NCBI RefSeq assembly: GCF_003999875.1
Contig: NZ_RQVJ01000001.1
Location: 434,001 to 498,000, forward strand
Reading direction: 5' to 3'
DNA from: Veillonella sp. 3310
GTDB taxonomy: Bacteria; Bacillota; Negativicutes; Veillonellales; Veillonellaceae
DNA length: 64,000 nucleotides
In this document: one piece after another, positions 1 through 64,000 of the stretch
Numbering within the stretch: the first letter of the stretch is position 1
How the letters are laid out: the number at the start of each line of letters is the position of its first letter
Notes under the pieces: generated by a model
The model's database searches: none
What the model was told of the DNA's origin: nothing
Seen by the model: the letters and a program-made list of their open reading frames with translations, nothing else
Made by a program: the position numbers and the translations under genes

Positions 1-320
1 ATGACATAAGTCATGACATCACTTTCATAGCCATAATCCATTACATCAGTGACAGTTCCTATTCTATCTATGGTAATTCCTAAATCCGCTAGATGAATAG
101 TTGTTTCTTTTCCCTTGGGACCCACTATACGAATCGATTGTGATTGTGTATTCCGCTCTTGTAAGTAGCTATCTACTTCATCCATGCTTTGATGGGATAG
201 ACTATGACCGTCTATAGTTAATCCATAAATAGTCTTTCCTGTAGGCCATGCAAGCCCTGTTACAGCTCCTCCCACGACAGCTACTAAGGCTGCCACAGTG
301 GCAATATACTTTCCTTTCAT
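1..320 (-). CDS. VanW/YoaR-like envelope protein, N-terminal part (truncated by window edge)
   Basis: Only the first 106 codons are in the window; the 3' end lies to the left. The protein starts MKGKYIATVAALVAVVGG, a short basic stretch followed by a hydrophobic segment that is either an uncleaved signal anchor or a signal peptide. After it come a YGLTIDGHSLS strand and an alternating helix/strand pattern like the repeated peptidoglycan-binding-4 (YoaR-type) module found before VanW domains. The start at 320 is supported by a TAGGAG ribosome binding site five bases upstream. It follows holA by 7 bp on the same strand and is probably cotranscribed with it. The family call rests on the N-terminal pattern alone; another exported cell-wall protein is possible. 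Confidence 0.55.
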   Translation of the reverse strand, partial: MKGKYIATVAALVAVVGGAVTGLAWPTGKTIYGLTIDGHSLSHQSMDEVDSYLQERNTQSQSIRIVGPKGKETTIHLADLGITIDRIGTVTDVMDYGYESDVMTYV

Positions 321-327
321 ACTTCTC

Positions 328-1296
328 CTAGTTTGCACAATAGGCTAAACATATATCTTGAAATTGATTCATATCTGCTATACCTTGGCGACTTTGCAAA
401 ATTAAATGATACAACTGGCTAATCAACTTTGCCACTGCTGGAATTTGAATTTTTCGGCGAGCTTCAAAGGCTAATTTGATTGTATAGGGATTGGCTTTCA
501 TCCCCTTTTCCTTAAATAAACATTGGATCTCCGGTAATGTCATCCCATAATAAGCACATTCACTGACCATGAGTTGTAAATGCATTTGATTATGCACATA
601 AGCCATCGCCATATCTACACTTTTGTTTTTTAACATAGAAGGAAACAGGTCTAGCAATGTCCTCGCATCTCTTGCTAATAAAGCATCTTTAAAACGGAAA
701 ATATTTTTCTCTCCAAAGTCCGTCATATACTCTTTTAAAAATGGTGCTGTTATGGATTCTCCTTTATTGAGTAGGAGGAACAATCGATCAAATTCTGTAC
801 GCAAAAATGCTAAGGGCACATCTTTCCACAAATCTACCAAGTCACGTACATATGCCATGCCATCAGGATCTATCTTTTGCTTATGCGCCTTACAATATTG
901 TTGTATCCACTGAAAGAGCGCTTCTCCCTCTACTTTTTCAAACTTAAAGGATTCTACAGCTCCCAAAAATGATTTATTTCCTTGCAACCGTCCATCAATA
1001 GTTTCGGCATACACTAGAATAATAGGGTCTTCTCCACTATAACTTTGTAAATAATCTCGCAACCCTTGCCACTCTGGATCCATCTTTTTCTTTGGTTTAT
1101 CAAAGATGGGCAAATGGATAAGCAAAAATACTCGTGGCTCACCAAAGAGGGATACTTCTTGTAATTGTCCTAAAATAGAACCCGGACCTTGCTCCTCACG
1201 CAAGGTAAGCAAGGTCCGATCTGTATATTGATGTAAGAGATTCTGTTTTTTTTCTTCTAATAATTGTGGTTCATCTCCATAGAGTAATGTAACCAT
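328..1296 (-). CDS. holA: DNA polymerase III delta subunit (clamp loader)
   Basis: A 322-residue protein, the usual length for HolA. It opens MVTLLYGDEPQLLEEK, the typical N-terminal strand and 'G.e..l..e' segment of the delta subunit, and ends with the helical collar region (ISQLYHLILQSRQG). In the clamp loader, delta opens the beta ring so that it can be placed on primed DNA. The gene lies directly downstream of comEC with a 10-bp gap. The comEA-comEC-holA order is common in Firmicutes, which supports the call. The residual AAA+ fold has no functional Walker motif, as expected for delta. Confidence 0.92.
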   Translation of the reverse strand: MVTLLYGDEPQLLEEKKQNLLHQYTDRTLLTLREEQGPGSILGQLQEVSLFGEPRVFLLIHLPIFDKPKKKMDPEWQGLRDYLQSYSGEDPIILVYAETIDGRLQGNKSFLGAVESFKFEKVEGEALFQWIQQYCKAHKQKIDPDGMAYVRDLVDLWKDVPLAFLRTEFDRLFLLLNKGESITAPFLKEYMTDFGEKNIFRFKDALLARDARTLLDLFPSMLKNKSVDMAMAYVHNQMHLQLMVSECAYYGMTLPEIQCLFKEKGMKANPYTIKLAFEARRKIQIPAVAKLISQLYHLILQSRQGIADMNQFQDICLAYCAN

Positions 1297-1306
1297 CTGT
1301 CACCTC

Positions 1307-3517
1307 TTATAATGTTACTACATTGTCTTCATCACTGCCTACAATATACACGCCTTCCTCCACATCAAATTGACTATGCAAGGTACTCCATACGATAAAC
1401 TGCGTTATCCCTTGTTCTTGATAGTGCAACAATTGATTACTAGCTGTGAGGCCATATATTGTATTCATTTCTCTCTTAGTATTATACACTATTTCTTGAA
1501 CTTTTTCTCCTTCTTTTCTAGGGTGAAAATGAAACTTTCTCTGTCCTGTTACGATAATTTCATAGCCTGCTTTGGTATGAAGTTGTACAGATAACCAATC
1601 TAGTGTTAGCTCTTTACCAGCTTGTCCTTTACTGTATAGATGTTCTAAGGTATCAACATGCGTATATCCCTTCTGATACCCCTCTATAAAAACACCATTC
1701 CACTGACTAAATCCACGATGATGCAAGGCATCGACACATTGTTTCATAGCTCGCGGTGAAATATCGCCATTCTTAGCATCTATATAGAGGTATGCCTCCC
1801 TATGAAAGCCTGTTTTGCAGATCATGAAAGCTGGTCCTGAAGAGATAGCGATAGGCACCACTTGCACTACTGGTTTGACATAGGATAGTCCTAAGGGCAA
1901 CATACCTAGTACTAATAGTGCAATGCTAGCAATCCTATTCCATGCTACTTGAATAGGCGCTTTCAGTGCCAATAGCCAATATACATACCCTACGCCCATA
2001 TACCATACTACCACTAACCACAACGGCATGGGCGGTGACCACAATAATCCTAGATTACGGATAGCAAATAAAAGAGACATGCTGGCTTTCAAAATAAAAC
2101 CTAAGAGGGACCACCCTAATGTAAAGGTAAATACTACATTAAGCAAAGATAGGCACAGTCCTACAATGATGGCTATATCTAACAAGGGACCTACAATCAG
2201 ATTAGACAAGATACTAAGAAGGCTGAGGATATGAAAATAATATAGTTCTATAGGAAAGATGAGAACTTGTGCTGATATACATAGGGCGATGCCTTTTGAG
2301 ATAGGATTCGGCGGAAACAGTCGATACACATAGGGATACAATCCAATGATGCCCAAGGTAGACCCAAAGGATAAGACAAAACTAATATCTACCGCGAACA
2401 ATGGTTTCCACAACAGCAAACATAAGGCAGCTAATAAGAGCGCATGTAACGCCCGATACGTACCACCATGCATAACCACGTATCCGCTTAATAGCCCCAT
2501 CATGGCAGACCGTAATACTGGTGGGCTCCAGCCCACAATCGTACAGTACAGTAAAATCAACGTACAGGTGATGGAAAATTCTATGCCTTTACGTAACTGC
2601 AACCGTTGTAACAAGGTAGAAATGATAAGAAATAACAAGGCAATATGAGATCCTGACACCGACAAAATATGGATAAGCCCTGTTTCACTGAATAACTTTA
2701 CCATCGTTTCTGGCAACATCGCGTATTGACCACCTAGTACCAAAGAGGAACCCAAGGTAGCAATAGATGGATCTAGATTCTCTTCAAATTGTTGTGCCAC
2801 CCAATGGTGGACCTTATCTAGGTAAGCACCGATAGTATACCAAGCACCAACTAGCTGTATACTTAGGGTTTTCTCTACTGTATAGGTACCTTCTATGGTT
2901 CCTTGGTACAAATTACCTTGTAGTCCATCATTGATGTGTCTCGTTTTCATAGACAACGCACCACTTTGCTCATAATACGTAAAGCCTTTCACGGTACCAC
3001 GAATGATGTAGCGGTCTCCCATATGAATTGTTGGCTCTCCTGGTACATACACTCGGATACTGCCCTTTGCTGGAACATGCTCTGTAGTGCCATTTTTATC
3101 GACATCCATTCCTTCCACAGTAGCATCTACCATGGTCATAACCCCATCTAATGTCACTGTAGACTGTGGATTGCTAGTGAACTGTACATAATAAGCACCA
3201 TCGGCACCATAATAGAAAGGTCTATCTTCAAAATAGTGTGTGATAACTCGATCTGTATGGATATATCCTATGCTTGCAAACGTACACATAACGCCTACCA
3301 TGGCTACTACATATCGTAACGATGTATAGGTAGGTTTATTTCGTTGTTCATACCCACGTAAAACTACCACTCCAATGATAGCAAATGTAGTGATTACAGC
3401 TAGCCAATGCATGAGGTAGGTATGTAATTCATTTTGATATAATCCAATACAGATGCCTAACAGTATTCCCAATACGCTGGTAATACCTAAGTCTATTGGT
3501 TTTGGTAACCATTTCAT
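1307..3517 (-). CDS. comEC: ComEC/Rec2 DNA uptake channel with degenerate C-terminal domain
   Basis: A 736-residue polytopic membrane protein. Residues 1 to about 190 contain N-terminal membrane segments and a soluble DUF4131-like portion. Residues of about 250-520 form the Competence domain, with the typical HILSVSGSHIALL and PVLRSAMMG segments. ComEC passes single-stranded DNA through the inner membrane during transformation. The last 190 or so residues sit where most ComEC proteins carry a metallo-beta-lactamase-like domain, but the HxHxDH metal-binding motif is absent: the aligned stretch reads VFIEGYQKGYTHVDTLEHLY. This end therefore looks like a decayed, non-catalytic version. Start and stop overlap comEA by an ATGA tetranucleotide, which indicates translational coupling. 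Confidence 0.93.
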   Translation of the reverse strand: MKWLPKPIDLGITSVLGILLGICIGLYQNELHTYLMHWLAVITTFAIIGVVVLRGYEQRNKPTYTSLRYVVAMVGVMCTFASIGYIHTDRVITHYFEDRPFYYGADGAYYVQFTSNPQSTVTLDGVMTMVDATVEGMDVDKNGTTEHVPAKGSIRVYVPGEPTIHMGDRYIIRGTVKGFTYYEQSGALSMKTRHINDGLQGNLYQGTIEGTYTVEKTLSIQLVGAWYTIGAYLDKVHHWVAQQFEENLDPSIATLGSSLVLGGQYAMLPETMVKLFSETGLIHILSVSGSHIALLFLIISTLLQRLQLRKGIEFSITCTLILLYCTIVGWSPPVLRSAMMGLLSGYVVMHGGTYRALHALLLAALCLLLWKPLFAVDISFVLSFGSTLGIIGLYPYVYRLFPPNPISKGIALCISAQVLIFPIELYYFHILSLLSILSNLIVGPLLDIAIIVGLCLSLLNVVFTFTLGWSLLGFILKASMSLLFAIRNLGLLWSPPMPLWLVVVWYMGVGYVYWLLALKAPIQVAWNRIASIALLVLGMLPLGLSYVKPVVQVVPIAISSGPAFMICKTGFHREAYLYIDAKNGDISPRAMKQCVDALHHRGFSQWNGVFIEGYQKGYTHVDTLEHLYSKGQAGKELTLDWLSVQLHTKAGYEIIVTGQRKFHFHPRKEGEKVQEIVYNTKREMNTIYGLTASNQLLHYQEQGITQFIVWSTLHSQFDVEEGVYIVGSDEDNVVTL

Positions 3518-4110
3518 AATCGCACTTTCTCCACAATTTTTTTATACAATGCAGGTCCTATGCCCTTCACATGTCGTAATTCTTCTAAACTTTTAAACGG
3601 ACCATGTTCCTGCCGATAGTCCACAATCTTCTTCGCCATCTTCGGACCTATACCAGATACTTTTTGTAAATCTGCTTCTGTTCCATCATTAATGGATATG
3701 TTTTGTTTCCGTAATAATTCTTCTGGGCTACCGTGAAAATTAAAGTCTACATGAATATGTGTACTTTCTTCTAAGGTATCCTGTAGCTGTAGATGATTGA
3801 CATCTGCGTAAGGCAATAGTCCTTTACTCGCCTCAATAGCCGCTTTCACTGTCGCAGGACTTTGTAGCTCATACAACCCCGGCTCTTCTACAGCTCCTGT
3901 AACATACACCAAAATTGTAGTTGCTTTCGTTTCCTTCTCCACTGGGCCACCTCGGTCCCCTTTTTCTGATTGTTTGACAATCTTTGGACTATCGGATGGT
4001 AATTCATCGCCTTTCATGGGTGTATCTGCTATAATAAGATAGTATCCACATACACACAGTAGGAATAGGCATAGGATGATGCCAATTCGTTTTTGATTTG
4101 TTACTTTCAT
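3514..4110 (-). CDS. comEA: ComEA-type competence DNA-binding protein
   Basis: A 198-residue protein with one N-terminal membrane anchor (IGIILCLFLLCVCGYYLII), a SLBB-like segment near residues 65-120 (VYVTGAVEEPGLYEL) and a C-terminal helix-hairpin-helix pair (LQKVSGIGPKMAKKIVDYR, LRHVKGIGPALYKKIV). ComEA binds incoming double-stranded DNA and hands it to ComEC. I placed the start at the ATG at 4110 because GAAAGGATG lies at good spacing before it; an in-frame TTG six codons upstream overlaps that binding site. It overlaps comEC by 4 bp. With comFC near 58 kb, it suggests that the organism is or was naturally transformable. Confidence 0.93.
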   Translation of the reverse strand: MKVTNQKRIGIILCLFLLCVCGYYLIIADTPMKGDELPSDSPKIVKQSEKGDRGGPVEKETKATTILVYVTGAVEEPGLYELQSPATVKAAIEASKGLLPYADVNHLQLQDTLEESTHIHVDFNFHGSPEELLRKQNISINDGTEADLQKVSGIGPKMAKKIVDYRQEHGPFKSLEELRHVKGIGPALYKKIVEKVRL

Positions 4111-4195
4111 TCTATCACATCCTTTCAAGCAAAAGGTTCGTCATAGATGAGTTATATCCTTTAAAATTCACTACCAGTATATATTCGGAGGTATT

Positions 4196-5422
4196 ATGAA
4201 AGAAGATTTACAACAATATGCCCGGCTTTTACTACAAGAAGGTGTCAATTTACAACAAGACCAACTATTGGTCATCAACGGAGATGTTGAAAATAAAGAT
4301 TTTGTATATATCGTTGTGGACGAAGCCTATGCACTTGGCGCCAAAGATGTACATATTAACTGGCGTAGCACTATTACGGCTAAATCTCGTCTATCCCATG
4401 TAAAAGATGAAGTCTTATCTAACCCTGCTCCTTGGATCCAAGATATGTATCATCATATCCTTGATTCCAATGCCTGTATTTTATCCTTAATCAGTGCTAA
4501 TCCATTTGCTTATGAAGGTGTGCCATCTGAAAAAATTGCTCTCGCTTCTCGTAGTATGGGTAAGTTAACTAAATTTTATCACGAGGCCATTATGGATTCC
4601 ACCCTTACTTGGTGTGTGGCATCTGTAGCAACGCTTACATGGGCTGATTTGCTGGGCTATGAAGGCACAGAAGAAGAAAAAATCAATCGCTTATGGAATA
4701 CTATCTTCACCTTATGTCGTATGAAACATGTACCAGAAGAAGAATCTTTTGCTAACCATTTAGATCGCTTAGCGAAACGTACTAAAACGCTAAACGATTT
4801 ACAACTCGTGTCCCTACATTACACATGTCCAAATGGTACAGATTTAACCTTACAAATGCCAAAAGGTCACTTATGGTTAGGTGGCAAAGAAGCCTCTAAG
4901 AAAGGCATCATCTTTGATGCCAATATCCCAACAGAAGAAGTATTTTCCGCACCTCACTATGCGCGCGCCAACGGTATAGTGTACTCTACAAAACCATTAA
5001 TCTATGATGGAAACCGTATCGAAGACTTCTACATCACATTCAAAGACGGAAAAGTCGTTGACTATGATGCGAAACAAGGTCGCGAATATCTAACAAACCT
5101 CATTGAGACAGATGAAAACTCTTGCTACCTAGGAGAGGTAGCTCTCGTAGACCATTACTCTCCTATTAGCCAATCCAATATGATTTTCTTTGAAACCTTG
5201 TACGATGAAAATGCATCTTGTCACTTGGCCTTAGGTGCTGCGTATCCAACTTGTTTAGAAAATAGCGATGGATTATCTCAAGAAGAACTCCATGCTCGTG
5301 GACTGAATACATCCTTAGCTCATACGGACTTTATGATTGGTCACGAAAACATGAACATCATGGGCACTACAAAAGATGGGAAAACAGTTCCTATTATGAT
5401 TGAAGGAAGATTGCAGGTATAG
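4196..5422 (+). CDS. M29-family (thermophilic) aminopeptidase
   Basis: A 408-residue protein, the normal size for the M29 AmpS/PepS/AmpII family of metal-dependent cytosolic aminopeptidases. Visible family marks include the N-terminal YARLLLQEGVNLQQDQLLVI, the AHTDFMIGHENMNIMG segment near the C-terminus, and conserved glutamates and histidines (MIEGRLQV; LVDHYSPISQSN; FFETLYDENASCHLALG) that supply metal ligands. A GGAGGT ribosome binding site precedes the ATG. It is transcribed divergently from comEA and ends before a bidirectional terminator. Likely role: release of amino acids from peptides, consistent with an amino-acid and lactate-using lifestyle. The exact specificity cannot be read from sequence. 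Confidence 0.9.
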   Translation: MKEDLQQYARLLLQEGVNLQQDQLLVINGDVENKDFVYIVVDEAYALGAKDVHINWRSTITAKSRLSHVKDEVLSNPAPWIQDMYHHILDSNACILSLISANPFAYEGVPSEKIALASRSMGKLTKFYHEAIMDSTLTWCVASVATLTWADLLGYEGTEEEKINRLWNTIFTLCRMKHVPEEESFANHLDRLAKRTKTLNDLQLVSLHYTCPNGTDLTLQMPKGHLWLGGKEASKKGIIFDANIPTEEVFSAPHYARANGIVYSTKPLIYDGNRIEDFYITFKDGKVVDYDAKQGREYLTNLIETDENSCYLGEVALVDHYSPISQSNMIFFETLYDENASCHLALGAAYPTCLENSDGLSQEELHARGLNTSLAHTDFMIGHENMNIMGTTKDGKTVPIMIEGRLQV

Positions 5423-5517
5423 GAAAACTCTATTTACATAATACTATACTGTTTCCCTTGCAACCATCAGAACTTCCCCACTTATTGGAGTCTGTAAGGA
5501 CTAATATATAGTAATAT

Positions 5518-5559
5518 AAAAAAGAGGTACATTGCATCACAGCAATGCGCCTCTTTTTG
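5518..5559. terminator. Intrinsic terminator between convergent genes
   Basis: An AAAGAGG/CCTCTTT stem with an inner ATTGC/GCAAT pairing. It has a T-run on the plus strand and an A-run on the left, so it can serve both the peptidase (+) and the HAD gene (-). Confidence 0.8.
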
Positions 5560-5639
5560 TTTGCCTAAGTTTCATATGTACGTATCTAGTATCAACTAAC
5601 GTCCTTATGAGCATCTCATAGTAAATTAATGTGTAGAGC

Positions 5640-6311
5640 TTATAACAATGTATCCACCGCAATATTCACTATTATATCTGATGGGCTTTCACAGATGTAA
5701 TCAGCACCAGCAGTTTCTAGCTCTTCTACTGAACCATAGCCATAGGATACCCCCATAGCCACACAGTTTAATTCTTTAGCAGCTTCCATATCGTATTTAC
5801 GATCTCCCACCATATACCAACGAGAGATTTTATATTTTAGTTCAGTCACCTTATTCATATCTTGTAAGGCTTCTTGCAAGATATCTTTTTTATGTACTAA
5901 CCCAATTTCTCGATTGGCTCCGCGAATGACTTCAAAGTATTGATCCAATTTGAAATGCTTAATAATATCCTTCGCTTGTTCTTCTGGTTTTGCCGTAGCA
6001 ATCCCAACATAAGCACCCGTCTTACGGAGTGCTTTTAAGGCTTCCTCAATTTGAGGATACACTGCATTTTCATATTTCCCCACAGAATCATACCGTTCTT
6101 TGAAGAAGTTATAGGCCTGCTCCACCTCTTCATCTGTCATATGGCAATGTTCTTTAAAAGAATCTGCCAAGGGTGGACCAATAAACAATTGTAATGTCTT
6201 CTCATCAGGAATGGGATAGTTCATACTCGTTAAGGCATGACGTATAGATTTTAAAATCCCTTCATGAGAATCTGTTAATGTTCCATCTAAATCAAAAATA
6301 ACACAAATCAT
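5640..6311 (-). CDS. HAD-superfamily hydrolase, phosphoglycolate phosphatase-like
   Basis: A 223-residue haloacid dehalogenase-like phosphatase of subfamily IA. Motif I is FDLDGTLTDS (nucleophile D7 and acid D9). The cap follows, then motif II (IATAKPEEQ), the motif III lysine region and motif IV (MVGDRKYDMEAAKELN). The alpha-helical cap and overall length match Gph/PpaX-type enzymes, which hydrolyse small phosphoesters such as 2-phosphoglycolate or pyrophosphate. I moved the start to 6311 because TAGGAG is correctly spaced before that ATG and the longer reading adds 16 residues ahead of the usual N-terminus. The real substrate is unknown. Confidence 0.85.
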   Translation of the reverse strand: MICVIFDLDGTLTDSHEGILKSIRHALTSMNYPIPDEKTLQLFIGPPLADSFKEHCHMTDEEVEQAYNFFKERYDSVGKYENAVYPQIEEALKALRKTGAYVGIATAKPEEQAKDIIKHFKLDQYFEVIRGANREIGLVHKKDILQEALQDMNKVTELKYKISRWYMVGDRKYDMEAAKELNCVAMGVSYGYGSVEELETAGADYICESPSDIIVNIAVDTLL

Positions 6312-6367
6312 AATAACTCCTATATTATCTAACATATCATTTTGTATATGCCTATACACACTATTGC

Positions 6368-6550
6368 TTAGTTTGCTATCAACTCAACCATATCATTACT
6401 TATGATAGTATCTAAGCTCGTATACGCTCTTTCCAATTCTAATCCATCTTCCAAAAATATTCTATACAAACCACAAAATACAGAACCATCCACCTTGTAT
6501 AATATAAAAGCTTTATGAACATCCTTTACAATACAAGAATTGCAGAGTAT
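6368..6550 (-). pseudogene. Possible decayed coding fragment upstream of the HAD gene
   Basis: Reading the minus strand towards the stop at 6368-6370 gives roughly 57 codons without a stop and with protein-like composition (pieces: VHKAFILYKVDGSVFCGLYR, LERAYTSLDTIISNDMVEL). No in-frame ATG or ribosome binding site exists upstream: the frame runs straight into the promoter of the divergent Bfd-like gene. It may be the C-terminal stub of a lost gene, or chance. I do not recognise the family. Confidence 0.25.
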
Positions 6551-6553
6551 ACT
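6525..6553 (+). promoter_or_regulatory. Promoter of the Bfd-like gene
   Basis: TTTACA, a 17-bp spacer, then TATACT: a good sigma-A promoter placing the start site inside the inverted repeat at 6552-6579. Confidence 0.75.
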
Positions 6554-6579
6554 ATATATAGAAAAGTTTCTATATATAG
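6552..6579 (+). promoter_or_regulatory. Perfect 13-bp inverted repeat over the start site and Shine-Dalgarno edge
   Basis: CTATATATAGAAA, two bases (AG), then its exact complement. It begins inside the -10 hexamer and ends in the first G of the GGAGG ribosome binding site. It could be a DNA operator or, in the mRNA, a hairpin partly masking the ribosome binding site. Confidence 0.6.
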
Positions 6580-6588
6580 GAGGACAGT

Positions 6589-6813
6589 ATGGAAGATACT
6601 CAAATTCCTACGGCCATTTTAGATAAATTAACAAAAGTTTGTACCTGCCGTAGTATTACAAGAAAAGCAATTAAGGAAGCCATCTTAGATGGTTGCGATA
6701 CATTTCCTAAAGTTAGAGAGCGCACTAGTGCTGGTACCGGTGCATGTGGTGGTAAAGGCTGTGGCCCCCGAGTGGTGAAACTGTTAAAAGAACACCAAGA
6801 AGGACAATGGTAA
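6589..6813 (+). CDS. Bfd-like [2Fe-2S]-binding protein
   Basis: A 74-residue protein matching the bacterioferritin-associated-ferredoxin-like module. Cysteines at 18, 20, 53 and 58 (CTCR and ACGGKGCGP) can bind a [2Fe-2S] cluster; the second pair is spaced CxxxxC, as in several stand-alone or GlpA-linked versions, rather than CxxC as in E. coli Bfd. A GGAGGACAGT ribosome binding site precedes the ATG. Likely role: electron transfer, perhaps to bacterioferritin, with iron-responsive expression, though no bfr gene is visible here. It lies next to the suf operon, so a wider iron-sulfur neighbourhood is plausible. It ends before a clear terminator. Confidence 0.82.
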   Translation: MEDTQIPTAILDKLTKVCTCRSITRKAIKEAILDGCDTFPKVRERTSAGTGACGGKGCGPRVVKLLKEHQEGQW

Positions 6814-6844
6814 TTCTACAATATACCAAAACATACGGATCTTG

Positions 6845-6876
6845 AAGATAGGCCCTACAGGGACCTATCTTTTTTA
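6845..6876 (+). terminator. Terminator after the Bfd-like gene
   Basis: AAGATAGG/CCTATCTT stem with inner CCT/AGG pairing, followed by a T-run on the plus strand. Confidence 0.85.
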
Positions 6877-6904
6877 GTTACACTTAGATTATAAATTCAA
6901 GGCA

Positions 6905-6949
6905 CAAAAAAGGCTGCTCAAGAATGTACACCATTCTGTAGCAGCCTTC
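6905..6949 (-). terminator. Terminator of the suf operon
   Basis: GGCTGCT/AGCAGCC plus an inner AGAATG/CATTCT pairing. The T-run follows on the minus strand, directly after sufU. Confidence 0.85.
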
Positions 6950-6952
6950 TAT

Positions 6953-7378
6953 TTATTTCTTTAATGCTTCACACAATGTATGCCAAGCCAGCACTGCACA
7001 TTTCACACGAGCAGGCATGTTAGAAATATTCTGTAAAGCTATAGCATCTTCTAAGGCTTCCAATTCTTCTTCATCTGTCACTTCTTTTTTTATCATTCCT
7101 AAGAAAAGGTCCACTAATTGGAACGCTTCTTCTAAGGTCTTCCCAGTAATGACATCAATCATCATAGAAGCCGATGCTTGGCTGATAGCACAGCCGGAAC
7201 CTGTATAAGCAGCGTCTTTTACAATGCCGTCTACCACATTCACTTGCAATGTTAAATCATCACCACAACTTGGATTATGACCATGCTCGCTAGCAGTAAA
7301 CACATCTAACAAACGCTTATTACGCTTGTCTTGATTATGCTCCAAAATCAGTTCCGTATACACTTGATCCATTTCCAT
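6953..7378 (-). CDS. sufU: Iron-sulfur cluster assembly sulfur acceptor SufU
   Basis: A 141-residue SufU. The three conserved zinc or sulfur-accepting cysteines appear in NPSCGDDL, GSGCAISQAS and RVKCAVLAW, with the DDLTLQV aspartate beside the first. In Firmicutes SufU accepts the persulfide from SufS and passes sulfur to the SufBCD scaffold. It is the last gene of the suf operon, 10 bp after sufS, with an AAGGAG ribosome binding site six bases from the chosen ATG. A strong terminator follows the stop codon by a few bases. Confidence 0.95.
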   Translation of the reverse strand: MEMDQVYTELILEHNQDKRNKRLLDVFTASEHGHNPSCGDDLTLQVNVVDGIVKDAAYTGSGCAISQASASMMIDVITGKTLEEAFQLVDLFLGMIKKEVTDEEELEALEDAIALQNISNMPARVKCAVLAWHTLCEALKK

Positions 7379-7388
7379 GGTATTCTCC

Positions 7389-8618
7389 TTATTCTGACAA
7401 GCCCATGGTTAGTCGAACTGTTTTTAGGGCTTCCAAAAATTGATCTAAATCTTCTTTTTTAGTATAAATGTACATACTAATACGGTTGGATGCCGGTACC
7501 CCATAATACGCACCTAATGGTTGCGCACAATGATGGCCAGAACGTAAGCACACTCCATGGCTATCCATGATGGTTGCCACATCGTGTGGATGTACATCAT
7601 CCACAGTGAAAGTAATAACACCATGCTTTTCTTCTGGATTAGCGCTACCTAGTAAATGAATATGTGGCATAGCCGCTAGTTTAGGTAATACATAGCGTAC
7701 TAATTCTTGTTCATATTCATGAATGGCATCCATACCAAACTGTTCCAAATACTCAATGGCAGCTTTCAATGTGATAGCACCATGTGCATTCGGTGTACCT
7801 GCCTCAAATTTATAAGGCACTTCATTGAATGTTGTAGTTTGTTCTTTCACATATTCAATCATGTCTCCACCAAAAAGGAATGGATCCATGTCTTCTAATA
7901 GGTGATATTTACCATATACAACACCAATACCTTGAGAGGCACACATTTTATGTCCTGAGAAAACGAAGAAATCACAGTCTAAAGCTTGCACATCAATAAC
8001 TTGATGGGGAGCCGATTGCGCTCCGTCTAGGATAGCGATAGCACCAACAGCATGAGCACGTTCTACCAATTCTTTCACAGGAAATTCCATACCTAGTACA
8101 TTACTTACATGTGCAAAGGATACAATTTTCGTAGATGCGTCAATTTTATCCATTTCACCATCTTTAATATGACCAGTTTCATCTAGGTACAAATATTCCA
8201 AGGTAGCCCCTGTCATTCGGCATACATATTGCCAAGTCACAAGATTTGCATGATGCTCCGCCACAGTGATAACGATTTTATCTCCCGCTTTCACATGCTT
8301 CAATCCATAGGAATGGGCAATTAAGTTCAAGCTTTCTGTTGTATTGCGAGTAAAAATAATTTCCTCACGTTTACGAGCATTGATAAATCGTTGCACCACG
8401 TCACGAGTACCTTCGTATGCTTCGGACGCTTCCATAGCAAGCACATGGGCCCCACGATGAGGGTTCCCATTGTGATTTGCCATATGCGTTTCTAATGCTT
8501 TCATCACAGGTACTGGAATTTGTGTGGTGGCACCACTATCTAAATATGCAATGCGTTTACCACGATTGGTTCTTGTTAAAATTGGAAAATCTTTATATGC
8601 CTCTGCTATTGGTTTCAT
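7389..8618 (-). CDS. sufS: Group II cysteine desulfurase SufS
   Basis: A 409-residue fold-type I PLP enzyme that takes sulfur from L-cysteine for cluster assembly. The PLP lysine is K224 in SGHKMCASQG, the ring-stacking histidine is in AEHHANLV (about 122-123), and the catalytic cysteine is C364 in RSGHHCAQP, the class II arrangement (RxGHHCA). It lies between sufD and sufU in the order sufC-sufB-sufD-sufS-sufU, the standard Firmicute Suf layout. The 14-bp gap to sufD and 10-bp gap to sufU imply one transcript. Confidence 0.96.
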   Translation of the reverse strand: MKPIAEAYKDFPILTRTNRGKRIAYLDSGATTQIPVPVMKALETHMANHNGNPHRGAHVLAMEASEAYEGTRDVVQRFINARKREEIIFTRNTTESLNLIAHSYGLKHVKAGDKIVITVAEHHANLVTWQYVCRMTGATLEYLYLDETGHIKDGEMDKIDASTKIVSFAHVSNVLGMEFPVKELVERAHAVGAIAILDGAQSAPHQVIDVQALDCDFFVFSGHKMCASQGIGVVYGKYHLLEDMDPFLFGGDMIEYVKEQTTTFNEVPYKFEAGTPNAHGAITLKAAIEYLEQFGMDAIHEYEQELVRYVLPKLAAMPHIHLLGSANPEEKHGVITFTVDDVHPHDVATIMDSHGVCLRSGHHCAQPLGAYYGVPASNRISMYIYTKKEDLDQFLEALKTVRLTMGLSE

Positions 8619-8632
8619 ACTATCCCTCTCAA

Positions 8633-9682
8633 TTATATTTTTTGTCGTAGTACTGCTAAGGCAGTTTCTTCCACTTCTTCATGGCCAATACGATCAATCA
8701 ATGGTCGTAACATGGACTCTACGATGATATGTTTTGCTTCATCTTCGTTAAAACCACGGCTCATAAGGTAGAATAATTTAGCTTGATCTAATTGACCAGC
8801 ACTGGATGCGTGATTACCCGATACATTATCTTCTTTACATAATAACAATGGTAAAGAGATGGATTTAACTTGTGGCGTTAATAGTAAACATGTATCCTCT
8901 TCTGCACCTTCAGATGCCAAGCTACCACGCAAGAAATCTAAAGTACCACGGAATGATTTTTTAGAAGAACCATTCAATGCACCTAAGTTATTAATATTAC
9001 TGATTGTTTTTCTACCGATATGTTTCATTAACATGGCGATATCAAATACTTGCGTACCAGTACCGCAGTAGCCTAAATCATGTTCCACTTCTGCGTAGTC
9101 TCCTACTAAGTCTTCTTGATAATTCAAGAAGTTTTCAGATCCACCCAACTCAATGTTGATGAACTCTACATGACCAGACTCTTCTACTCGTGTATAACGA
9201 TGTTCAAATTGCTGCACTTTACCAGTTAATAACTGCACTTTTTTGAATACTACAGACGCCCCTGTGTGAGATACGATTTCTGAAAGCAATCCTACATGAC
9301 CATCAGTAGCTTCACCTTTCAAGCAAAGCGTTAACTCTAAAGTAGAGTCTTTTTCAGCCTCGATTTGTAAACGAGTTCTTTCACTGACCGCACCTTGCAC
9401 ATCAACAACAATGGTCAATGCTTCTTTAGCACCTGCTGGCACTTGAATGTGATAGCCATGTGTAAAGTGATGAGATGCATCGCGCAACGCACCAGCATGA
9501 ACCCCTTCATACGAAGGTTCTAATACTTCTTTATTTGTAATATCTGTGACAATGTGCTTGGAGCCTTCTACGGTCACCGTTGCCGGTTCTGTACCAGCCC
9601 ATACATTGCCTTCTGTATGATTTACCTTTAACCAACGGAAAGTCGGTCTAGGCAATTCATTAAAATGTAATGTGTTGCTCAT
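8633..9682 (-). CDS. sufD: Fe-S cluster assembly protein SufD (SufB/D family)
   Basis: A 349-residue SufB/SufD-fold protein, shorter than SufB and less conserved, as usual for SufD. The C-terminal beta-helix core is visible (KSFRGTLDFLRGSLASEGAEEDTCLLLTP shortened here as FRGTLDFLRGS), along with the late SLPLLLCKEDNVSGNHASS region carrying the conserved histidine, and the ending YLMSRGFNEDEAKHIIVESM. It pairs with SufB in the SufBC2D scaffold, where clusters are built under ATP-driven conformational change. It lies 9 bp after sufB and is transcribed with it. Confidence 0.92.
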   Translation of the reverse strand: MSNTLHFNELPRPTFRWLKVNHTEGNVWAGTEPATVTVEGSKHIVTDITNKEVLEPSYEGVHAGALRDASHHFTHGYHIQVPAGAKEALTIVVDVQGAVSERTRLQIEAEKDSTLELTLCLKGEATDGHVGLLSEIVSHTGASVVFKKVQLLTGKVQQFEHRYTRVEESGHVEFINIELGGSENFLNYQEDLVGDYAEVEHDLGYCGTGTQVFDIAMLMKHIGRKTISNINNLGALNGSSKKSFRGTLDFLRGSLASEGAEEDTCLLLTPQVKSISLPLLLCKEDNVSGNHASSAGQLDQAKLFYLMSRGFNEDEAKHIIVESMLRPLIDRIGHEEVEETALAVLRQKI

Positions 9683-9691
9683 TCTAACCTC

Positions 9692-11101
9692 CTAACCGAT
9701 AGAACCTTCAAGTTCTAAGGTAATTAAATTATTCATTTCTACAGCGTATTCCAATGGTAATTCTTTAGAAATTGGTTCTACGAAACCACGAACAAGCATA
9801 GCTCTTGCTTCTTCTTCACTAATACCACGAGTCATTAAGTAGAAAATAGCCTCATCAGAAATACGACCGATTTTTGCTTCGTGTCCTAAATCGACATTGT
9901 CATTTTCAATCGTAATAGATGGAATTGTATCGGATTGAGATTCTTGATCTAACATCAAGGACTCACAAGATACAGTTGCTTTAGAATGGTCTGCATTTTT
10001 ACCGATGTTTAATACACCACGATAAATTGCTGTACCACCACTCTTAGAAATGGACTTGGAGTTAACATTACTTGTTGTATGTGGTGCCGCATGAATTACT
10101 TTTGCCCCTGTGTCTAAGTATTGGCCTTCACCAGCAAATGTAACACCTGTAAATTCACAGTGTGCCCCTTCACCAGCCAAAATACTCATTGGATACAAGC
10201 AAGATACAGCGGAACCAAAGGATCCGGATACCCACTCAATCGTACCATTTTTACCTACTCGACTACGTTTTGTATTCAAGTTGTACATATTTTTGGACCA
10301 GTTTTCGATAGTAGAATAACGCAAAGTCGCATTATCTTTTACGAACAACTCAACGCAACCAGCATGTAAGTTAGCTACATTGTATTTTGGAGCGGAACAA
10401 CCTTCAATGAAGTGTGCTTTCGCTCCTTCTTCTACGATAATCAACGTATGTTCAAACTGACCTGCTCCTGGCGCATTCAATCGGAAGTAAGACTGTAATG
10501 GAATATCTACAGTCACTCCTTTTGGCACATATACGAAGGAACCGCCAGACCATACTGCACCATGTAAAGCTGCAAATTTATGATCTGTAGGTGGCACCAA
10601 TGTCATAAAGTATTGTTTTACAATATCTTCATGTTCATGTAATGCAGTTTGCATATCTGTATATACAACGCCTTGACGAATCAAGTCTTCTTGAATACTG
10701 TGATATACAACCTCAGAGTCATATTGAGCGCCTACACCAGCCAAAGAAGTTTTTTCAGCTTCTTGGATACCAAGACGGTCAAAGGTATCTTTAATATCGT
10801 CTGGAACTTCGTTCCAGTCTTCTTTCATATCAACTTTTGGTTTTACATAGGTCACGATATCCGCCATATTTAAAGCGCTAATATCAGGTACCCAATTAGG
10901 AACATCTAATTGATTGTAAATTTCAAGGGATTTTAAACGGAAATCTAACATCCATTGTGGTTCATTTTTGTTAGCCCACATTTCACGAATGATATCTTCT
11001 GTTAAACCAGCTTCTGATTTATAGGAGAATTCAAATTCATTACGAATGTCATAGACGCCGCGATCCATCTCCTCAATTTGAGTTTTCTTTCTCGCTTCCA
11101 T
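9692..11101 (-). CDS. sufB: Fe-S cluster assembly scaffold SufB
   Basis: A 469-residue SufB. Typical features are WMLDFRLKSLEIY near residue 50, YVPKGVTVDIPLQSYFR, FIEGCSAPKYNVANLHAG with a cysteine, and the C-terminal YLMTRGISEEEARAMLVRGF. The core cysteine that receives sulfur falls in the VSCESLML segment. SufB is the main scaffold subunit in SufBC2D. It follows sufC with a 9-bp gap and precedes sufD, consistent with a single operon transcribed from the promoter near 12040. Confidence 0.97.
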   Translation of the reverse strand: MEARKKTQIEEMDRGVYDIRNEFEFSYKSEAGLTEDIIREMWANKNEPQWMLDFRLKSLEIYNQLDVPNWVPDISALNMADIVTYVKPKVDMKEDWNEVPDDIKDTFDRLGIQEAEKTSLAGVGAQYDSEVVYHSIQEDLIRQGVVYTDMQTALHEHEDIVKQYFMTLVPPTDHKFAALHGAVWSGGSFVYVPKGVTVDIPLQSYFRLNAPGAGQFEHTLIIVEEGAKAHFIEGCSAPKYNVANLHAGCVELFVKDNATLRYSTIENWSKNMYNLNTKRSRVGKNGTIEWVSGSFGSAVSCLYPMSILAGEGAHCEFTGVTFAGEGQYLDTGAKVIHAAPHTTSNVNSKSISKSGGTAIYRGVLNIGKNADHSKATVSCESLMLDQESQSDTIPSITIENDNVDLGHEAKIGRISDEAIFYLMTRGISEEEARAMLVRGFVEPISKELPLEYAVEMNNLITLELEGSIG

Positions 11102-11110
11102 GAGATCCTC

Positions 11111-11863
11111 CTATGCTAAATTTTTGTATGCATCGTAGCCTTTTTCTTCGATTTCACGAACAAGTTCAGGGCCACCAGTTTTTACAATACGACCATCGAT
11201 TAAGATGTGTACGAAGTTTGGTTGTAATTTTTGAAGAATTTGATTGTGGTGAGTGATGATTAACACTGCGTTATCTTCATTGTGGAAACGGTTTACACCT
11301 TCAGATACAATACGAACCGCATCTACGTCAAGACCAGAATCAGTTTCATCAAGAATAGCCAATTTAGGATTTAAAATGGACATTTGAAGAATTTCATTTT
11401 TCTTTCTTTCACCACCGGAGAAACCTTCATTTACATAACGATTAGCATAAGATGTATCGAAGGATAATTCTTCCATTTTTGCTTTCAATTCTTTTTTGAA
11501 AGCCAAAGCGCGCACGTTTTCACCAGTAATGGTGTTTTTAGCTGTACGGATGAAGTTTTCTACTGTAATACCAGGCACGGAAATTGGATGTTGGAAAGAC
11601 ATGAAAATGCCTTTTTTCGCACGATCGTTTACAGCTTCTTCTGTGATGTTTTCGCCATCGAATACGATGGAACCTTCTGTTACTTCATAAGCAGGATTGC
11701 CCATGATTACATTTGCCAATGTAGATTTACCAGCACCGTTTGTGCCCATTACCACATGGATTTCACCTTTATTAATTGTTAAATTGATGCCCTTTAAGAT
11801 TTCTTTTTCTTCAATAGAGGCACGCACATTGTCTACGCGAAGTAATTCTGCCACGTATGTCAC
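11111..11863 (-). CDS. sufC: Suf system ATPase SufC
   Basis: A 250-residue ABC-type ATPase. It has Walker A GTNGAGKST, the SufC-type signature GFSGGERKK, Walker B LAILDETDSGLDVDA and a following H-loop (IITHHNQIL). SufC has no membrane partner; it drives conformational change in the SufBD scaffold. It is the first gene of the suf operon, with a roughly 155-nt leader upstream that contains a terminator-like hairpin. Confidence 0.97.
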   Translation of the reverse strand: MTYVAELLRVDNVRASIEEKEILKGINLTINKGEIHVVMGTNGAGKSTLANVIMGNPAYEVTEGSIVFDGENITEEAVNDRAKKGIFMSFQHPISVPGITVENFIRTAKNTITGENVRALAFKKELKAKMEELSFDTSYANRYVNEGFSGGERKKNEILQMSILNPKLAILDETDSGLDVDAVRIVSEGVNRFHNEDNAVLIITHHNQILQKLQPNFVHILIDGRIVKTGGPELVREIEEKGYDAYKNLA

Positions 11864-11930
11864 TCCTTATCAAATAAGCTACTATATACAAAAGAAGACT
11901 AGTTAGGTCTTAGAATGTGTCGAATACCGT

Positions 11931-11961
11931 AAAAAAACGGATTCCACCAAAGTGTAATCCG
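11931..11961 (-). promoter_or_regulatory. Terminator-like hairpin in the suf leader (possible attenuator)
   Basis: On the minus strand CGGATT pairs with AATCCG, with an inner CAC/GTG, and is followed directly by seven T residues. It lies between the suf promoter and sufC, so full-length transcripts must pass it. A segment at 11988-11995 (CCAAAGTG on the minus strand) is exactly complementary to the hairpin's ascending side at 11947-11954 and could form a competing antiterminator. Confidence 0.55.
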
Positions 11962-12027
11962 CTGTCATATTCATAGCATGAGAACGCCACTTTGGCTCAA
12001 ATCTAAAATAGTAAATATACTATATGT

Positions 12028-12056
12028 ATTATACCGTGTACAGACTTGGACCGCAA
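12028..12056 (-). promoter_or_regulatory. Promoter of the suf operon
   Basis: On the minus strand TTGCGG, a 17-bp spacer, then TATAAT. It gives a 5' leader of about 155 nt before sufC. Confidence 0.8.
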
Positions 12057-12265
12057 GCTAATTTCTACTATTTTACTATGAATTTGATGATAGTTTTGTA
12101 TATCATCTATTCATCTATAGCATATTGAAACTTTAATTCTCTACCAAGAGACTCAACAATATTCATTATACTGAATTTTCTCAATATTGTAAATGCTATT
12201 CCCATATTTTTTTAGGGATTATGAACAACATTTGATATTGTCATAACATACTATACTCTATACAA

Positions 12266-12332
12266 ATAGACATATACTCCATTTTCTGAGAAATATAACA
12301 GTTTCTCAGAAGCAGATAAAGTATATGTCTAT
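12266..12332. repeat. 67-bp two-tier palindrome between sufC and lysA
   Basis: Outer arms of 13 bp (ATAGACATATACT and its exact complement) enclose inner arms of 10 bp (TTCTGAGAAA/TTTCTCAGAA), separated by short unpaired stretches. There is no T-run, so it is not a standard terminator. It lies downstream of lysA and upstream of the suf promoter. The rest of 11864-12378 is AT-rich with no gene that I can see. Confidence 0.7.
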
Positions 12333-12378
12333 ATAACCCTAAATACCTATCACGACAGATAGTCCGCTATGTTTCTAA

Positions 12379-13632
12379 TTATAAATTAGAAAAATCTAAT
12401 GTAGCAAAATAATCGTCTAATGTTTCTGCACGACGAATTTGTGTGACACTACCATCTTCGTGTAATAACAACTCAGCAGAACGCAATTTACCATTGTAAT
12501 TGAATCCCATAGCATGACCATGAGCACCCGCATCATGAATCACAATACGATCGCCCATCTCGATTTTTGGTAATTGACGATCGATAGCAAACTTATCATT
12601 ATTTTCACATAAAGAGCCAGTCACATCATACGTCATAGTGGCTGGTTCATTCTCTTTCCCCATCACCGTAATATGATGGTAAGAACCATACAACGCTGGA
12701 CGCATCAAGTTAGCCATACATGCATCTAAACCAATGTAATGTTTGTAAATATCTTTTTTATGGATGGCAGTAGCTACCAGGTAACCATACGGTCCAGTAA
12801 CCATACGGCCACATTCATAAGCCAATTGAATTGGGCTATGACCAGTACCCACAATTAAACGATCATATGCCTCTTTCACACCTGCACTTAATACTTTGTA
12901 ATCCACTGGTGTTTGTTCAGGTTTATAGGCTACCCCAATACCACCACCAAGGTCAATGAAAGATACTTCTACACCCGTTTGTTCTTTCACTCGTAAAGCT
13001 AATTTAAACATTAATTCAGCTGTACCTACTAAACCATCGATGTCTAATTCATTAGACACCACCATTGTATGCAAGCCGAAGTTAGTGATACCTTTTCCTT
13101 TTAAGTATGTAATAGCCTCAATAATTTGCGCCTCAGTCATACCATACTTTGCTTCTTCTGGAAGACCGATAATTGTATTACCGCCTTCTTTTAAAGAACC
13201 TGGGTTGTAACGGAAACAGAAACGTTCTGGTAATGTACCATGCTCTTCTAAATACGCAATATGCGTAATATCATCCAAGTTGATGATGGCTCCTAAATCC
13301 ATAGCTTTTTTGTATTCTTCGTAAGGAGTATCATTGGAAGAGAACATAATATTCTCTCCTGTGATACCAACCTTTTCACTCAAGATTAATTCCGCCATAG
13401 AAGAACAGTCAGCGCCGATACCAATTTCTTTCATCATTTTCATAATATGCGGATTCGGCGTTGCTTTTACAGCGAAATATTGTTTAAAACCAGGTGCCCA
13501 ACTGAAAGCATCTAAAAATGCGCGCATATTATCCATAATCCCTTTTGCATCATAAATATGGAATGGCGTTGGATATTGAGCAATAATCGCCTCTAATTGT
13601 TCCTTTGTAAATGGTGTTGTTTTTGCGTTCAT
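12379..13632 (-). CDS. lysA: Diaminopimelate decarboxylase-type PLP enzyme
   Basis: A 417-residue fold-type III (alanine-racemase-like) PLP decarboxylase, the size of LysA. The PLP lysine is in YFAVKATPNP, the glycine-rich phosphate-binding loop is LGGGIGVAY, and the substrate and dimer-contact cysteine and glutamate are in GSLCENND. LysA converts meso-diaminopimelate to lysine. I chose the second of two adjacent ATG codons, because GAGGAG lies five bases before it. The gene stands alone with its own promoter. Related decarboxylases (ornithine/lysine, or carboxynorspermidine) share the fold, so LysA is likely but not certain. Confidence 0.85.
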   Translation of the reverse strand: MNAKTTPFTKEQLEAIIAQYPTPFHIYDAKGIMDNMRAFLDAFSWAPGFKQYFAVKATPNPHIMKMMKEIGIGADCSSMAELILSEKVGITGENIMFSSNDTPYEEYKKAMDLGAIINLDDITHIAYLEEHGTLPERFCFRYNPGSLKEGGNTIIGLPEEAKYGMTEAQIIEAITYLKGKGITNFGLHTMVVSNELDIDGLVGTAELMFKLALRVKEQTGVEVSFIDLGGGIGVAYKPEQTPVDYKVLSAGVKEAYDRLIVGTGHSPIQLAYECGRMVTGPYGYLVATAIHKKDIYKHYIGLDACMANLMRPALYGSYHHITVMGKENEPATMTYDVTGSLCENNDKFAIDRQLPKIEMGDRIVIHDAGAHGHAMGFNYNGKLRSAELLLHEDGSVTQIRRAETLDDYFATLDFSNL

Positions 13633-13839
13633 CATAACTCCTCAATCTATTTGTAATACACCATGTGACAGCCTCTTTCTGTAACATAGCAATTTATAAA
13701 ACAATAGGCATTCTGCAAATAGTATCTCGATAAGAGATGGCACATCCTGCCTAAGCCTTAACAAGATATACGATTACTCTTAAAAGATGTACATAACACT
13801 ATGCCATCAAACAATGGTAATCTGTGAATACCGTAACGT

Positions 13840-13869
13840 ATTGTAACATACATTCTATAGAATTGTAAA
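13840..13869 (-). promoter_or_regulatory. Probable lysA promoter
   Basis: On the minus strand TTTACA, an 18-bp spacer, then TACAAT. It implies a 200-nt leader before lysA. I looked for the lysine riboswitch core in that leader and did not see it. Confidence 0.5.
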
Positions 13870-13882
13870 GATTCTATAGAAT
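13852..13882. promoter_or_regulatory. Two identical 12-bp palindromes, likely operator pair
   Basis: ATTCTATAGAAT occurs at 13852-13863 and again at 13871-13882, centres 19 bp apart, about two helical turns. One lies in the spacer of the lysA promoter and the other just upstream of the -35, a layout typical of a repressor binding two sites on one DNA face. Confidence 0.55.
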
Positions 13883-13904
13883 TAAAAACTGTTGAAAGTA
13901 ATCG

Positions 13905-14044
13905 CCTTGTGGCGTTCCTTACTGCATACATTAGATACCCTCAAGAAGAGCACGGTGTGCTCCGAACAAACATTACGTAGTGCCGTTTGTGAGAAGTATA
14001 CCATGCTCTTCCCTTTACTTCTATTCAGATTAGAATACCACAGG
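13905..14044. repeat. Palindromic repeat element, copy 1
   Basis: A 140-bp element. Its outer arms are CCTTGTGGCGTTC and GAATACCACAGG (imperfect), its middle arms AAGAGCACGGT (13946-13956) and ACCATGCTCTT (14000-14010), and its core is a 30-bp block at 13964-13993 with ACAAAC/GTTTGT arms. It lies just after the doxX stop codon. The same architecture and core recur at 14855-14992. Confidence 0.7.
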
Positions 14045-14061
14045 CTACATAGCACAACATG

Positions 14062-14481
14062 TTACTTCCCGAACAGGGAACAATCCACACTATATCGCCC
14101 ACCACCCATAAAGAATATAGCTAATGCAGAAAATCCCATTTGTGACGGATAATCCCAAGCAAAAAATCCTGCATCTACATGAAGAAGCGTAGCCGTAAAT
14201 AAAACTCCAGCCAACAATAAGGATCCTAATCGAGTAAATAATCCAAAGGCAACCAAAGTACCACCTAAGAACTCGCAAATTGCAGCCATCGCACCAAAAA
14301 ATTCGAAATATCCAGGTACTCCTAAGGCTGCCAACATAGCACCTACCTTATATAACCCAGATGCACCGCCTAAAAACTTCAAATATCCATGATAAGCCAT
14401 AGAGATTCCTAAAGCTAATCTCAACACCAATATTCCAAAGTTAACATACGTAGGTTTACCACGCAACAAAAAATGAACCAT
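14062..14481 (-). CDS. DoxX-family membrane protein
   Basis: A 139-residue protein with four predicted membrane segments and the DoxX marks: GILVLRLALGISMAYHGYLKF at the start (a shortened view is RLALGISMAYHG), EFFGAMAAICEFLGGTLVAFG, and FTRLGSLLLAG. DoxX/DoxD-like proteins are linked to thiosulfate:quinone oxidoreductase activity or, in other bacteria, to oxidative-stress membrane complexes; most are uncharacterised. Its neighbour katA and the repeats on both sides hint at an oxidative-stress accessory region. The function is not established. Confidence 0.85.
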   Translation of the reverse strand: MVHFLLRGKPTYVNFGILVLRLALGISMAYHGYLKFLGGASGLYKVGAMLAALGVPGYFEFFGAMAAICEFLGGTLVAFGLFTRLGSLLLAGVLFTATLLHVDAGFFAWDYPSQMGFSALAIFFMGGGRYSVDCSLFGK

Positions 14482-14647
14482 AATTATATCCCTTCCCTAA
14501 ATAAATCTTCCTACAAATAATGAACTAACATACATAAGTATACCATAACATCGTACCACTCTCCTAAGTACAAATCTATTCATAATTCTACACCTTATAT
14601 CATAGTAACAATAGATTAATACAATTGCTACATGCTCTAGAACCAAC

Positions 14648-14920
14648 CTTTGAACGTAGTTGCACATAACAGTCTATGACGTTCCTTTCATCCAAATCAT
14701 ACTAACACAAAAAGACCGCAACATGTTCCCGAACCTTTCTTTGAACGTAGTTGTGTGTAAAAGCCTATGCTGTTCCTTCCAACAAAGTCATGACAATACA
14801 AAAGGAGTGCGACATGTTCCCAAACCTTCCTTTGAACGTAGTTGCGTGTAGAAGCCTATGGTGTTCCTTCCGACAAAGTCATGACAATGCAAAAGGAGTG
14901 CGACATGTTCCCGAACAAAC
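14648..14920. repeat. Three tandem 91-bp repeats
   Basis: The marker CTTTGAACGTAGTTG starts at 14648, 14739 and 14830, an exact 91-bp period. Each unit ends with an ATGTTCCC(g/a)AAC block. Units 2 and 3 are close copies; unit 1 has diverged. The third unit forms the left half of the complete palindrome at 14855-14992. No gene is visible in 14482-15011. Confidence 0.85.
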
Positions 14921-14992
14921 ATTATGAAATACCGTTTGTGAGGGAATGTGTCGCACTCCTACGATTATACTATTTTCAAAGGAACGCCATAG
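14855..14992. repeat. Palindromic repeat element, copy 2
   Basis: A 138-bp element. Outer arms: CTATGGTGTTCC (14856-14867) and GGAACGCCATAG (14981-14992), near-perfect. Middle arms: GGAGTGCGACA (14895-14905) and TGTCGCACTCC (14949-14959), perfect. Inner arms: TTCCC/GGGAA and ACAAAC/GTTTGT. The 30-bp core at 14913-14942 matches the core of copy 1 at most positions. Confidence 0.8.
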
Positions 14993-15011
14993 ACAAATAG
15001 CGCTTCAAGTG

Positions 15012-16481
15012 TTATCCGATGTCAGCAGGTGTAGAGAAATCTACTGTAATTCCCAATGCTTTCGCTACGCCTTCACCATATGCAGGGTCACATGCATAGC
15101 AATGTTTTGCATGGCGTTCTTGGATGAACAATGGAACTCCTGCCATGTTGTTCGCTGTATTTTTGAACAATACTTGTTGTTGTTCTGGAGTCATGAGACG
15201 GAACAATTTACCAGGTTGTGTGTAGTAATCGGAATCATCTTCACGGAAGTCGTATTGGTATGCTTTACCAGATACGTCGTATCCTGGATCTTTGTATTGT
15301 GGTTGGTTAGCCCATTGGCCAAAGCTATTTGGAGCATATCCAATAGTCGCACCATGGTTGCCATCTACACGACCTTGTCCATCACGATGGTAAGAATTGA
15401 ATGGGCATTTAGGCGCATTCACAGGAATGGATGGATAGTTTGTACCTAAGCGGTAACGTTGCGCATCTGCATAGGAGAACAAACGACCTTGTAACATGCG
15501 GTCAGGACTGAATCCAATACCAGGAATGATTGTGGATGGAGCAAACGCTGCTTGTTCTACATCTTGGAAGTAGTTTTCAGGGTTGCGATTCAATTCCATT
15601 ACCCCTACTTCGATTAATGGGAAGTCTTTTTTATACCATACTTTTGTAAGGTCGAATGGGTTATATGGAAGTGCTTCTGCTTGTTCTTCTGTCATCACTT
15701 GGATGTACAATTTCCAACGAGGGAAATCACCTTTAGCGATAGCGTCGAATAAGTCACGTTGTGCACTTTCACGATCATTTGCAATAATCGCAGATGCTTC
15801 TTCTTCAGTTAAGTTTTTAATTGGTTGTTGGCATACCCAGTGGAATTTAACCCATACGCGCTCGTCATTTGCATTGATTAAGCTATATGTGTGGGAACCG
15901 AAACCATGCATATGACGATATCCGTCAGGAATACCACGATCACTCATTACGATAGTAATTTGGTGCATTGCTTCTGGCAAGCTAGTCCAGAAATCCCAGT
16001 TTGCAGTGGCATCACGTAAGTTAGTTTCAGGATTACGTTTTACTGCACGATTCAAGTCTGGGAATTGCAATGGATCGCGAATGAAGAATACTGGTGTGTT
16101 GTTGCCTACTAAATCCCAGTTACCTTCTTCTGTGTACATTTTCACAGCAAAACCACGGATATCTCGTTCTGCATCAGCAGCACCACGTTCGCCAGCTACT
16201 GTGGAAAAACGTACGAACAAATCAGTTTGTTTGCCCACTTCAGAGAACACTTTTGCTTTCGTATATTTTGTAATGTCATTTGTTACTGTGAAAGTACCAA
16301 ACGCACCAGATCCTTTCGCATGCATACGGCGTTCAGGAATCACTTCACGAGCGAAGTGGCCTAACTTTTCCATCAACCACACGTCTTGCATCAATACAGG
16401 ACCACGTTTTCCAGCTGTGGCACTGTTGTTATTGTCAGGCACAGGGGCGCCAAAGGCTGTTGTCAATTTTTCTTCTTTCAT
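15012..16481 (-). CDS. katA: Monofunctional haem catalase
   Basis: A 489-residue clade-3-sized catalase that turns hydrogen peroxide into water and oxygen. The catalytic histidine is H54 in [12 protein letters not shown], the distal asparagine is in [10 protein letters not shown] (about 127-128), and the haem-ligand tyrosine is in [13 protein letters not shown]. The start at 16481 follows a GGAG site six bases upstream; a longer reading has no such site. It has its own consensus promoter and a Fur/PerR-like operator. A catalase in an anaerobe would guard against peroxide made by oral or gut neighbours. Its place beside repeats suggests possible acquisition. Confidence 0.97.
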
Positions 16482-16539
16482 AACTTTCTCCTTTGTAAAC
16501 TTATACATTTATAATAAAATTAAAACCTATAATTATTAC

Positions 16540-16560
16540 AACGGATAATAATTATCCGTT
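16540..16560 (-). promoter_or_regulatory. Fur/PerR-type operator of katA
   Basis: A perfect 10-1-10 palindrome: AACGGATAAT, A, ATTATCCGTT. Its core GATAAT-N-ATTATC matches the 7-1-7 Fur-family box. It lies just downstream of the -10, where a bound repressor would block initiation or escape. Confidence 0.75.
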
Positions 16561-16573
16561 AACTCATGAACTC

Positions 16574-16602
16574 ATTATAGAACTTTTTCTATACATTGTC
16601 AA
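16574..16602 (-). promoter_or_regulatory. katA promoter (consensus)
   Basis: On the minus strand TTGACA, 17 bp, TATAAT: a perfect sigma-A match, implying strong expression when the operator is free. Confidence 0.9.
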
Positions 16603-16672
16603 TAATGATTTTCCATTAATTTATATTATTTTTGATGTTACAAACTATAACATTATCAATCTGTGAAATAAC

Positions 16673-16717
16673 AAAAAGGGACCACGAAAGAATAGTCACC
16701 TATTCTTTCATAGTCCC
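16673..16717 (-). terminator. Terminator of groESL
   Basis: A long stem built from GGGAC/GTCCC and GAAAGAATAG/CTATTCTTTC, followed by TTTTT on the minus strand. Confidence 0.9.
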
Positions 16718-16765
16718 CATAATGTTTACTTAGTCAATACTGCGATCCACGGATGCAATCTGAGA

Positions 16766-18436
<1,671 letters not shown>

Positions 18437-18715
18437 TTATAATACTGCTAAAATATCTTTTTCGCTGATGATTAAATGGTCAACACCATCAATTTTGAAC
18501 TCAGTACCAGCATATTTGGAGAACATAACTGTATTGCCCACTTCTACTTCTGGTTTTACACGTTCGCCATTATCACATAATTTACCAGGACCCACAGCGA
18601 TAACTGTACCTTCAGATGGACGTTCCTTTGTGGAAGATGCTAAAAAGATACCACTTTCCGTTTTTGTTTCTACTTCTAATACACGAATAATGACACGATC
18701 GCCTAATGGTTTCAT
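18437..18715 (-). CDS. groES: Co-chaperonin GroES (10 kDa)
   Basis: A 92-residue co-chaperonin starting MKPLGDRVIIRVLEVETKTES, with the mobile-loop region (ESGIFLASSTKERPSEG) and the C-terminal IISEKDILAVL. I set the start at 18715, where AGAGG precedes the ATG; the upstream in-frame extension would read through the CIRCE region. GroES caps GroEL to enclose substrates. It is the first gene of the groESL operon. Confidence 0.98.
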   Translation of the reverse strand: MKPLGDRVIIRVLEVETKTESGIFLASSTKERPSEGTVIAVGPGKLCDNGERVKPEVEVGNTVMFSKYAGTEFKIDGVDHLIISEKDILAVL

Positions 18716-18752
18716 TGTTATACCTCTTCTCTTATACACTATAATATCGATG

Positions 18753-18779
18753 TTAGCACTCAATAAGAGTGAGTGCTAA
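18753..18779 (-). promoter_or_regulatory. CIRCE operator (HrcA site)
   Basis: TTAGCACTC, nine bases, GAGTGCTAA: a perfect CIRCE. HrcA bound here would repress groESL until heat shock. Confidence 0.98.
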
Positions 18780-18790
18780 TCACAAGTATT

Positions 18791-18818
18791 ATTATAAATC
18801 ATTTTTAAATTTTTGCAA
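18791..18818 (-). promoter_or_regulatory. groESL promoter
   Basis: On the minus strand TTGCAA, 16 bp, TATAAT. The transcript would start just before or within the CIRCE. Confidence 0.75.
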
Positions 18819-18889
18819 GTCCTTTTTGACTTTTTGACCAAATACTTTTTCATAGTTAAAACTTTGCTTCATGGGCCACAATAATTATT

Positions 18890-19462
18890 TTATGATTTGG
18901 CCTCATGGGCTGCGATAATTTTTTTACACGTTTCCACTAGGCTAATACGTTTATCCATACTGAAAGCTCGTATTTTTTCGTACGCCTTTTCCTCAGAAAA
19001 TCCGTGCAGATCCATCAATATGCCTGTCGCTTTCGACACATATTTTCGTTCTTCTAAGGAACTTGTTAAACCTTTTACCTGTTCTAGCAAATCCCGTTCT
19101 TCTTGAAAGCGACCCATAGCCATCTGCAGCGCTGGACCTAAGTCTGGTTCCCGCAAAGGTTTAATCAAATAGCCGTATACCCCAGATTGGGATGCTTTTT
19201 GAATTAAATCATCTTGGCTGTACGCCGTTAATAGCACCACCGGCGCCAATCGCTTGTGACGGATTTGCCGCGCTGCCTCAATGCCGTCTAACTCAGGCAT
19301 CTTCACATCCATGAGCACTATGTCAGGCGCAAGGCCTTGGCATAGTTGAATGGCTTCTACTCCATTAGCACCTTCCCCTACAACAGTATGACCTTGGCTT
19401 TCTAATATATCTCGCAAGTCCATGCGAATCAGCGACTCATCATCTACTAGTAAGACGCGCAT
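18890..19462 (-). CDS. ANTAR-domain response regulator
   Basis: A 190-residue regulator. Residues 1-120 form a receiver domain with the acidic pocket (LLVDDES), phosphoacceptor D52 (LMDVKMPELDG) and K in YLIKPLREPD. A coiled linker follows, then a C-terminal ANTAR domain (SKATGILMDLHGFSEEKAYEKIR), which binds RNA hairpins and acts by antitermination, as in EutV and NasR. It overlaps the kinase gene by 23 bp, so the two form one PdtaS/PdtaR- or EutW/EutV-like system. No eut or nas genes are near, so the target transcripts are unknown. A degenerate copy of its last 30 bp follows the stop codon. Confidence 0.93.
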   Translation of the reverse strand: MRVLLVDDESLIRMDLRDILESQGHTVVGEGANGVEAIQLCQGLAPDIVLMDVKMPELDGIEAARQIRHKRLAPVVLLTAYSQDDLIQKASQSGVYGYLIKPLREPDLGPALQMAMGRFQEERDLLEQVKGLTSSLEERKYVSKATGILMDLHGFSEEKAYEKIRAFSMDKRISLVETCKKIIAAHEAKS

Positions 19463-20900
19463 ACTCTTCTCCTTTATGAATCCAAATATCTACGACAGTC
19501 CCTATTCCCTTGGATGTCCACGAAATCGTTCCATCCAGTTCATTCCGCACTAGATTATCAATAATCTGCAATCCTAATCGTCGTTGTCTAGTGTCTTCAA
19601 AATTCTCTGGCAAACCACAACCTGTATCGGTGATGATAATGTTCAACATATCACGATTCTCTTGATCCATCACCTCTCGCACCTCTACCTGCACTTGTCC
19701 TTCCATTCTATCTTTGAAAGCATGTTTAAAAAGATTGGAGAACAGTTCGTTCAGTACCAAGGACACATAGCTGGCCTTGTGAGATGACATGATGATATCA
19801 TCTCCTGTGTATTCCATGTCGATCCGTTGTTCAGAAGAACCCAAACCTTGTCGCAATAAGCGCCACAATTCTTCTATAATACTGCGCAACGCTACATAAT
19901 CTTCATCAAAATTCGATACAATTTCATGGACCAGAGCCATACTTTCAATCCGATGAATACTGTCTTGTAAGGCTTGTTTCACATCATCAGACCCACTGCG
20001 ACGGCTTTGCATGCGCAGTAAACCTGCCACAGATTGCAAATTATTTTTCACACGATGGTGCACCTCTTTAATGACAGAGTTTTTCACCAGTAATTCTTGG
20101 TCTCGCTTACGTAATTCTGTTTTATCTTGTAAGACTAAAATGCCACGTTTCCATTTCACCCCAAGAACAACGGGAATCATCACTTGTCGCAGAGCGATAT
20201 CACCATACAATTCTTCATCAATGGTGCCCACCCTATCTTCTAAGGCCTTTTTGATACGGCCTACTTTCAAAGTACTACTGTAAATGGATGTTCCCTGTAA
20301 TCGTCGATCGATACCAAAGATGTCCCCTAGCTTTTTAGCCGCTCGGTTCGCATAGAGTATGGTTCCATCTTGCTCAAAAAAAAGGATCCCATCTAAGACG
20401 GAAATTCCTTCATACAGCTCTGGTTGCTGCAATTGTGGCACCAACATACCTTGAAATGTCGTCTGTGACACAATGGACATGAACTCGTCATAACGGTTGG
20501 AATACACTTCAGACACAGGATTCGTGAATGCACAGGCCCCAATACACTTCCCCCCATTATCTACGATAGGATATGCATAGGCATAGTAGGACTCGATGGT
20601 GGACCCTGTATCCGTAGGTTCTTCCCAATCCATGATACCTGCGTAAGGTTTACCACTACTTAATATCTGCTGCATAGGATGGTCTATAGGCACTTCGTAT
20701 TTCTGTACCATTCCCGTATGACCGTTATCTAACGCTCCGCTGAGTAAAAGGTGTCCGTCCTTAGCTTGCACTAAGAGGGACACCCCTTGTTCACTGATGG
20801 CTTTACCAAAGTTTAATCGCTGAGAAAATTGCAATAGTAAAGCCTGTTGTGTAGGATATAAATCGGTTTCTTTGTCTAGGATGTCTTTCCAACTAGCCAT
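19440..20900 (-). CDS. Sensor histidine kinase, HisKA_2 (PdtaS/EutW-like)
   Basis: A 486-residue soluble kinase with no membrane segment. The first 170 or so residues look like the GAF-like H_kinase_N sensor with FACTN-type [19 protein letters not shown] domain follows ([20 protein letters not shown]), then HisKA_2 with the phospho-histidine in [20 protein letters not shown], and an HATPase with [12 protein letters not shown] and [10 protein letters not shown] chose the start at 20900 (AAAGGA upstream), which overlaps the tsaD end by 8 bp. It should phosphorylate the ANTAR regulator encoded next. The signal is probably cytoplasmic and is unknown. Confidence 0.92.
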
Positions 20901-21933
20901 ATTGGTTTCCTTTCCACAAATCGCTGCCCAATGGAATGGACGGTTTTGCATTCAATGTGTAATTGCTGAATTTGCCAGCTTGTGCCATATAGTAAGCTCG
21001 ACATCCAATCATGGCCGCATTGTCGGTAGCCAACATCGATCCCGCTGTGAGGTATGTCAATCCTTCTGCTTCACACATAGCCTGTAAATCTCGTTGCAAT
21101 CCACTATTCGCAGATACACCGCCAGCCAAGGCAATCTTCGTTTCTCCCAAGGTATGAGCCGCTTCTTTCATTTTTTCTACCAATACATCTGTAATGGCCT
21201 TTTGAAAGGATGCTGCCACATCTTCATGGCAGATAGATTCACCTTTTTGTTGTTTTCCATTGATGTAGTTAAGAACAGCTGACTTCAGACCACTGAAACT
21301 AAAGTCAAAATTTCCTTTTTCCAATAAAGGCCGTGGAAACTCGATAGCCTCCGGATTACCTTCTTTCGCCAACCCATCAATATGTGGCCCTCCTGGGTAA
21401 GGATAACCTAATACACGAGCAATTTTATCAAAGGCTTCACCTGCCGCATCATCACGTGTTTGTCCCAGTACCTGGAAGCTTTCATAATCTGTGACATGAA
21501 CGATCATAGTATGCCCACCAGATACAACTAAGCACAAGAAAGGCGGTTCTAAATCAGGATGTAACAAGAAGTTTGCAAAGATATGCCCTTCCATATGATG
21601 AACACCTACTAAGGGAATGTCTTTTGCAAAGGATAACGCTTTCGCCGCCGATACACCTACCAACAAAGCCCCTACTAAACCTGGCCCATAAGTGACACCA
21701 ATATGATCTATATCCTCTAATGTTACATTCGCATCTTCCAAAGCTTGGTAGATAACTGGCATAATCTGTTCAATATGATGACGGGATGCTACTTCTGGCA
21801 CGACACCGCCAAATTTTCTATGTATAGGAACTTGACTGGAAATCACATTAGAAATGACTGTTCTACCATCTTGCAACACCGCTGCCGATGTTTCATCACA
21901 GCTAGTTTCAATAGCTAATGTGTAGATACTCAT
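20893..21933 (-). CDS. tsaD: tRNA t6A threonylcarbamoyltransferase TsaD
   Basis: A 346-residue ASKHA-fold protein (Kae1/Qri7/YgjD). It starts [17 protein letters not shown] and carries the metal-binding HHMEGH motif and [10 protein letters not shown]. It transfers the threonylcarbamoyl group to A37 of ANN-decoding tRNAs with TsaB and TsaE. Its start overlaps the rimI stop by 4 bp (ATGA). The order tsaE-tsaB-rimI-tsaD is the usual Firmicute cluster. Confidence 0.97.
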
Positions 21934-22382
21934 GTCAGTTCCTCCATTTCTTTCGTCATAATCAATCCATCTTCTATTGGATCTGAATAAAATTGTTTGC
22001 GTACTCCTACTGCAGTAAAACCCAATCTACGATACATCGCTTGAGCAGCAATATTGGAGACACGCACTTCTAAAAAAATATGTTTCATACCTCGTTTACG
22101 GAGCATTTGTGTTAATTTACGAGTCATTTTAGCTCCATAACCTGCACGACGATATTCAGGATGAATAGCAATATTCGTAATCTGTCCTTCATCCAAGACT
22201 AACCATGATCCTGCATAGCCAACAATTTTTCCATCTTCCAATTCTGCCACGAGGTATAGCTTATCTTCTACTTCTAAATCATCTAATAAAGCCTCTTTCG
22301 ACCAAGGGGTTGAAAAACAGGCCAGTTCTATTTCGTAGATACCTTCAATATCACTTCGTAAGGCTTCTCGTAATGTGACCAT
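21930..22382 (-). CDS. rimI: Ribosomal protein N-acetyltransferase RimI-like
   Basis: A 150-residue GNAT. The acetyl-CoA loop is RRAGYGAKM, and the RimI-type C-terminal part is [19 protein letters not shown]. RimI acetylates the N-terminal alanine of S18 in E. coli; in Firmicutes it may have wider targets. It overlaps tsaB by one base and tsaD by four, so translation is probably coupled. Confidence 0.9.
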
Positions 22383-23170
22383 TATCGTTCACCTGCCGCT
22401 TCACGGACTACTACCGTAGGTTCTATGTAGGTACCTGTAGCCAACATGTCTTTATTTTTCTCGTCCCAGACCACTTCCGCCTCCGATTTACGAATGTAGA
22501 ATGGCTCAATGGACTGTGCCTCAGGGATATTTCCATTTGCGAATTGTGGCAATGCTACTTGAATTACATGAGAGGCCCGTGGTCGTTGCTTTGATTCATG
22601 CCCGAGTACCAGTCTCATAGGGTCAATACGCCCTTCTTCTATGCCTAGAGCATATTCTTTTTCCAGACGTTTCAGGCCATCTCCTACAATCACCACTGGA
22701 TGTTCCTCACATAATTTCACTAAGGATGTTAGCAATTCCGGCACTTGATGAACTTCCACTGAATCCAAGGCATCTATAGTTGTACCGTTCCACTCATATT
22801 GACGGGCATAGACTTGCTTTTTCTGCGCATCCACAACGGTACACACACGATAATTTGAGTACATAAATCCTTGTGCCAATACGTCTGTGGTGAGCACGCC
22901 CACAACAGGCACATTCCAAGCATATGCCAAGGCTTTCGCCGTGCCCAAGCCAATACGCAATCCTGTGAACGAACCAGGTCCAATAGTTACTGCAATGCCG
23001 GTAATATCAGATTTCTTCACTTTCCCCGTTGTCAGCACTGTTTCGATATGTGGCACTAATTGTTCAGAATGCGTAAGCCCTGCCTGTACAATGAGTTCAC
23101 TCCGTATTTCTTTGTCATTTCCTACCGCCACGCTGGCAATGGCACTACTCGTTTCGATTCCTAAAATCAT
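22382..23170 (-). CDS. tsaB: tRNA t6A biosynthesis protein TsaB
   Basis: A 262-residue protein of the TsaB (YeaZ) family. It starts MILGIETSSAIASVAV, with the conserved GPGSFTGLRIGLGTAKALAYA segment. TsaB is a TsaD paralogue that forms the heterodimer needed for t6A formation; it has no metal site. Its start overlaps tsaE by 4 bp. The C-terminal SIEPFYIRKSEAE is the usual short end motif before RimI. Confidence 0.95.
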   Translation of the reverse strand: MILGIETSSAIASVAVGNDKEIRSELIVQAGLTHSEQLVPHIETVLTTGKVKKSDITGIAVTIGPGSFTGLRIGLGTAKALAYAWNVPVVGVLTTDVLAQGFMYSNYRVCTVVDAQKKQVYARQYEWNGTTIDALDSVEVHQVPELLTSLVKLCEEHPVVIVGDGLKRLEKEYALGIEEGRIDPMRLVLGHESKQRPRASHVIQVALPQFANGNIPEAQSIEPFYIRKSEAEVVWDEKNKDMLATGTYIEPTVVVREAAGER

Positions 23171-23640
23171 AGGTACTCTCCTATGCGTTGTAATTCATCT
23201 ACTGAAAGTAAATCTGTCCGAACTGCAAACTGACGAGACCCATCATCATCGATGGTAATTTCAATCCATACCGTCGTATCTGGCAATTCGTCCGTAAACT
23301 TACTAGCCCATTCTACAACAGACTTCGTTTCCTCTGTATATTCGTAAAAGCCGATAGTTTCCAACTCTTCTACCAAATCCATTCGATATAAATCAAAATG
23401 ATACAAATAGATTCCATCTACTTCATAGGTATTCATCAAGGCAAACGTAGGGCTTGTCACTTCTTCTGTGACCCCAAAACCTTTGGCAATACCTTGAGAA
23501 AAATGCGTTTTTCCCGCCCCTAATGTACCATCTAAAGCAATACAGATAGGGCCTTCATAATATTTCATAAATCTCCCTAGGTTATGACCTAGGGCCAACG
23601 TTTCCTCTACGGAATGTGTTGTATATTGTATACTACTCAT
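23167..23640 (-). CDS. tsaE: tRNA t6A biosynthesis ATPase TsaE
   Basis: A 157-residue P-loop ATPase. Walker A is DGTLGAGKTHFSQGIAKG, and the family-specific SPTFALMNTYE and LYHFDLYRMD motifs follow, then VVEWASKF. TsaE binds TsaB-TsaD and drives the cycle. The gene starts the tsaE-tsaB-rimI-tsaD-kinase-ANTAR run. The Fic-ThiL fusion gene lies 163 bp upstream on the same strand, where thiL normally sits in this cluster. Confidence 0.95.
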   Translation of the reverse strand: MSSIQYTTHSVEETLALGHNLGRFMKYYEGPICIALDGTLGAGKTHFSQGIAKGFGVTEEVTSPTFALMNTYEVDGIYLYHFDLYRMDLVEELETIGFYEYTEETKSVVEWASKFTDELPDTTVWIEITIDDDGSRQFAVRTDLLSVDELQRIGEYL

Positions 23641-23803
23641 ATTAATCCTTTATATTATATCGTTTATTAATCTATACGTTGCATTTCTAACGATTCTAAC
23701 TCATGATATAGGCGCATTCCACTATTATATATTATCTCACTATAACAATTAAATATTTTTCACATCGCTCTATGAGTAACCATATTGTCAATCAGCTAAC
23801 TAC

Positions 23804-25759
23804 TTATGCCTTAGATAAATGATTATATCCTTTAGGTTCCACTGTCATCCATTGTCCATCACGGTCTACTAATACCTGTGCACTGCCTGCTTTGACATAC
23901 CCAATAATGGTAAAAGTCTCACTTGGCAAGCTATCTGCTTTCTCAGCTGGAATAGTCCCCACTAGCTGAAAGTCTTCGCCTCCCGTCCACATAGGAAAGT
24001 ATGGACTCATATCCTTACTTTCACAATAGGCCTGCACCTCTGGATGGATAGGTAAAGTACTTTCATCGACGTAAATGGTCACCTGCGATGCTTTAGCAAT
24101 CTCGTTGAGCTCACTGGACAAGCCATCACTGATATCGTTCATAGACGTGGCACCTAAGTCTCTTGCTATTATACCACATTCCACATGAGGAATGGGCCGT
24201 TGATGAACAGACTGACTCACCGGATACTCCTTGCTACCCTCTAGTAAACTGAGGAGACCCACATAGGATAATCCCAAATAATTCGTGATAAACACTGCAT
24301 CACTGTCCTGAGCACCACTGCGTAAAACAGATTGATGTTTTGGAACATCTCCAAAAACTGTGGCGGAAATCACAAAAGGCCCCTCCGTTGACACCGTGTC
24401 TCCACCTATGATATTCACATCGTAGTCTGCACAGATGTTACGCAACCCATTGTAAACTGCTTCTACATAGGCCGTATGTCGTTCCTTCGGTACTGCGATG
24501 GAAACCACCATATGCCGTGGCGTGCCACCCATCGCTGCAATGTCGCTGATGTTCGCTGCCCCCAAACGATAGCCTACGTCAAACGGAGATGTGGTGCTTT
24601 CACTAAAGTGAACCCCTTCCACCATCATGTCCGTGCTCACCAGTTGATCTACATCATGAGGAGTATCATACACAGCACAATCATCGCCGACTCCGACCTT
24701 TACGTATGTAGAATCATTAATAGTGTGTTGTGTTAGTTTGTCTATAAGAGCAAATTCATCGAGCCTAGGCGTCATAGGTTTGCATACATTAGAATTACTC
24801 TCTATAGTATATTTTATATCCTTATTTACATTGTCTTGTAGCATCGTATCTCTATCAATAGTATATTCTATGCTACTTTCTCGCAAGTTATTGTTACTCT
24901 TATTATTCCCATTAGTATCGTCAGTGTTGTTGATATTATTCTTACCATTACCATTATGAATATGCATACTCCGATTCGATAACACATGATCTTCGTCTAA
25001 CAACACATTCCGCAAGAAACGTTCTAAATACTCTGTTGTTCTATACACACCCAGTTTCAAATTTTGATAATTGGCACGTACCAAAGCATTCCTAAAATAC
25101 CACGCATGGTTGGCGAACATATCATTCGTCACCGTAAAACCTAGGGTGCGAAGATATTTAATAAAAAATACTGCCGTCGTTCTCGTATTCCCTTCACCGA
25201 ACACATGAATCTGCCACAATTTGGCAACAAAAGTTGCCAAATGATGAATACTCTCTGACATATCTAAGTTCGCATAAGAAAAACTTTTTTCTTGCTCTAT
25301 GTCATAGAGTAAGGTCGCCCCTAATTCAGATACACTGCCGTAAGTCACCGTATCACCATCGAGAATCCATTCTTTTTTTGTCATATTGTAATTTCGCATA
25401 GTGCCTGCATAAGGATAGATATCTGTAAACAATCGCCTATGAATCGATAGATACTCGCTAGGTGTAAAACTGAATGCTTTTTCTAACAACAATTCCGAAA
25501 TCCGAAGTGATACTATATCCGCCTCTGCGGTTCTATCTTTAGGGTTTTGATAAGATTCGTAATAATTTTCCAATAGTGTATGAAGAGCCTGCAGAGACAT
25601 CTCTCCCTCAATATTCTTCTTTGCTAGTTCTACCAAGTATGCAGACGGCGTTAAGCCATCAACCGCTTGCAAACCAATGGCAGTCTTCCAGGCTTGGGCT
25701 TTTTCATACTGGTTGGATTCTCCTTGCCGTATATATTCCTCAAAGGGATCCTTGTGCAT
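23804..25759 (-). CDS. thiL: Three-part fusion: VbhA-like antitoxin, Fic domain and thiamine-monophosphate kinase ThiL
   Basis: A 651-residue chain read without interruption. Residues of about 20-70 resemble a VbhA-type antitoxin: VDGLTPS where VbhA has the (S/T)xxxE(G/N) motif, then NIEGEMSLQALHTLLENYY. In this alignment the inhibitory Glu is Asp and the Ser is Leu. Residues 80-255 are a Fic domain: IHRRLFTDIYPYAGTMRNYN, then the active loop HVFGEGNTR (H185-R193), which has all the catalytic residues (HxFxEGNxR). Residues 265-330 are an Asn-rich low-complexity linker. Residues 333-651 are a full ThiL: VKVGVGDDCAVYD, TDMMVEGVHF, ANISDIAAMGGTP and WTGGEDF. ThiL makes thiamine diphosphate from the monophosphate. 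The position upstream of tsaE is the usual thiL position. No ribosome binding site precedes an internal ATG for ThiL alone. Confidence 0.88.
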   Translation of the reverse strand: MHKDPFEEYIRQGESNQYEKAQAWKTAIGLQAVDGLTPSAYLVELAKKNIEGEMSLQALHTLLENYYESYQNPKDRTAEADIVSLRISELLLEKAFSFTPSEYLSIHRRLFTDIYPYAGTMRNYNMTKKEWILDGDTVTYGSVSELGATLLYDIEQEKSFSYANLDMSESIHHLATFVAKLWQIHVFGEGNTRTTAVFFIKYLRTLGFTVTNDMFANHAWYFRNALVRANYQNLKLGVYRTTEYLERFLRNVLLDEDHVLSNRSMHIHNGNGKNNINNTDDTNGNNKSNNNLRESSIEYTIDRDTMLQDNVNKDIKYTIESNSNVCKPMTPRLDEFALIDKLTQHTINDSTYVKVGVGDDCAVYDTPHDVDQLVSTDMMVEGVHFSESTTSPFDVGYRLGAANISDIAAMGGTPRHMVVSIAVPKERHTAYVEAVYNGLRNICADYDVNIIGGDTVSTEGPFVISATVFGDVPKHQSVLRSGAQDSDAVFITNYLGLSYVGLLSLLEGSKEYPVSQSVHQRPIPHVECGIIARDLGATSMNDISDGLSSELNEIAKASQVTIYVDESTLPIHPEVQAYCESKDMSPYFPMWTGGEDFQLVGTIPAEKADSLPSETFTIIGYVKAGSAQVLVDRDGQWMTVEPKGYNHLSKA

Positions 25760-25920
25760 CGTACCACCTCGTCTCTTTTATACATGTCATTAACTAATTA
25801 TCTATTCTCACAGACTAATGAAACAAAACTATTTCAACTAAACTATACGATTTATATATCACTTTCTCTATACATGTTGCTCTTATTGTACCATACTAGA
25901 GCCTAAAGGATAACAAAAAT

Positions 25921-25949
25921 AAAAGGGACTCCTATAAGAGTCCCCTTTC
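25921..25949 (-). terminator. Terminator of the osmolyte-type ABC operon
   Basis: GGGACTC/GAGTCCC stem followed by TTTTATTTTT on the minus strand. Confidence 0.85.
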
Positions 25950-26006
25950 ATTATGTGATTGCAAATTATGTGCCTCTGCCTCATCATCTTCATTAACTAT
26001 GTAACA

Positions 26007-26735
26007 CTACCTCGTCATCTCCACCAACTGTTTCACATAGTCATTGCTCGGATGGTTCTTTACTTCTTCGGTGGTTCCGTATTGTTGTATTTTCCCTTCG
26101 TGCATGACAAGGATATGTGTGCCTAGCTTGAAAGCTTCGTGCATGTCATGGGTAATGAATACAATAGTGCAGTCAGTTTGTTTGTGAATTTTCTTCAAGT
26201 CTTCTTGCAGTTGATATCTCGTAATAGAGTCCACCGCACCAAACGGCTCATCCATGAGTAATATCTTCGGTGAGTTAGCATAGGCTCTGGCGATACCAAC
26301 TCGTTGCTGTTGACCTCCAGATAATTCCTTAGGATACTTTTCTTTACTATCCAATGGTAATCCCACTAATGAAAGCATACGATCTACGATAGTATCCACT
26401 TCTCCTCTTGGTACGCCATCTAATTTAGGCACATACCCAATATTGTCTGCTACCGTCATATGTGGGAATAATCCATCTCCTTGAATAGCATAGCCAATCT
26501 TTCTACGCAAGGAAATTATATCTTGATCGATGACACGAGTTCCAAAAATAGTAATATCTCCTTCATCCGGTACAATCAATCCATTAATCATTTTTAACAG
26601 CGTCGTCTTTCCTGACCCAGATGTGCCTACAATACAAAGAAAGTCTCCTTCATTGATAGACAGATTACAGTCTCTTACCACCCATTTACCTTGATAGGAC
26701 TTTCCAATATGTTTATACTCTATAATTTGATTCAT
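26007..26735 (-). CDS. Osmolyte (glycine betaine/carnitine/choline)-type ABC transporter ATPase
   Basis: A 242-residue ABC ATPase. It has Walker A GTSGSGKTT, the signature [14 protein letters not shown], Walker B ILLMDEPFGAVD and the H-loop FITHDMHEAF. The sequence after Walker A (LLKMINGLIVPDEG) and the QGDGLFPHMT Q-loop match the OpuBA/OpuCA/YehX group, but the C-terminal CBS domains of OpuA-type ATPases are absent. It directly follows the fused permease/binding protein gene (no gap), so both form one transporter. The substrate is inferred from family only. Confidence 0.9.
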   Translation of the reverse strand: MNQIIEYKHIGKSYQGKWVVRDCNLSINEGDFLCIVGTSGSGKTTLLKMINGLIVPDEGDITIFGTRVIDQDIISLRRKIGYAIQGDGLFPHMTVADNIGYVPKLDGVPRGEVDTIVDRMLSLVGLPLDSKEKYPKELSGGQQQRVGIARAYANSPKILLMDEPFGAVDSITRYQLQEDLKKIHKQTDCTIVFITHDMHEAFKLGTHILVMHEGKIQQYGTTEEVKNHPSNDYVKQLVEMTR

Positions 26736-28277
26736 TTATTTCACCACCAATCCTTTAGATTGTAAAAATTCCTTCGCCACTTGTTTCGGATCTTCCTTAT
26801 CAATCTCTACTTTTTTATTTAATTGTGCCATGGTACTTTCATCTAAAATACCATCTAAACGGTGTAACACGGCCTCTAACTCAGGATGTTTCTGCAATAT
26901 TTCCTCACGAACGACCATACCTGCCATATAACTTGGATAAAAATTTCGATCGTCCTCTAACACAACAACCCGTGGATCAGACAACTGACCATCTGTAGTA
27001 AATACAGTCATAACATCAATTTTCTTATCAAATAAGGCTTGGTATTTTAACCCATTATCCATATCTACTACTTTTTTGAAATGGTAATTATAGGCATTAG
27101 CTAACGCTTTATAACCATCTTCTCGTTCAAAGAAGTCATATTCTGCTCCAAATGTTAACTGTCCTGCATACTTAGCCAAGTCAGTAAACGTTTTAATGCC
27201 ATATTCCTTCGCTAGGTCCGCTCGAATGCCAATACTATAGGTATCATTAAAACCAAACATACCCTTCCATAAGAAATGATATTTGTCCTTATACTCTGCA
27301 CTCAACATAGGAAACTTGTCGTTCTTGTAGTCTTCCTTATGTTTCAACACGATTTGCCAAGATGTTCCTGTATACTCCGGATACATATCGAAATCGCCTC
27401 GCACCATACCAGGATGAATATTAGAGGTGCCACCCCCTACACCATGGGTATATTCGACCTTTAGGTTGGTATCTGCCTCAATGAGCGTCCCCACGATCTC
27501 TGCCAAGATATATCCTTCCGATACTGGTTTTGATGCGATGTGAATGGTATCACTTTTACTATACTGTTGCATCCCTACAATACCTATAATAATCACTAAG
27601 AGAATACCCAATGCATAGCCTACTTTTTTATTCACAATCGTATGCACCTTGTGTTCTTCCACCAACTTACCAATCACACTTAGTATGCCATCAATCACCA
27701 AGGCTAATACAGCAATGAGGATGCCCCCAATCCAGATGAGCACTTCATTATTAGTGGTAATCCCACGATAAATAGCAACACCTAGCCCACCTGCACCCAC
27801 AAAGGAGGCAATCCCCGCTAAGGCAATGGTCATGGTCACCATATTCATAATACCTGCAAAGATAACAGGGAATGCTAGTGGCAACTGTATCTTCCATAAA
27901 ATTTGGCTATCTGTGCTACCCATAGCCTGGCTAGCCTCAATAATTTTTGGATCAATGGTGGTAATCCCTACATAAGTGCTGCGCACAATAGGTAATAACG
28001 CATAGATAGTAAGAGCAATGATCGCTGTTGTATTCCCTACTCCTGTGAAAGAAATCAGAAACCCTAACAAGGCAATAGAAGGGATTGTATATGCAATATT
28101 CACCACAGATATAACCGAATTAGCCAGTTTCTGTTTTTGTGCGATGAATACCCCAATAGCCAACCCCAAAATCGTGGCAATAATAACTGCTGTAAAGGTA
28201 ATTCCTATATGCTCCAATAATAAATGTAAATAAAATGATCCGTTCTTGCCTAACTCTTCTAATAAATTTTGTATCAT
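26736..28277 (-). CDS. Fused permease and substrate-binding protein of an osmolyte-type ABC transporter
   Basis: A 513-residue protein. Residues 1-210 form an OpuBB/OpuCB-like permease with five or six membrane segments and the EAA-like loop (IIEASQAMGSTDSQILWKI). A further membrane segment near 225-245 leads to a C-terminal OpuAC-type binding domain (HIASKPVSEGYILAEIVGT; MYPEYTGTSW), held at the membrane outer face. Such fusions (OpuF/OpuA-like) are known in Firmicutes and replace a separate lipoprotein. The start at 28277 has a GGGAGG site five bases upstream. Osmoprotectants are the likely substrates, though related systems carry other quaternary amines. Confidence 0.92.
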   Translation of the reverse strand: MIQNLLEELGKNGSFYLHLLLEHIGITFTAVIIATILGLAIGVFIAQKQKLANSVISVVNIAYTIPSIALLGFLISFTGVGNTTAIIALTIYALLPIVRSTYVGITTIDPKIIEASQAMGSTDSQILWKIQLPLAFPVIFAGIMNMVTMTIALAGIASFVGAGGLGVAIYRGITTNNEVLIWIGGILIAVLALVIDGILSVIGKLVEEHKVHTIVNKKVGYALGILLVIIIGIVGMQQYSKSDTIHIASKPVSEGYILAEIVGTLIEADTNLKVEYTHGVGGGTSNIHPGMVRGDFDMYPEYTGTSWQIVLKHKEDYKNDKFPMLSAEYKDKYHFLWKGMFGFNDTYSIGIRADLAKEYGIKTFTDLAKYAGQLTFGAEYDFFEREDGYKALANAYNYHFKKVVDMDNGLKYQALFDKKIDVMTVFTTDGQLSDPRVVVLEDDRNFYPSYMAGMVVREEILQKHPELEAVLHRLDGILDESTMAQLNKKVEIDKEDPKQVAKEFLQSKGLVVK

Positions 28278-28346
28278 CAAATCCTCCCTTTCTACAATAT
28301 GTTGGTAGATTATTTTCATACTAAATTACCATGAATTCAAGGTATA

Positions 28347-28384
28347 AAAATGTTGGAGGCTCTTTGCTAAGAGTCCCCCAACAT
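28347..28384 (-). terminator. Terminator after the GerMN gene
   Basis: ATGTTGG and CTCTT arms pair with CCAACAT and AAGAG; TTTTAT follows on the minus strand, just after the stop at 28390. Confidence 0.85.
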
Positions 28385-28389
28385 ACTAC

Positions 28390-28944
28390 TTAATCTTTTA
28401 CGATCTTATCTTTCATTTGTTTTAATGGATGCGTTAAATCAATGTTGCCATAGGTAGGTAAGGTCACTCCTTTTACCTTAACATACACTTTATGTACACC
28501 ATCAAATTCTACAGCCGTATTCACAATAGCTGCGATACGAAGAGTAGCTGTTAAACCTGTTGCATCCTGCAAAAAGTCATCATTTAATACCACGGTAACT
28601 GTATCATCATGTTTCGCCGTTTCTACTACTTTTGTGCCTTTTGCAAAGACTGGATAGTCAGCACGACCATCTTGCTCAATCATCAAATTTATGGCATCTT
28701 TTACCGTTTTACGCTCTTTATCTATCGTAAGCGGTTGTGGCATTACGCCCTTCCCATCTTGTCGCGGTACATAGACCACAATTTTTGTCATTTTATCCAT
28801 CGACTTCTTATCTTGCGACGCAGAAGATTGTGCTGTTGTTTGTTTCCCTAAATCTACTTTCAAATCTTGAGAATTACAACCTGCCAATGCGATGACACAT
28901 ACGCTCATCATAGCCACTAAGCCATAGCGTAATGATTGTTTCAT
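28390..28944 (-). CDS. GerMN-domain lipoprotein
   Basis: A 184-residue exported lipoprotein. The signal peptide ends in the lipobox IALAGC with the acylated cysteine near residue 23. After a polar Ser/Gln-rich linker, residues 60-180 form one GerMN domain (IVVYVPRQDGKGVMPQPLTI; LRIAAIVNTAVEFDGV). GerMN domains occur in sporulation proteins but also in non-sporulating bacteria with cell-wall functions. It sits 3 bp after an AMIN-amidase gene, a pairing also seen elsewhere in Firmicutes, which suggests a role in envelope remodelling rather than germination. Confidence 0.88.
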   Translation of the reverse strand: MKQSLRYGLVAMMSVCVIALAGCNSQDLKVDLGKQTTAQSSASQDKKSMDKMTKIVVYVPRQDGKGVMPQPLTIDKERKTVKDAINLMIEQDGRADYPVFAKGTKVVETAKHDDTVTVVLNDDFLQDATGLTATLRIAAIVNTAVEFDGVHKVYVKVKGVTLPTYGNIDLTHPLKQMKDKIVKD

Positions 28945-28947
28945 GAA

Positions 28948-30210
28948 TTAACCTCCAAAATATAGTTCCAAACCTTTCGCTAATTCATTAGCAAATGCTT
29001 GTCGTGTAGATGATTCTTTTAAATGACCTTCCTCCTTAGGATTTGAAATAAACCCTAACTCTACCAATATAGATGGCATAAAAGAGTGTCGTAATACATA
29101 AAGATTGCCTGGTTGAATACCACGATCACCATTAAATCCACTATGATCAGCAATCTGACCTTGTACAGAAGAAGCTAATTTTTTCGACTGCTCAGATCCA
29201 TCAAAATAATAAGTAGCGATACCACCTACATTGGGATTTGAAAAAGAATTAATATGGATACTAATAAATGCATCAGCTTGATTACCATTCGCCACATTGA
29301 CACGGGCTTGTAATTCATCCACACCACTCGCATGTGGACCATACACATCCACATCTGTAGTACGAGTCAAGATGACCTTAGCGCCCTTTGCTTCTAAGAT
29401 AGATTTTAAATACTCAGCGATAGGCAAAGTCACTTGTTTTTCTTGTAATCCCGTTGGCCCAATGGCACCTGGATCACTTCCACCGTGGCCTGGGTCTAAT
29501 ACGATAGTTTTACCACTAATACCACCTGTGGCTCGATAATTGACCACTTGTGGAATTGGTTTTTCAGGCACTGTGGGCAATGTAATCTGTTGCTTCGGTG
29601 CTGGTTTAGACTCCGTTTTAGCTGGTGGATTCGACTTCGGTGTAGCCGGTTTAGCCGTTGGTTTTTCCGCTGCTTTTGCAGTAGGTTTTACCTCTGCTTT
29701 TGGTGGTTCCTTAGCTGGTGCTTTATCAGCCACTGGAGCTACTGGCTTTTTACCGTAATAATTCTCCCGTGGAGCTACTCCTTTTTTCTGAATATCCACC
29801 ACCATGCGATATGGTTTATTATTAACTGTATCTTTTTTTAGGGTAAATACTTTCAAATCTTCTACATCGATGGCCTTCGGTGTTTCAATTTTCACTACCG
29901 TATCTGATCCTGACTGTGAAAGTGTGGCACTCTTTGCAATTCCATCGTCCATCACAATCGATGTAGGTATCCCTGTAAGCGTAGCATTTTTCAAAACCAA
30001 TGTGGTAGATGTACCACTGGCACTAATAGATGCCGTCGCATGAACGGGGCTAGACAAGCTAAAGACCATTCTCACAAAAGGGATGGGCGCATCATTTCTC
30101 GTCACCCAATGAAGATCTGTCACATTTGCAGCCTTTGTGGCTCCAAATAGGACTGGTAACACCAATACTAACATACCCAAAAGGGCAAATAACTTACGCA
30201 AATATCTCAC
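28948..30210 (-). CDS. N-acetylmuramoyl-L-alanine amidase with AMIN domain
   Basis: A 420-residue exported amidase. A signal peptide (about residues 1-27) leads into an AMIN domain (about 30-145) for septal or wall targeting, then a Pro/Ala/Lys-rich linker (about 150-225), then an Amidase_3 catalytic domain from IVLDPGHGGSDPGAIG. The zinc ligands are the His in DPGHGG, the Glu in QEKQVTLP and the His in ISIHINSF, with the late catalytic Glu in LVELGFISN. It cleaves the amide bond between MurNAc and stem peptide, as in AmiC. The layout is that of a cell-separation amidase. Confidence 0.95.
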   Translation of the reverse strand: MRYLRKLFALLGMLVLVLPVLFGATKAANVTDLHWVTRNDAPIPFVRMVFSLSSPVHATASISASGTSTTLVLKNATLTGIPTSIVMDDGIAKSATLSQSGSDTVVKIETPKAIDVEDLKVFTLKKDTVNNKPYRMVVDIQKKGVAPRENYYGKKPVAPVADKAPAKEPPKAEVKPTAKAAEKPTAKPATPKSNPPAKTESKPAPKQQITLPTVPEKPIPQVVNYRATGGISGKTIVLDPGHGGSDPGAIGPTGLQEKQVTLPIAEYLKSILEAKGAKVILTRTTDVDVYGPHASGVDELQARVNVANGNQADAFISIHINSFSNPNVGGIATYYFDGSEQSKKLASSVQGQIADHSGFNGDRGIQPGNLYVLRHSFMPSILVELGFISNPKEEGHLKESSTRQAFANELAKGLELYFGG

Positions 30211-30256
30211 TCCAATCTATGTTGCACTGGATAGTTTTCCTTTAGACAGTATCTTA

Positions 30257-30262
30257 ATTATA
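30257..30262 (-). promoter_or_regulatory. Extended -10 promoter of the amidase-GerMN operon
   Basis: On the minus strand TGTGGTATAAT carries an extended -10 (TGN before TATAAT); no good -35 is present. Confidence 0.5.
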
Positions 30263-30410
30263 CCACACTTACCAAGTCCATACATGAAAAATTAGTGAAA
30301 ATTATTCTTTTTTCTAATTTCATCCAAATCACAGCTGTTTCCTATCCTTTTGATTTGAAAGTATCCTCTCTCATCGTCAACCTATGGCTAACATTCACTC
30401 CTATACAAAA

Positions 30411-30465
30411 GAAACATAAGCAGGCTTTTTTCATCACCATTGACTACATTACCTACTTATGTTTC
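30411..30465 (-). terminator. Long-stem terminator after the APC permease
   Basis: GAAACATAAGCAGG pairs with CCTACTTATGTTTC (one mismatch) around a 27-nt loop; TTTTGTAT follows on the minus strand. The remainder of 30211-30580 shows no convincing gene. Confidence 0.6.
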
Positions 30466-30580
30466 CTACTTTTTATATGTATTTATTACTTAGAACGTAC
30501 CACTCGAGCATTCATAATCTACTTGTAAACCTCTAATATTAGTAATCTACAAATAAGTTATAAATTTATTATTTTAGCGG

Positions 30581-31864
30581 CTACGCTGTTTGTTTTCCGT
30601 TACGGTTCATAATGTAGTACAATACAGCACCTACTACTAAACCGCCAAGTCCCCAGAATACTTTTTCCAAGGAAGATTGAGTGATTAACCAAATACTAAC
30701 TACAACTGCTAATACTGGAATCACTGGTCCCAATGGAACACGGAATGTTCTAGCCATATCTGGGCGTTTGCTTCTGAATACAAGTACTGCTAAGCAAGTA
30801 GGCAAGTATTGCGCAAAACGAGATACTACGGAGATAGCTGCCAATTTTTCAAAGCTACCAGTCCAAGATAATACAACAGCAAATACGACAGTGACGATAA
30901 TCGCTACATAAGGAGCATCTTTTTTATTACGTTTAGACACTACTTTAGGAATCAATCCATCATCCGACATAGCTACCCCAGAACGTGGCGCCAAGAAAGA
31001 AGATGCTACATTGATACCGCCGATAGAAATCAGTGTACCCGCTGTAACAATAGCTTTCGCTAAAGGTCCCATAAATACGAACGCCGCATCTGCCACTGGA
31101 GTTTTAGAAGTTACAAGAGCATCCCCCATAATACCAATGCAAATTGCTTGGATTAAGATATACACAATAGATACTAGTGTTAACACAAGAATAATCGCTT
31201 TCGGTACATTGCGTTCAGGCTTTTCCATATCTTCCGCCGCTACTGCAATGGATTCAAATCCTGTGAAAGCATAGAAAATAATCAATGCTGCCGCACCAAA
31301 GCTGGCTTGTGTCATGTCTGGTACAGATTCCATTGGCGCGAAGTTAACACCTTTCACATAGAAAATACCTACTAGGATAAAGAAAATCAACGGCAACAAT
31401 TTACCAATAGTTACGATATTGTTGATGATTTTAGAAATCTTAACCCCCATGATATTCATGATACCAAGTACCACAATTATCAATGTAGCGATGATATTTT
31501 TCCCCATTTCTGTACTTGCTGGTTCCCATACTGCCCCCAGAGCGGTAGCAAATCCAACAGCCATAGCAGACCAAGCAATTGTAGCGATGGCCCATTTCAT
31601 AAAACCTACTTCAAAGCCTACGAAGTTACCAAAAGCTTCTTTCGCATACACATACGGACCACCGTTCTTATTGAACATACCGCCCATTTCAGCAAAGCAT
31701 AAGGCAATAGACATAACCAATAGCGCATCGAATACGATAACCCATAAACTATTTACGCCTACTAATGCAGCCGCTTTACCTGGAAGCAGGAAGATTCCTG
31801 TACCGATAATTGCATTTACCCCTAAGAGTATGATACTCATAAGGCCTAGCTTGTTATTTAACAT
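30581..31864 (-). CDS. APC-family amino acid permease
   Basis: A 427-residue inner-membrane transporter with about twelve membrane segments. It shows the APC amino-terminal signature GVNAIIGTGIFLLPG, where substrate is bound near the broken first helix, and FYAFTGFESIAVAAEDMEKPERNVPKA in helix 6 to loop 7 (a shortened view is FTGFESIAVAAEDM). It starts at 31864 with AGGAG upstream. Substrate class is amino acids or polyamines; the specific one is unknown. It follows the dicarboxylate carrier gene by 91 bp on the same strand; aspartate/malate/fumarate exchange would fit an anaerobe. Confidence 0.92.
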   Translation of the reverse strand: MLNNKLGLMSIILLGVNAIIGTGIFLLPGKAAALVGVNSLWVIVFDALLVMSIALCFAEMGGMFNKNGGPYVYAKEAFGNFVGFEVGFMKWAIATIAWSAMAVGFATALGAVWEPASTEMGKNIIATLIIVVLGIMNIMGVKISKIINNIVTIGKLLPLIFFILVGIFYVKGVNFAPMESVPDMTQASFGAAALIIFYAFTGFESIAVAAEDMEKPERNVPKAIILVLTLVSIVYILIQAICIGIMGDALVTSKTPVADAAFVFMGPLAKAIVTAGTLISIGGINVASSFLAPRSGVAMSDDGLIPKVVSKRNKKDAPYVAIIVTVVFAVVLSWTGSFEKLAAISVVSRFAQYLPTCLAVLVFRSKRPDMARTFRVPLGPVIPVLAVVVSIWLITQSSLEKVFWGLGGLVVGAVLYYIMNRNGKQTA

Positions 31865-31955
31865 ACTACTTTCTCCTAAACTGTCGCCTTTCAATGCTTA
31901 CAATTGTACTACTAGAATGTATATCCATAAGATATACACATACTTTCACGTCATA

Positions 31956-33302
31956 TTAAAACAATGCGTGAGCAATAAAATAACCTACAACACAGCTTGT
32001 GAATACTCCGATTAGACCTGGTAAAATAAAGCTATGATTAATAACAAATTTACCAATGCGCGTTGTACCAGAACGGTCAAATCCAATACATGCTAAGTCA
32101 GACGGATATGTTGGCAATACAAAGTACGCATAACATGCAGGAATGAAAGAAAGTATAATCAATGGTTCTACACCAACACTTAAACCCATAGGCACTACGA
32201 TAGCAAGTGCTGCTGCTTGAGAATTTACTAGCTTAGAAATAATAAACAATACAATAGCATAGGTCCACGGATGCTCTACTACAATAGTAGATAGAGTCGT
32301 TTTAAATTGTGGAATATATGCACCAAAGTAGGTTTCTGCCATCCAAGCTACACCGTATACAGATACAACGGCAATCATACCAGATTTAAAGACAGATCCA
32401 CTAGTTACATCGCTTACTTTTACTTTACATACAAGAAGAATTAATGCTGCCATTACAAGCATTGCAATTTGAATAGTAGGAGTCATAGACAATGGTTTCC
32501 ATAAACCTTTTGCATTAGGAACTAATGGCAATAATTGGTTAGGGAAACTACCGAATAGAGCGATGACTAAAATACCAAGTAAGAAAATGATAGTTGCCCA
32601 ATATGCTGTGCGAGGAAGTTCTTTCACAACACTAGCTTCTTTATTTTCTTCATAGATATAGGCACGTTGCTCAGGATCTTGAATGCGAGCTTGGAACTCA
32701 GGGTCATTAGCCAACTCTTTACCACGGCGCATACTCCAGATACCGGCTATAATAACGCCAGCAAATGTAGCTGGAATCGTGATAGATAAGATTGTCACTA
32801 CACTAGCGTGGAAATTGACAGCTCCCAACATAGCCACCATGGACACTACAGCTACTGAAGCTGGTGACGCACAAATCCCCATTTGGGATGCCACTGATGC
32901 CACCGCCATTGGTCGTTCTGGACGAATTCCTTCTTTGATAGAAATATCATAGATAATTGGGAACATCGTATATACTACGTGACCTGTTCCGCATAACACA
33001 GTTAAGAACCATGTTGTGATAGGCGCTAAAATAGTAATTTGTTTTGGATTACTACGAAGAAATTTTTCTGCGTATACAAGCATAACATCCAACCCTTTGG
33101 AGGCTTGTAAAAATCCAGAACATGTTACCACTGCCATGATAGTTAGCATTACATCAATTGGTGGTTTACCCGGCACAAGACCAATTACGAATACGTAAAT
33201 AGCAAGACCGATACCAGATACAGCAGCTAATCCTAAGCCACCGTGTCTTACACCAACAATTAAGCAAGCTAACAATAGAATAAATCCGAATAAAATAATC
33301 AT
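31956..33302 (-). CDS. dcuB: Anaerobic C4-dicarboxylate transporter, DcuA/DcuB family
   Basis: A 448-residue protein with ten or more membrane segments, closely patterned on DcuA/B: PGKPPIDVMLTIMAVV, ASKGLDVMLVYAEKFLR, LCGTGHVVYTMFPIIYD and SVASQMGICASPASVAVVS. These carriers exchange fumarate, malate or aspartate for succinate in fumarate respiration. The A versus B subtype is a guess. I used the ATG at 33302; a TTG four codons earlier overlaps the AAAGG site. A terminator-shaped hairpin ends only about five bases before the ribosome binding site. Confidence 0.93.
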   Translation of the reverse strand: MIILFGFILLLACLIVGVRHGGLGLAAVSGIGLAIYVFVIGLVPGKPPIDVMLTIMAVVTCSGFLQASKGLDVMLVYAEKFLRSNPKQITILAPITTWFLTVLCGTGHVVYTMFPIIYDISIKEGIRPERPMAVASVASQMGICASPASVAVVSMVAMLGAVNFHASVVTILSITIPATFAGVIIAGIWSMRRGKELANDPEFQARIQDPEQRAYIYEENKEASVVKELPRTAYWATIIFLLGILVIALFGSFPNQLLPLVPNAKGLWKPLSMTPTIQIAMLVMAALILLVCKVKVSDVTSGSVFKSGMIAVVSVYGVAWMAETYFGAYIPQFKTTLSTIVVEHPWTYAIVLFIISKLVNSQAAALAIVVPMGLSVGVEPLIILSFIPACYAYFVLPTYPSDLACIGFDRSGTTRIGKFVINHSFILPGLIGVFTSCVVGYFIAHALF

Positions 33303-33325
33303 GAAATTACTCAATCCTTTCTAAT

Positions 33326-33360
33326 AAAAAACACTTGCCGTAATCATTATACGGCAAGTG
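33326..33360 (-). terminator. Perfect terminator hairpin immediately before dcuB (terminator or attenuator)
   Basis: CACTTGCCGTA and its exact complement around a 7-nt loop, then six T residues on the minus strand, ending about five bases before the dcuB ribosome binding site. It may end the upstream gene's transcript or attenuate dcuB. The minus-strand loop also spells TATAAT, so a dcuB promoter could overlap the palindrome. Confidence 0.75.
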
Positions 33361-33488
33361 ACTCAATAAAAACAGTGATAAACCTCTTCTATAGGATATA
33401 TTTTACATGAAAGTTGGTTATGGTTTACAGAGATAAAAAGCTTAATACACTTTTCTACATTATCTAAATCATCAGCAATTCGGAATTT

Positions 33489-33728
33489 TTACTTTTTCTT
33501 TCCAAAGAAAAAGGATACCACAGCAATAACAATCACTGCGCCGATGACTGAAGGAATTAAGGCCATTCCAGCTAAACTTGGTCCCCAAGTGCCAAAAATT
33601 GCCTGCCCTACTGAGGATCCTAATAAACCTGCTACAACCTTAGCAATAATGCCCATAGAGCCTCTTTTTTTAGTGATGATTCCTGCTAAAAATCCTATAA
33701 ATCCACCAATAATACATGACCAAATCAT
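33489..33728 (-). CDS. GlsB/YeaQ/YmgE-family small membrane protein
   Basis: A 79-residue, very hydrophobic protein with three membrane segments and a Lys-rich tail (FFFGKKK). The starting WSCIIGGFIGFLAGIITKKRG and the central KVVAGLLGSSVGQ match the transglycosylase-associated/GlsB family. GlsB-type proteins anchor Asp23-like stress proteins to the membrane in Gram-positives; the role here is unknown. An AGGAGGGG ribosome binding site precedes the ATG. Confidence 0.88.
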   Translation of the reverse strand: MIWSCIIGGFIGFLAGIITKKRGSMGIIAKVVAGLLGSSVGQAIFGTWGPSLAGMALIPSVIGAVIVIAVVSFFFGKKK

Positions 33729-33850
33729 ACTACCCCTCCTTTATAAATTGTATATATTTATATAGAAGCACTATATTTAGTAGCTTCTATAACGAAAAAC
33801 TTAATTGTATTCTACATCAACTGTTGTGATTAATCAAATTTCCTTCTCAT

Positions 33851-33993
33851 CTAGTAAGCAAAGATACGGCCTCAGTCGTAGGCTGTTTCCATTCCTTCTT
33901 CGCTTCGCTCGAATTCTTGGACATCCCTGACATGGGCCGCTCTAATGCTTACTGCGTCGCTTCGCTCCTAGTAAGCAAAGATACGGCCTCAGT
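33851..33993. repeat. Duplicated 3' end of rlmD (26-bp direct repeats)
   Basis: An identical 26-bp block occurs at 33851-33876 and, inside the rlmD 3' end, at 33968-33993. In the outer copy the reading frame would end TEAVSLLTR-stop, which looks like the ancestral rlmD end. The spacer carries two GAGCGAAGCGA strings. Either a local duplication or an insertion with target duplication could explain this. Confidence 0.75.
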
Positions 33994-35340
33994 ATGATAT
34001 GTCTGCGGGAACATATCTACTGGTTGGACTTTCACTAATTTGTAGCCATACTTCGTAAGGATTTCTATATCTCGTGCCATAGAGGATGGGTTGCACGACA
34101 CGTAGACGATACGCTGTGGTGCCATACCGATAGCTGCATGCAGCACGTCTTCTTTACAACCTGCACGGATAGGGTCGAATACGATGACGTCAGGTTCGAT
34201 ACCTTGTTTATACAAGCGAGGCATTTCAACGGCTGCATCGCCTACGATAAATTCTGTATTAGTGTATCCATTTCGTTCTGCATTCTTTTTCGCATCTACA
34301 ATAGCAGGCTCAACGATTTCAATACCGATGACGTGCTTTGCTTTGTGCGCCAAGAACAAAGAAATAGTTCCTGTTCCACAATAAGCGTCAATCACTGTTT
34401 CATGGCCTTTCAAGTCTGCAAATTCTAAGGCTGTGTCGTACAACACAGTGGTTTGTTCTGGGTTGACTTGAAAGAAAGAATGCGGTGATAACTGAAAGGA
34501 CAAATCTTTAATATAATCTGTAATTTGATCTTTCCCATAGATGGTACGATTCGTAGGGCCTAAAATCACATTCGTTTGTTTTGGATTGTGATTCACTACG
34601 ATAGATGTCACCTGTGGCAACACAGTTACGATGCGCTCCACCAATTCCGTTTCACGAGGAATACTAGCGGTGCGACTCACAAGGATAACCATCCATTCGT
34701 CTTTCCCAATACGTCCAACGATATGGCGTATGATGCCTCTTTCAGAGTGCTCATCATAGGGCTCGATACCTAATTCGTTCATGGCTTCATAGCAAACTTT
34801 TCGAATCTCATCATTGCCCGCATCTTGGATAGGACAATGCTCGTGATTGATAATGCTATGGGAACCTTTTTGATAAAAGCCCATGCGGATGTTGCCGATG
34901 GTGCCACTTACAGGCATTTGCATTTTATTACGATATCGCCAAGGAGCCTTGGGGCCTATGCAAGGTAATACTAACTCTGGATCACATTTAGCAATACGTT
35001 CAATGACAGCTTTTACAGATTCTGTTTTTAGTCGCAATTGTTCTGTATAGGATGCATGTTGTAATTGGCAGCCTCCACAATTGCCATATACTTCACATTG
35101 CGGATATACTCGCTCTGCAGACGGTGTCATAACCGATACGATGTCACCTACGGCATAATTTTTCTTAACTACATTAATTTTTACTTGTACCGTTTCATTG
35201 GGCAATGCATAGGGCACAAATACGGTAAATCCTTCGTATCTGCCTACTCCTTCGCCACTACTACCCGTGCCGTGAATAGTAATGGTATATGTATTTCCAA
35301 CGCACACTGGTGCCTTCTGTTGTTTCTTCTTCTCGCTCAT
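33949..35340 (-). CDS. rlmD: 23S rRNA (uracil-5-)-methyltransferase, RlmD/RumA type
   Basis: A 463-residue SAM-dependent RNA m5U methyltransferase. An N-terminal TRAM domain (about 13-70) precedes a possible Fe-S cysteine set (CEVYGNCGGCQLQ). The SAM-binding motif is DAYCGTGTISLFLA, with FDPIRAGC and the nucleophile cysteine in YVSCNPSSMARD. The family methylates U1939 or U747 of 23S rRNA, or U54 of tRNA; Firmicute members vary. The C-terminus reads TEAVSLLTRSEATQ; the last five residues come from a short duplication, since most relatives end near the TR. Confidence 0.9.
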   Translation of the reverse strand: MSEKKKQQKAPVCVGNTYTITIHGTGSSGEGVGRYEGFTVFVPYALPNETVQVKINVVKKNYAVGDIVSVMTPSAERVYPQCEVYGNCGGCQLQHASYTEQLRLKTESVKAVIERIAKCDPELVLPCIGPKAPWRYRNKMQMPVSGTIGNIRMGFYQKGSHSIINHEHCPIQDAGNDEIRKVCYEAMNELGIEPYDEHSERGIIRHIVGRIGKDEWMVILVSRTASIPRETELVERIVTVLPQVTSIVVNHNPKQTNVILGPTNRTIYGKDQITDYIKDLSFQLSPHSFFQVNPEQTTVLYDTALEFADLKGHETVIDAYCGTGTISLFLAHKAKHVIGIEIVEPAIVDAKKNAERNGYTNTEFIVGDAAVEMPRLYKQGIEPDVIVFDPIRAGCKEDVLHAAIGMAPQRIVYVSCNPSSMARDIEILTKYGYKLVKVQPVDMFPQTYHTEAVSLLTRSEATQ

Positions 35341-35396
35341 CTATATATCCTTATACACAATGTAATCGTTTTATCAATGTATTTCCTTTTATTATA

Positions 35397-35516
35397 TCAT
35401 TTTTTAGGTGTTCTTAATACGGATTCCAACATCATCGTTAGTAAAAGCAACTCATTTTGTTCTACCTCAAAGTCTTTTAAAACAATTTTAACATTCAATG
35501 AGCCTACTATTGAACA
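35397..35516 (-). other. Short open frame with internally repeated motif, doubtful
   Basis: On the minus strand a roughly 40-codon frame ends at 35397 (pieces: VKIVLKDFEVEQNELLLLT, MMLESVLRTPKK). A second NELVLLTMSLV reading in a shifted frame lies 90 bp upstream, because the DNA itself is repeated (35433-35466 and 35522-35557). It has no ATG, only a TTG with a weak site. It may be a gene remnant. Confidence 0.25.
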
Positions 35517-35567
35517 AGGCTCATCGTTAGTAAAACCAGTTCATTTCGTCCTATAACCTGCTCTTCT

Positions 35568-35611
35568 CAAAAAAGAAAAAGCATACAGCCTCCATCATGG
35601 ATGCTATATGC
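35568..35611 (-). terminator. Terminator after the TerC-family gene
   Basis: GCATA-AGC-TCCA arms pair across a 3-nt loop with two mismatches; a T-rich run follows on the minus strand. Confidence 0.85.
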
Positions 35612-35690
35612 CTATGTATTACACTTCTTTTTCTAAACTAGTCCGTCTTATGTTCTAGTGCATTGAGCTGTTACTTTCACTAATATCAGT

Positions 35691-36353
35691 TTATTTTACC
35701 AAACGATTGCGGATGATTGCTGCGCCTAATACCAATACAACACAGCCGATATGGAATGGCAAGCTATATGGTTCAATGTATGGTGTTGCCATCGGATCAT
35801 GCTGAATCATGCTAGCAGATACCCAGCCTAAGATACCGCCACCTACATATAAGATCACAGGGAATTTATCGATTAGTTTGACAAAGATTGTACTGCCCCA
35901 AACAATAATTGGTACTGTCACGAGCATACCTGCCACAACAAGACCAAAATGACCTTCCGCTGCAGCCACAACACCTAGTACATTATCGATGCCCATTACA
36001 CCATCGGCAATGATGATAGTGGCAATAGCACCCCAGATATTGTCTTTTGCTTCAATGTTATGCTCATTATCTCCATCTTTCAATAAGGAGTAACCAATCC
36101 AAAGCAACATAATACCGCCAACGATGCGTAATGCTGGAATATTATCTAAGGCTTCAATGAATAAAATCGCCATCACAAGACGCAAAACAATCGCACCGGC
36201 AGTGCCCCAGAAAATAGCACGTTTACGTAATGCTTCTGGTAAATTTTTCGCCGCCATGCCAATCACTATAGCATTGTCTCCAGCCAATAATATATCAATA
36301 ATAATAATTTGTAGAATTGCTAATAACCCTTGTGTTGATGTAATATCCACCAT
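35691..36353 (-). CDS. TerC-family (YjbE-like) integral membrane protein
   Basis: A 220-residue protein with seven membrane segments. Conserved acidic residues in membrane segments appear in DILLAGDNAIVIGMAA and DGVMGIDNVLGVVAAAEG, the TerC/YjbE marks. Members include tellurite-resistance TerC and manganese exporters (MeeF/MeeY, YkoY, YceF) that help metalate exoproteins. Metal (Mn) export is a reasonable guess. It stands alone with a clear terminator. Confidence 0.88.
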   Translation of the reverse strand: MVDITSTQGLLAILQIIIIDILLAGDNAIVIGMAAKNLPEALRKRAIFWGTAGAIVLRLVMAILFIEALDNIPALRIVGGIMLLWIGYSLLKDGDNEHNIEAKDNIWGAIATIIIADGVMGIDNVLGVVAAAEGHFGLVVAGMLVTVPIIVWGSTIFVKLIDKFPVILYVGGGILGWVSASMIQHDPMATPYIEPYSLPFHIGCVVLVLGAAIIRNRLVK

Positions 36354-36413
36354 TTCCTCCTATATATACTACTTAGAATACATTTTATTATATCATAGAG
36401 AACCTGTAAAACA

Positions 36414-36447
36414 AAGGATAGCCGATTCCAATGAACCGACTATCCTT
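36414..36447 (-). terminator. Hairpin after the 3D-domain protein gene
   Basis: AAGGATAG/CTATCCTT with inner pairing around a 4-nt loop; TGTTTT follows on the minus strand. Confidence 0.7.
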
Positions 36448-36554
36448 CTAGTATGTTAGGATCTACATCACAGTAGTTTCCTATCTTTTATTTTGTGTAA
36501 CTACACATTTGCAATTAGATGTTCTTTCTGTTTTACAACAAATCAATGACTTCT

Positions 36555-37358
36555 CTAATTCAGAATATATACTTTCACCGTTCGACGACCAAATTGTATG
36601 GCCTCATTATAGCTATCCATAGCCAAATCAATACGATGCCCTATAATAGCACCACCTGTATCATCTGCTACAGCATAACCATATCCTTCCACATACACCT
36701 CGGTTCCTAATGGAATTACATTAGGATCCACCGAAACATATCCACGACGAAGCGCATTACCCCTAGCTGTATGTGTACCAGATTCATAACTGGAATAGGC
36801 ACTGGCCTCCATGTCTATCGTTTTCTTATAGCTTGTTGGTTTGCCTCGTTTTATAGATAATTTTGACCATGTAGCACTATCAATAGTCCCTGTCACTGGT
36901 AAACCATAATGACGTTGGAAACGAATTAATGCTTCTTTCGTACCATTCCCAAAAACTCCATCAACAGCTCCTGGAGAAAATCCACTATCTACTAATTTAA
37001 GTTGTACTTCTTCTATATTTCGACCACGGTCACCAAACCGTGATACCTCCACACTACGGGTATTTCGAGACGCTTGCTGCCCCTCAAATTGTTTTTGATT
37101 CTCTAGTAAAGCACGCATTGTTTCTGTACCTACTCTACCGTCTGGAGTTAACCCGTGTTCTTTCTGAAAGACGAGCACTGCGTATTCTGTATTATTCCCA
37201 AATACTCCATCTGCTGTATCAAGCAAATAGCCTTGGGCTACTAACAACGCTTGTAACTCCTCTACCTCTTTACCGCGATCACCACGTCCAGATGTTGCAA
37301 AAGCTGTAGCCATACAACAAACTAAGAGTAAAATCGCTATGAGAGTTATTTTTTTCAC
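36555..37358 (-). CDS. Exported peptidoglycan-binding protein with 3D (lytic-transglycosylase-like) domain
   Basis: A 267-residue secreted protein. A signal peptide ending CCMATAFA comes first, then two PG_binding_1 modules (GKEVEELQALLVAQGYL and RNIEEVQLKLVDSGF), then a C-terminal 3D domain with its three aspartates (SVDPNVIPLG; AVADDTGGAI; HRIDLAMDS). 3D domains share the MltA fold and are seen in YocH and resuscitation-like proteins, which cut or bind peptidoglycan. I placed the start at the GTG at 37358, because GAGGTG is correctly spaced before it. Confidence 0.92.
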   Translation of the reverse strand: MKKITLIAILLLVCCMATAFATSGRGDRGKEVEELQALLVAQGYLLDTADGVFGNNTEYAVLVFQKEHGLTPDGRVGTETMRALLENQKQFEGQQASRNTRSVEVSRFGDRGRNIEEVQLKLVDSGFSPGAVDGVFGNGTKEALIRFQRHYGLPVTGTIDSATWSKLSIKRGKPTSYKKTIDMEASAYSSYESGTHTARGNALRRGYVSVDPNVIPLGTEVYVEGYGYAVADDTGGAIIGHRIDLAMDSYNEAIQFGRRTVKVYILN

Positions 37359-37388
37359 GATGTTCACCTCATATCTAAATGCTTATAC

Positions 37389-37417
37389 ATTTTACCATTT
37401 TTTGGGAGATACGTCAA
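37389..37417 (-). promoter_or_regulatory. Promoter of the 3D-domain protein gene
   Basis: On the minus strand TTGACG, 17 bp, TAAAAT, 31 bp before the start codon. The rest of 37418-37720 is AT-rich and shows no gene. Confidence 0.75.
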
Positions 37418-37720
37418 AAAAACAGGGCTTTTTTAACACTTCAACACCACTTAGTGCCCATTTTTATCACATTTTTCCCACATATAGTATAAATTACTTC
37501 CCATAGGAAACACCACCTACTACATATGTACACAAAAAATGTTAATTTTCCTCAATTTCTATAGTAAATATGCATAAAAATGGAGTTGCTATACTAAATT
37601 GGTATAATAGATCATTTCAATATGATGTGATACAAAAGTTTTACATATTAAAATAATCATAATAAATAGTATTTTAAAATTGAAGAAGTTAGAATTATAT
37701 CTTGAAAAATAATTATAACA

Positions 37721-37763
37721 AAAAGCTCACTAAAATGACTAATCATCATTCAAATGAGCTTTT
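37721..37763 (-). terminator. Terminator after the SemiSWEET gene
   Basis: AAAAGCTCA/TGAGCTTTT stem with inner AATGA/TCATT pairing; a T-run follows on the minus strand. Confidence 0.8.
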
Positions 37764-37790
37764 CACAATACATCTTTAAAATGAGATTAT

Positions 37791-38048
37791 TTAAAATGCC
37801 GTAATGGTTGCAAGCAATCCAAAGATAATTCCCGGCAAGTTTGCTACTGCCAAAGGATAGTCCTTTTTTTCTTTTAAAAGTCCGTAACTTGCCCATATGA
37901 TACAGTTAATCGTCGCTGCCAAGGGCTGCAGAAAAAATGTTTTATTCCCATCCAAGTTTCCCATGATTTGCGGAACATAAGACACATACATCATTACTGA
38001 AAGGAATGTTCCAAGCCATCCTAACATTTTTAAATTTTTTTCACTCAT
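37791..38048 (-). CDS. SemiSWEET-family sugar transporter
   Basis: An 85-residue, three-membrane-segment protein with the PQ-loop mark (MMYVSYVPQI) and the conserved NCIIWASYGLL segment. SemiSWEETs work as dimers and let sugars cross the membrane down their gradient. The length and topology match bacterial family members. Veillonella-like organisms are poor sugar users, so the substrate is an open question. A transposase remnant lies directly upstream, which hints at lateral gain. Confidence 0.9.
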   Translation of the reverse strand: MSEKNLKMLGWLGTFLSVMMYVSYVPQIMGNLDGNKTFFLQPLAATINCIIWASYGLLKEKKDYPLAVANLPGIIFGLLATITAF

Positions 38049-38140
38049 TCTATTATCTTCCCTCTTATAAGATCAATTAACTTAAATATTTTAGTAGTAT
38101 ATCACAAAATGTTAGGAAATCAATACTTAAATTTAAGTTT

Positions 38141-38266
38141 TTATATAATATCTATGAAGTAGTCAAACATTTGTGACACAACCCTAAACTTTCTGGTATA
38201 GAATCTCTCCCCATCAATCTTATGACTTCGCTCTATCTTTCCATTTTGCCACGGTGAAAATAAACC
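38141..38266 (-). pseudogene. Transposase remnant (rve/DDE integrase C-terminal fragment)
   Basis: The minus-strand frame ending at 38141 reads about 41 residues, including SPWQNGKIERSHKIDGERFY. This is the classic C-terminal segment of IS481/IS3-type transposases, with the catalytic Glu of the DDE triad in NGKIERSH. No upstream part is left: it begins at the terminator of the binding-protein gene. It marks an old insertion between the SemiSWEET gene and the ABC operon. Confidence 0.8.
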
Positions 38267-38270
38267 TAAT

Positions 38271-38306
38271 AAAACCGTAGTAAAAGTGTCCTTTTACTAC
38301 GGTTTT
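38271..38306 (-). terminator. Terminator of the iron/corrinoid-type ABC operon
   Basis: ACCGTAGTAAAAG and its perfect complement, with T residues following on the minus strand. Confidence 0.92.
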
Positions 38307-38344
38307 AATATAGAGTCAACCGGAACTATTTGCTACTATTGCCA

Positions 38345-39400
38345 CTATTGTGGACCTTCTCCAGCAATAATACGCTCTGCCTCTACGTTAGATAAATCAT
38401 AATGCATAAAGTTTTTATAGAAATCTTGTGTTTCTTTCACTAGGTTAATATCCGCAAATAATTGTGGTTGGATGATTTGACCTGCCCATAAGATTTGTAA
38501 TGCTGATTCAGCACTATATCGATCCCATTTAAATGTTCCTACAGGATTACTATATACACGACCCATTTGAACCGCTTTAATGCCACTCCATTGTGGATCA
38601 TTCATAATTTTTTCAATAGCTGCTTTAGAGTTCACATCACCCACTATAATAATATCTGGGTTCGCTTTGATGATTTCTTCCATGGTTAGTGTAAGCCCAC
38701 GACCTTTTTGTTCGATCGCATTAATACCCCCAGCATAGTGAATCCATTCATCAATAATTGTTTTAGTACCATCTACTTTTAGTAAATTTTCACCTGTCGC
38801 AATATGCATCACTCTTGGACGTTCCGCATCAGTTAAAGCTTTCGTTTTTTCTTCTGCTAAAGCGATATTTTTATCTAAATACGCATTGTAACTCTTAGCA
38901 ATCTCTACCGCATTGCCACCAAGAATATCGGCAGTCATGGATACTACATTGCGAAGTCCTTTATAATCAGTAAACTCCATATGCACTGCTGTAAAGCCAC
39001 CTTGACGGACTTGTTCTGCTTGTTTTTTACTATTTACAATAATCACTTGTGGTGATACTTTTTGTAGTTCTTCTAATTGTAAATCAAAGCCAAAACGATC
39101 TGGTGCAGCAATATTTTTAATATTTGGATAAATATGTGAGAACCAAGGTAATGTTTGTACATATTGTGTAGTAGCAACTAACTTATCTGCTCCACCTAGC
39201 ATCAACATAACTTGATTATTCGCTGGCCATAAGTCAGCAATCCGCTCCACATGTGTTGGTAATTGAACTTGGGTGCCACCAATATCGGTGATAGTATGTA
39301 CTTCTTGCGTTGCTCCTTTTGATGCATTTTCTGTACCACAACCGGCTAACAAGCCAATGGAAATCAACAATGCAAAGAGCATAGTAATAATTCGTTTCAT
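38345..39400 (-). CDS. ABC transporter substrate-binding lipoprotein (iron/corrinoid class), copy 2
   Basis: A 351-residue lipoprotein: signal peptide with lipobox GLLAGC, then a periplasmic-binding-protein-2 (FecB/BtuF-like) fold. The N-terminal lobe (ITDIGGTQVQLPTHVERIADL) is typical, as is the late PDIIIVGDVNSKAAIEKI. It is highly similar to the next gene upstream; both end with near-identical FADINLVKETQ.FYK segments. The pair therefore comes from tandem duplication. Ligand class (iron siderophore, haem or cobalamin) cannot be fixed by eye. Confidence 0.9.
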   Translation of the reverse strand: MKRIITMLFALLISIGLLAGCGTENASKGATQEVHTITDIGGTQVQLPTHVERIADLWPANNQVMLMLGGADKLVATTQYVQTLPWFSHIYPNIKNIAAPDRFGFDLQLEELQKVSPQVIIVNSKKQAEQVRQGGFTAVHMEFTDYKGLRNVVSMTADILGGNAVEIAKSYNAYLDKNIALAEEKTKALTDAERPRVMHIATGENLLKVDGTKTIIDEWIHYAGGINAIEQKGRGLTLTMEEIIKANPDIIIVGDVNSKAAIEKIMNDPQWSGIKAVQMGRVYSNPVGTFKWDRYSAESALQILWAGQIIQPQLFADINLVKETQDFYKNFMHYDLSNVEAERIIAGEGPQ

Positions 39401-39461
39401 AACGTCTCCTAACTAGCTTCCATACACAAACTAACTACTTCAAAATCACGTGTCTATACAT

Positions 39462-40517
39462 TTAATTTGCAGGACTTTCACCATGGATAATACGTTCTGC
39501 ATCATCACTAGATAAATCAAAATGTAAGAAATCTTTATAGAACTTTTGTGTTTCTTTCACTAGGTTAATATCCGCAAATAATTGTGGTTGAATGATTTGA
39601 CCTGCCCATAAAATTTGCAATGCCGCTTCTGCACTATAACGATCCCAGTTGAACGTTCCTACAGGATTGCGGTATACTCGATGATTCCTAACAGCTTTTA
39701 AACTTGCCCATTGTGGATCACTCATGAGTTGGTCTATACCTTTTTGAGCTTGTGTGCCACCAATGATGATAATATCTGGGTCAGCTTTAATAATTTCTTC
39801 CAAAGTTACTACGATTTGTGGACCTGCTGCTGTAATGGCATTCTTACCGCCTGCATAACGAATCCATTCATTGATAATCGTTTTGTCTCCATCTACTTTT
39901 AATAGATTATCTCCACCTACGATATGCAACACGGTTGGACGTTCTGCATCGCTAAGATGTTTAGTTTTTTCTTCCGCTAATTTTACATTACCATCTAAAT
40001 AAGCTAGATATTGTTTACTAATGTCGATGGCTTTACCACCTAATACATCGGCTGTAATAGCCACGGTTTTGCGCAATCCTTCATAGTCAGTAAAATTCAC
40101 ACGTACTGCTGGAAGACCTGCTTTGCGAGCCATTTCAATTTGGTTCTTATTGCTAACCAATACCACTTGTGGATTTAATTTTTGAATTTCCTCCATTTGC
40201 ACATCTGTTCCTTTTACCGGAGCTGGAATCTCTTTAATTCTAGGATATACTTTTACAAACCAAGGCAATCCTTGCACATTTTTTGTAGTAGATACTAATG
40301 TATCTGCGCCCCCTAACATCAATACCACTTGGTTATTAGCATGCCATAAATCTGCTACTTGTTTGATATCTTTTGAAATCGTCACTTCCGTTCCATCAAT
40401 ATCTGTGACAACCCTCGTAGAAGATGTATTCCCTTGGGATGCATTTTCTGTACCACAACCAGCCAGCATACAAATGGCGGTAAATAAGGCTAACAACAAT
40501 ACTACAATACGATTCAT
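39462..40517 (-). CDS. ABC transporter substrate-binding lipoprotein (iron/corrinoid class), copy 1
   Basis: A 351-residue paralogue of the following gene, with lipobox CMLAGC and the same GTENAS linker. The DNA of the last 200 or so bases is strikingly similar between the two. Differences concentrate in the N-terminal lobe (VTDIDGTEVTISKDIKQV), so the two may bind different ligands. The start at 40517 has GGGGAG upstream, and it overlaps the ATPase stop by 4 bp. The operon order is permease-ATPase-binding protein-binding protein. Confidence 0.9.
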   Translation of the reverse strand: MNRIVVLLLALFTAICMLAGCGTENASQGNTSSTRVVTDIDGTEVTISKDIKQVADLWHANNQVVLMLGGADTLVSTTKNVQGLPWFVKVYPRIKEIPAPVKGTDVQMEEIQKLNPQVVLVSNKNQIEMARKAGLPAVRVNFTDYEGLRKTVAITADVLGGKAIDISKQYLAYLDGNVKLAEEKTKHLSDAERPTVLHIVGGDNLLKVDGDKTIINEWIRYAGGKNAITAAGPQIVVTLEEIIKADPDIIIIGGTQAQKGIDQLMSDPQWASLKAVRNHRVYRNPVGTFNWDRYSAEAALQILWAGQIIQPQLFADINLVKETQKFYKDFLHFDLSSDDAERIIHGESPAN

Positions 40518-41320
40518 AAAATCTCCCCTTTCTGACCTAACTGTGGGATTACGCAAACTGTGCGATGTACCGTTTCGCTGTAAAACAAACTAAGCTTCGT
40601 CCGGTAAATTCTCTCCAATACTTCCACAGTCAGATCACTGACAGAATCATAAAAATCTATTGTTCCACCACGACATAAACCGACACGGCTATTCAGTAAT
40701 AAAGCCTGTTCCGGCACATGTGTAGTAAAAATAATAGCATATCCTTGTGTTCGCAACTGTTCTATCGTTTCTAGAACAATCACTTGATTACGTATATCCA
40801 ATGCAGATGTTGGTTCATCCATCAATAATAATCTTGTATCTTGCAATAAAGCGCGTCCAATGGCCACTAATTGACGTTGTCCACCACTTAAATCGCGACA
40901 CGGTTTATCTCGTAATTCTGTAATCCCTAGCATCTCTAATATATCATCTGTTTTTTGAAATTCTTCTTTTCCTGGCGAAGAAAACATCCCCGTTCGCAAC
41001 GTCGCTCCAAAGGATATATAATCTCGTACCGTATAGGGTATATCTGCCCCTATAATCTGTGGTACAAAAGCAATTAACTTCGCTCGTTCTTGAATAGACA
41101 CACTCCCTAAATCTACACCATTGCAGTATATATGTCCCGATTGCACCGGCTGAAAACACATCAAACAACTAAGCAATGTAGATTTTCCAACCCCATTACG
41201 CCCTAATAGAGCTAAGGTATCGCTAGCTTTCACAGAGAATGATAAATCCGTAAAAATATTAGGCTCTCCCTTGCCATACGAAAAAGAGATAGAATCTACT
41301 GAAAGTTCAAAGGAATCCAT
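40514..41320 (-). CDS. FecE/BtuD-type ABC transporter ATPase
   Basis: A 268-residue ATPase with Walker A GRNGVGKST, signature DLSGGQRQLVAIGRAL, Walker [13 protein letters not shown] and H-loop FTTHVPEQAL. It groups with iron-siderophore/B12/haem importers. It starts on the last base of the permease gene stop and overlaps the first binding protein by 4 bp, so all four genes are likely cotranslated. Confidence 0.94.
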   Translation of the reverse strand: MDSFELSVDSISFSYGKGEPNIFTDLSFSVKASDTLALLGRNGVGKSTLLSCLMCFQPVQSGHIYCNGVDLGSVSIQERAKLIAFVPQIIGADIPYTVRDYISFGATLRTGMFSSPGKEEFQKTDDILEMLGITELRDKPCRDLSGGQRQLVAIGRALLQDTRLLLMDEPTSALDIRNQVIVLETIEQLRTQGYAIIFTTHVPEQALLLNSRVGLCRGGTIDFYDSVSDLTVEVLERIYRTKLSLFYSETVHRTVCVIPQLGQKGEIL

Positions 41321-42324
41321 TAGAAATACCTCCGTTGTTTATACAATACCCACGCAAAGAATGGCGTTCCAATGAATCCACAGAGTATTCCTAGTGGAAT
41401 CTCTGCTGTTGTTAACGCTCTAGCAAATAAATCTGCCACCATCAAAAAGGAGGCACTGACTACTATCGTAGCGGGAATCAATTTTTTATGATCATGACCT
41501 ACTAACATACGTGATAAATGTGGTATCACAAGACCTACCCAACCAATGGTACCACTCAAACATACAGCCGCTGCCGTCAATAACGTAGAAATACCTATTA
41601 TGACAATCCGTTCTCGCTGTACATTGACACCTAAACTTTGTGCTTCCTGATCAGACAAGGACAAAATATTTAAGCGCCACCGCAAGGCTACTATTGCTAT
41701 TGTTCCTACCACAATAATCGGCAACACATAATACAAATTATCCCATGTAACTTTCGCCAAGCTACCTAATTGCCAATACACAATATCTTGAAGCTCTGTA
41801 TCTGGATCTGCAATGTATTTCAGCAGTCCAATGATGGCTGACATAAATCCAGACACAATGATGCCACATAAGACAAGAACAATCCTAGATTGGTTTTGAA
41901 TCAATCTAGGTAATAATAATGTAAGGCATACCGCTACAATCCCACCAATAAAAGCACACACTGCTACCCCATATAATGACAAATGCAATAAGATACCTAA
42001 GCAGGCTCCTACACTAGCACCGTGTGAGACACCTAGTAAATCTGGTGATACTAAATCATTGCGGAAAACTCCTTGATAGGCTGTTCCTGATACAGCTAAC
42101 GCAACGCCTACCAAAATAGCACCCAGTACACGAGGCAATCGAATCTCCATAACTACATTATACATCGACGCATCCCAAGTGATGGGTATTACTAAAAATC
42201 TTGATAGTAATATGTTCCACACTTCTTGAACAGGAATAAAGAATCGTCCCATCACCAAAGACAACAAAAAAATTCCTGCACACACAAGGATGGCTATCAT
42301 CATAGTCCGTTTATAATGATACAT
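41320..42324 (-). CDS. FecCD-family ABC transporter permease
   Basis: A 334-residue permease with about ten membrane segments and the family marks RLPRVLGAILVGVALAVSGTAYQG (shortened: RLPRVLGAILVG) and GTIGWVGLVIPHLSRMLVG. Only one permease gene is present, so it acts as a homodimer. The start at 42324 has a GGGGGA site; a longer reading has no such support. It is the first gene of the operon, with a promoter 36-65 bp upstream. Confidence 0.94.
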   Translation of the reverse strand: MYHYKRTMMIAILVCAGIFLLSLVMGRFFIPVQEVWNILLSRFLVIPITWDASMYNVVMEIRLPRVLGAILVGVALAVSGTAYQGVFRNDLVSPDLLGVSHGASVGACLGILLHLSLYGVAVCAFIGGIVAVCLTLLLPRLIQNQSRIVLVLCGIIVSGFMSAIIGLLKYIADPDTELQDIVYWQLGSLAKVTWDNLYYVLPIIVVGTIAIVALRWRLNILSLSDQEAQSLGVNVQRERIVIIGISTLLTAAAVCLSGTIGWVGLVIPHLSRMLVGHDHKKLIPATIVVSASFLMVADLFARALTTAEIPLGILCGFIGTPFFAWVLYKQRRYF

Positions 42325-42360
42325 AATAATCCCCCTATTCTCAGTTACACGTATACACTT

Positions 42361-42389
42361 ACTATAGATAGTTATTTCAAAATTTGCAA
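42361..42389 (-). promoter_or_regulatory. Promoter of the iron/corrinoid-type ABC operon
   Basis: On the minus strand TTGCAA, 17 bp, TATAGT. I found no cobalamin riboswitch and no clear Fur box in the short leader. Confidence 0.7.
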
Positions 42390-42423
42390 GGAGTTTTTTT
42401 ACGTATTGAAAACATTCATAATT

Positions 42424-42461
42424 AAAAAAGCTGTAATGAAAGTTTCCTTTCACTACAGCTT
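42424..42461 (-). terminator. Terminator after nhaA
   Basis: AAGCTGTA/TACAGCTT with inner GAAAG/CTTTC pairing and a T-run on the minus strand. Confidence 0.9.
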
Positions 42462-42494
42462 ATATAGAGCCTCTACTCTCTATGAAGTATGCAA

Positions 42495-43679
42495 TTAAAT
42501 ATGTTGTCCTTTGATCATATCGTATTCAGACACACTCACTTGTTGTTTTCGTCCAGCAATTCGTAATACTGTATATCCCAAGATACCAGATACGATGGAA
42601 CCTACGAAGATGCCAACCTTTGCCATTTCTTGTGCTTCTCCTGGAGGGAAGGCTAATAAGGATACGAACAAGCTCATGGTAAATCCAATACCACAACAAA
42701 GAGCAATACCATACACATGCGTCCAATTAGTTTGAGCTGGCATTTCTACTAGTTTAGATTTTACTAGCAAAAATAAGGTACCAAATACACCTACTTGTTT
42801 ACCTAATACTAAGCCTACTGCTACGCCTAATACAACTGGATGAGCAAAGCTTTCTAAGGTAAATCCATGGAAGGATACCCCTGCATTGGCAAATCCAAAA
42901 ATTGGAATAATCAAGTATGTAACCCAGTTACTTAATGTGTGCTCCCATTCCGATAAAGGAGATACATGACGTCCATCACGTATACCATGGTATGGAATGA
43001 AAGCCGCTAGAATAACGCCTGCTAAGGTAGCATGTAGTCCAGACTTAAACACACAGAACCAAAGGCCAAATCCTAAGGCTAAATACGGGATTGGTCGTGT
43101 ATAGTTCATACGGTTTACGTATTGCAACATAAACACGATGATCGCTGCTACGAATAAGTAAAAGAAATTTAACTCCGCTGTATAGAAAAAAGCAATGATA
43201 ACAATAGCCATCAAATCATCCATAACAGCCAAGGTAGTTAAAAATACTTTCATTGCGATCGGTACTCGATCACCTAAGAGTGAAACAATACCAATGGCAA
43301 AGGCAATGTCTGTAGCTGTTGGTATCCCCCAACCATGAATATAGTCTGGATGGTAACCAACGATGAAATAATAAATTAAGGCTGGCATTAAAAGACCAAA
43401 GAATGCAGCAATACCTGGTAAAAATCGTTTTGCATTGGTATTCAATTCCCCTGCAATCATTTCCCGTTTTACTTCTAGGCCTACAAATAAAAAGAAGACC
43501 GCCATGGCCACATCATTAATCCATAATTCAATGGATAATGGTCCCAATTTAGCATGAAGTAAAGAGTGATACAAACTTTCTACTGGAGAGTTTGCCAATA
43601 GCACCCCTACCACAGCAGCTACGAAGAGTAGTACGCCCCCTGCTGATGGTGATGTAAAAAAAGATACAATTCGATTCAT
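42495..43679 (-). CDS. nhaA: Na+/H+ antiporter NhaA
   Basis: A 394-residue antiporter with twelve membrane segments. It has the family marks GLEVKREMIAGEL, PTATDIAFAIGIVSLLGDRVP and the paired membrane aspartates of the ion site in LAVMDDLMAIVIIAFFYT. NhaA exchanges two protons for one sodium and guards pH and salt homeostasis. It stands alone, 86 bp after purD on the other side, and has its own terminator. Confidence 0.96.
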   Translation of the reverse strand: MNRIVSFFTSPSAGGVLLFVAAVVGVLLANSPVESLYHSLLHAKLGPLSIELWINDVAMAVFFLFVGLEVKREMIAGELNTNAKRFLPGIAAFFGLLMPALIYYFIVGYHPDYIHGWGIPTATDIAFAIGIVSLLGDRVPIAMKVFLTTLAVMDDLMAIVIIAFFYTAELNFFYLFVAAIIVFMLQYVNRMNYTRPIPYLALGFGLWFCVFKSGLHATLAGVILAAFIPYHGIRDGRHVSPLSEWEHTLSNWVTYLIIPIFGFANAGVSFHGFTLESFAHPVVLGVAVGLVLGKQVGVFGTLFLLVKSKLVEMPAQTNWTHVYGIALCCGIGFTMSLFVSLLAFPPGEAQEMAKVGIFVGSIVSGILGYTVLRIAGRKQQVSVSEYDMIKGQHI

Positions 43680-43764
43680 ATAATTACCCCTCTACTATGT
43701 AATATATATCATTGAATAAGTAAACTACGTCTTTTGTTATTATAGCACTAAATATATTCTTTAT

Positions 43765-45048
43765 CTATCGAATTTTTTCTATATTATGCATGTATACAAA
43801 ATCCAAACTCAATTCCCCGATGTCCTTACGGTATTGTCGTCCTTCAAAATGAATTGTCCTCACTCTTGTGTAGGCAATATCCAAAGATTCTTGTAAGGTA
43901 TCTCCCAATCCTACGACACCTAGAACACGGCCTCCTTGTGTTACATAGTGATCGCTTTCAAATACTGTTCCAGAGTGAAATACCATTGACCTAATATCCA
44001 CAGCCTGTATATCACCGGTGATGCTTCGACCTATCAATGGCTGATGTGGATATCCTTCGGATGCTAAGATCACACAAGAAGCATATTGTTTGGACCACTC
44101 CAAGGTCATCCCCTCTAACTGACCCGTAGCCGTAGCATACATGATTTCTCCTAAATCACTCTCTAATAATGGTAATACCACTTGTGCTTCTGGGTCTCCA
44201 AAACGGGCATTGAACTCTACCACTTTCGGCCCTTCCTCAGTAAGCATAAGACCCGTATACAAACAACCCACATAAGGATGCCCTGCTTCTGCCATAGCTT
44301 TCACGATAGGTTTTACTATGGTATCTACCACGTCTTGTTCCAAAGTCTCATTCAGTTCTGGCACTGGTGCATAGGCTCCCATACCACCCGTATTAGGACC
44401 TTCATCATGGTCTAACAATCGTTTATGATCTCTTGCTCCTATCATAGGCAATACGTGAGTGCCGTCCACAAAGGACAACAAGGATAGCTCCTGTCCTCGC
44501 ATATATTCCTCAATTATAATGCTTTCTTCGGAACTACTCAGCATCTCTTCCAACACTCGTTCTGCTTCTGTGAAAGTCTTACAAATGGTAACACCTTTAC
44601 CACCACAGAGGCCATCCCTTTTTAATACAATGGGCACGCCCCATTGATGGATGATGCGTTTTCCTGTTTCTACATCTTGGCAGACCTCATACTTAGCCGT
44701 AGGAATCTCATAACGATGCATCATCTCTTTCGCAAAAGACTTAGACCCTTCTATCCGTGATGCCCCTTGGGATGGTCCAAATACTGGAATCCCCACGGCT
44801 CGAATTGCATCGCTAAGTCCCTCGACAAGAGGCAATTCAGACCCTATAACAACCAAATCAATCTTATAGTCTAATAACCAAGCTAGTAAGGTGTCTCGGT
44901 TCTTCCAATCTAGGTTGACTACAGTGGCTATCGAAGTCATTCCTGCATTGCCTGGCACTACATAGACATCTGTTACAGATGGGCTATGATGTAACTTCCA
45001 AGCTAATGCGTGTTCACGACCACCATTGCCAATAATACATACTTTCAT
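43765..45048 (-). CDS. purD: Phosphoribosylamine-glycine ligase PurD
   Basis: A 427-residue ATP-grasp enzyme making GAR from phosphoribosylamine and glycine. Marks are VCIIGNGGREHALAWKL at the N-terminus, LKRDGLCGGKGVTICKT, DHKRLLDHDEGPNTGGMGAY and VEFNARFGDPEAQ. It ends the purF-purM-purN-purD run, 34 bp after purN. One difference from many relatives is KRDG in place of KADG in the ATP-binding strand. Confidence 0.97.
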   Translation of the reverse strand: MKVCIIGNGGREHALAWKLHHSPSVTDVYVVPGNAGMTSIATVVNLDWKNRDTLLAWLLDYKIDLVVIGSELPLVEGLSDAIRAVGIPVFGPSQGASRIEGSKSFAKEMMHRYEIPTAKYEVCQDVETGKRIIHQWGVPIVLKRDGLCGGKGVTICKTFTEAERVLEEMLSSSEESIIIEEYMRGQELSLLSFVDGTHVLPMIGARDHKRLLDHDEGPNTGGMGAYAPVPELNETLEQDVVDTIVKPIVKAMAEAGHPYVGCLYTGLMLTEEGPKVVEFNARFGDPEAQVVLPLLESDLGEIMYATATGQLEGMTLEWSKQYASCVILASEGYPHQPLIGRSITGDIQAVDIRSMVFHSGTVFESDHYVTQGGRVLGVVGLGDTLQESLDIAYTRVRTIHFEGRQYRKDIGELSLDFVYMHNIEKIR

Positions 45049-45082
45049 AGATACCTCTCAATATAGACTATTTTCTAACAGC

Positions 45083-45691
45083 TTACTTCCTAATGAAAAC
45101 TCGAAATTCCACTATCTCCAAGGCATCCTCGCAAAATAAGCGCACCGCCTCTGGGTAGATGCGATGCTCTTCATGTAAGATTCGTTTCGATAGCGTATCC
45201 ACCGTATCATCTTCATAGACAGGTACCACCGCCTGCGCAATGATAGGACCCGTATCCATGCCTTCATCCACAAAATGAACGGTACATCCTGTATACTTTA
45301 CACCGTGTAACAAGGCTTGTTTCTGTGCCTGCATACCTTTGAATGCTGGCAACAAGGAAGGGTGAACATTCAAAATCTTTCCTCTGTAGGCTTGCACAAA
45401 TCTAGGAAGTAATATACGCATATACCCAGCTAGCAAAATGCCGTCTACTTCATATTGCTGCAATATATCTAGCATAGCCTGTGTCCACGCTTCTCCATTA
45501 CCATAGTGAGTAGGCTCTACTACGTGTACAGGAATGTGCCAAGCACATCCCTTCTCCACAATACCCACATTGGATCTATCACTAATGATAAGAACTATTT
45601 CACCCTCTATATGCCCCGCTTCTATGGCCTTATAGATGGCTTCTCCATTAGACCCTCTGCCACTGCCAAATAGAGCCAATCGTTTACGCAT
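45083..45691 (-). CDS. purN: Phosphoribosylglycinamide formyltransferase PurN
   Basis: A 202-residue folate-dependent GAR formyltransferase. It starts LALFGSGRGSNGEAI, with ILLAGYMRIL, the active-site Asn-His of KILNVHPSLLPAFKG and the aspartate in HFVDEGMDTGPII. GTGAGG precedes the ATG at 45691 and the start overlaps the purM end by 8 bp. The substitution of GS for the usual ASGxGSN is minor. Confidence 0.96.
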   Translation of the reverse strand: MRKRLALFGSGRGSNGEAIYKAIEAGHIEGEIVLIISDRSNVGIVEKGCAWHIPVHVVEPTHYGNGEAWTQAMLDILQQYEVDGILLAGYMRILLPRFVQAYRGKILNVHPSLLPAFKGMQAQKQALLHGVKYTGCTVHFVDEGMDTGPIIAQAVVPVYEDDTVDTLSKRILHEEHRIYPEAVRLFCEDALEIVEFRVFIRK

Positions 45692-46745
45692 GGAATGCCT
45701 CACCAAGAATCCTCACATCTCCCTGCCCTTCTGTAACAAGTCCAATGGAGTACACCACTTCTCCTTGCTCTTGTAACACTTCTACCACACGTTCTACTAA
45801 CTCTGGCTTCACTACTAGCACCATACCTATGCCCATATTGAAAGTATGATACATTTCTCTCGTTTCCACATGTCCCCATTCTTGTAATAATTTAAAAATA
45901 GGTGGCACTGGCCAAGCATCACTATGAATCGTGACAGACAATCCTTTCGGTAATATACGAGGAATATTGTCGTAGAAAGATCCTCCTGTAATATGAGCCA
46001 TCCCCTTCACTAACTGTTCTTTCAGTAGTGGTAGAATCGGTTTTACATACAATTTCGTTGGTCGTAGTACTTCTTCTCCTATCGTGCATCCTAACTCATC
46101 TATATACGTGTCCAATGGCATTTGCTTTTTGTCTAAAATAATATGACGCACTAAGGAAAATCCATTGGAGTGCAAGCCTGAAGAAGGTAAACCTAGGACC
46201 ATATCCCCTGCCTCGATAGAGGCTCCCGTAATGCATTGTTCCTTGTCTACAATCCCCACTGCAAAGCCGGCTAAATCATAATTGCCATCGCCGTAGAAAC
46301 TTGACATTTCCGATGTTTCTCCACCAATTAAGGCACAACCACATGTTTCACAGGCCTCGCCAATACCATCGATGATACTTTCAATATGATCATGTTCCAA
46401 TTTACCGACTGCAATGTAGTCTAGGAAAAATAAAGGTGTTGCTCCCTGTGCTACTACATCGTTCACACTCATAGCCACACAATCTTGACCAATCTGGCGG
46501 TGTTCATTCATAAGGACGGCAAACCGAATTTTCGTACCTACTCCATCCGTACTAGATACAAGAATAGGTTCTTTCATAGTATGTTGTGCCAAAGAATAGA
46601 GTCCACTAAAACCGCCTAAGGACCCTAACACAGATGGTGTATAGGTGCGTTCCACACGGTCTTTAATCTTTTGAATGAGCTGGTTCCCCGATTCCACATC
46701 TACGCCAGCATCTAAATAGGTCACAGGTGTATTATCCACAGACAT
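45684..46745 (-). CDS. purM: AIR synthetase PurM
   Basis: A 353-residue enzyme closing the imidazole ring of FGAM to AIR. Marks are TYLDAGVDVESGNQL, LVSSTDGVGTK, CVAMSVNDVVAQGATPLFFLDY, GGETSEM and HITGGSFYDNIPR. The start at 46745 has a GGGAGG site five bases upstream; it overlaps the purF end by 14 bp. One unusual detail is GGSFYDNIPR in place of GGGLxENIPR. Confidence 0.96.
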   Translation of the reverse strand: MSVDNTPVTYLDAGVDVESGNQLIQKIKDRVERTYTPSVLGSLGGFSGLYSLAQHTMKEPILVSSTDGVGTKIRFAVLMNEHRQIGQDCVAMSVNDVVAQGATPLFFLDYIAVGKLEHDHIESIIDGIGEACETCGCALIGGETSEMSSFYGDGNYDLAGFAVGIVDKEQCITGASIEAGDMVLGLPSSGLHSNGFSLVRHIILDKKQMPLDTYIDELGCTIGEEVLRPTKLYVKPILPLLKEQLVKGMAHITGGSFYDNIPRILPKGLSVTIHSDAWPVPPIFKLLQEWGHVETREMYHTFNMGIGMVLVVKPELVERVVEVLQEQGEVVYSIGLVTEGQGDVRILGEAFHA

Positions 46746-48147
46746 AAGTACCTCCCTTGGTATACTCATCCCCTATAGGGCTTGGATAGTATCCAGTAAA
46801 ACAAGCCGCACACAAATGTTGTGCTTTTAATTGTTTCATAGACTGCATCAATCCTTCATGAGACAAATAATATAAACGATCAACGCCAATGTATTGGCGG
46901 ATTTCTTCTATGGAATATCGATGAGCTAGCAACTCTTCTGTATCGGATGTATCGATACCAAAATAGCAAGGATATCGAACTGGTTCAGAAGCTAAGCATA
47001 AATATATTTCTTTCGCTCCCGCTTGTCGCAACATGGAAACGATATATCGACTTGTGGTACCTCGTACAATGGAGTCATCAATGAGAACAATGCGTTTACC
47101 TTGTACCACATCAGAAATAACACTAAACTTGTTACGTACCGCTTCTTCTCGACTCAATTGGTTAGGCTCTATGAAAGTCCGCAATACCTTCGGATTACGT
47201 ATTAATCCTTCCCTATAAGGTATACTAGCTTCCTCTGCATATCCCTGAGCCGATAAAGTCCCTGAGTTAGGTATGGGCATAACAATATCCGCTTCATATT
47301 GGGTTTCTTTTGCCAACTGACGACCCATAGCCACCCTTGCTTCTGATATACTTTGACCATCTATAACGCTAGTAGGGTGCGCAAAATAAATATATTCAAA
47401 CACGCAAGTATGCTGTGTATTCTCTTTAGGATGATAAGGTACACTACAGATTCCTTTTTTATCAATGATGACTATCTCACCGGGTCTTACATCACGAATG
47501 AAAATCCCCTTTATAGCGTCTATAGCGCAACTTTCAGAGGCAAGTACATATCCATGTGGTGTACGCCCTACACAAAGAGGCCGATACCCTCGAAAATCTC
47601 GTACACCGATAAGCATCATATCCGTAATAATTGTTAGAGAAAAAGCTCCTTCTAATCTCCTACAAGCTTGCTGAATAGCACCTAGAAGCGTCGATTCATT
47701 GGACTGCTGGATCAAATGGACGATCACTTCTGAATCCATCGTCGTCGTAAACTTAGAGCCTTGCAATTCCAATTCACGTCGTAACACTAGGGCATTTGTC
47801 AAATTTCCATTATGGGCTACTGCAAAGGTCCCCCACTGTGATGTTCCTACAAGAGGTTGTACATCATTAGGATTCTCTATACCTGTCGTGGAATACCGTA
47901 CATGTCCAATCCCTATATGACCTACTAAGGTAGAAACATCCTGTAAGACCTCTTTCACCAGTCCAGGACCTTTCACCACATCTATTTGCGATCCATGAAC
48001 CACAGCGATACCCGCGCCCTCTTGCCCTCGGTGCTGTAAAGCCACAAGCCCTTCATATAAAGTTGTTCCGATAGTAGAGGTCCTGTCATAGAGTCCAAAG
48101 ACCCCACACTCCTCATGCCATGTATCTAACACGCCATCATATTTCAT
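46732..48147 (-). CDS. purF: Amidophosphoribosyltransferase PurF
   Basis: A 471-residue class II glutamine amidotransferase. The N-terminal nucleophile is C14 in EECGVFGLYD, exposed after cleavage of a 13-residue propeptide. The PRPP-binding loop is VLIDDSIVRGTTSR. Cysteines in VFEYIYFAHP (preceding C), YPCYFGID and LCAACF fit the [4Fe-4S] ligands of the Bacillus-type enzyme. It commits PRPP to purine synthesis. Divergent from purL, it leads purF-M-N-D. Confidence 0.97.
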   Translation of the reverse strand: MKYDGVLDTWHEECGVFGLYDRTSTIGTTLYEGLVALQHRGQEGAGIAVVHGSQIDVVKGPGLVKEVLQDVSTLVGHIGIGHVRYSTTGIENPNDVQPLVGTSQWGTFAVAHNGNLTNALVLRRELELQGSKFTTTMDSEVIVHLIQQSNESTLLGAIQQACRRLEGAFSLTIITDMMLIGVRDFRGYRPLCVGRTPHGYVLASESCAIDAIKGIFIRDVRPGEIVIIDKKGICSVPYHPKENTQHTCVFEYIYFAHPTSVIDGQSISEARVAMGRQLAKETQYEADIVMPIPNSGTLSAQGYAEEASIPYREGLIRNPKVLRTFIEPNQLSREEAVRNKFSVISDVVQGKRIVLIDDSIVRGTTSRYIVSMLRQAGAKEIYLCLASEPVRYPCYFGIDTSDTEELLAHRYSIEEIRQYIGVDRLYYLSHEGLMQSMKQLKAQHLCAACFTGYYPSPIGDEYTKGGTYVCG

Positions 48148-48217
48148 TATGCCCCCTAGAGTTATACCCTACTCATATCGTGCAATCGGACAGATTATCA
48201 AATGTCAAACTATCTCT

Positions 48218-48246
48218 ATTATAACTTGCTACACCGCTATCTTCAA
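48218..48246 (-). promoter_or_regulatory. purF promoter
   Basis: On the minus strand TTGAAG, 17 bp, TATAAT. The 230-bp purF-purL gap contains no purine riboswitch core that I can see. Confidence 0.8.
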
Positions 48247-48379
48247 TATAAACTCAGGGAATCAACAAAAAAACGTGGTATACTTAAGATACAACAATCA
48301 CGTATGGAACGCTAACAAACACACGATAGGATGTATGGAAAATCCCAGTATCGTCCTATCCACCTAAAGGAGGCTATGT

Positions 48380-51300
48380 ATGCACATATTTCGTCTATTC
48401 GTCGCTCCTCGCACAACTACTTCACAAGAATCAGAACAATTACGTATAACCTTTGAACAAGATTTACAAATTCCTCTTACCAAGCTCACAATCTACGAAC
48501 GATACGATATCTTTGGAATTACAGAATCAGAGTTTGAACGTGCCAAAACTCTCATCTTTTCTGAGCCTTCCCTAGAGGCTACCTATACCACATTGCCTCT
48601 GACCTCTCAAGACCATCCTATTGCCATTGCACCTATGCCAGGACAATATGACCAACGCGCTGATTCTGCAGAGCAATGCCTATCCATCCTCACTGGTCAT
48701 GATCAAAATACAGTCCGTACTGCACGAGTGTATGTTTTAACAGGACCTCTCTCTAAGGTACATATGGATAGGGCTCGCCAATATCTTTTACAACCTATCG
48801 ATGCCTGTGAAAGCTTCATGGAACTTCCTACAACCCTAGACATAGTAACACCAGTGGTACTAACAACTTCGCACATAGAGGAGTTTATCACTCAGTCGGA
48901 AGCGAAACTAAAAGAACTCCTACACTCCATGCAATTAGCTATGACCTTAGAAGACCTACTATGCATTCAAAAGTATTTTCAAAAGGAGCACCGCAATCCA
49001 ACTGTCACCGAAATTCGTGTATTAGACACCTATTGGTCAGACCATTGTCGCCACACTACATTCAATACCCAATTAACGGAGATTACTTTTGATGAGTCTG
49101 CCCTTACCGAGCCGATTCAAAAAACGTATCAAACGTATCTTGAAACAAAACAACAACTGAATCCATCGAGCAATGTAGTACCCACATTAATGGACATGGC
49201 CACAATGGCTATGCAAGAACTTCGTCATCAAGGTAAACTACATCAATTAGATGTGTCGGACGAAATCAATGCTTGCACCATTATTGTTCCAGTGCAGGTA
49301 GATGATACAGAGGAAGAATGGTTATTATTGTTCAAAAACGAAACCCATAATCACCCTACTGAAATCGAACCTTTCGGTGGTGCTGCTACTTGTTTAGGTG
49401 GGTGTATTCGAGATCCTCTGAGTGGTCGTGCCTATGTATACCAAGCCATGCGCATTACTGGGTCTGGGAGCCCTCTAGTCTCAAAAGAACATACCTTACC
49501 TGGTAAATTACCACAATCCTATATCACCACAACCGCTGCCAAAGGTTTTTCCTCCTACGGTAACCAAATCGGTGTTCCCACAGGGGAAGTACGGGAATAT
49601 TACCATGAGTCCTATAGAGCAAAACGATTAGAAATAGGAGCCGTCATTGGGGCTGTGCCACGCTCTCATGTACGTCGTGAAAGCCCTGTCCAAGGAGACC
49701 TTATTATATTATTAGGTGGTAAGACCGGCCGTGATGGCTGTGGCGGGGCTACGGGATCTTCTAAAACTCATACGAAAGACTCCCTCTATACATGTGGTGC
49801 AGAAGTACAAAAAGGAAATCCTGTAACAGAACGAAAGTTACAACGTTTATTCCGTATCCCAGAGGTGACACAATGCATCAAACGATGCAACGATTTTGGA
49901 GCAGGCGGTATAGCTGTTGCTATTGGAGAGCTCGCAGATAGTATTCATATTCACCTAGATGTGGTACCTACCAAATACACTGGGCTCACTAGTACAGAGC
50001 TAGCCATCTCAGAATCCCAAGAACGAATGGCTTGCATCATAGACCCTATTCATTGGGAATGCTTGCAGTCCTATTGTACCGAGGAAAATCTGGATGCTAC
50101 TATCGTAGGGGAAGTGACCAATACTGGGCGCCTAGTGATGGAGTTCCAAGGAGAACTTATCGTTAACCTGCAGCGTCAATTTTTAGCTACTAATGGGGCT
50201 ACACAATGTGCTAATGCTCATATTGTATCTCCAAGAGCAAACCATTATCCTTCGTTTGTTACGAATCTATCTTCTATCTCTACAACAACCAAAGCTTCCA
50301 TTGAAACACGCTTTCATCAAGCCTTGAAAGATTTGAACAGTACCTCGCAAGAGGGATTACGAGCTATGTTTGACTCTACCGTAGGTGGGAATACTGTACT
50401 CTTTCCTTTCAGTGGAAACTATCTGAAAACTCCTGTCCAAGGGATGGTGGCAAAACTTCCAGTTTTACAGGGAACTACTACGACTACAAGTATCATGACT
50501 CACGGGTTTGATCCGTTTCTATCGGAATGGAGTCCATACCATGGCGCTCAGTATGCTGTGCTCCTTAGCTTAGCAAAATTAGCTGCTCTAGGTGGAGATA
50601 TCTCTAAGGCCTATCTAAGTTTTCAAGAATATTTTGAAAAACTCAATAGCCCTACCTCCTGGGGCAAAGTTGTATCTGCCCTTTTAGGGGCCTATGAGGC
50701 ACAACGTCAATTAGGTGTGGCAGCCATTGGTGGCAAAGATTCTATGAGCGGTACATTCCAAGATCTCCATGTGCCCCCTACACTCATTTCTTTCGCTGTC
50801 ACCACTGAAGATATTCACCGCATACTCTCACCACACGTTCATGAAGCACATCATCATATCCTATTTCTGCACGTACCAGAGAACTATGATGGCACACCTG
50901 ATTGGATAACCTTTAAAGCACATTCTGATACTTTGCGTTCCTACAATATCGCACAACAAGTGTATAGCGCTTATGTAGTAGAACAGGACGGTATAGGTCC
51001 TGCCACTGTGAAAGCTTGTCTAGGCAACGCCATTGGCTGTGTCTACCATAAAGACGAACTGCAAAGACTAGTTATGGCTGTATCTTCTATGCATAAAAAA
51101 CGAGAACTAGACCAAACAAGCATAACTCAATTCTGTGCCAATACATTAGAGAATCATAGTTCCAATGCATCAGAGAATCCTAGCCTCCATACCTCTTTAA
51201 CTCCTGAGGATATATTATTCTACCCCTTCCGTGGTTCCCTCCTCATAGAGGTGGATACTGAGACAGCTCAGGCATTACTTACAATGCCTCATATCTACCA

Positions 51301-52435
51301 CATTGGTACTACACAAGAAGACCCCACAATTATTATGGGGGATACCACTATCTCATTAGATGACTTAACCAATTCCTATGAAAGCACCTTAGCATCTATC
51401 TTTCCTATCTACACAAAAGAAAAAATCTTATCCACAGGAAATATGTCAAATCAAAAAAGGAAAACAAATTTCATAGAACTTCATGCAACAAATGCACTAC
51501 AGAATACAAAATCTAGTAACCTGTGTAAACAACTTGATGTATCAAATATATTCGGCGACACCAGTACCTCTACTGACAGCAAACTACTACACACTACACA
51601 AAGCAAACCATGTAGTAAGTATACCTCTCTATCTCATCCAAAAGTGCTGATTCCTATATTCCCTGGTACCAATTGTGAATACGAATCTGCACGGGCTTTC
51701 ATAGAACAAGGTGCTAAAGTAGAAACTCTAATCATTCGCAATCGAAATAGCCAAGAGTTGCAAGAATCTATACTAGCCTTAAAACGCAGTATAGACAGTA
51801 CTCAAATTGTATGTTTCCCTGGAGGTTTCAGTGGCGGTGATGAGCCAGCAGGATCTGGTAAATTTATAGCTACCCTGTTTCACAATCCCTATCTGCAAGA
51901 GTCCCTTGAAAATTTGTTGTACCACCGTGATGGATTAATCCTTGGTATATGTAATGGATTTCAGGCGCTCATTAAATTAGGTCTTCTACCTACAGGACAT
52001 ATACAAACATTGACTAAAAACAGTCCTACCTTGACGTACAACACCAGTGGGCATCATATATCTAGGATAGTTCATACTAAAGTAATATCTACCGCTTCAC
52101 CATGGCTAAGTACCTGTGAAGTAGGTAATATCTATACTGTACCTATTTCTCATGGAGAAGGTCGTTTCCTTGCATCCCAAGAGCAACTACGCGAACTATA
52201 TACCAATGGTCAAATAGCTACCCAATACGTAGACCCTTTAGGCAATACCACTACGAGTCCACAATGGAATCCTAATCAATCCATGGGCGCTGTAGAAGGC
52301 TTGCTCAGCCCTGATGGTCGTGTGTTCGGAAAAATGGCACATGTAGAGCGCATCGGATACGGCGTTCATAAAAATATAGAAGGACAACTTGTGATGCCTA
52401 TCTTTGCATCGGGAGTTAAATACTTTACAGAGTAA
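48380..52435 (+). CDS. purL: Phosphoribosylformylglycinamidine synthase, single-chain PurL with fused PurQ
   Basis: A 1351-residue enzyme that turns FGAR to FGAM. It is the Clostridia/Streptococcus type of single-chain FGAM synthase. The N-terminal part has DTYWSDHCRHTTF and KNETHNHPTEIEPFGGAAT; the middle has GKTGRDGCGGATGSSK and FGAGGIAVAIGELAD; residues from about 1090 are a glutaminase with nucleophile Cys in LGICNGFQALIKLG and His/Glu in SHGEGRF. It is about 100 residues longer than the usual 1240-1260. The extra length lies in two Asn/Ser/Thr-rich inserts near residues 903-943 and 1011-1087. A GGAGG site precedes the ATG. It is divergent from purF. Confidence 0.96.
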   Translation: MHIFRLFVAPRTTTSQESEQLRITFEQDLQIPLTKLTIYERYDIFGITESEFERAKTLIFSEPSLEATYTTLPLTSQDHPIAIAPMPGQYDQRADSAEQCLSILTGHDQNTVRTARVYVLTGPLSKVHMDRARQYLLQPIDACESFMELPTTLDIVTPVVLTTSHIEEFITQSEAKLKELLHSMQLAMTLEDLLCIQKYFQKEHRNPTVTEIRVLDTYWSDHCRHTTFNTQLTEITFDESALTEPIQKTYQTYLETKQQLNPSSNVVPTLMDMATMAMQELRHQGKLHQLDVSDEINACTIIVPVQVDDTEEEWLLLFKNETHNHPTEIEPFGGAATCLGGCIRDPLSGRAYVYQAMRITGSGSPLVSKEHTLPGKLPQSYITTTAAKGFSSYGNQIGVPTGEVREYYHESYRAKRLEIGAVIGAVPRSHVRRESPVQGDLIILLGGKTGRDGCGGATGSSKTHTKDSLYTCGAEVQKGNPVTERKLQRLFRIPEVTQCIKRCNDFGAGGIAVAIGELADSIHIHLDVVPTKYTGLTSTELAISESQERMACIIDPIHWECLQSYCTEENLDATIVGEVTNTGRLVMEFQGELIVNLQRQFLATNGATQCANAHIVSPRANHYPSFVTNLSSISTTTKASIETRFHQALKDLNSTSQEGLRAMFDSTVGGNTVLFPFSGNYLKTPVQGMVAKLPVLQGTTTTTSIMTHGFDPFLSEWSPYHGAQYAVLLSLAKLAALGGDISKAYLSFQEYFEKLNSPTSWGKVVSALLGAYEAQRQLGVAAIGGKDSMSGTFQDLHVPPTLISFAVTTEDIHRILSPHVHEAHHHILFLHVPENYDGTPDWITFKAHSDTLRSYNIAQQVYSAYVVEQDGIGPATVKACLGNAIGCVYHKDELQRLVMAVSSMHKKRELDQTSITQFCANTLENHSSNASENPSLHTSLTPEDILFYPFRGSLLIEVDTETAQALLTMPHIYHIGTTQEDPTIIMGDTTISLDDLTNSYESTLASIFPIYTKEKILSTGNMSNQKRKTNFIELHATNALQNTKSSNLCKQLDVSNIFGDTSTSTDSKLLHTTQSKPCSKYTSLSHPKVLIPIFPGTNCEYESARAFIEQGAKVETLIIRNRNSQELQESILALKRSIDSTQIVCFPGGFSGGDEPAGSGKFIATLFHNPYLQESLENLLYHRDGLILGICNGFQALIKLGLLPTGHIQTLTKNSPTLTYNTSGHHISRIVHTKVISTASPWLSTCEVGNIYTVPISHGEGRFLASQEQLRELYTNGQIATQYVDPLGNTTTSPQWNPNQSMGAVEGLLSPDGRVFGKMAHVERIGYGVHKNIEGQLVMPIFASGVKYFTE

Positions 52436-52473
52436 ACATATGCAAACCAAACTAAACTTATAACAATCTGAAT

Positions 52474-52515
52474 TAGAGGGCACATACATATTAGCCGCTA
52501 ATCACTAGCCCTCTA
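52474..52515 (+). terminator. Hairpin after purL
   Basis: TAGAGGGC/GCCCTCTA with inner ATTAGC/GCTAAT. The following T-run is weak, so it may act with the next hairpin. Confidence 0.6.
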
Positions 52516-52537
52516 CTCATTTCTATGTTCACATAAC

Positions 52538-52582
52538 AAAAGAGCTGTAACCCTATGCAATCTGCATGTTGTTACAGCTCTT
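52538..52582. terminator. Bidirectional terminator between purL and hpf
   Basis: AAAGAGCTGTAAC and its perfect 13-bp complement with inner ATGCA/TGCAT, between convergent genes. Confidence 0.9.
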
Positions 52583-52603
52583 TATTCTATTCGTATAAAC
52601 TGA

Positions 52604-53137
52604 TTAACCTACTTCTGGTTCTAATAAACCATATTTGCCATCATGACGACGGTATACGACATTCATAATTTCAGTATCTTCATTGAAGAACATAAAGAAG
52701 TCATGTTCCAATAGATTCATTTGTAAGATTGCTTCTTCCACGCTCATAGGACGTACAGTAAAGTTTTTACGACGTACTACTTCTAACTCTTTTTCTTCTG
52801 GAATCGCTTCCACAGGTGTTACATCTACATGGAATCCAGTTTCTTTACGGAATCGTTTTGCTAACCGTGTTTTATGTTTATGGATTTGACGAACAATTTT
52901 ATCCACTACTAAATCAATGGCAGCATACATATCTAAATGGCTTTCTACACCACGCAATACTACACTTTCTACAAAGCATGTCACTTCTACTTTGCGTTCT
53001 TCTTTTTCAACGGATAATACAACTTGCACTGTCACTGGAGTTTCAAAATATCGAGATAACTTTTCTACTCGTTTTTCAATATATTCACGTAACGCTGCTG
53101 TCACTTCAAGATTTTTGCCTCGTACTGTTAATTTCAT
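52604..53137 (-). CDS. hpf: Long-form ribosome hibernation promoting factor
   Basis: A 177-residue long HPF. Residues 1-95 form the HPF/RaiA domain (LTVRGKNLEVTAALREYIEKR; SHLDMYAAIDLVVDKI) that sits in the 30S mRNA channel. Residues 125-177 form the dimerisation tail (RRKNFTVRPMSVEEAILQMNLLEHDFFMF) that joins two 70S ribosomes into 100S. The ATG at 53137 has AAAGGA eight bases upstream; an ATG three codons earlier lies in the binding site itself. It is monocistronic with a strong terminator. Confidence 0.96.
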   Translation of the reverse strand: MKLTVRGKNLEVTAALREYIEKRVEKLSRYFETPVTVQVVLSVEKEERKVEVTCFVESVVLRGVESHLDMYAAIDLVVDKIVRQIHKHKTRLAKRFRKETGFHVDVTPVEAIPEEKELEVVRRKNFTVRPMSVEEAILQMNLLEHDFFMFFNEDTEIMNVVYRRHDGKYGLLEPEVG

Positions 53138-53324
53138 AGTGCTCATCCTTTCTGTATTACCTATAAACAAGTACCATATTTATATAGTTCTACAGAAATC
53201 CTTAAAATCCTTTTTATTTTTCAAAAGAATTTTAGTTTAATCGCTCTTTGTTCTTCTACGCTTCCATTCTCAACATATCTACAATCAATAGATATATTAC
53301 AGATTCACTATACTAATTACCAAT

Positions 53325-53363
53325 AAAAAAAGCTTAGGATCTCCTACTAGGAATATCCTAAGC
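53325..53363 (-). terminator. Terminator of the cold-shock gene
   Basis: GCTTAGGAT/ATCCTAAGC stem with seven T residues following on the minus strand. Confidence 0.92.
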
Positions 53364-53377
53364 CTTTTTGTTTTGAA

Positions 53378-53575
53378 CTAAGCTTTATATACGTTAGCCG
53401 CTTGAAGACCGCGGTTGCCATCTACGATTTCAAATTCAACTTGTTGTCCTTCGGATAAAGACTTAAAGCCATCTTCTTGGATTGCAGAAAAATGAACGAA
53501 TACATCGCTGCCATCTTCTCTTTCAATAAAGCCATAACCTTTTTCTGCGCTGAACCATTTTACTTTCCCAAGCAT
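53378..53575 (-). CDS. Cold-shock protein (CspA family)
   Basis: A 65-residue OB-fold protein. RNP1 is KGYGFIERE and RNP2 is DVFVHFSAI, so single-stranded nucleic acid binding is expected. Length and sequence are typical. The start at 53575 follows GGAGG; a longer in-frame reading would run into the leader. A stable hairpin begins close to the predicted transcript start. Confidence 0.97.
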
Positions 53576-53600
53576 GATAATTCCTCCTACCTTTAATACT

Positions 53601-53629
53601 GCAAGCGATTTAGAGTATCTAAATCTTGC
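53601..53629 (-). promoter_or_regulatory. 5'-terminal hairpin of the cold-shock mRNA
   Basis: GCAAG-ATTTAGA pairs with TCTAAAT-(CG)-CTTGC around a 3-nt loop, starting about at the predicted first transcribed base. Confidence 0.6.
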
Positions 53630-53633
53630 TTTC

Positions 53634-53662
53634 ATGTTATCACTATATATGTATGGTGTCAA
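53634..53662 (-). promoter_or_regulatory. Promoter of the cold-shock gene
   Basis: On the minus strand TTGACA, 17 bp, TAACAT. Confidence 0.75.
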
Positions 53663-53699
53663 TCAAAATATCGTTTTATTTTCAAGTGTATGCCACATT

Positions 53700-54060
53700 G
53701 ATATAATTCAACACAATTATTAATCAATAATTCCAATTATTACTTATATTATACACATTTAGGATATATATCACATTTTATATATTTATTATCTAATTCA
53801 ATTTATATTCATAATATTTTTTATTTTTATAAATTTATACAATCTATCAATTATCAAGATTGTATTGACAAATTTTATTCATATCGTTGTGTTTATTCTG
53901 TATGTATATCATTTTAATAATTATTTTTCTTTACTATCTACTATGAAATACCATAATATTTATTCTTTTTGCCTATTTTATTCAGAACAAATTATATAAA
54001 TGTACATACAATAGAACTCAAAATTTTTATCCTTTATATCGCCTATAATGTACTACGATT
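53700..54060. other. Extremely AT-rich stretch without genes
   Basis: Roughly 360 bp, nearly all A and T with scattered short runs. I see no gene, repeat array or clear promoter here. It separates the cold-shock gene from the amino-acid ABC operon. Confidence 0.6.
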
Positions 54061-54109
54061 ATATGGCTATATATCACGGTAATACATACAAGCATATATA
54101 TAGCCATAT
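54061..54109. repeat. 14-bp inverted repeat in AT-rich gap
   Basis: TATGGCTATATAT (54062-54074) and its exact complement (54096-54108), plus one flanking A-T pair. The arms are separated by 21 bp and there is no T-run. Confidence 0.55.
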
Positions 54110-54164
54110 ACGTCAATGCACTGGAATACATTGAAAATCATTTAGAAATATAATAACGGCAAAG

Positions 54165-54205
54165 CAAAAACTACCCTACATAGGAAACTCCGTTTATAGG
54201 GTAGT
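54165..54205 (-). terminator. Terminator of the amino-acid ABC operon
   Basis: ACTACCCTA/TAGGGTAGT stem with TTTTTG following on the minus strand. Confidence 0.88.
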
Positions 54206-54289
54206 TGTTTTTTATATACATATTCGTAGTAACAATTCTTATAGAAAAAAACTAAATTTGCTATCTAAAGCGTAACAAAGAACCAGTCC

Positions 54290-55012
54290 TTACCGAATCA
54301 CTTTTGATAAAAATGATTTTGTCCGCTCATTTTTTGGTGTATCAAACACTTCTGTTGGTGTTCCTTCTTCCAAAATTTCGCCACCATCTACAAATAGTAC
54401 GCGAGTAGCTACTTCTTTAGCAAAGCTCATTTCATGAGTAACGATGACCATTGTCATGCCTTCTTTTGCCAAGTCTTTCATAACGTCTAATACTTCGCTA
54501 ACCATCTCTGGATCTAGAGCAGATGTAGGTTCGTCAAAGAGCATTACTTTCGGTTTCATTGCTAAGGCACGAGCAATGGCTACACGTTGTTGCTGGCCTC
54601 CGGATAATTGTTCTGGGTACGCGGCTGCTTTGTCGGATAAACCTACTTTTCCCAATAAATCATGAGCAATGCTTTCCGCTTCAGATTTTGAAAGCCCTCT
54701 AATTTTTTGCGGCGCTAGGGTAATGTTATCTAGTACGGTCATATGAGGGAATAAATTAAATCGTTGAAATACCATGCCCACTTCAGCACGTACATTGTTG
54801 ATATTTTCTTTCACATTTAAGTTTTTACCATCTACAATTACGTCGCCTTCTGTGGGTTCTTCTAAATAGTTCATGCAACGCAATACTGTACTTTTACCAG
54901 AACCAGATGGTCCAATGATAACTACTACCTCACCAGCATCAATTTCTGTAGAAACGCCTTTTAAGACATGCAATTGTCCAAAGTATTTATGTACATTCTG
55001 TAATTGAATCAT
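54290..55012 (-). CDS. Polar amino acid ABC transporter ATPase (GlnQ-like)
   Basis: A 240-residue ATPase with Walker [10 protein letters not shown], signature [15 protein letters not shown], Walker [15 protein letters not shown] and H-loop [13 protein letters not shown]. It matches the GlnQ/ArtP/TcyC group by length and by [16 protein letters not shown]. It overlaps the permease gene by 4 bp. Confidence 0.95.
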
Positions 55013-55692
55013 TTGATATTATATTTCCTTTCTAAGTACGCTACGAGTCGGGAAATGGTTAATGTCATAATCAAGTAAATCACCGCTACAGCTGTCCAGA
55101 TTTCAAAGGAACCATAGGTACGAGCGATGATTAATTGTCCTCGACGTGTCAATTCTTCAAAACCGATAACTGCCACTAAAGACGTATCTTTCAACATGGC
55201 AATAAATTCATTGCCCAATGGTGGGATGATCGCTTTGAAAGCTTGTGGCATGATTACATAGCGCATCGTTTGGAACCAAGTTAAACCTAAAGAACGACCT
55301 GCTTCCATCTGCCCTTTATTAATGGATTGGATGCCGGCACGGAAAATTTCAGATACATAGGCACCAGAGTTAATAGAACATGCCAATACAGCTGCTAAAT
55401 ACGGTCCAATTGGCTCTGGCGCACCATTGGCATTAACGATAGCCCCCAACAATTTAGGACCACCGAAATAAATCATAAAGATTTGAACTAATAGTGGTGT
55501 ACCACGGAATAATTCTACATAACATTTTGCGATTAAACGAATCACTTTAAATCGTGATAAGTTCATCAGCGCCACTACAAGGCCAATAAAGAAACCAAAC
55601 CCCACACTCATGAGGGTGATTTGAATCGTAATTCCAGCCCCTCCAATTAACAGGGGTAAAGAGTCGACAATTAACTGCCAATTAAAATCCAT
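55009..55692 (-). CDS. Polar amino acid ABC transporter permease
   Basis: A 227-residue permease of the HisM/GlnP type. It has about five membrane segments, [18 protein letters not shown] and the EAA loop [20 protein letters not shown]. Only one permease gene is present, so a homodimer is likely. It is 64 bp after the binding-protein gene. Confidence 0.95.
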
Positions 55693-55756
55693 CGTTACCT
55701 ATCCATCCTTTCATTTAACACAGATAAGGAGGCACAAAGCCTCCTTATATAGTACA

Positions 55757-56569
55757 TTATTTTCCTTCATATGTCACGGGAATATCCTTAGGCATGTCAG
55801 TTTTAAACCATGTTTGGTAAATCTTATTTAAAGTACCATCTTGTTTCATCTCTGTCAATGCTTTATTTACACTATCTATAAGCTCTTTATTCTTTTTATT
55901 CATAGCCAATCCAAAGTATTCTTTCGTATTTGGATATTCGATTACCGTTAAGTGTTGATCCCCATGTTTAGCCACGTAATACTGTGCTACTGGCAAATCG
56001 ATCAATGCCCCTTCTACACCACCATTTTGTAACTCTAATAAGGCATCACTGGTATGGTCAAAGTTTTTTACCATAGCACCATTGATTTTGCTAGCTAAAT
56101 CTGCTCCTGTAGTCCCCATTTGTACAGCAATCGTTTTACCAGTCAAATCATCTAACCCTTTAATCGCAGAATTTTCTTTTACCACTACAGCCATACCAGA
56201 TTCATAATACGGCATACTGAAACCAACTTTTTCCATCCGAGCTTTTGTGATAGTCATACCTGATGCCGCCAAATCAATCTCACCATTATCTAAGGCTGGT
56301 ACTAGTCCATCAAAGGGAACATTTTTAAATTCAATAGTTTTACCAGTCCGTTTTGCAATTTCTTTAGCTACATCGATGTCAAAGCCTTGTAATTCTTCTG
56401 AACCTTCTTGCTTAAACTCGAATGGTACAAATGTTGCATTAGTACCTATTTTTAATACATTACTTTTTTGTGCTTGTTCTCCTCCTTGAGAACCACATCC
56501 TCCTAGTAGTGCTACTACACCTAAGGCTAATAATCCAGTACATATTAGTTTTTTTACATTTGTTTTCAT
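55757..56569 (-). CDS. Polar amino acid ABC transporter binding lipoprotein
   Basis: A 270-residue lipoprotein: lipobox ALLGGC, then an SBP_bac_3 fold (LKIGTNATFVPFEF; LQGFDIDVAKEIAKRTGK; VPFDGLVPALDNGEIDLAASGMT shortened to GEIDLAASGMT). The pattern is of glutamine/histidine/cystine-type binders; the ligand Arg and Asp positions (GMTITKARMEKVGFSMPYY) are conserved. It leads the operon with a good promoter. The ligand is not certain. Confidence 0.93.
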   Translation of the reverse strand: MKTNVKKLICTGLLALGVVALLGGCGSQGGEQAQKSNVLKIGTNATFVPFEFKQEGSEELQGFDIDVAKEIAKRTGKTIEFKNVPFDGLVPALDNGEIDLAASGMTITKARMEKVGFSMPYYESGMAVVVKENSAIKGLDDLTGKTIAVQMGTTGADLASKINGAMVKNFDHTSDALLELQNGGVEGALIDLPVAQYYVAKHGDQHLTVIEYPNTKEYFGLAMNKKNKELIDSVNKALTEMKQDGTLNKIYQTWFKTDMPKDIPVTYEGK

Positions 56570-56615
56570 GATGTTTCTCCTTTACTAAATCACTCATGTT
56601 GTATCTTATGCAATG

Positions 56616-56644
56616 ATTATACATCTATATGAATATTTAGTCAA
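56616..56644 (-). promoter_or_regulatory. Promoter of the amino-acid ABC operon
   Basis: On the minus strand TTGACT, 17 bp, TATAAT, giving a leader of about 40 nt. Confidence 0.88.
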
Positions 56645-56737
56645 CATATTTTTGCAAATTTTATGTATTTTTATTAATCATTGTTACATGTACTAAATTG
56701 CATAAACTAGTTTCAAAGACTGTTATACCGAAAAAGC

Positions 56738-56773
56738 ATAAAAAAATACACAGCAGAACAATTTCTGCTGTGT
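56738..56773 (-). terminator. Terminator of the candidate noncoding RNA
   Basis: ACACAGCAGAA and its perfect 11-bp complement around a 4-nt loop, then A and seven T residues on the minus strand. Confidence 0.93.
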
Positions 56774-56977
56774 TTCATACGGCTGACCTGGTCTTTGCCC
56801 CCACACTCGCCTGCTGGAAGGTTCGCTCATAAGCCGTGCTCCCCACTACTACCCCTCTCGACATAGTTTGTCGGCAGGTCTTACATCTAAGCCGCACCAT
56901 GCTCACAATTTCTCATTGCTTATGTGGATCGTTTTGCCTGCGACTGGCCTCGACTTTCAACCACAGACCCGTTATGT
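56738..56977 (-). ncRNA. Candidate structured noncoding RNA of about 240 nt, family not identified
   Basis: A GC-richer island in AT-rich DNA, bounded by a near-consensus promoter (GTGACA, 17 bp, TATAAT) and a perfect intrinsic terminator, with no convincing gene on either strand. Long-range pairings are visible: CATAACGG (56969-56976) with CCGTATG (56776-56782) closes the molecule; GTCGCAGG (56937-56944) pairs with CCTGCCGAC (56870-56878); ACATAAGC (56918-56925) pairs with GCTTAGATGT (56883-56892); CGACA and TGTCG form a local hairpin. I did not find the signatures of SRP RNA, RNase P RNA, tmRNA or a T-box. 6S RNA or a raiA-type RNA are possibilities; the position near comFC and an hpf gene 4 kb away makes the latter worth a test. 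Confidence 0.7.
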
Positions 56978-56983
56978 ACTCTT

Positions 56984-57012
56984 ATTATATCTATATTTCT
57001 TACTTTTGTCAC
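56984..57012 (-). promoter_or_regulatory. Promoter of the candidate noncoding RNA
   Basis: On the minus strand GTGACA, 17 bp, TATAAT, placing the transcript start near 56977. Confidence 0.85.
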
Positions 57013-57219
57013 TTAGGAACCATCATGATTTTTTTCATTCTACTTATATCATTTTTATATAGTACATTCAGAAAAAAGACTTGCTTTTTTTCACCAAATA
57101 TACATTAACTTTAGTATACCCCATGCTTATCACATTCTCACTTTTTCAATGAATGATGAGAACTTTTCAGTACATTTTTGTCCACTCCATAGGGTATATT
57201 CAAGGATAAAATTTTATTG

Positions 57220-57292
57220 TATAATGTGTGTACTTAAGTAAACGAAGAATATAAAAACGGTGGTTTTCCAGAAGAGAGTACACCGTTTCTAT
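57220..57292 (+). promoter_or_regulatory. Promoter -10 and leader hairpin of the HD-GYP gene
   Basis: A TATAAT at 57220-57225 with a poor -35 (TATTCA, 17 bp upstream). The leader contains an AAACGGTG/CACCGTTT hairpin ending about 20 bp before the start codon. Confidence 0.5.
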
Positions 57293-57312
57293 TTGTTAGG
57301 AAGGGTTTGCGC

Positions 57313-57915
57313 ATGTTTATGTTATCACTAATTCAGGAATCAGGAGCTTACGAGCAAGATAAGAGCACCTTAGAGTTAGTCACTTTACAGCTCTTACAAA
57401 TGATTCAAATGAAAAGCCAAACTTTATATGTGCATTCGGTGCAGGTTGCCAATTATGCTGTAGCCATTGCTGCTAAAATGGGATTGCCAAAAGGTGAAAT
57501 TGAATTGATTCGCCACGCAGCATGTTTACACGATTTAGGCTTAATTTGCTTACCTTCCACTGTGTTAATGAAGTTTCCTTACTTCAACCGCCAGGAATTG
57601 TCTAAATACAAGCAGCATCCTGTATTTGGGGCTAGCATGATTGAAAACTATCCATGTTGCCAGCCTATCATTCCTTACATTAAATACCATCATGAGCGTT
57701 GGGATGGTACAGGGTTTCCGAAACATCTAAGAGGTGCCAACATTCCATTAGGTGCTCGCATCATCGGCATTGCTGATTACTATGTAACAGCTATCGACCC
57801 TGCATCAGATACAACATTACAACCTCGCAGCGAAATCAAACAAGAGCTATTTAGACACTCGGGTACACAATTTGATCCAGATGTGGTAAAAGCATTTATA
57901 GAAATATTAGGATAA
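57313..57915 (+). CDS. HD-GYP domain protein
   Basis: A 200-residue protein that is almost entirely one HD-GYP domain. Metal ligands are visible in LYVHSVQVANY, the HD pair CLHDLGL, and HPVFGASMIE; the GYP-type loop is YHHERWDGTGFPKHLRG, with GFP in place of GYP. HD-GYP enzymes often hydrolyse cyclic di-GMP, and some act on other cyclic dinucleotides. No sensor domain is fused to it. It is one of few plus-strand genes and ends 4 bp from the comFC stop on the other strand. I chose the start at 57313 (GGAAGGG upstream). Confidence 0.88.
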   Translation: MFMLSLIQESGAYEQDKSTLELVTLQLLQMIQMKSQTLYVHSVQVANYAVAIAAKMGLPKGEIELIRHAACLHDLGLICLPSTVLMKFPYFNRQELSKYKQHPVFGASMIENYPCCQPIIPYIKYHHERWDGTGFPKHLRGANIPLGARIIGIADYYVTAIDPASDTTLQPRSEIKQELFRHSGTQFDPDVVKAFIEILG

Positions 57916-57918
57916 TCA

Positions 57919-58572
57919 TTAGGCTCCACTTGCTAAAGTGAGAGCCTTTATCTTTGCCCTGGGCAAGACGGCGTGGATTGTGTCCGCCGCTTCTAGCAAG
58001 GTAGCCCCTGTTGTATAGATGTCATCTACTAATAATATACTAATGTTCTTATCTGCATAGGCACTCACCATATCAGAACGAACTAAAAAATGACCCTTCA
58101 TATTTTTCCGTCTTTCTTCTTTCGTCAAAGTCCACATCGGTTTAGAGCCATCTAATTTCACCAATAAATCTACCCACTTCCAATTTTGTTGGTTAACCCA
58201 ATTTTTAAACAACATATCTACTTGATTATATCCCCGTTGTTTCCGTTTGCTGTCGCTAATGGGAATAGGTACAACAATGGTTGGCATGTAATTCATATCC
58301 AAGCAAGTAACTGTAAAACGTTGCAAAAAAGGAGCGGCTCCTAGAGCTCGCTCCTTTTTTCCATTAAATTTTATATCGTGTAGCATGGTTTTCATACCAC
58401 CTACATAATCCGCTAGAATATATATACATTCTAAAGAAGAATATTTTGGACCCATTATACAACGTTCATGCATAACTACTTGCAAGCATGTATCACACCA
58501 CTCACCTTGGGTATATACATCTTTACCACAATGAATACACGTAGGTGGACACAATAAGTCCCATAACCTCAT
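57919..58572 (-). CDS. comFC: ComFC-like phosphoribosyltransferase-fold competence protein
   Basis: A 217-residue protein. An N-terminal zinc ribbon has the four cysteines in CPPTCIHCGKD and WCDTCLQ, followed by a phosphoribosyltransferase fold with VVPIPISDSKRKQRGYNQ and the PRPP loop ILLVDDIYTTGATLLEA. ComFC (GntX/ComF) is needed for transformation in several bacteria. It directly follows recD2 with a one-base overlap. Together with comEA and comEC at the left end, it indicates a competence gene set. Confidence 0.93.
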   Translation of the reverse strand: MRLWDLLCPPTCIHCGKDVYTQGEWCDTCLQVVMHERCIMGPKYSSLECIYILADYVGGMKTMLHDIKFNGKKERALGAAPFLQRFTVTCLDMNYMPTIVVPIPISDSKRKQRGYNQVDMLFKNWVNQQNWKWVDLLVKLDGSKPMWTLTKEERRKNMKGHFLVRSDMVSAYADKNISILLVDDIYTTGATLLEAADTIHAVLPRAKIKALTLASGA

Positions 58573-60719
58573 TAGATCGCCCCCTCTAAGCGTTCCTTAA
58601 ATAATGTATACCGATAATTTGTATCTATTCGATTCACCGCTGTCTCTACAGCCGTTTCACTACCGATGAGAATCACTTTATCTTTGGCACGAGTGATTGC
58701 CGTATAGAGTAGATTCCGCTGCAACATCACATTATAGGCAGAAATAAATGGCAAAATAATCCGTTCATATTCACTACCCTGTGCTTTATGCACCGTAATG
58801 GCATAGGCAAGTGCCATCATCATCATATCTTCTTCGTCAAGAGTCATGGATTTATCTGGAAATTTCACATGCACTTGTTTCCCAAGAATATCTGTGATAA
58901 CACCAATTTCTCCATTATACACATCTTGGTCGTAGTTATTCTCCATTTGAATGACTTTATCGCCGATACGATACACGGTTCCATCTACTTTCAGCTCTTC
59001 TTTGCCACTTCGTTTCGGATTCAATTCCTCTTGCAAATATTTAGAAATTGCTGCACTTCCTATAGAACCTTTACGCATAGGACAAACAATTTGAATATCC
59101 AAATCAGACTCTACGTGTTGCAACTCTTCTTTATAGTGCTTAGTAATTGCTGAAAGAACACTTTCCACATCGTGAGCACCTTCAAATTGAAATTCATCAC
59201 AACTGGACAAATCGGGTATCTCACCATGATTGATAGCATACGCATTATCGATGATACGATTTCCTTCCTGTTGACGGTAAATTTGCGTCAATCCTTGGTA
59301 CGGCACGATAGAACTAGTCAACATATCCCGTAGGATAAAGCCTGCACCAATCGGTGGCAATTGGTCTACATCACCCACAAGTACCACATATGCACTAGGT
59401 GGAATCGCCTGTATCAGCGCATAGTACAGCTCCAAATTAAGCATAGATGATTCATCTACGATAACTACATCCACCTCTAATGGTTCATCTTGATTACGGG
59501 CAAAGGTATACGTATTATTCTCTAACTCCGGTTCTAATAAACGGTGAATAGTGAAAGCCTCCATCCCCGTCGCTTCCGACAATCGTTTCGTAGCACGCCC
59601 CGTAGGTGCACAGAGGACAATACGCTTTAAGTTTCCTTGCTGGAATCCTTCTACTAAGGCTTTAATAATAGTAGTCTTCCCCGTACCTGGGCCACCAGTG
59701 ATAATAGAGAATCGATGACTAAACACCATATTGATTGCTTTCTTTTGTTCTTTACCTAACTCCATGGAATGCTTAATTTCGTAGCATTTACAGAAATCAT
59801 CACCATCCAGTAAAGGTAGCACATCTTCATCTAAAAAGGCTTCTGTGAACTCTACACTATCAACTTCTGCTCGATATACAGTAGGATGATAGATATACAA
59901 TACATCATCGTGATCCACCTGTACATAGCGTTTTGTTTCAATTAACGTTTCCAAACGGTCTACGGTCACATCAATATAGTCATCACCTAATAGATTCGAC
60001 AACTGCACCATCAATTCCTCTATGGGCATACAAGAATGTCCAGAAGCTCCAATTTGTTCCATGGTAAAGCGGATACCTGCATCAATACGCTTAGGATTAT
60101 CGAAGGGAAATCCTAACTCTTCTGCAAAATGGTCTACTACATGAAATGGTAAATTGGTATCTACGGTCAACAAATAATATGGATTATCCTGTAACATTTC
60201 AATCGTTTTGGCACCGTATATTTCATAGAGCTGACGACTCCAACGATTACTCATGTTGTACTTGGCAAAGAAGTCATTAATTTCCTGTAGAACACCTTCG
60301 CCCAGCAATACTTTATACAGTTCTTGCTTAGTTTTACGAGAAGAAATCGGTGCCTCGAGTATTTCTATGGGATTCTCTTTTTTTAGAATTTCTAATATAG
60401 AAATACCAAAATAATCCAACAGTTTCTCTAATGACTTCGGGCCTAATCCTTTCACACCAAGACTTTCTAAATATCGTCTTGCCCCAGCCAAGGTATCTGG
60501 CATCACACGTTGTATGCTTTGAACTGAAATCTGTTTCCCATATTTTTTGTGGATAATATAGTTACCTTTGATTTCTACCTCTTCTCCTACCTTTGGAGGG
60601 GTAATATTACCGGTACAAATATGGGTATCTTCTTGGTAATCCCGTAGTACAAATACGCAAAAATTCTCTTGCGGAGACTTATAGATCACACGGTATACCG
60701 TTCCTAGTAGCGTTATCAT
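58572..60719 (-). CDS. recD2: RecD2-type SF1B DNA helicase
   Basis: A 715-residue helicase without RecBC partners. The N-terminal OB-like part has TLLGTVYRVIYKSPQENFCVF, followed by helix-hairpin-helix segments (LESLGVKGLGPKSLEKLLDYFG). The helicase core has Walker A ITGGPGTGKTTIIKAL, motif II VVIVDESSML, QIYRQQEG, and late HKAQGSEYERIILP and LLYTAITRAK. RecD2 is a 5'-3' helicase linked to repair and mismatch processing. It overlaps the previous gene by 4 bp (ATGA). Confidence 0.95.
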   Translation of the reverse strand: MITLLGTVYRVIYKSPQENFCVFVLRDYQEDTHICTGNITPPKVGEEVEIKGNYIIHKKYGKQISVQSIQRVMPDTLAGARRYLESLGVKGLGPKSLEKLLDYFGISILEILKKENPIEILEAPISSRKTKQELYKVLLGEGVLQEINDFFAKYNMSNRWSRQLYEIYGAKTIEMLQDNPYYLLTVDTNLPFHVVDHFAEELGFPFDNPKRIDAGIRFTMEQIGASGHSCMPIEELMVQLSNLLGDDYIDVTVDRLETLIETKRYVQVDHDDVLYIYHPTVYRAEVDSVEFTEAFLDEDVLPLLDGDDFCKCYEIKHSMELGKEQKKAINMVFSHRFSIITGGPGTGKTTIIKALVEGFQQGNLKRIVLCAPTGRATKRLSEATGMEAFTIHRLLEPELENNTYTFARNQDEPLEVDVVIVDESSMLNLELYYALIQAIPPSAYVVLVGDVDQLPPIGAGFILRDMLTSSIVPYQGLTQIYRQQEGNRIIDNAYAINHGEIPDLSSCDEFQFEGAHDVESVLSAITKHYKEELQHVESDLDIQIVCPMRKGSIGSAAISKYLQEELNPKRSGKEELKVDGTVYRIGDKVIQMENNYDQDVYNGEIGVITDILGKQVHVKFPDKSMTLDEEDMMMMALAYAITVHKAQGSEYERIILPFISAYNVMLQRNLLYTAITRAKDKVILIGSETAVETAVNRIDTNYRYTLFKERLEGAI

Positions 60720-61483
60720 AAGGATGCATTAGGCAATGCAGAAATGACAGCTTGCACCACATCTGCTACATTGCTGATGTTTTCAATTTTAATATGACTC
60801 ACACGTTCGTAAATCGGTTGACGTTCTTCGTATAAGCGGAAAATATATTCAATACTTTCTTTCAATAATGGACGAATTTCCATATCTAAATCATCGAGAA
60901 TTTGTTTTACATCTCGTTGAATCAATACCACATAACCAGATTCACGCATCAGTTCAGCCGTGGCATCACACAACACCGTACCACCGCCTGTAGCAATGAC
61001 ACTGGCATTCTTTTTGCTCACTAAATCTTGAATAACATTAAGTTCTAATTGATGGAATTCATCTTCTCCATCATGAATGATAATATTTTGAATAGATTTC
61101 CCAGTACGCTCTTGAATTTCTGTATCCACATCAAAGAACTCTAATCCCAATGCTTGCGCTAAGGCCTTACCTATGGTTGTTTTACCCGCTCCTGGCATAC
61201 CAATTAGGAAAATATGTTGATGAATGTGGTTCTTTTCATAATCTTTAGAAATACGGATTATCTCATTCATAAATTCTTTTGCGTAATCTGCTAATTCAGG
61301 ATTTTCCAATGCTTGTACAGCGGATGCAAGAATTTCCTGTTCTCTCTGTACATCATGAATTTTCATCTGATGCTCTTCTTTATACTTCGCAATATCTACC
61401 ACGATACGTAAACGCTCTTCAAACAAGTGAATTAACTCTTTATTAATAGCATCAATTTTTTTGCGACTTTCTTGTAATTTCAT
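60716..61483 (-). CDS. Fused chorismate mutase (AroQ) and shikimate kinase
   Basis: A 255-residue chain. Residues 1-85 are an AroQ-type chorismate mutase: ESRKKIDAINKELIHLFEERL, K in IAKYKEEH and the QREQEIL region are conserved. Residues 92-255 are a shikimate kinase: P-loop IGMPGAGKTTIGKAL, shikimate-binding D in FFDVDTEIQERTGKSI, ATGGGTVL, RPLL and YEERQPIYERV. The residue equal to Arg58 of the M. tuberculosis enzyme is His here (GEDEFHQLE in place of FR), a shikimate contact. The two activities flank EPSP and chorismate synthases in the pathway. I set the start at 61483 on AAGGAG spacing. Confidence 0.9.
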   Translation of the reverse strand: MKLQESRKKIDAINKELIHLFEERLRIVVDIAKYKEEHQMKIHDVQREQEILASAVQALENPELADYAKEFMNEIIRISKDYEKNHIHQHIFLIGMPGAGKTTIGKALAQALGLEFFDVDTEIQERTGKSIQNIIIHDGEDEFHQLELNVIQDLVSKKNASVIATGGGTVLCDATAELMRESGYVVLIQRDVKQILDDLDMEIRPLLKESIEYIFRLYEERQPIYERVSHIKIENISNVADVVQAVISALPNASL

Positions 61484-61494
61484 GAACATACTCC

Positions 61495-62436
61495 TTAGAA
61501 TTTTTTATAGATCGTACTATGTAAATGGTCTAATGCAAAGGCCTTATCATCTTCCATTTGATCAATGAGGGCTTGGAGGGAATCAAACTTTACTTCTCCA
61601 CGGATGAAAGCAAGAAATTCTACCGTAGCCACTTCTCCATACACATCATCGGAAAAATTAAATAGGTGCGTTTCAAATCGATGATATTGGTTAATAAAAG
61701 TTGGATTATCTCCCATATTCCCCACTGCACCATACCATTTGCCACCGATGTATACTTGATTTACATACACACCATCCGCTGGCGTTGCCATTGTATCGGG
61801 GAAATGAAAGTTTAATGTAGGAAATCCCAGGGTACGTCCCCGTTGATCCCCTTTCACTACGGTCCCCGTAAAACGGTACGGTCTACCTAACATTGTATTA
61901 GCTAGCTCAATATCACCCCGTACAATGCTACTGCGTATAGCCGTACTAGATATAGGTGCATCAATCCAGTCATAGCGAACCAATTCTTGATCATGGACTT
62001 CAATAGACGGATATAATTCTCGAATTAGCTTTGAACTTCCTAAGCCTTTATATCCGAAATTAAAATTTGCACCGACTACTATTTTCCGTACCTTACGATG
62101 GGCACATAAACCATGAATAAACTCTTCCCCTGACTTTGTGACTAATTCTTCTGTCATAGGTAGTTCTAGCACATAATCAACACCCATGGCCTCTAGCATG
62201 GCATATCGTTCTTCTCGTTGTAGCAGACGAGGTGGAATTTGTTTCGGTTGTAATATAGTAAATGGATGAGCATCAAAGGTAACAATCACAGAAACTCCAT
62301 TACATGCCTTCGCACTGTCACAGACTTCTTTAATAATCGATTGATGACCTAAATGCAATCCATCAAAGGTTCCCATGCCATACACAATGGGTTCCTGTAT
62401 CGTATCTAACTCTGATATCGTATATAAAATATTCAT
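61495..62436 (-). CDS. ribF: Bifunctional riboflavin kinase/FAD synthetase RibF
   Basis: A 313-residue enzyme. The N-terminal nucleotidyltransferase domain has GMGTFDGLHLGHQSII (HxGH-like) and ISSTAIRSSIVRGDI; the C-terminal flavokinase has GRPYRFTGTVVKGDQRGRTLGFPTLNF. It converts riboflavin to FMN and FAD. RibF usually follows truB, as here, except that an extra gene separates them in this window. Its start has an AAGGA site. Confidence 0.95.
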   Translation of the reverse strand: MNILYTISELDTIQEPIVYGMGTFDGLHLGHQSIIKEVCDSAKACNGVSVIVTFDAHPFTILQPKQIPPRLLQREERYAMLEAMGVDYVLELPMTEELVTKSGEEFIHGLCAHRKVRKIVVGANFNFGYKGLGSSKLIRELYPSIEVHDQELVRYDWIDAPISSTAIRSSIVRGDIELANTMLGRPYRFTGTVVKGDQRGRTLGFPTLNFHFPDTMATPADGVYVNQVYIGGKWYGAVGNMGDNPTFINQYHRFETHLFNFSDDVYGEVATVEFLAFIRGEVKFDSLQALIDQMEDDKAFALDHLHSTIYKKF

Positions 62437-62539
62437 ACTAATCCTTATCTTTTGAACTATGAAATAGAACTTTTATTTCAGTGTACTCCTTATTATAACA
62501 CAACCGTAGACTATAGAAAGTGTATACATGTATGAAAGC

Positions 62540-62582
62540 AAAAAATACCAGGACATACAATAGTAATGGTAATATCCTGGCA
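62540..62582 (-). terminator. Terminator after the unrecognised gene
   Basis: CCAGGA/TCCTGG stem with a TATTTTTT tail on the minus strand. Confidence 0.75.
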
Positions 62583-62601
62583 AATTATAATTAACTATAT
62601 A

Positions 62602-63327
62602 TTATTTCTCTAAATAAACATTTACATATTGTTTTACATCTTCTATATATGAAAAAGCTAGTTCCACATCAAAAACTTTTACAAATAAACTGATAGATAA
62701 TTTTCCTAACTTAACCATTGGCGAGTTTTCTTCATTAACACATGTATACTCATATCCACACAAATTATGAATATGCATTACGTCACAAATAGTATTTGCA
62801 TAAGAAATAATAAGACATTTATCAACATCATATAAAAAATATTCATTAAACCTAAGCTTATCAACTGTTATTTGTGTCACCTCTAATACACAATCTAATA
62901 ACATTTCTATACAATTCTCATTACCACTATCAAGATCTTCATAGGAATGTATAATACTTTGAAACGCTTTTATACACTTTTCACTATCAGCATGAACATC
63001 TTTATAAGCATCTATAGTATTTTGAAGATCCTCTGGTATATCATAATCAATTAAAACACTATTCTCTAAAGCTTCTTTTTTCTTTTTAGAATCATATATT
63101 TTTAAATTTTTTAAATCTCTTCGTCGACGCATATTAGCCTCATGGTTTCCTTTATCATTTGTTTTTTCAAAAAACCAACAGGCATTTTCAAATTCTCCGA
63201 CAGTAATATATCCATCATCATATGCTTTTTTTAACTTTTTAACTCTTTCTACTGGACTACTATCCTTCATGGCATCATATCCAATAACTCGTAGTTTTTC
63301 ACATATTCCCGCATTAATATCTCTCAA
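62602..63327 (-). CDS. Unrecognised protein with SHOCT-like N-terminal segment
   Basis: I do not recognise this 241-residue protein. It is very AT-rich compared with its neighbours, uses many AAA/ATA/TAT codons, and has seven or more cysteines, no signal peptide and no membrane segment. Residues of about 20-55 (VKKLKKAYDDGYITVGEFEN) resemble the short SHOCT motif, which mediates protein contacts. A basic stretch (RRRRDLKN, then SKKKKEAL) follows. The start is probably the TTG at 63327: GGAGG lies eight bases before it, whereas the ATG codons farther upstream lack a site. It is placed between truB and ribF, which are normally adjacent, and is flanked by two similar terminators, so it looks inserted. 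Confidence 0.75.
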   Translation of the reverse strand: MRDINAGICEKLRVIGYDAMKDSSPVERVKKLKKAYDDGYITVGEFENACWFFEKTNDKGNHEANMRRRRDLKNLKIYDSKKKKEALENSVLIDYDIPEDLQNTIDAYKDVHADSEKCIKAFQSIIHSYEDLDSGNENCIEMLLDCVLEVTQITVDKLRFNEYFLYDVDKCLIISYANTICDVMHIHNLCGYEYTCVNEENSPMVKLGKLSISLFVKVFDVELAFSYIEDVKQYVNVYLEK

Positions 63328-63390
63328 AAATTTTCCCTCCATCATTACCACACATTATAATTTTGCTTGTATTATATCAAATATTATAAA

Positions 63391-63430
63391 AAAAGAAAAA
63401 TGGCCAGGATCCCATAAGGTTCCTGACCAT
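63391..63430 (-). terminator. Terminator after truB
   Basis: ATGGCCAGGA/TCCTGACCAT stem with a T-rich tail on the minus strand. The CCAGGA/TCCTG core is shared with the terminator at 62540-62582. Confidence 0.85.
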
Positions 63431-63444
63431 TTCTTATACGTATG

Positions 63445-64000
63445 TTATATGTATATATTTTTTTCCACTTTCAAAGTGCTATCCAACCGTCGCAATATAC
63501 TCATAAATCCATTCGCATCATAGGCTCTCACTAATGTATCTACTAGGATTTCATCTGGCGACACACAGAACGTTCCGTTCGGTTTCACTGTATGGATCGG
63601 CACTTGTTTGCCCTGTACGAGTCGGGTACGGTTAATATCATTGATATACACCGCTGGCAAGTGCGTTAACAACGCATCCACAGGTTGCACAGCTCGTTCC
63701 ACCAGTGTTTCTAATTCTTCAATGGTTACAGACTGTTCAATATCACATTGTCCTACTGCAGTACGGCATAGCTGTGTCATCATACCACACAAGCCTAATT
63801 GCTGGCATATATCTCGTAACAAAGCACGCACATAAGTGCCAGCAGAGCATCGTACACGAATGGTAAAGAATGGATACGCATACGCCAATAACTCAATATC
63901 ATAGATATGAATCAAACGAGATGGTAGTGTAAACTCTACTCCTGCACGGGCTAAATCATAAGCTCTTTGCCCATTAATTTTAATGGCTGAATACTTGGAT
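63445..64000 (-). CDS. truB: tRNA pseudouridine(55) synthase TruB, C-terminal part (5' end beyond window)
   Basis: The last 184 codons of TruB, open to the window edge. Visible marks are KYSAIKINGQRAYDLARAG near the edge, the strand VRCSAGTYVRALLRDIC with the family's basic and tyrosine residues, and the C-terminal PUA-like tail. TruB makes pseudouridine 55 in the T-loop of tRNA. The catalytic aspartate lies in the missing part. ATG-led shorter readings of this frame start inside the conserved domain and are not the real start. Confidence 0.95.
   Translation of the reverse strand, partial: SKYSAIKINGQRAYDLARAGVEFTLPSRLIHIYDIELLAYAYPFFTIRVRCSAGTYVRALLRDICQQLGLCGMMTQLCRTAVGQCDIEQSVTIEELETLVERAVQPVDALLTHLPAVYINDINRTRLVQGKQVPIHTVKPNGTFCVSPDEILVDTLVRAYDANGFMSILRRLDSTLKVEKNIYI

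Follow-up and report, generated by a model that had tools for sequence, protein, structure and literature searches.

A family of about 190-bp hairpin-forming repeats at the stop codons of Veillonella genes

Within the window, a stretch of 64,000 nucleotides from the genome of Veillonella sp. 3310, two palindromic elements lie near doxX and katA. The preliminary description of this DNA placed palindromes at 13905-14044 and 14855-14992, and both are present there with a common core (13962-13993 and 14911-14942, 88% identity over 32 nt). The repeated units extend as far as the stop codons of doxX (14062) and katA (15012), and the elements are therefore the 3' UTRs of these two genes. The features of the locus are as follows.

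13885-14061, minus strand (the gene strand): element 1, the doxX 3' UTR (covariance model match 13902-14052, 136 bits; compared with the doxX site of Veillonella sp. VA142)
13904-13918, minus strand: gene-distal outer arm of element 1
13945-14011, minus strand: inner hairpin of element 1, GAAGAGCACGG type, with core ATTACGTAGTGCC
14034-14046, minus strand: gene-proximal outer arm of element 1
14062-14481, minus strand: doxX, host gene of element 1 (Pfam DoxX, E 6e-14)
14627-14899, minus strand: gene-distal half of element 2, as three tandem 91-nt copies (repeat spacing 91 and 91)
14824-15011, minus strand: element 2, the katA 3' UTR, starting directly 3' of the katA stop codon (covariance model match 14851-15001, 126 bits; start read from the sequence)
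14894-14960, minus strand: inner hairpin of element 2, GGAGTGCGAC type, with core ATTATGAAATACC
15012-16508, minus strand: katA, catalase, host gene of element 2 (Pfam Catalase, E 2e-189)

The left end of element 1 is approximate because the gene-distal outer arm is degenerate there, and the tandem half-copy nearest katA overlaps element 2. The core pattern occurs twice in the window and in none of 100 shuffles of it. Folding is much more stable for both elements than for dinucleotide shuffles (z from -3.9 to -9.9), with values of -3.9 and -8.7 for the two folds on the gene strand. Just past element 1, at 13852-13882, the perfect palindrome ATTCTATAGAAT occurs twice with 7 nt between the copies, and it also adjoins the doxX element of VA142. 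Elsewhere in the window, a raiA structured RNA lies on the minus strand at 56774-56978 (strong Rfam match, 191 bits).

These two elements are members of a real palindromic repeat family, as the preliminary description had supposed. The core, searched with up to 3 mismatches, has 34 matches in the genome and none for reversed-pattern controls, which excludes a family of only two copies. A search with a covariance model of 27 copies gave 107 matches on both strands, representing about 61 distinct elements once antisense duplicates are removed. In one place (C4:20089-20791), three copies form a 276-bp tandem array adjoining an ORF. Six genomes of the genus, this one and those of Veillonella sp. 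VA142, 3891, VA137, VA139, and CHU740, have 54 to 92 model matches each at E up to 1e-6, antisense duplicates included; at the same threshold there were none in 22 genomes from three other genera of Veillonellaceae. The exact core had no match in IMG/VR viral contigs, and the family had none in the plasmids and phages searched. Rfam 15 covariance models gave no match at the gathering score and none at E up to 1, and the literature yielded no palindromic repeat family of Veillonella, in keeping with the initial impression that no known family was matched. On these sequence comparisons, the repeats of about 190 bp are a hairpin-forming family that is genus-specific among the sampled genomes and so far undescribed.

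The structure of the unit was analyzed in 42 diverse copies. In it, outer arms flank an inner hairpin of 70 nt whose apex is conserved, and there is also a T-rich tail. Across the 23 pairs of the inner hairpin, 96.8% of cells are paired, against 38-53% in slid controls, and 16 of the pairs have changed on both sides, a number matched in 0 of 500 shuffles. The outer helices (26 pairs) are paired in 74.8% of cells, against 34-46% in slid controls, with double changes at 21 pairs. The proposal that pairing is conserved between copies is borne out by this covariation in both inner and outer helices. The ends of the element pair in part only: helix 1 is 61% paired, and the CGTC at the 5' end of the unit is partly paired. 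At the apex, CAAAC...GTTTG is conserved, as is a mismatch site; the lower stem is variable.

Several features differ between the two strands of the element. Of the 8 nt that follow the stem, at least five are T in 29 of 42 copies, compared with 10 of 42 on the opposite strand and 7% of random 8-mers. The test of strand preference in the inner stem is dominated by fixed positions, and the strand evidence was therefore taken from the variable outer pairs alone; on the gene strand these contain G.U in 98 cells and A.C in 47, which is moderate evidence that the relevant molecule is the gene-strand RNA. In the main stem, pairing is perfect in only 2 of 111 distinct stems, and mismatches on the gene strand are A.C or C.A in 192 cases compared with 23 for G.U, with conservation of the mismatch site. 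These conserved A.C mismatches are not explained by a terminator model. The strong inner hairpin starts about 60 nt past the stop codon, near which only the weaker outer stem lies. A simple terminator scan called neither window element, their stem and loop exceeding the sizes that the scan counts.

Nearly all elements lie at the 3' end of the adjoining gene, and the gene strand is taken here as their reading direction. On it the consensus is TAR, followed by RWCGTCACTTGT..CGCTATGTAGCC TGTGGCG, the inner hairpin, and then CGCCACAAGGCTACTACGC.TAAC.GCGTTCCTCAGG; the unit begins with RWCGTC at its 5' end and finishes at about CCTCAGG. The distance from the stop codon to the edge of the model has a modal value of exactly 16 nt (37 of 202 elements), and 18 of 41 unrelated gene groups include a copy with RWCGTC immediately 3' of the stop codon. 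Intact 5' starts lie directly after stop codons in 23 of 42 cases, and many of the rest are inside older copies. In other elements the stop codon is itself within the repeat, which starts just inside the 3' end of the gene. For example, TyrS ends in IVSC in the genus and in KFN in outgroup genera because the last tyrS codons are supplied by the element. Host genes beyond the window that were confirmed by Pfam include tyrS, pta, and PDDEXK_2 genes. Since the elements are likewise the 3' UTRs of dozens of unrelated genes, the suggestion that they bracket doxX as a pair does not describe a special association; one belongs to doxX and the other to katA. In outgroup genera, the katA genes, pta genes, and two of three tyrS genes are followed either by an ordinary stem plus T-run or by other unrelated sequence. 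An antisense promoter within the repeat was also considered and rejected: by eye, TATAAT-like words occur at some copies only and at no fixed position. Separately, possible type I toxin-antitoxin modules were seen, in which a tiny ORF such as MKKFRKIDILILILKLIVRLIDWFN stands beside a hairpin of the GAGCCTAACG...CGTTAGGC type; they lie downstream of acrB in this genome (L141) and downstream of pta in VA137 and VA142 (L185, L187), and several of the candidate copies adjoin repeat elements.

The sites occupied by the family are shared across the genus. An element follows tyrS, katA, and pta in 6 of 6 genomes and a fourth gene in all 4 genomes where that gene was found, giving 22 of 22 overall. 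More broadly, an element was present in 254 of 259 ortholog comparisons, a biased sample since the loci were picked for holding the core, and the five exceptions are rearranged elements or spurious ORFs. These comparisons revealed no clean empty site in the sampled congeners, and genes that might represent one have no clear ortholog in most of the genomes. The number of copies at a site can vary: the katA 3' UTR holds one full element plus half copies in this genome, three full elements in VA142, and four in VA139.

At these shared sites, the hairpins themselves differ between species. At least two inner hairpin types, drawn from a small repertoire, were found in 14 of 21 ortholog sets, and at tyrS there are several types of lower stem and loop among the six species. 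Where hairpins have been swapped between orthologs, their identity (0.726) is that of random pairs (0.725), whereas the gene-proximal outer arm stays ortholog-like (0.72 vs 0.55); differences between arms are therefore largely block replacements of whole hairpins. Arms of two types are joined in two chimeric hairpins (L131_3049, at C2:221348 of this genome, and L056_1479 in VA139), which suggests exchange with a breakpoint close to the loop. The preliminary description had attributed the paired differences between arms to compensating changes. Pairing is indeed kept, with covariation, but because both arms change together as blocks, point-by-point compensation is not the main source of the differences.

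Evidence for insertion comes from doxX in VA142, where an older element contains a second, complete one of 191 bp (L090 4569-4759), with the junction CCTGTGG/GTCGTC...CTCAGG. The doxX site in the genome studied here has the older element only, un-nested. A comparison of this locus between strains thus revealed an extra nested copy in VA142 but no sampled congener site cleanly without an element. Complete nested units keep the same 5' boundary as units placed after stop codons, and on the sequence of these junctions the nested copies appear as block insertions of a discrete unit, in agreement with the earlier suggestion that the repeats derive from a mobile palindromic unit. Target-site duplications, which would be expected of some such units, were not seen, including at the nested VA142 copy. 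At 86% identity, even the closest match to that copy among the loci compared is too distant to demonstrate recent movement. No match to a Y1_Tnp / RAYT transposase (PF01797) was found in this genome, with positive controls; reverse transcriptases gave none here and a single match in one congener. PDDEXK_2 (Rpn-like) genes are present at 3-7 per genome in all six genomes of the genus and in only 1 of 22 others, and two of the three in this genome are followed directly by an element. These two are paralogs.

C3 205598-206389 and 207204-208007 of this genome (L125): paralogous PDDEXK_2 (Rpn-like) genes, each with elements directly after it

This co-occurrence is a lead only, since the genus is one clade and the co-occurrence therefore counts as a single event, and since dozens of other genes also precede elements. 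A stop-codon-targeting mobile terminator, with hairpin cassettes exchanged by a dedicated process that might involve PDDEXK_2 proteins, is quite unlikely.

Comparison with known systems places the family among the small interspersed palindromic repeats of bacteria, since it differs from the REPs in size and in the absence of a RAYT-type transposase from this genome, and since no target duplications or clear terminal repeats like those of MITEs were seen. SPRITE of Streptococcus pneumoniae is an interspersed repeat whose fold, a long duplex like that of a terminator, precedes a U-rich tract (PMC3049150). Compared by description, the two are alike in their terminator-like fold and T/U-rich tail; the Veillonella unit differs in its length of about 190 bp with outer arms, its register with the stop codon, its inner-hairpin swaps, and its self-nesting. 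REPs are units of 20-40 bp, of which the GTAG type goes with RAYT transposases, and CGTC-tagged REPs exist (PMC3733652, PMC12306157). Many REPs sit within 15-20 nt of stop codons, and in E. coli those at 15 nt or less stall ribosomes (PMC12306157). The Veillonella repeats resemble REPs and BIMEs as high-copy extragenic palindromes near stop codons, and their unit also starts with RWCGTC, but they are about 190 bp rather than 20-40 bp and the genome has no RAYT-type Y1_Tnp. ERIC, RUP, Correia/NEMIS, and other bacterial MITEs are bounded by terminal inverted repeats, and their target duplications are mostly TA (PMC2229807). Like them, the Veillonella elements are about 100-190 bp, strongly palindromic, dispersed, and able to add codons or stops to genes, and as multi-copy units they have a fixed RWCGTC boundary both after stop codons and inside older copies; in contrast, no target duplications or clear terminal repeats have been observed in them. 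Like intrinsic (Rho-independent) terminators, they have at gene 3' ends a stable stem that runs, on the gene strand, into a T-rich tail, and they occupy the position of the ordinary terminators seen at some of the same genes in other genera. They differ in having a much longer, mismatched stem and in belonging to a dispersed homologous family. By analogy, the family would work most like SPRITE and, by place, like the REPs near stop codons.

Different models can be proposed to explain these observations. Purely selfish MITE- or REP-like elements might be tolerated at gene ends because they are harmful elsewhere, with a structure that serves transposition rather than the host. The dispersal of the copies, their fixed 5' boundary, and the nested insertions would fit such elements, which we nevertheless consider unlikely: sites are common to all sampled congeners, copies hug stop codons instead of spreading over intergenic space, the T-tail is asymmetric with G.U favoured on the gene strand, and there is neither a target-site duplication nor a Y1_Tnp in the genome. 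If the repeats were instead regulatory hairpins of the 3' UTR, they would influence translation termination or recycling, or else the apex and the internal A.C mismatches would be bound by a protein. The very short and fixed distance to the stop codon, the conservation of the apex CAAAC...GTTTG and mismatch site while the lower stem varies, and the precedent of REPs (PMC12306157) speak for such a role; with the strong inner hairpin about 60 nt past the stop, a weaker outer stem near it, and no binding protein known, it is nonetheless very unlikely.

Two further models draw on systems of DNA exchange, and both are disfavoured. Recombination sites resembling attC, in an integron-like cassette system, could explain why the palindromes are imperfect, vary in their stems, differ between strands, and come directly after stop codons. 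The elements, however, follow housekeeping genes with synteny conserved in all species, and their orientation is set by each gene and not by an array, making this highly improbable. Inverted DNA-uptake signals serving as terminators, as in Neisseria and Haemophilus, would likewise give hairpins right after stop codons with recurrent arm sequences, but within the 64-kb window arm words hardly occur outside the elements, and they are of many types instead of one short signal; we find this reading barely credible.

Starting from the observed position and structure of the elements, their shared sites, the exchange of hairpins, and the one nested insertion, we consider it likely that an old palindromic insertion family, with copies homogenized by exchange, now provides terminator or stabilizer hairpins in 3' UTRs. 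The unit would have spread by insertion before the species of the genus separated, and some copies would have received further insertions later. Copies may then have been shuffled between near-homologous loci by gene conversion or another recombination process, the hairpins being exchanged through recombination in shared flanks. They may have been kept because the transcribed hairpin and T-rich tail end transcription, protect the 3' end of the mRNA, or both. Judged from structure and position, the elements probably act as transcription terminators.

REP and ERIC repeats are usually viewed as scattered intergenic elements with secondary effects. The Veillonella family is locked to the stop codons of dozens of housekeeping genes across a whole genus, and the replacement of paired stems as blocks at fixed sites is a clear example of concerted evolution in terminator-like hairpins. 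It also serves as a warning that covariation in such repeats can stem from exchange between copies and not from point compensation. In this respect, six species with differing hairpins at one gene provide natural test material.
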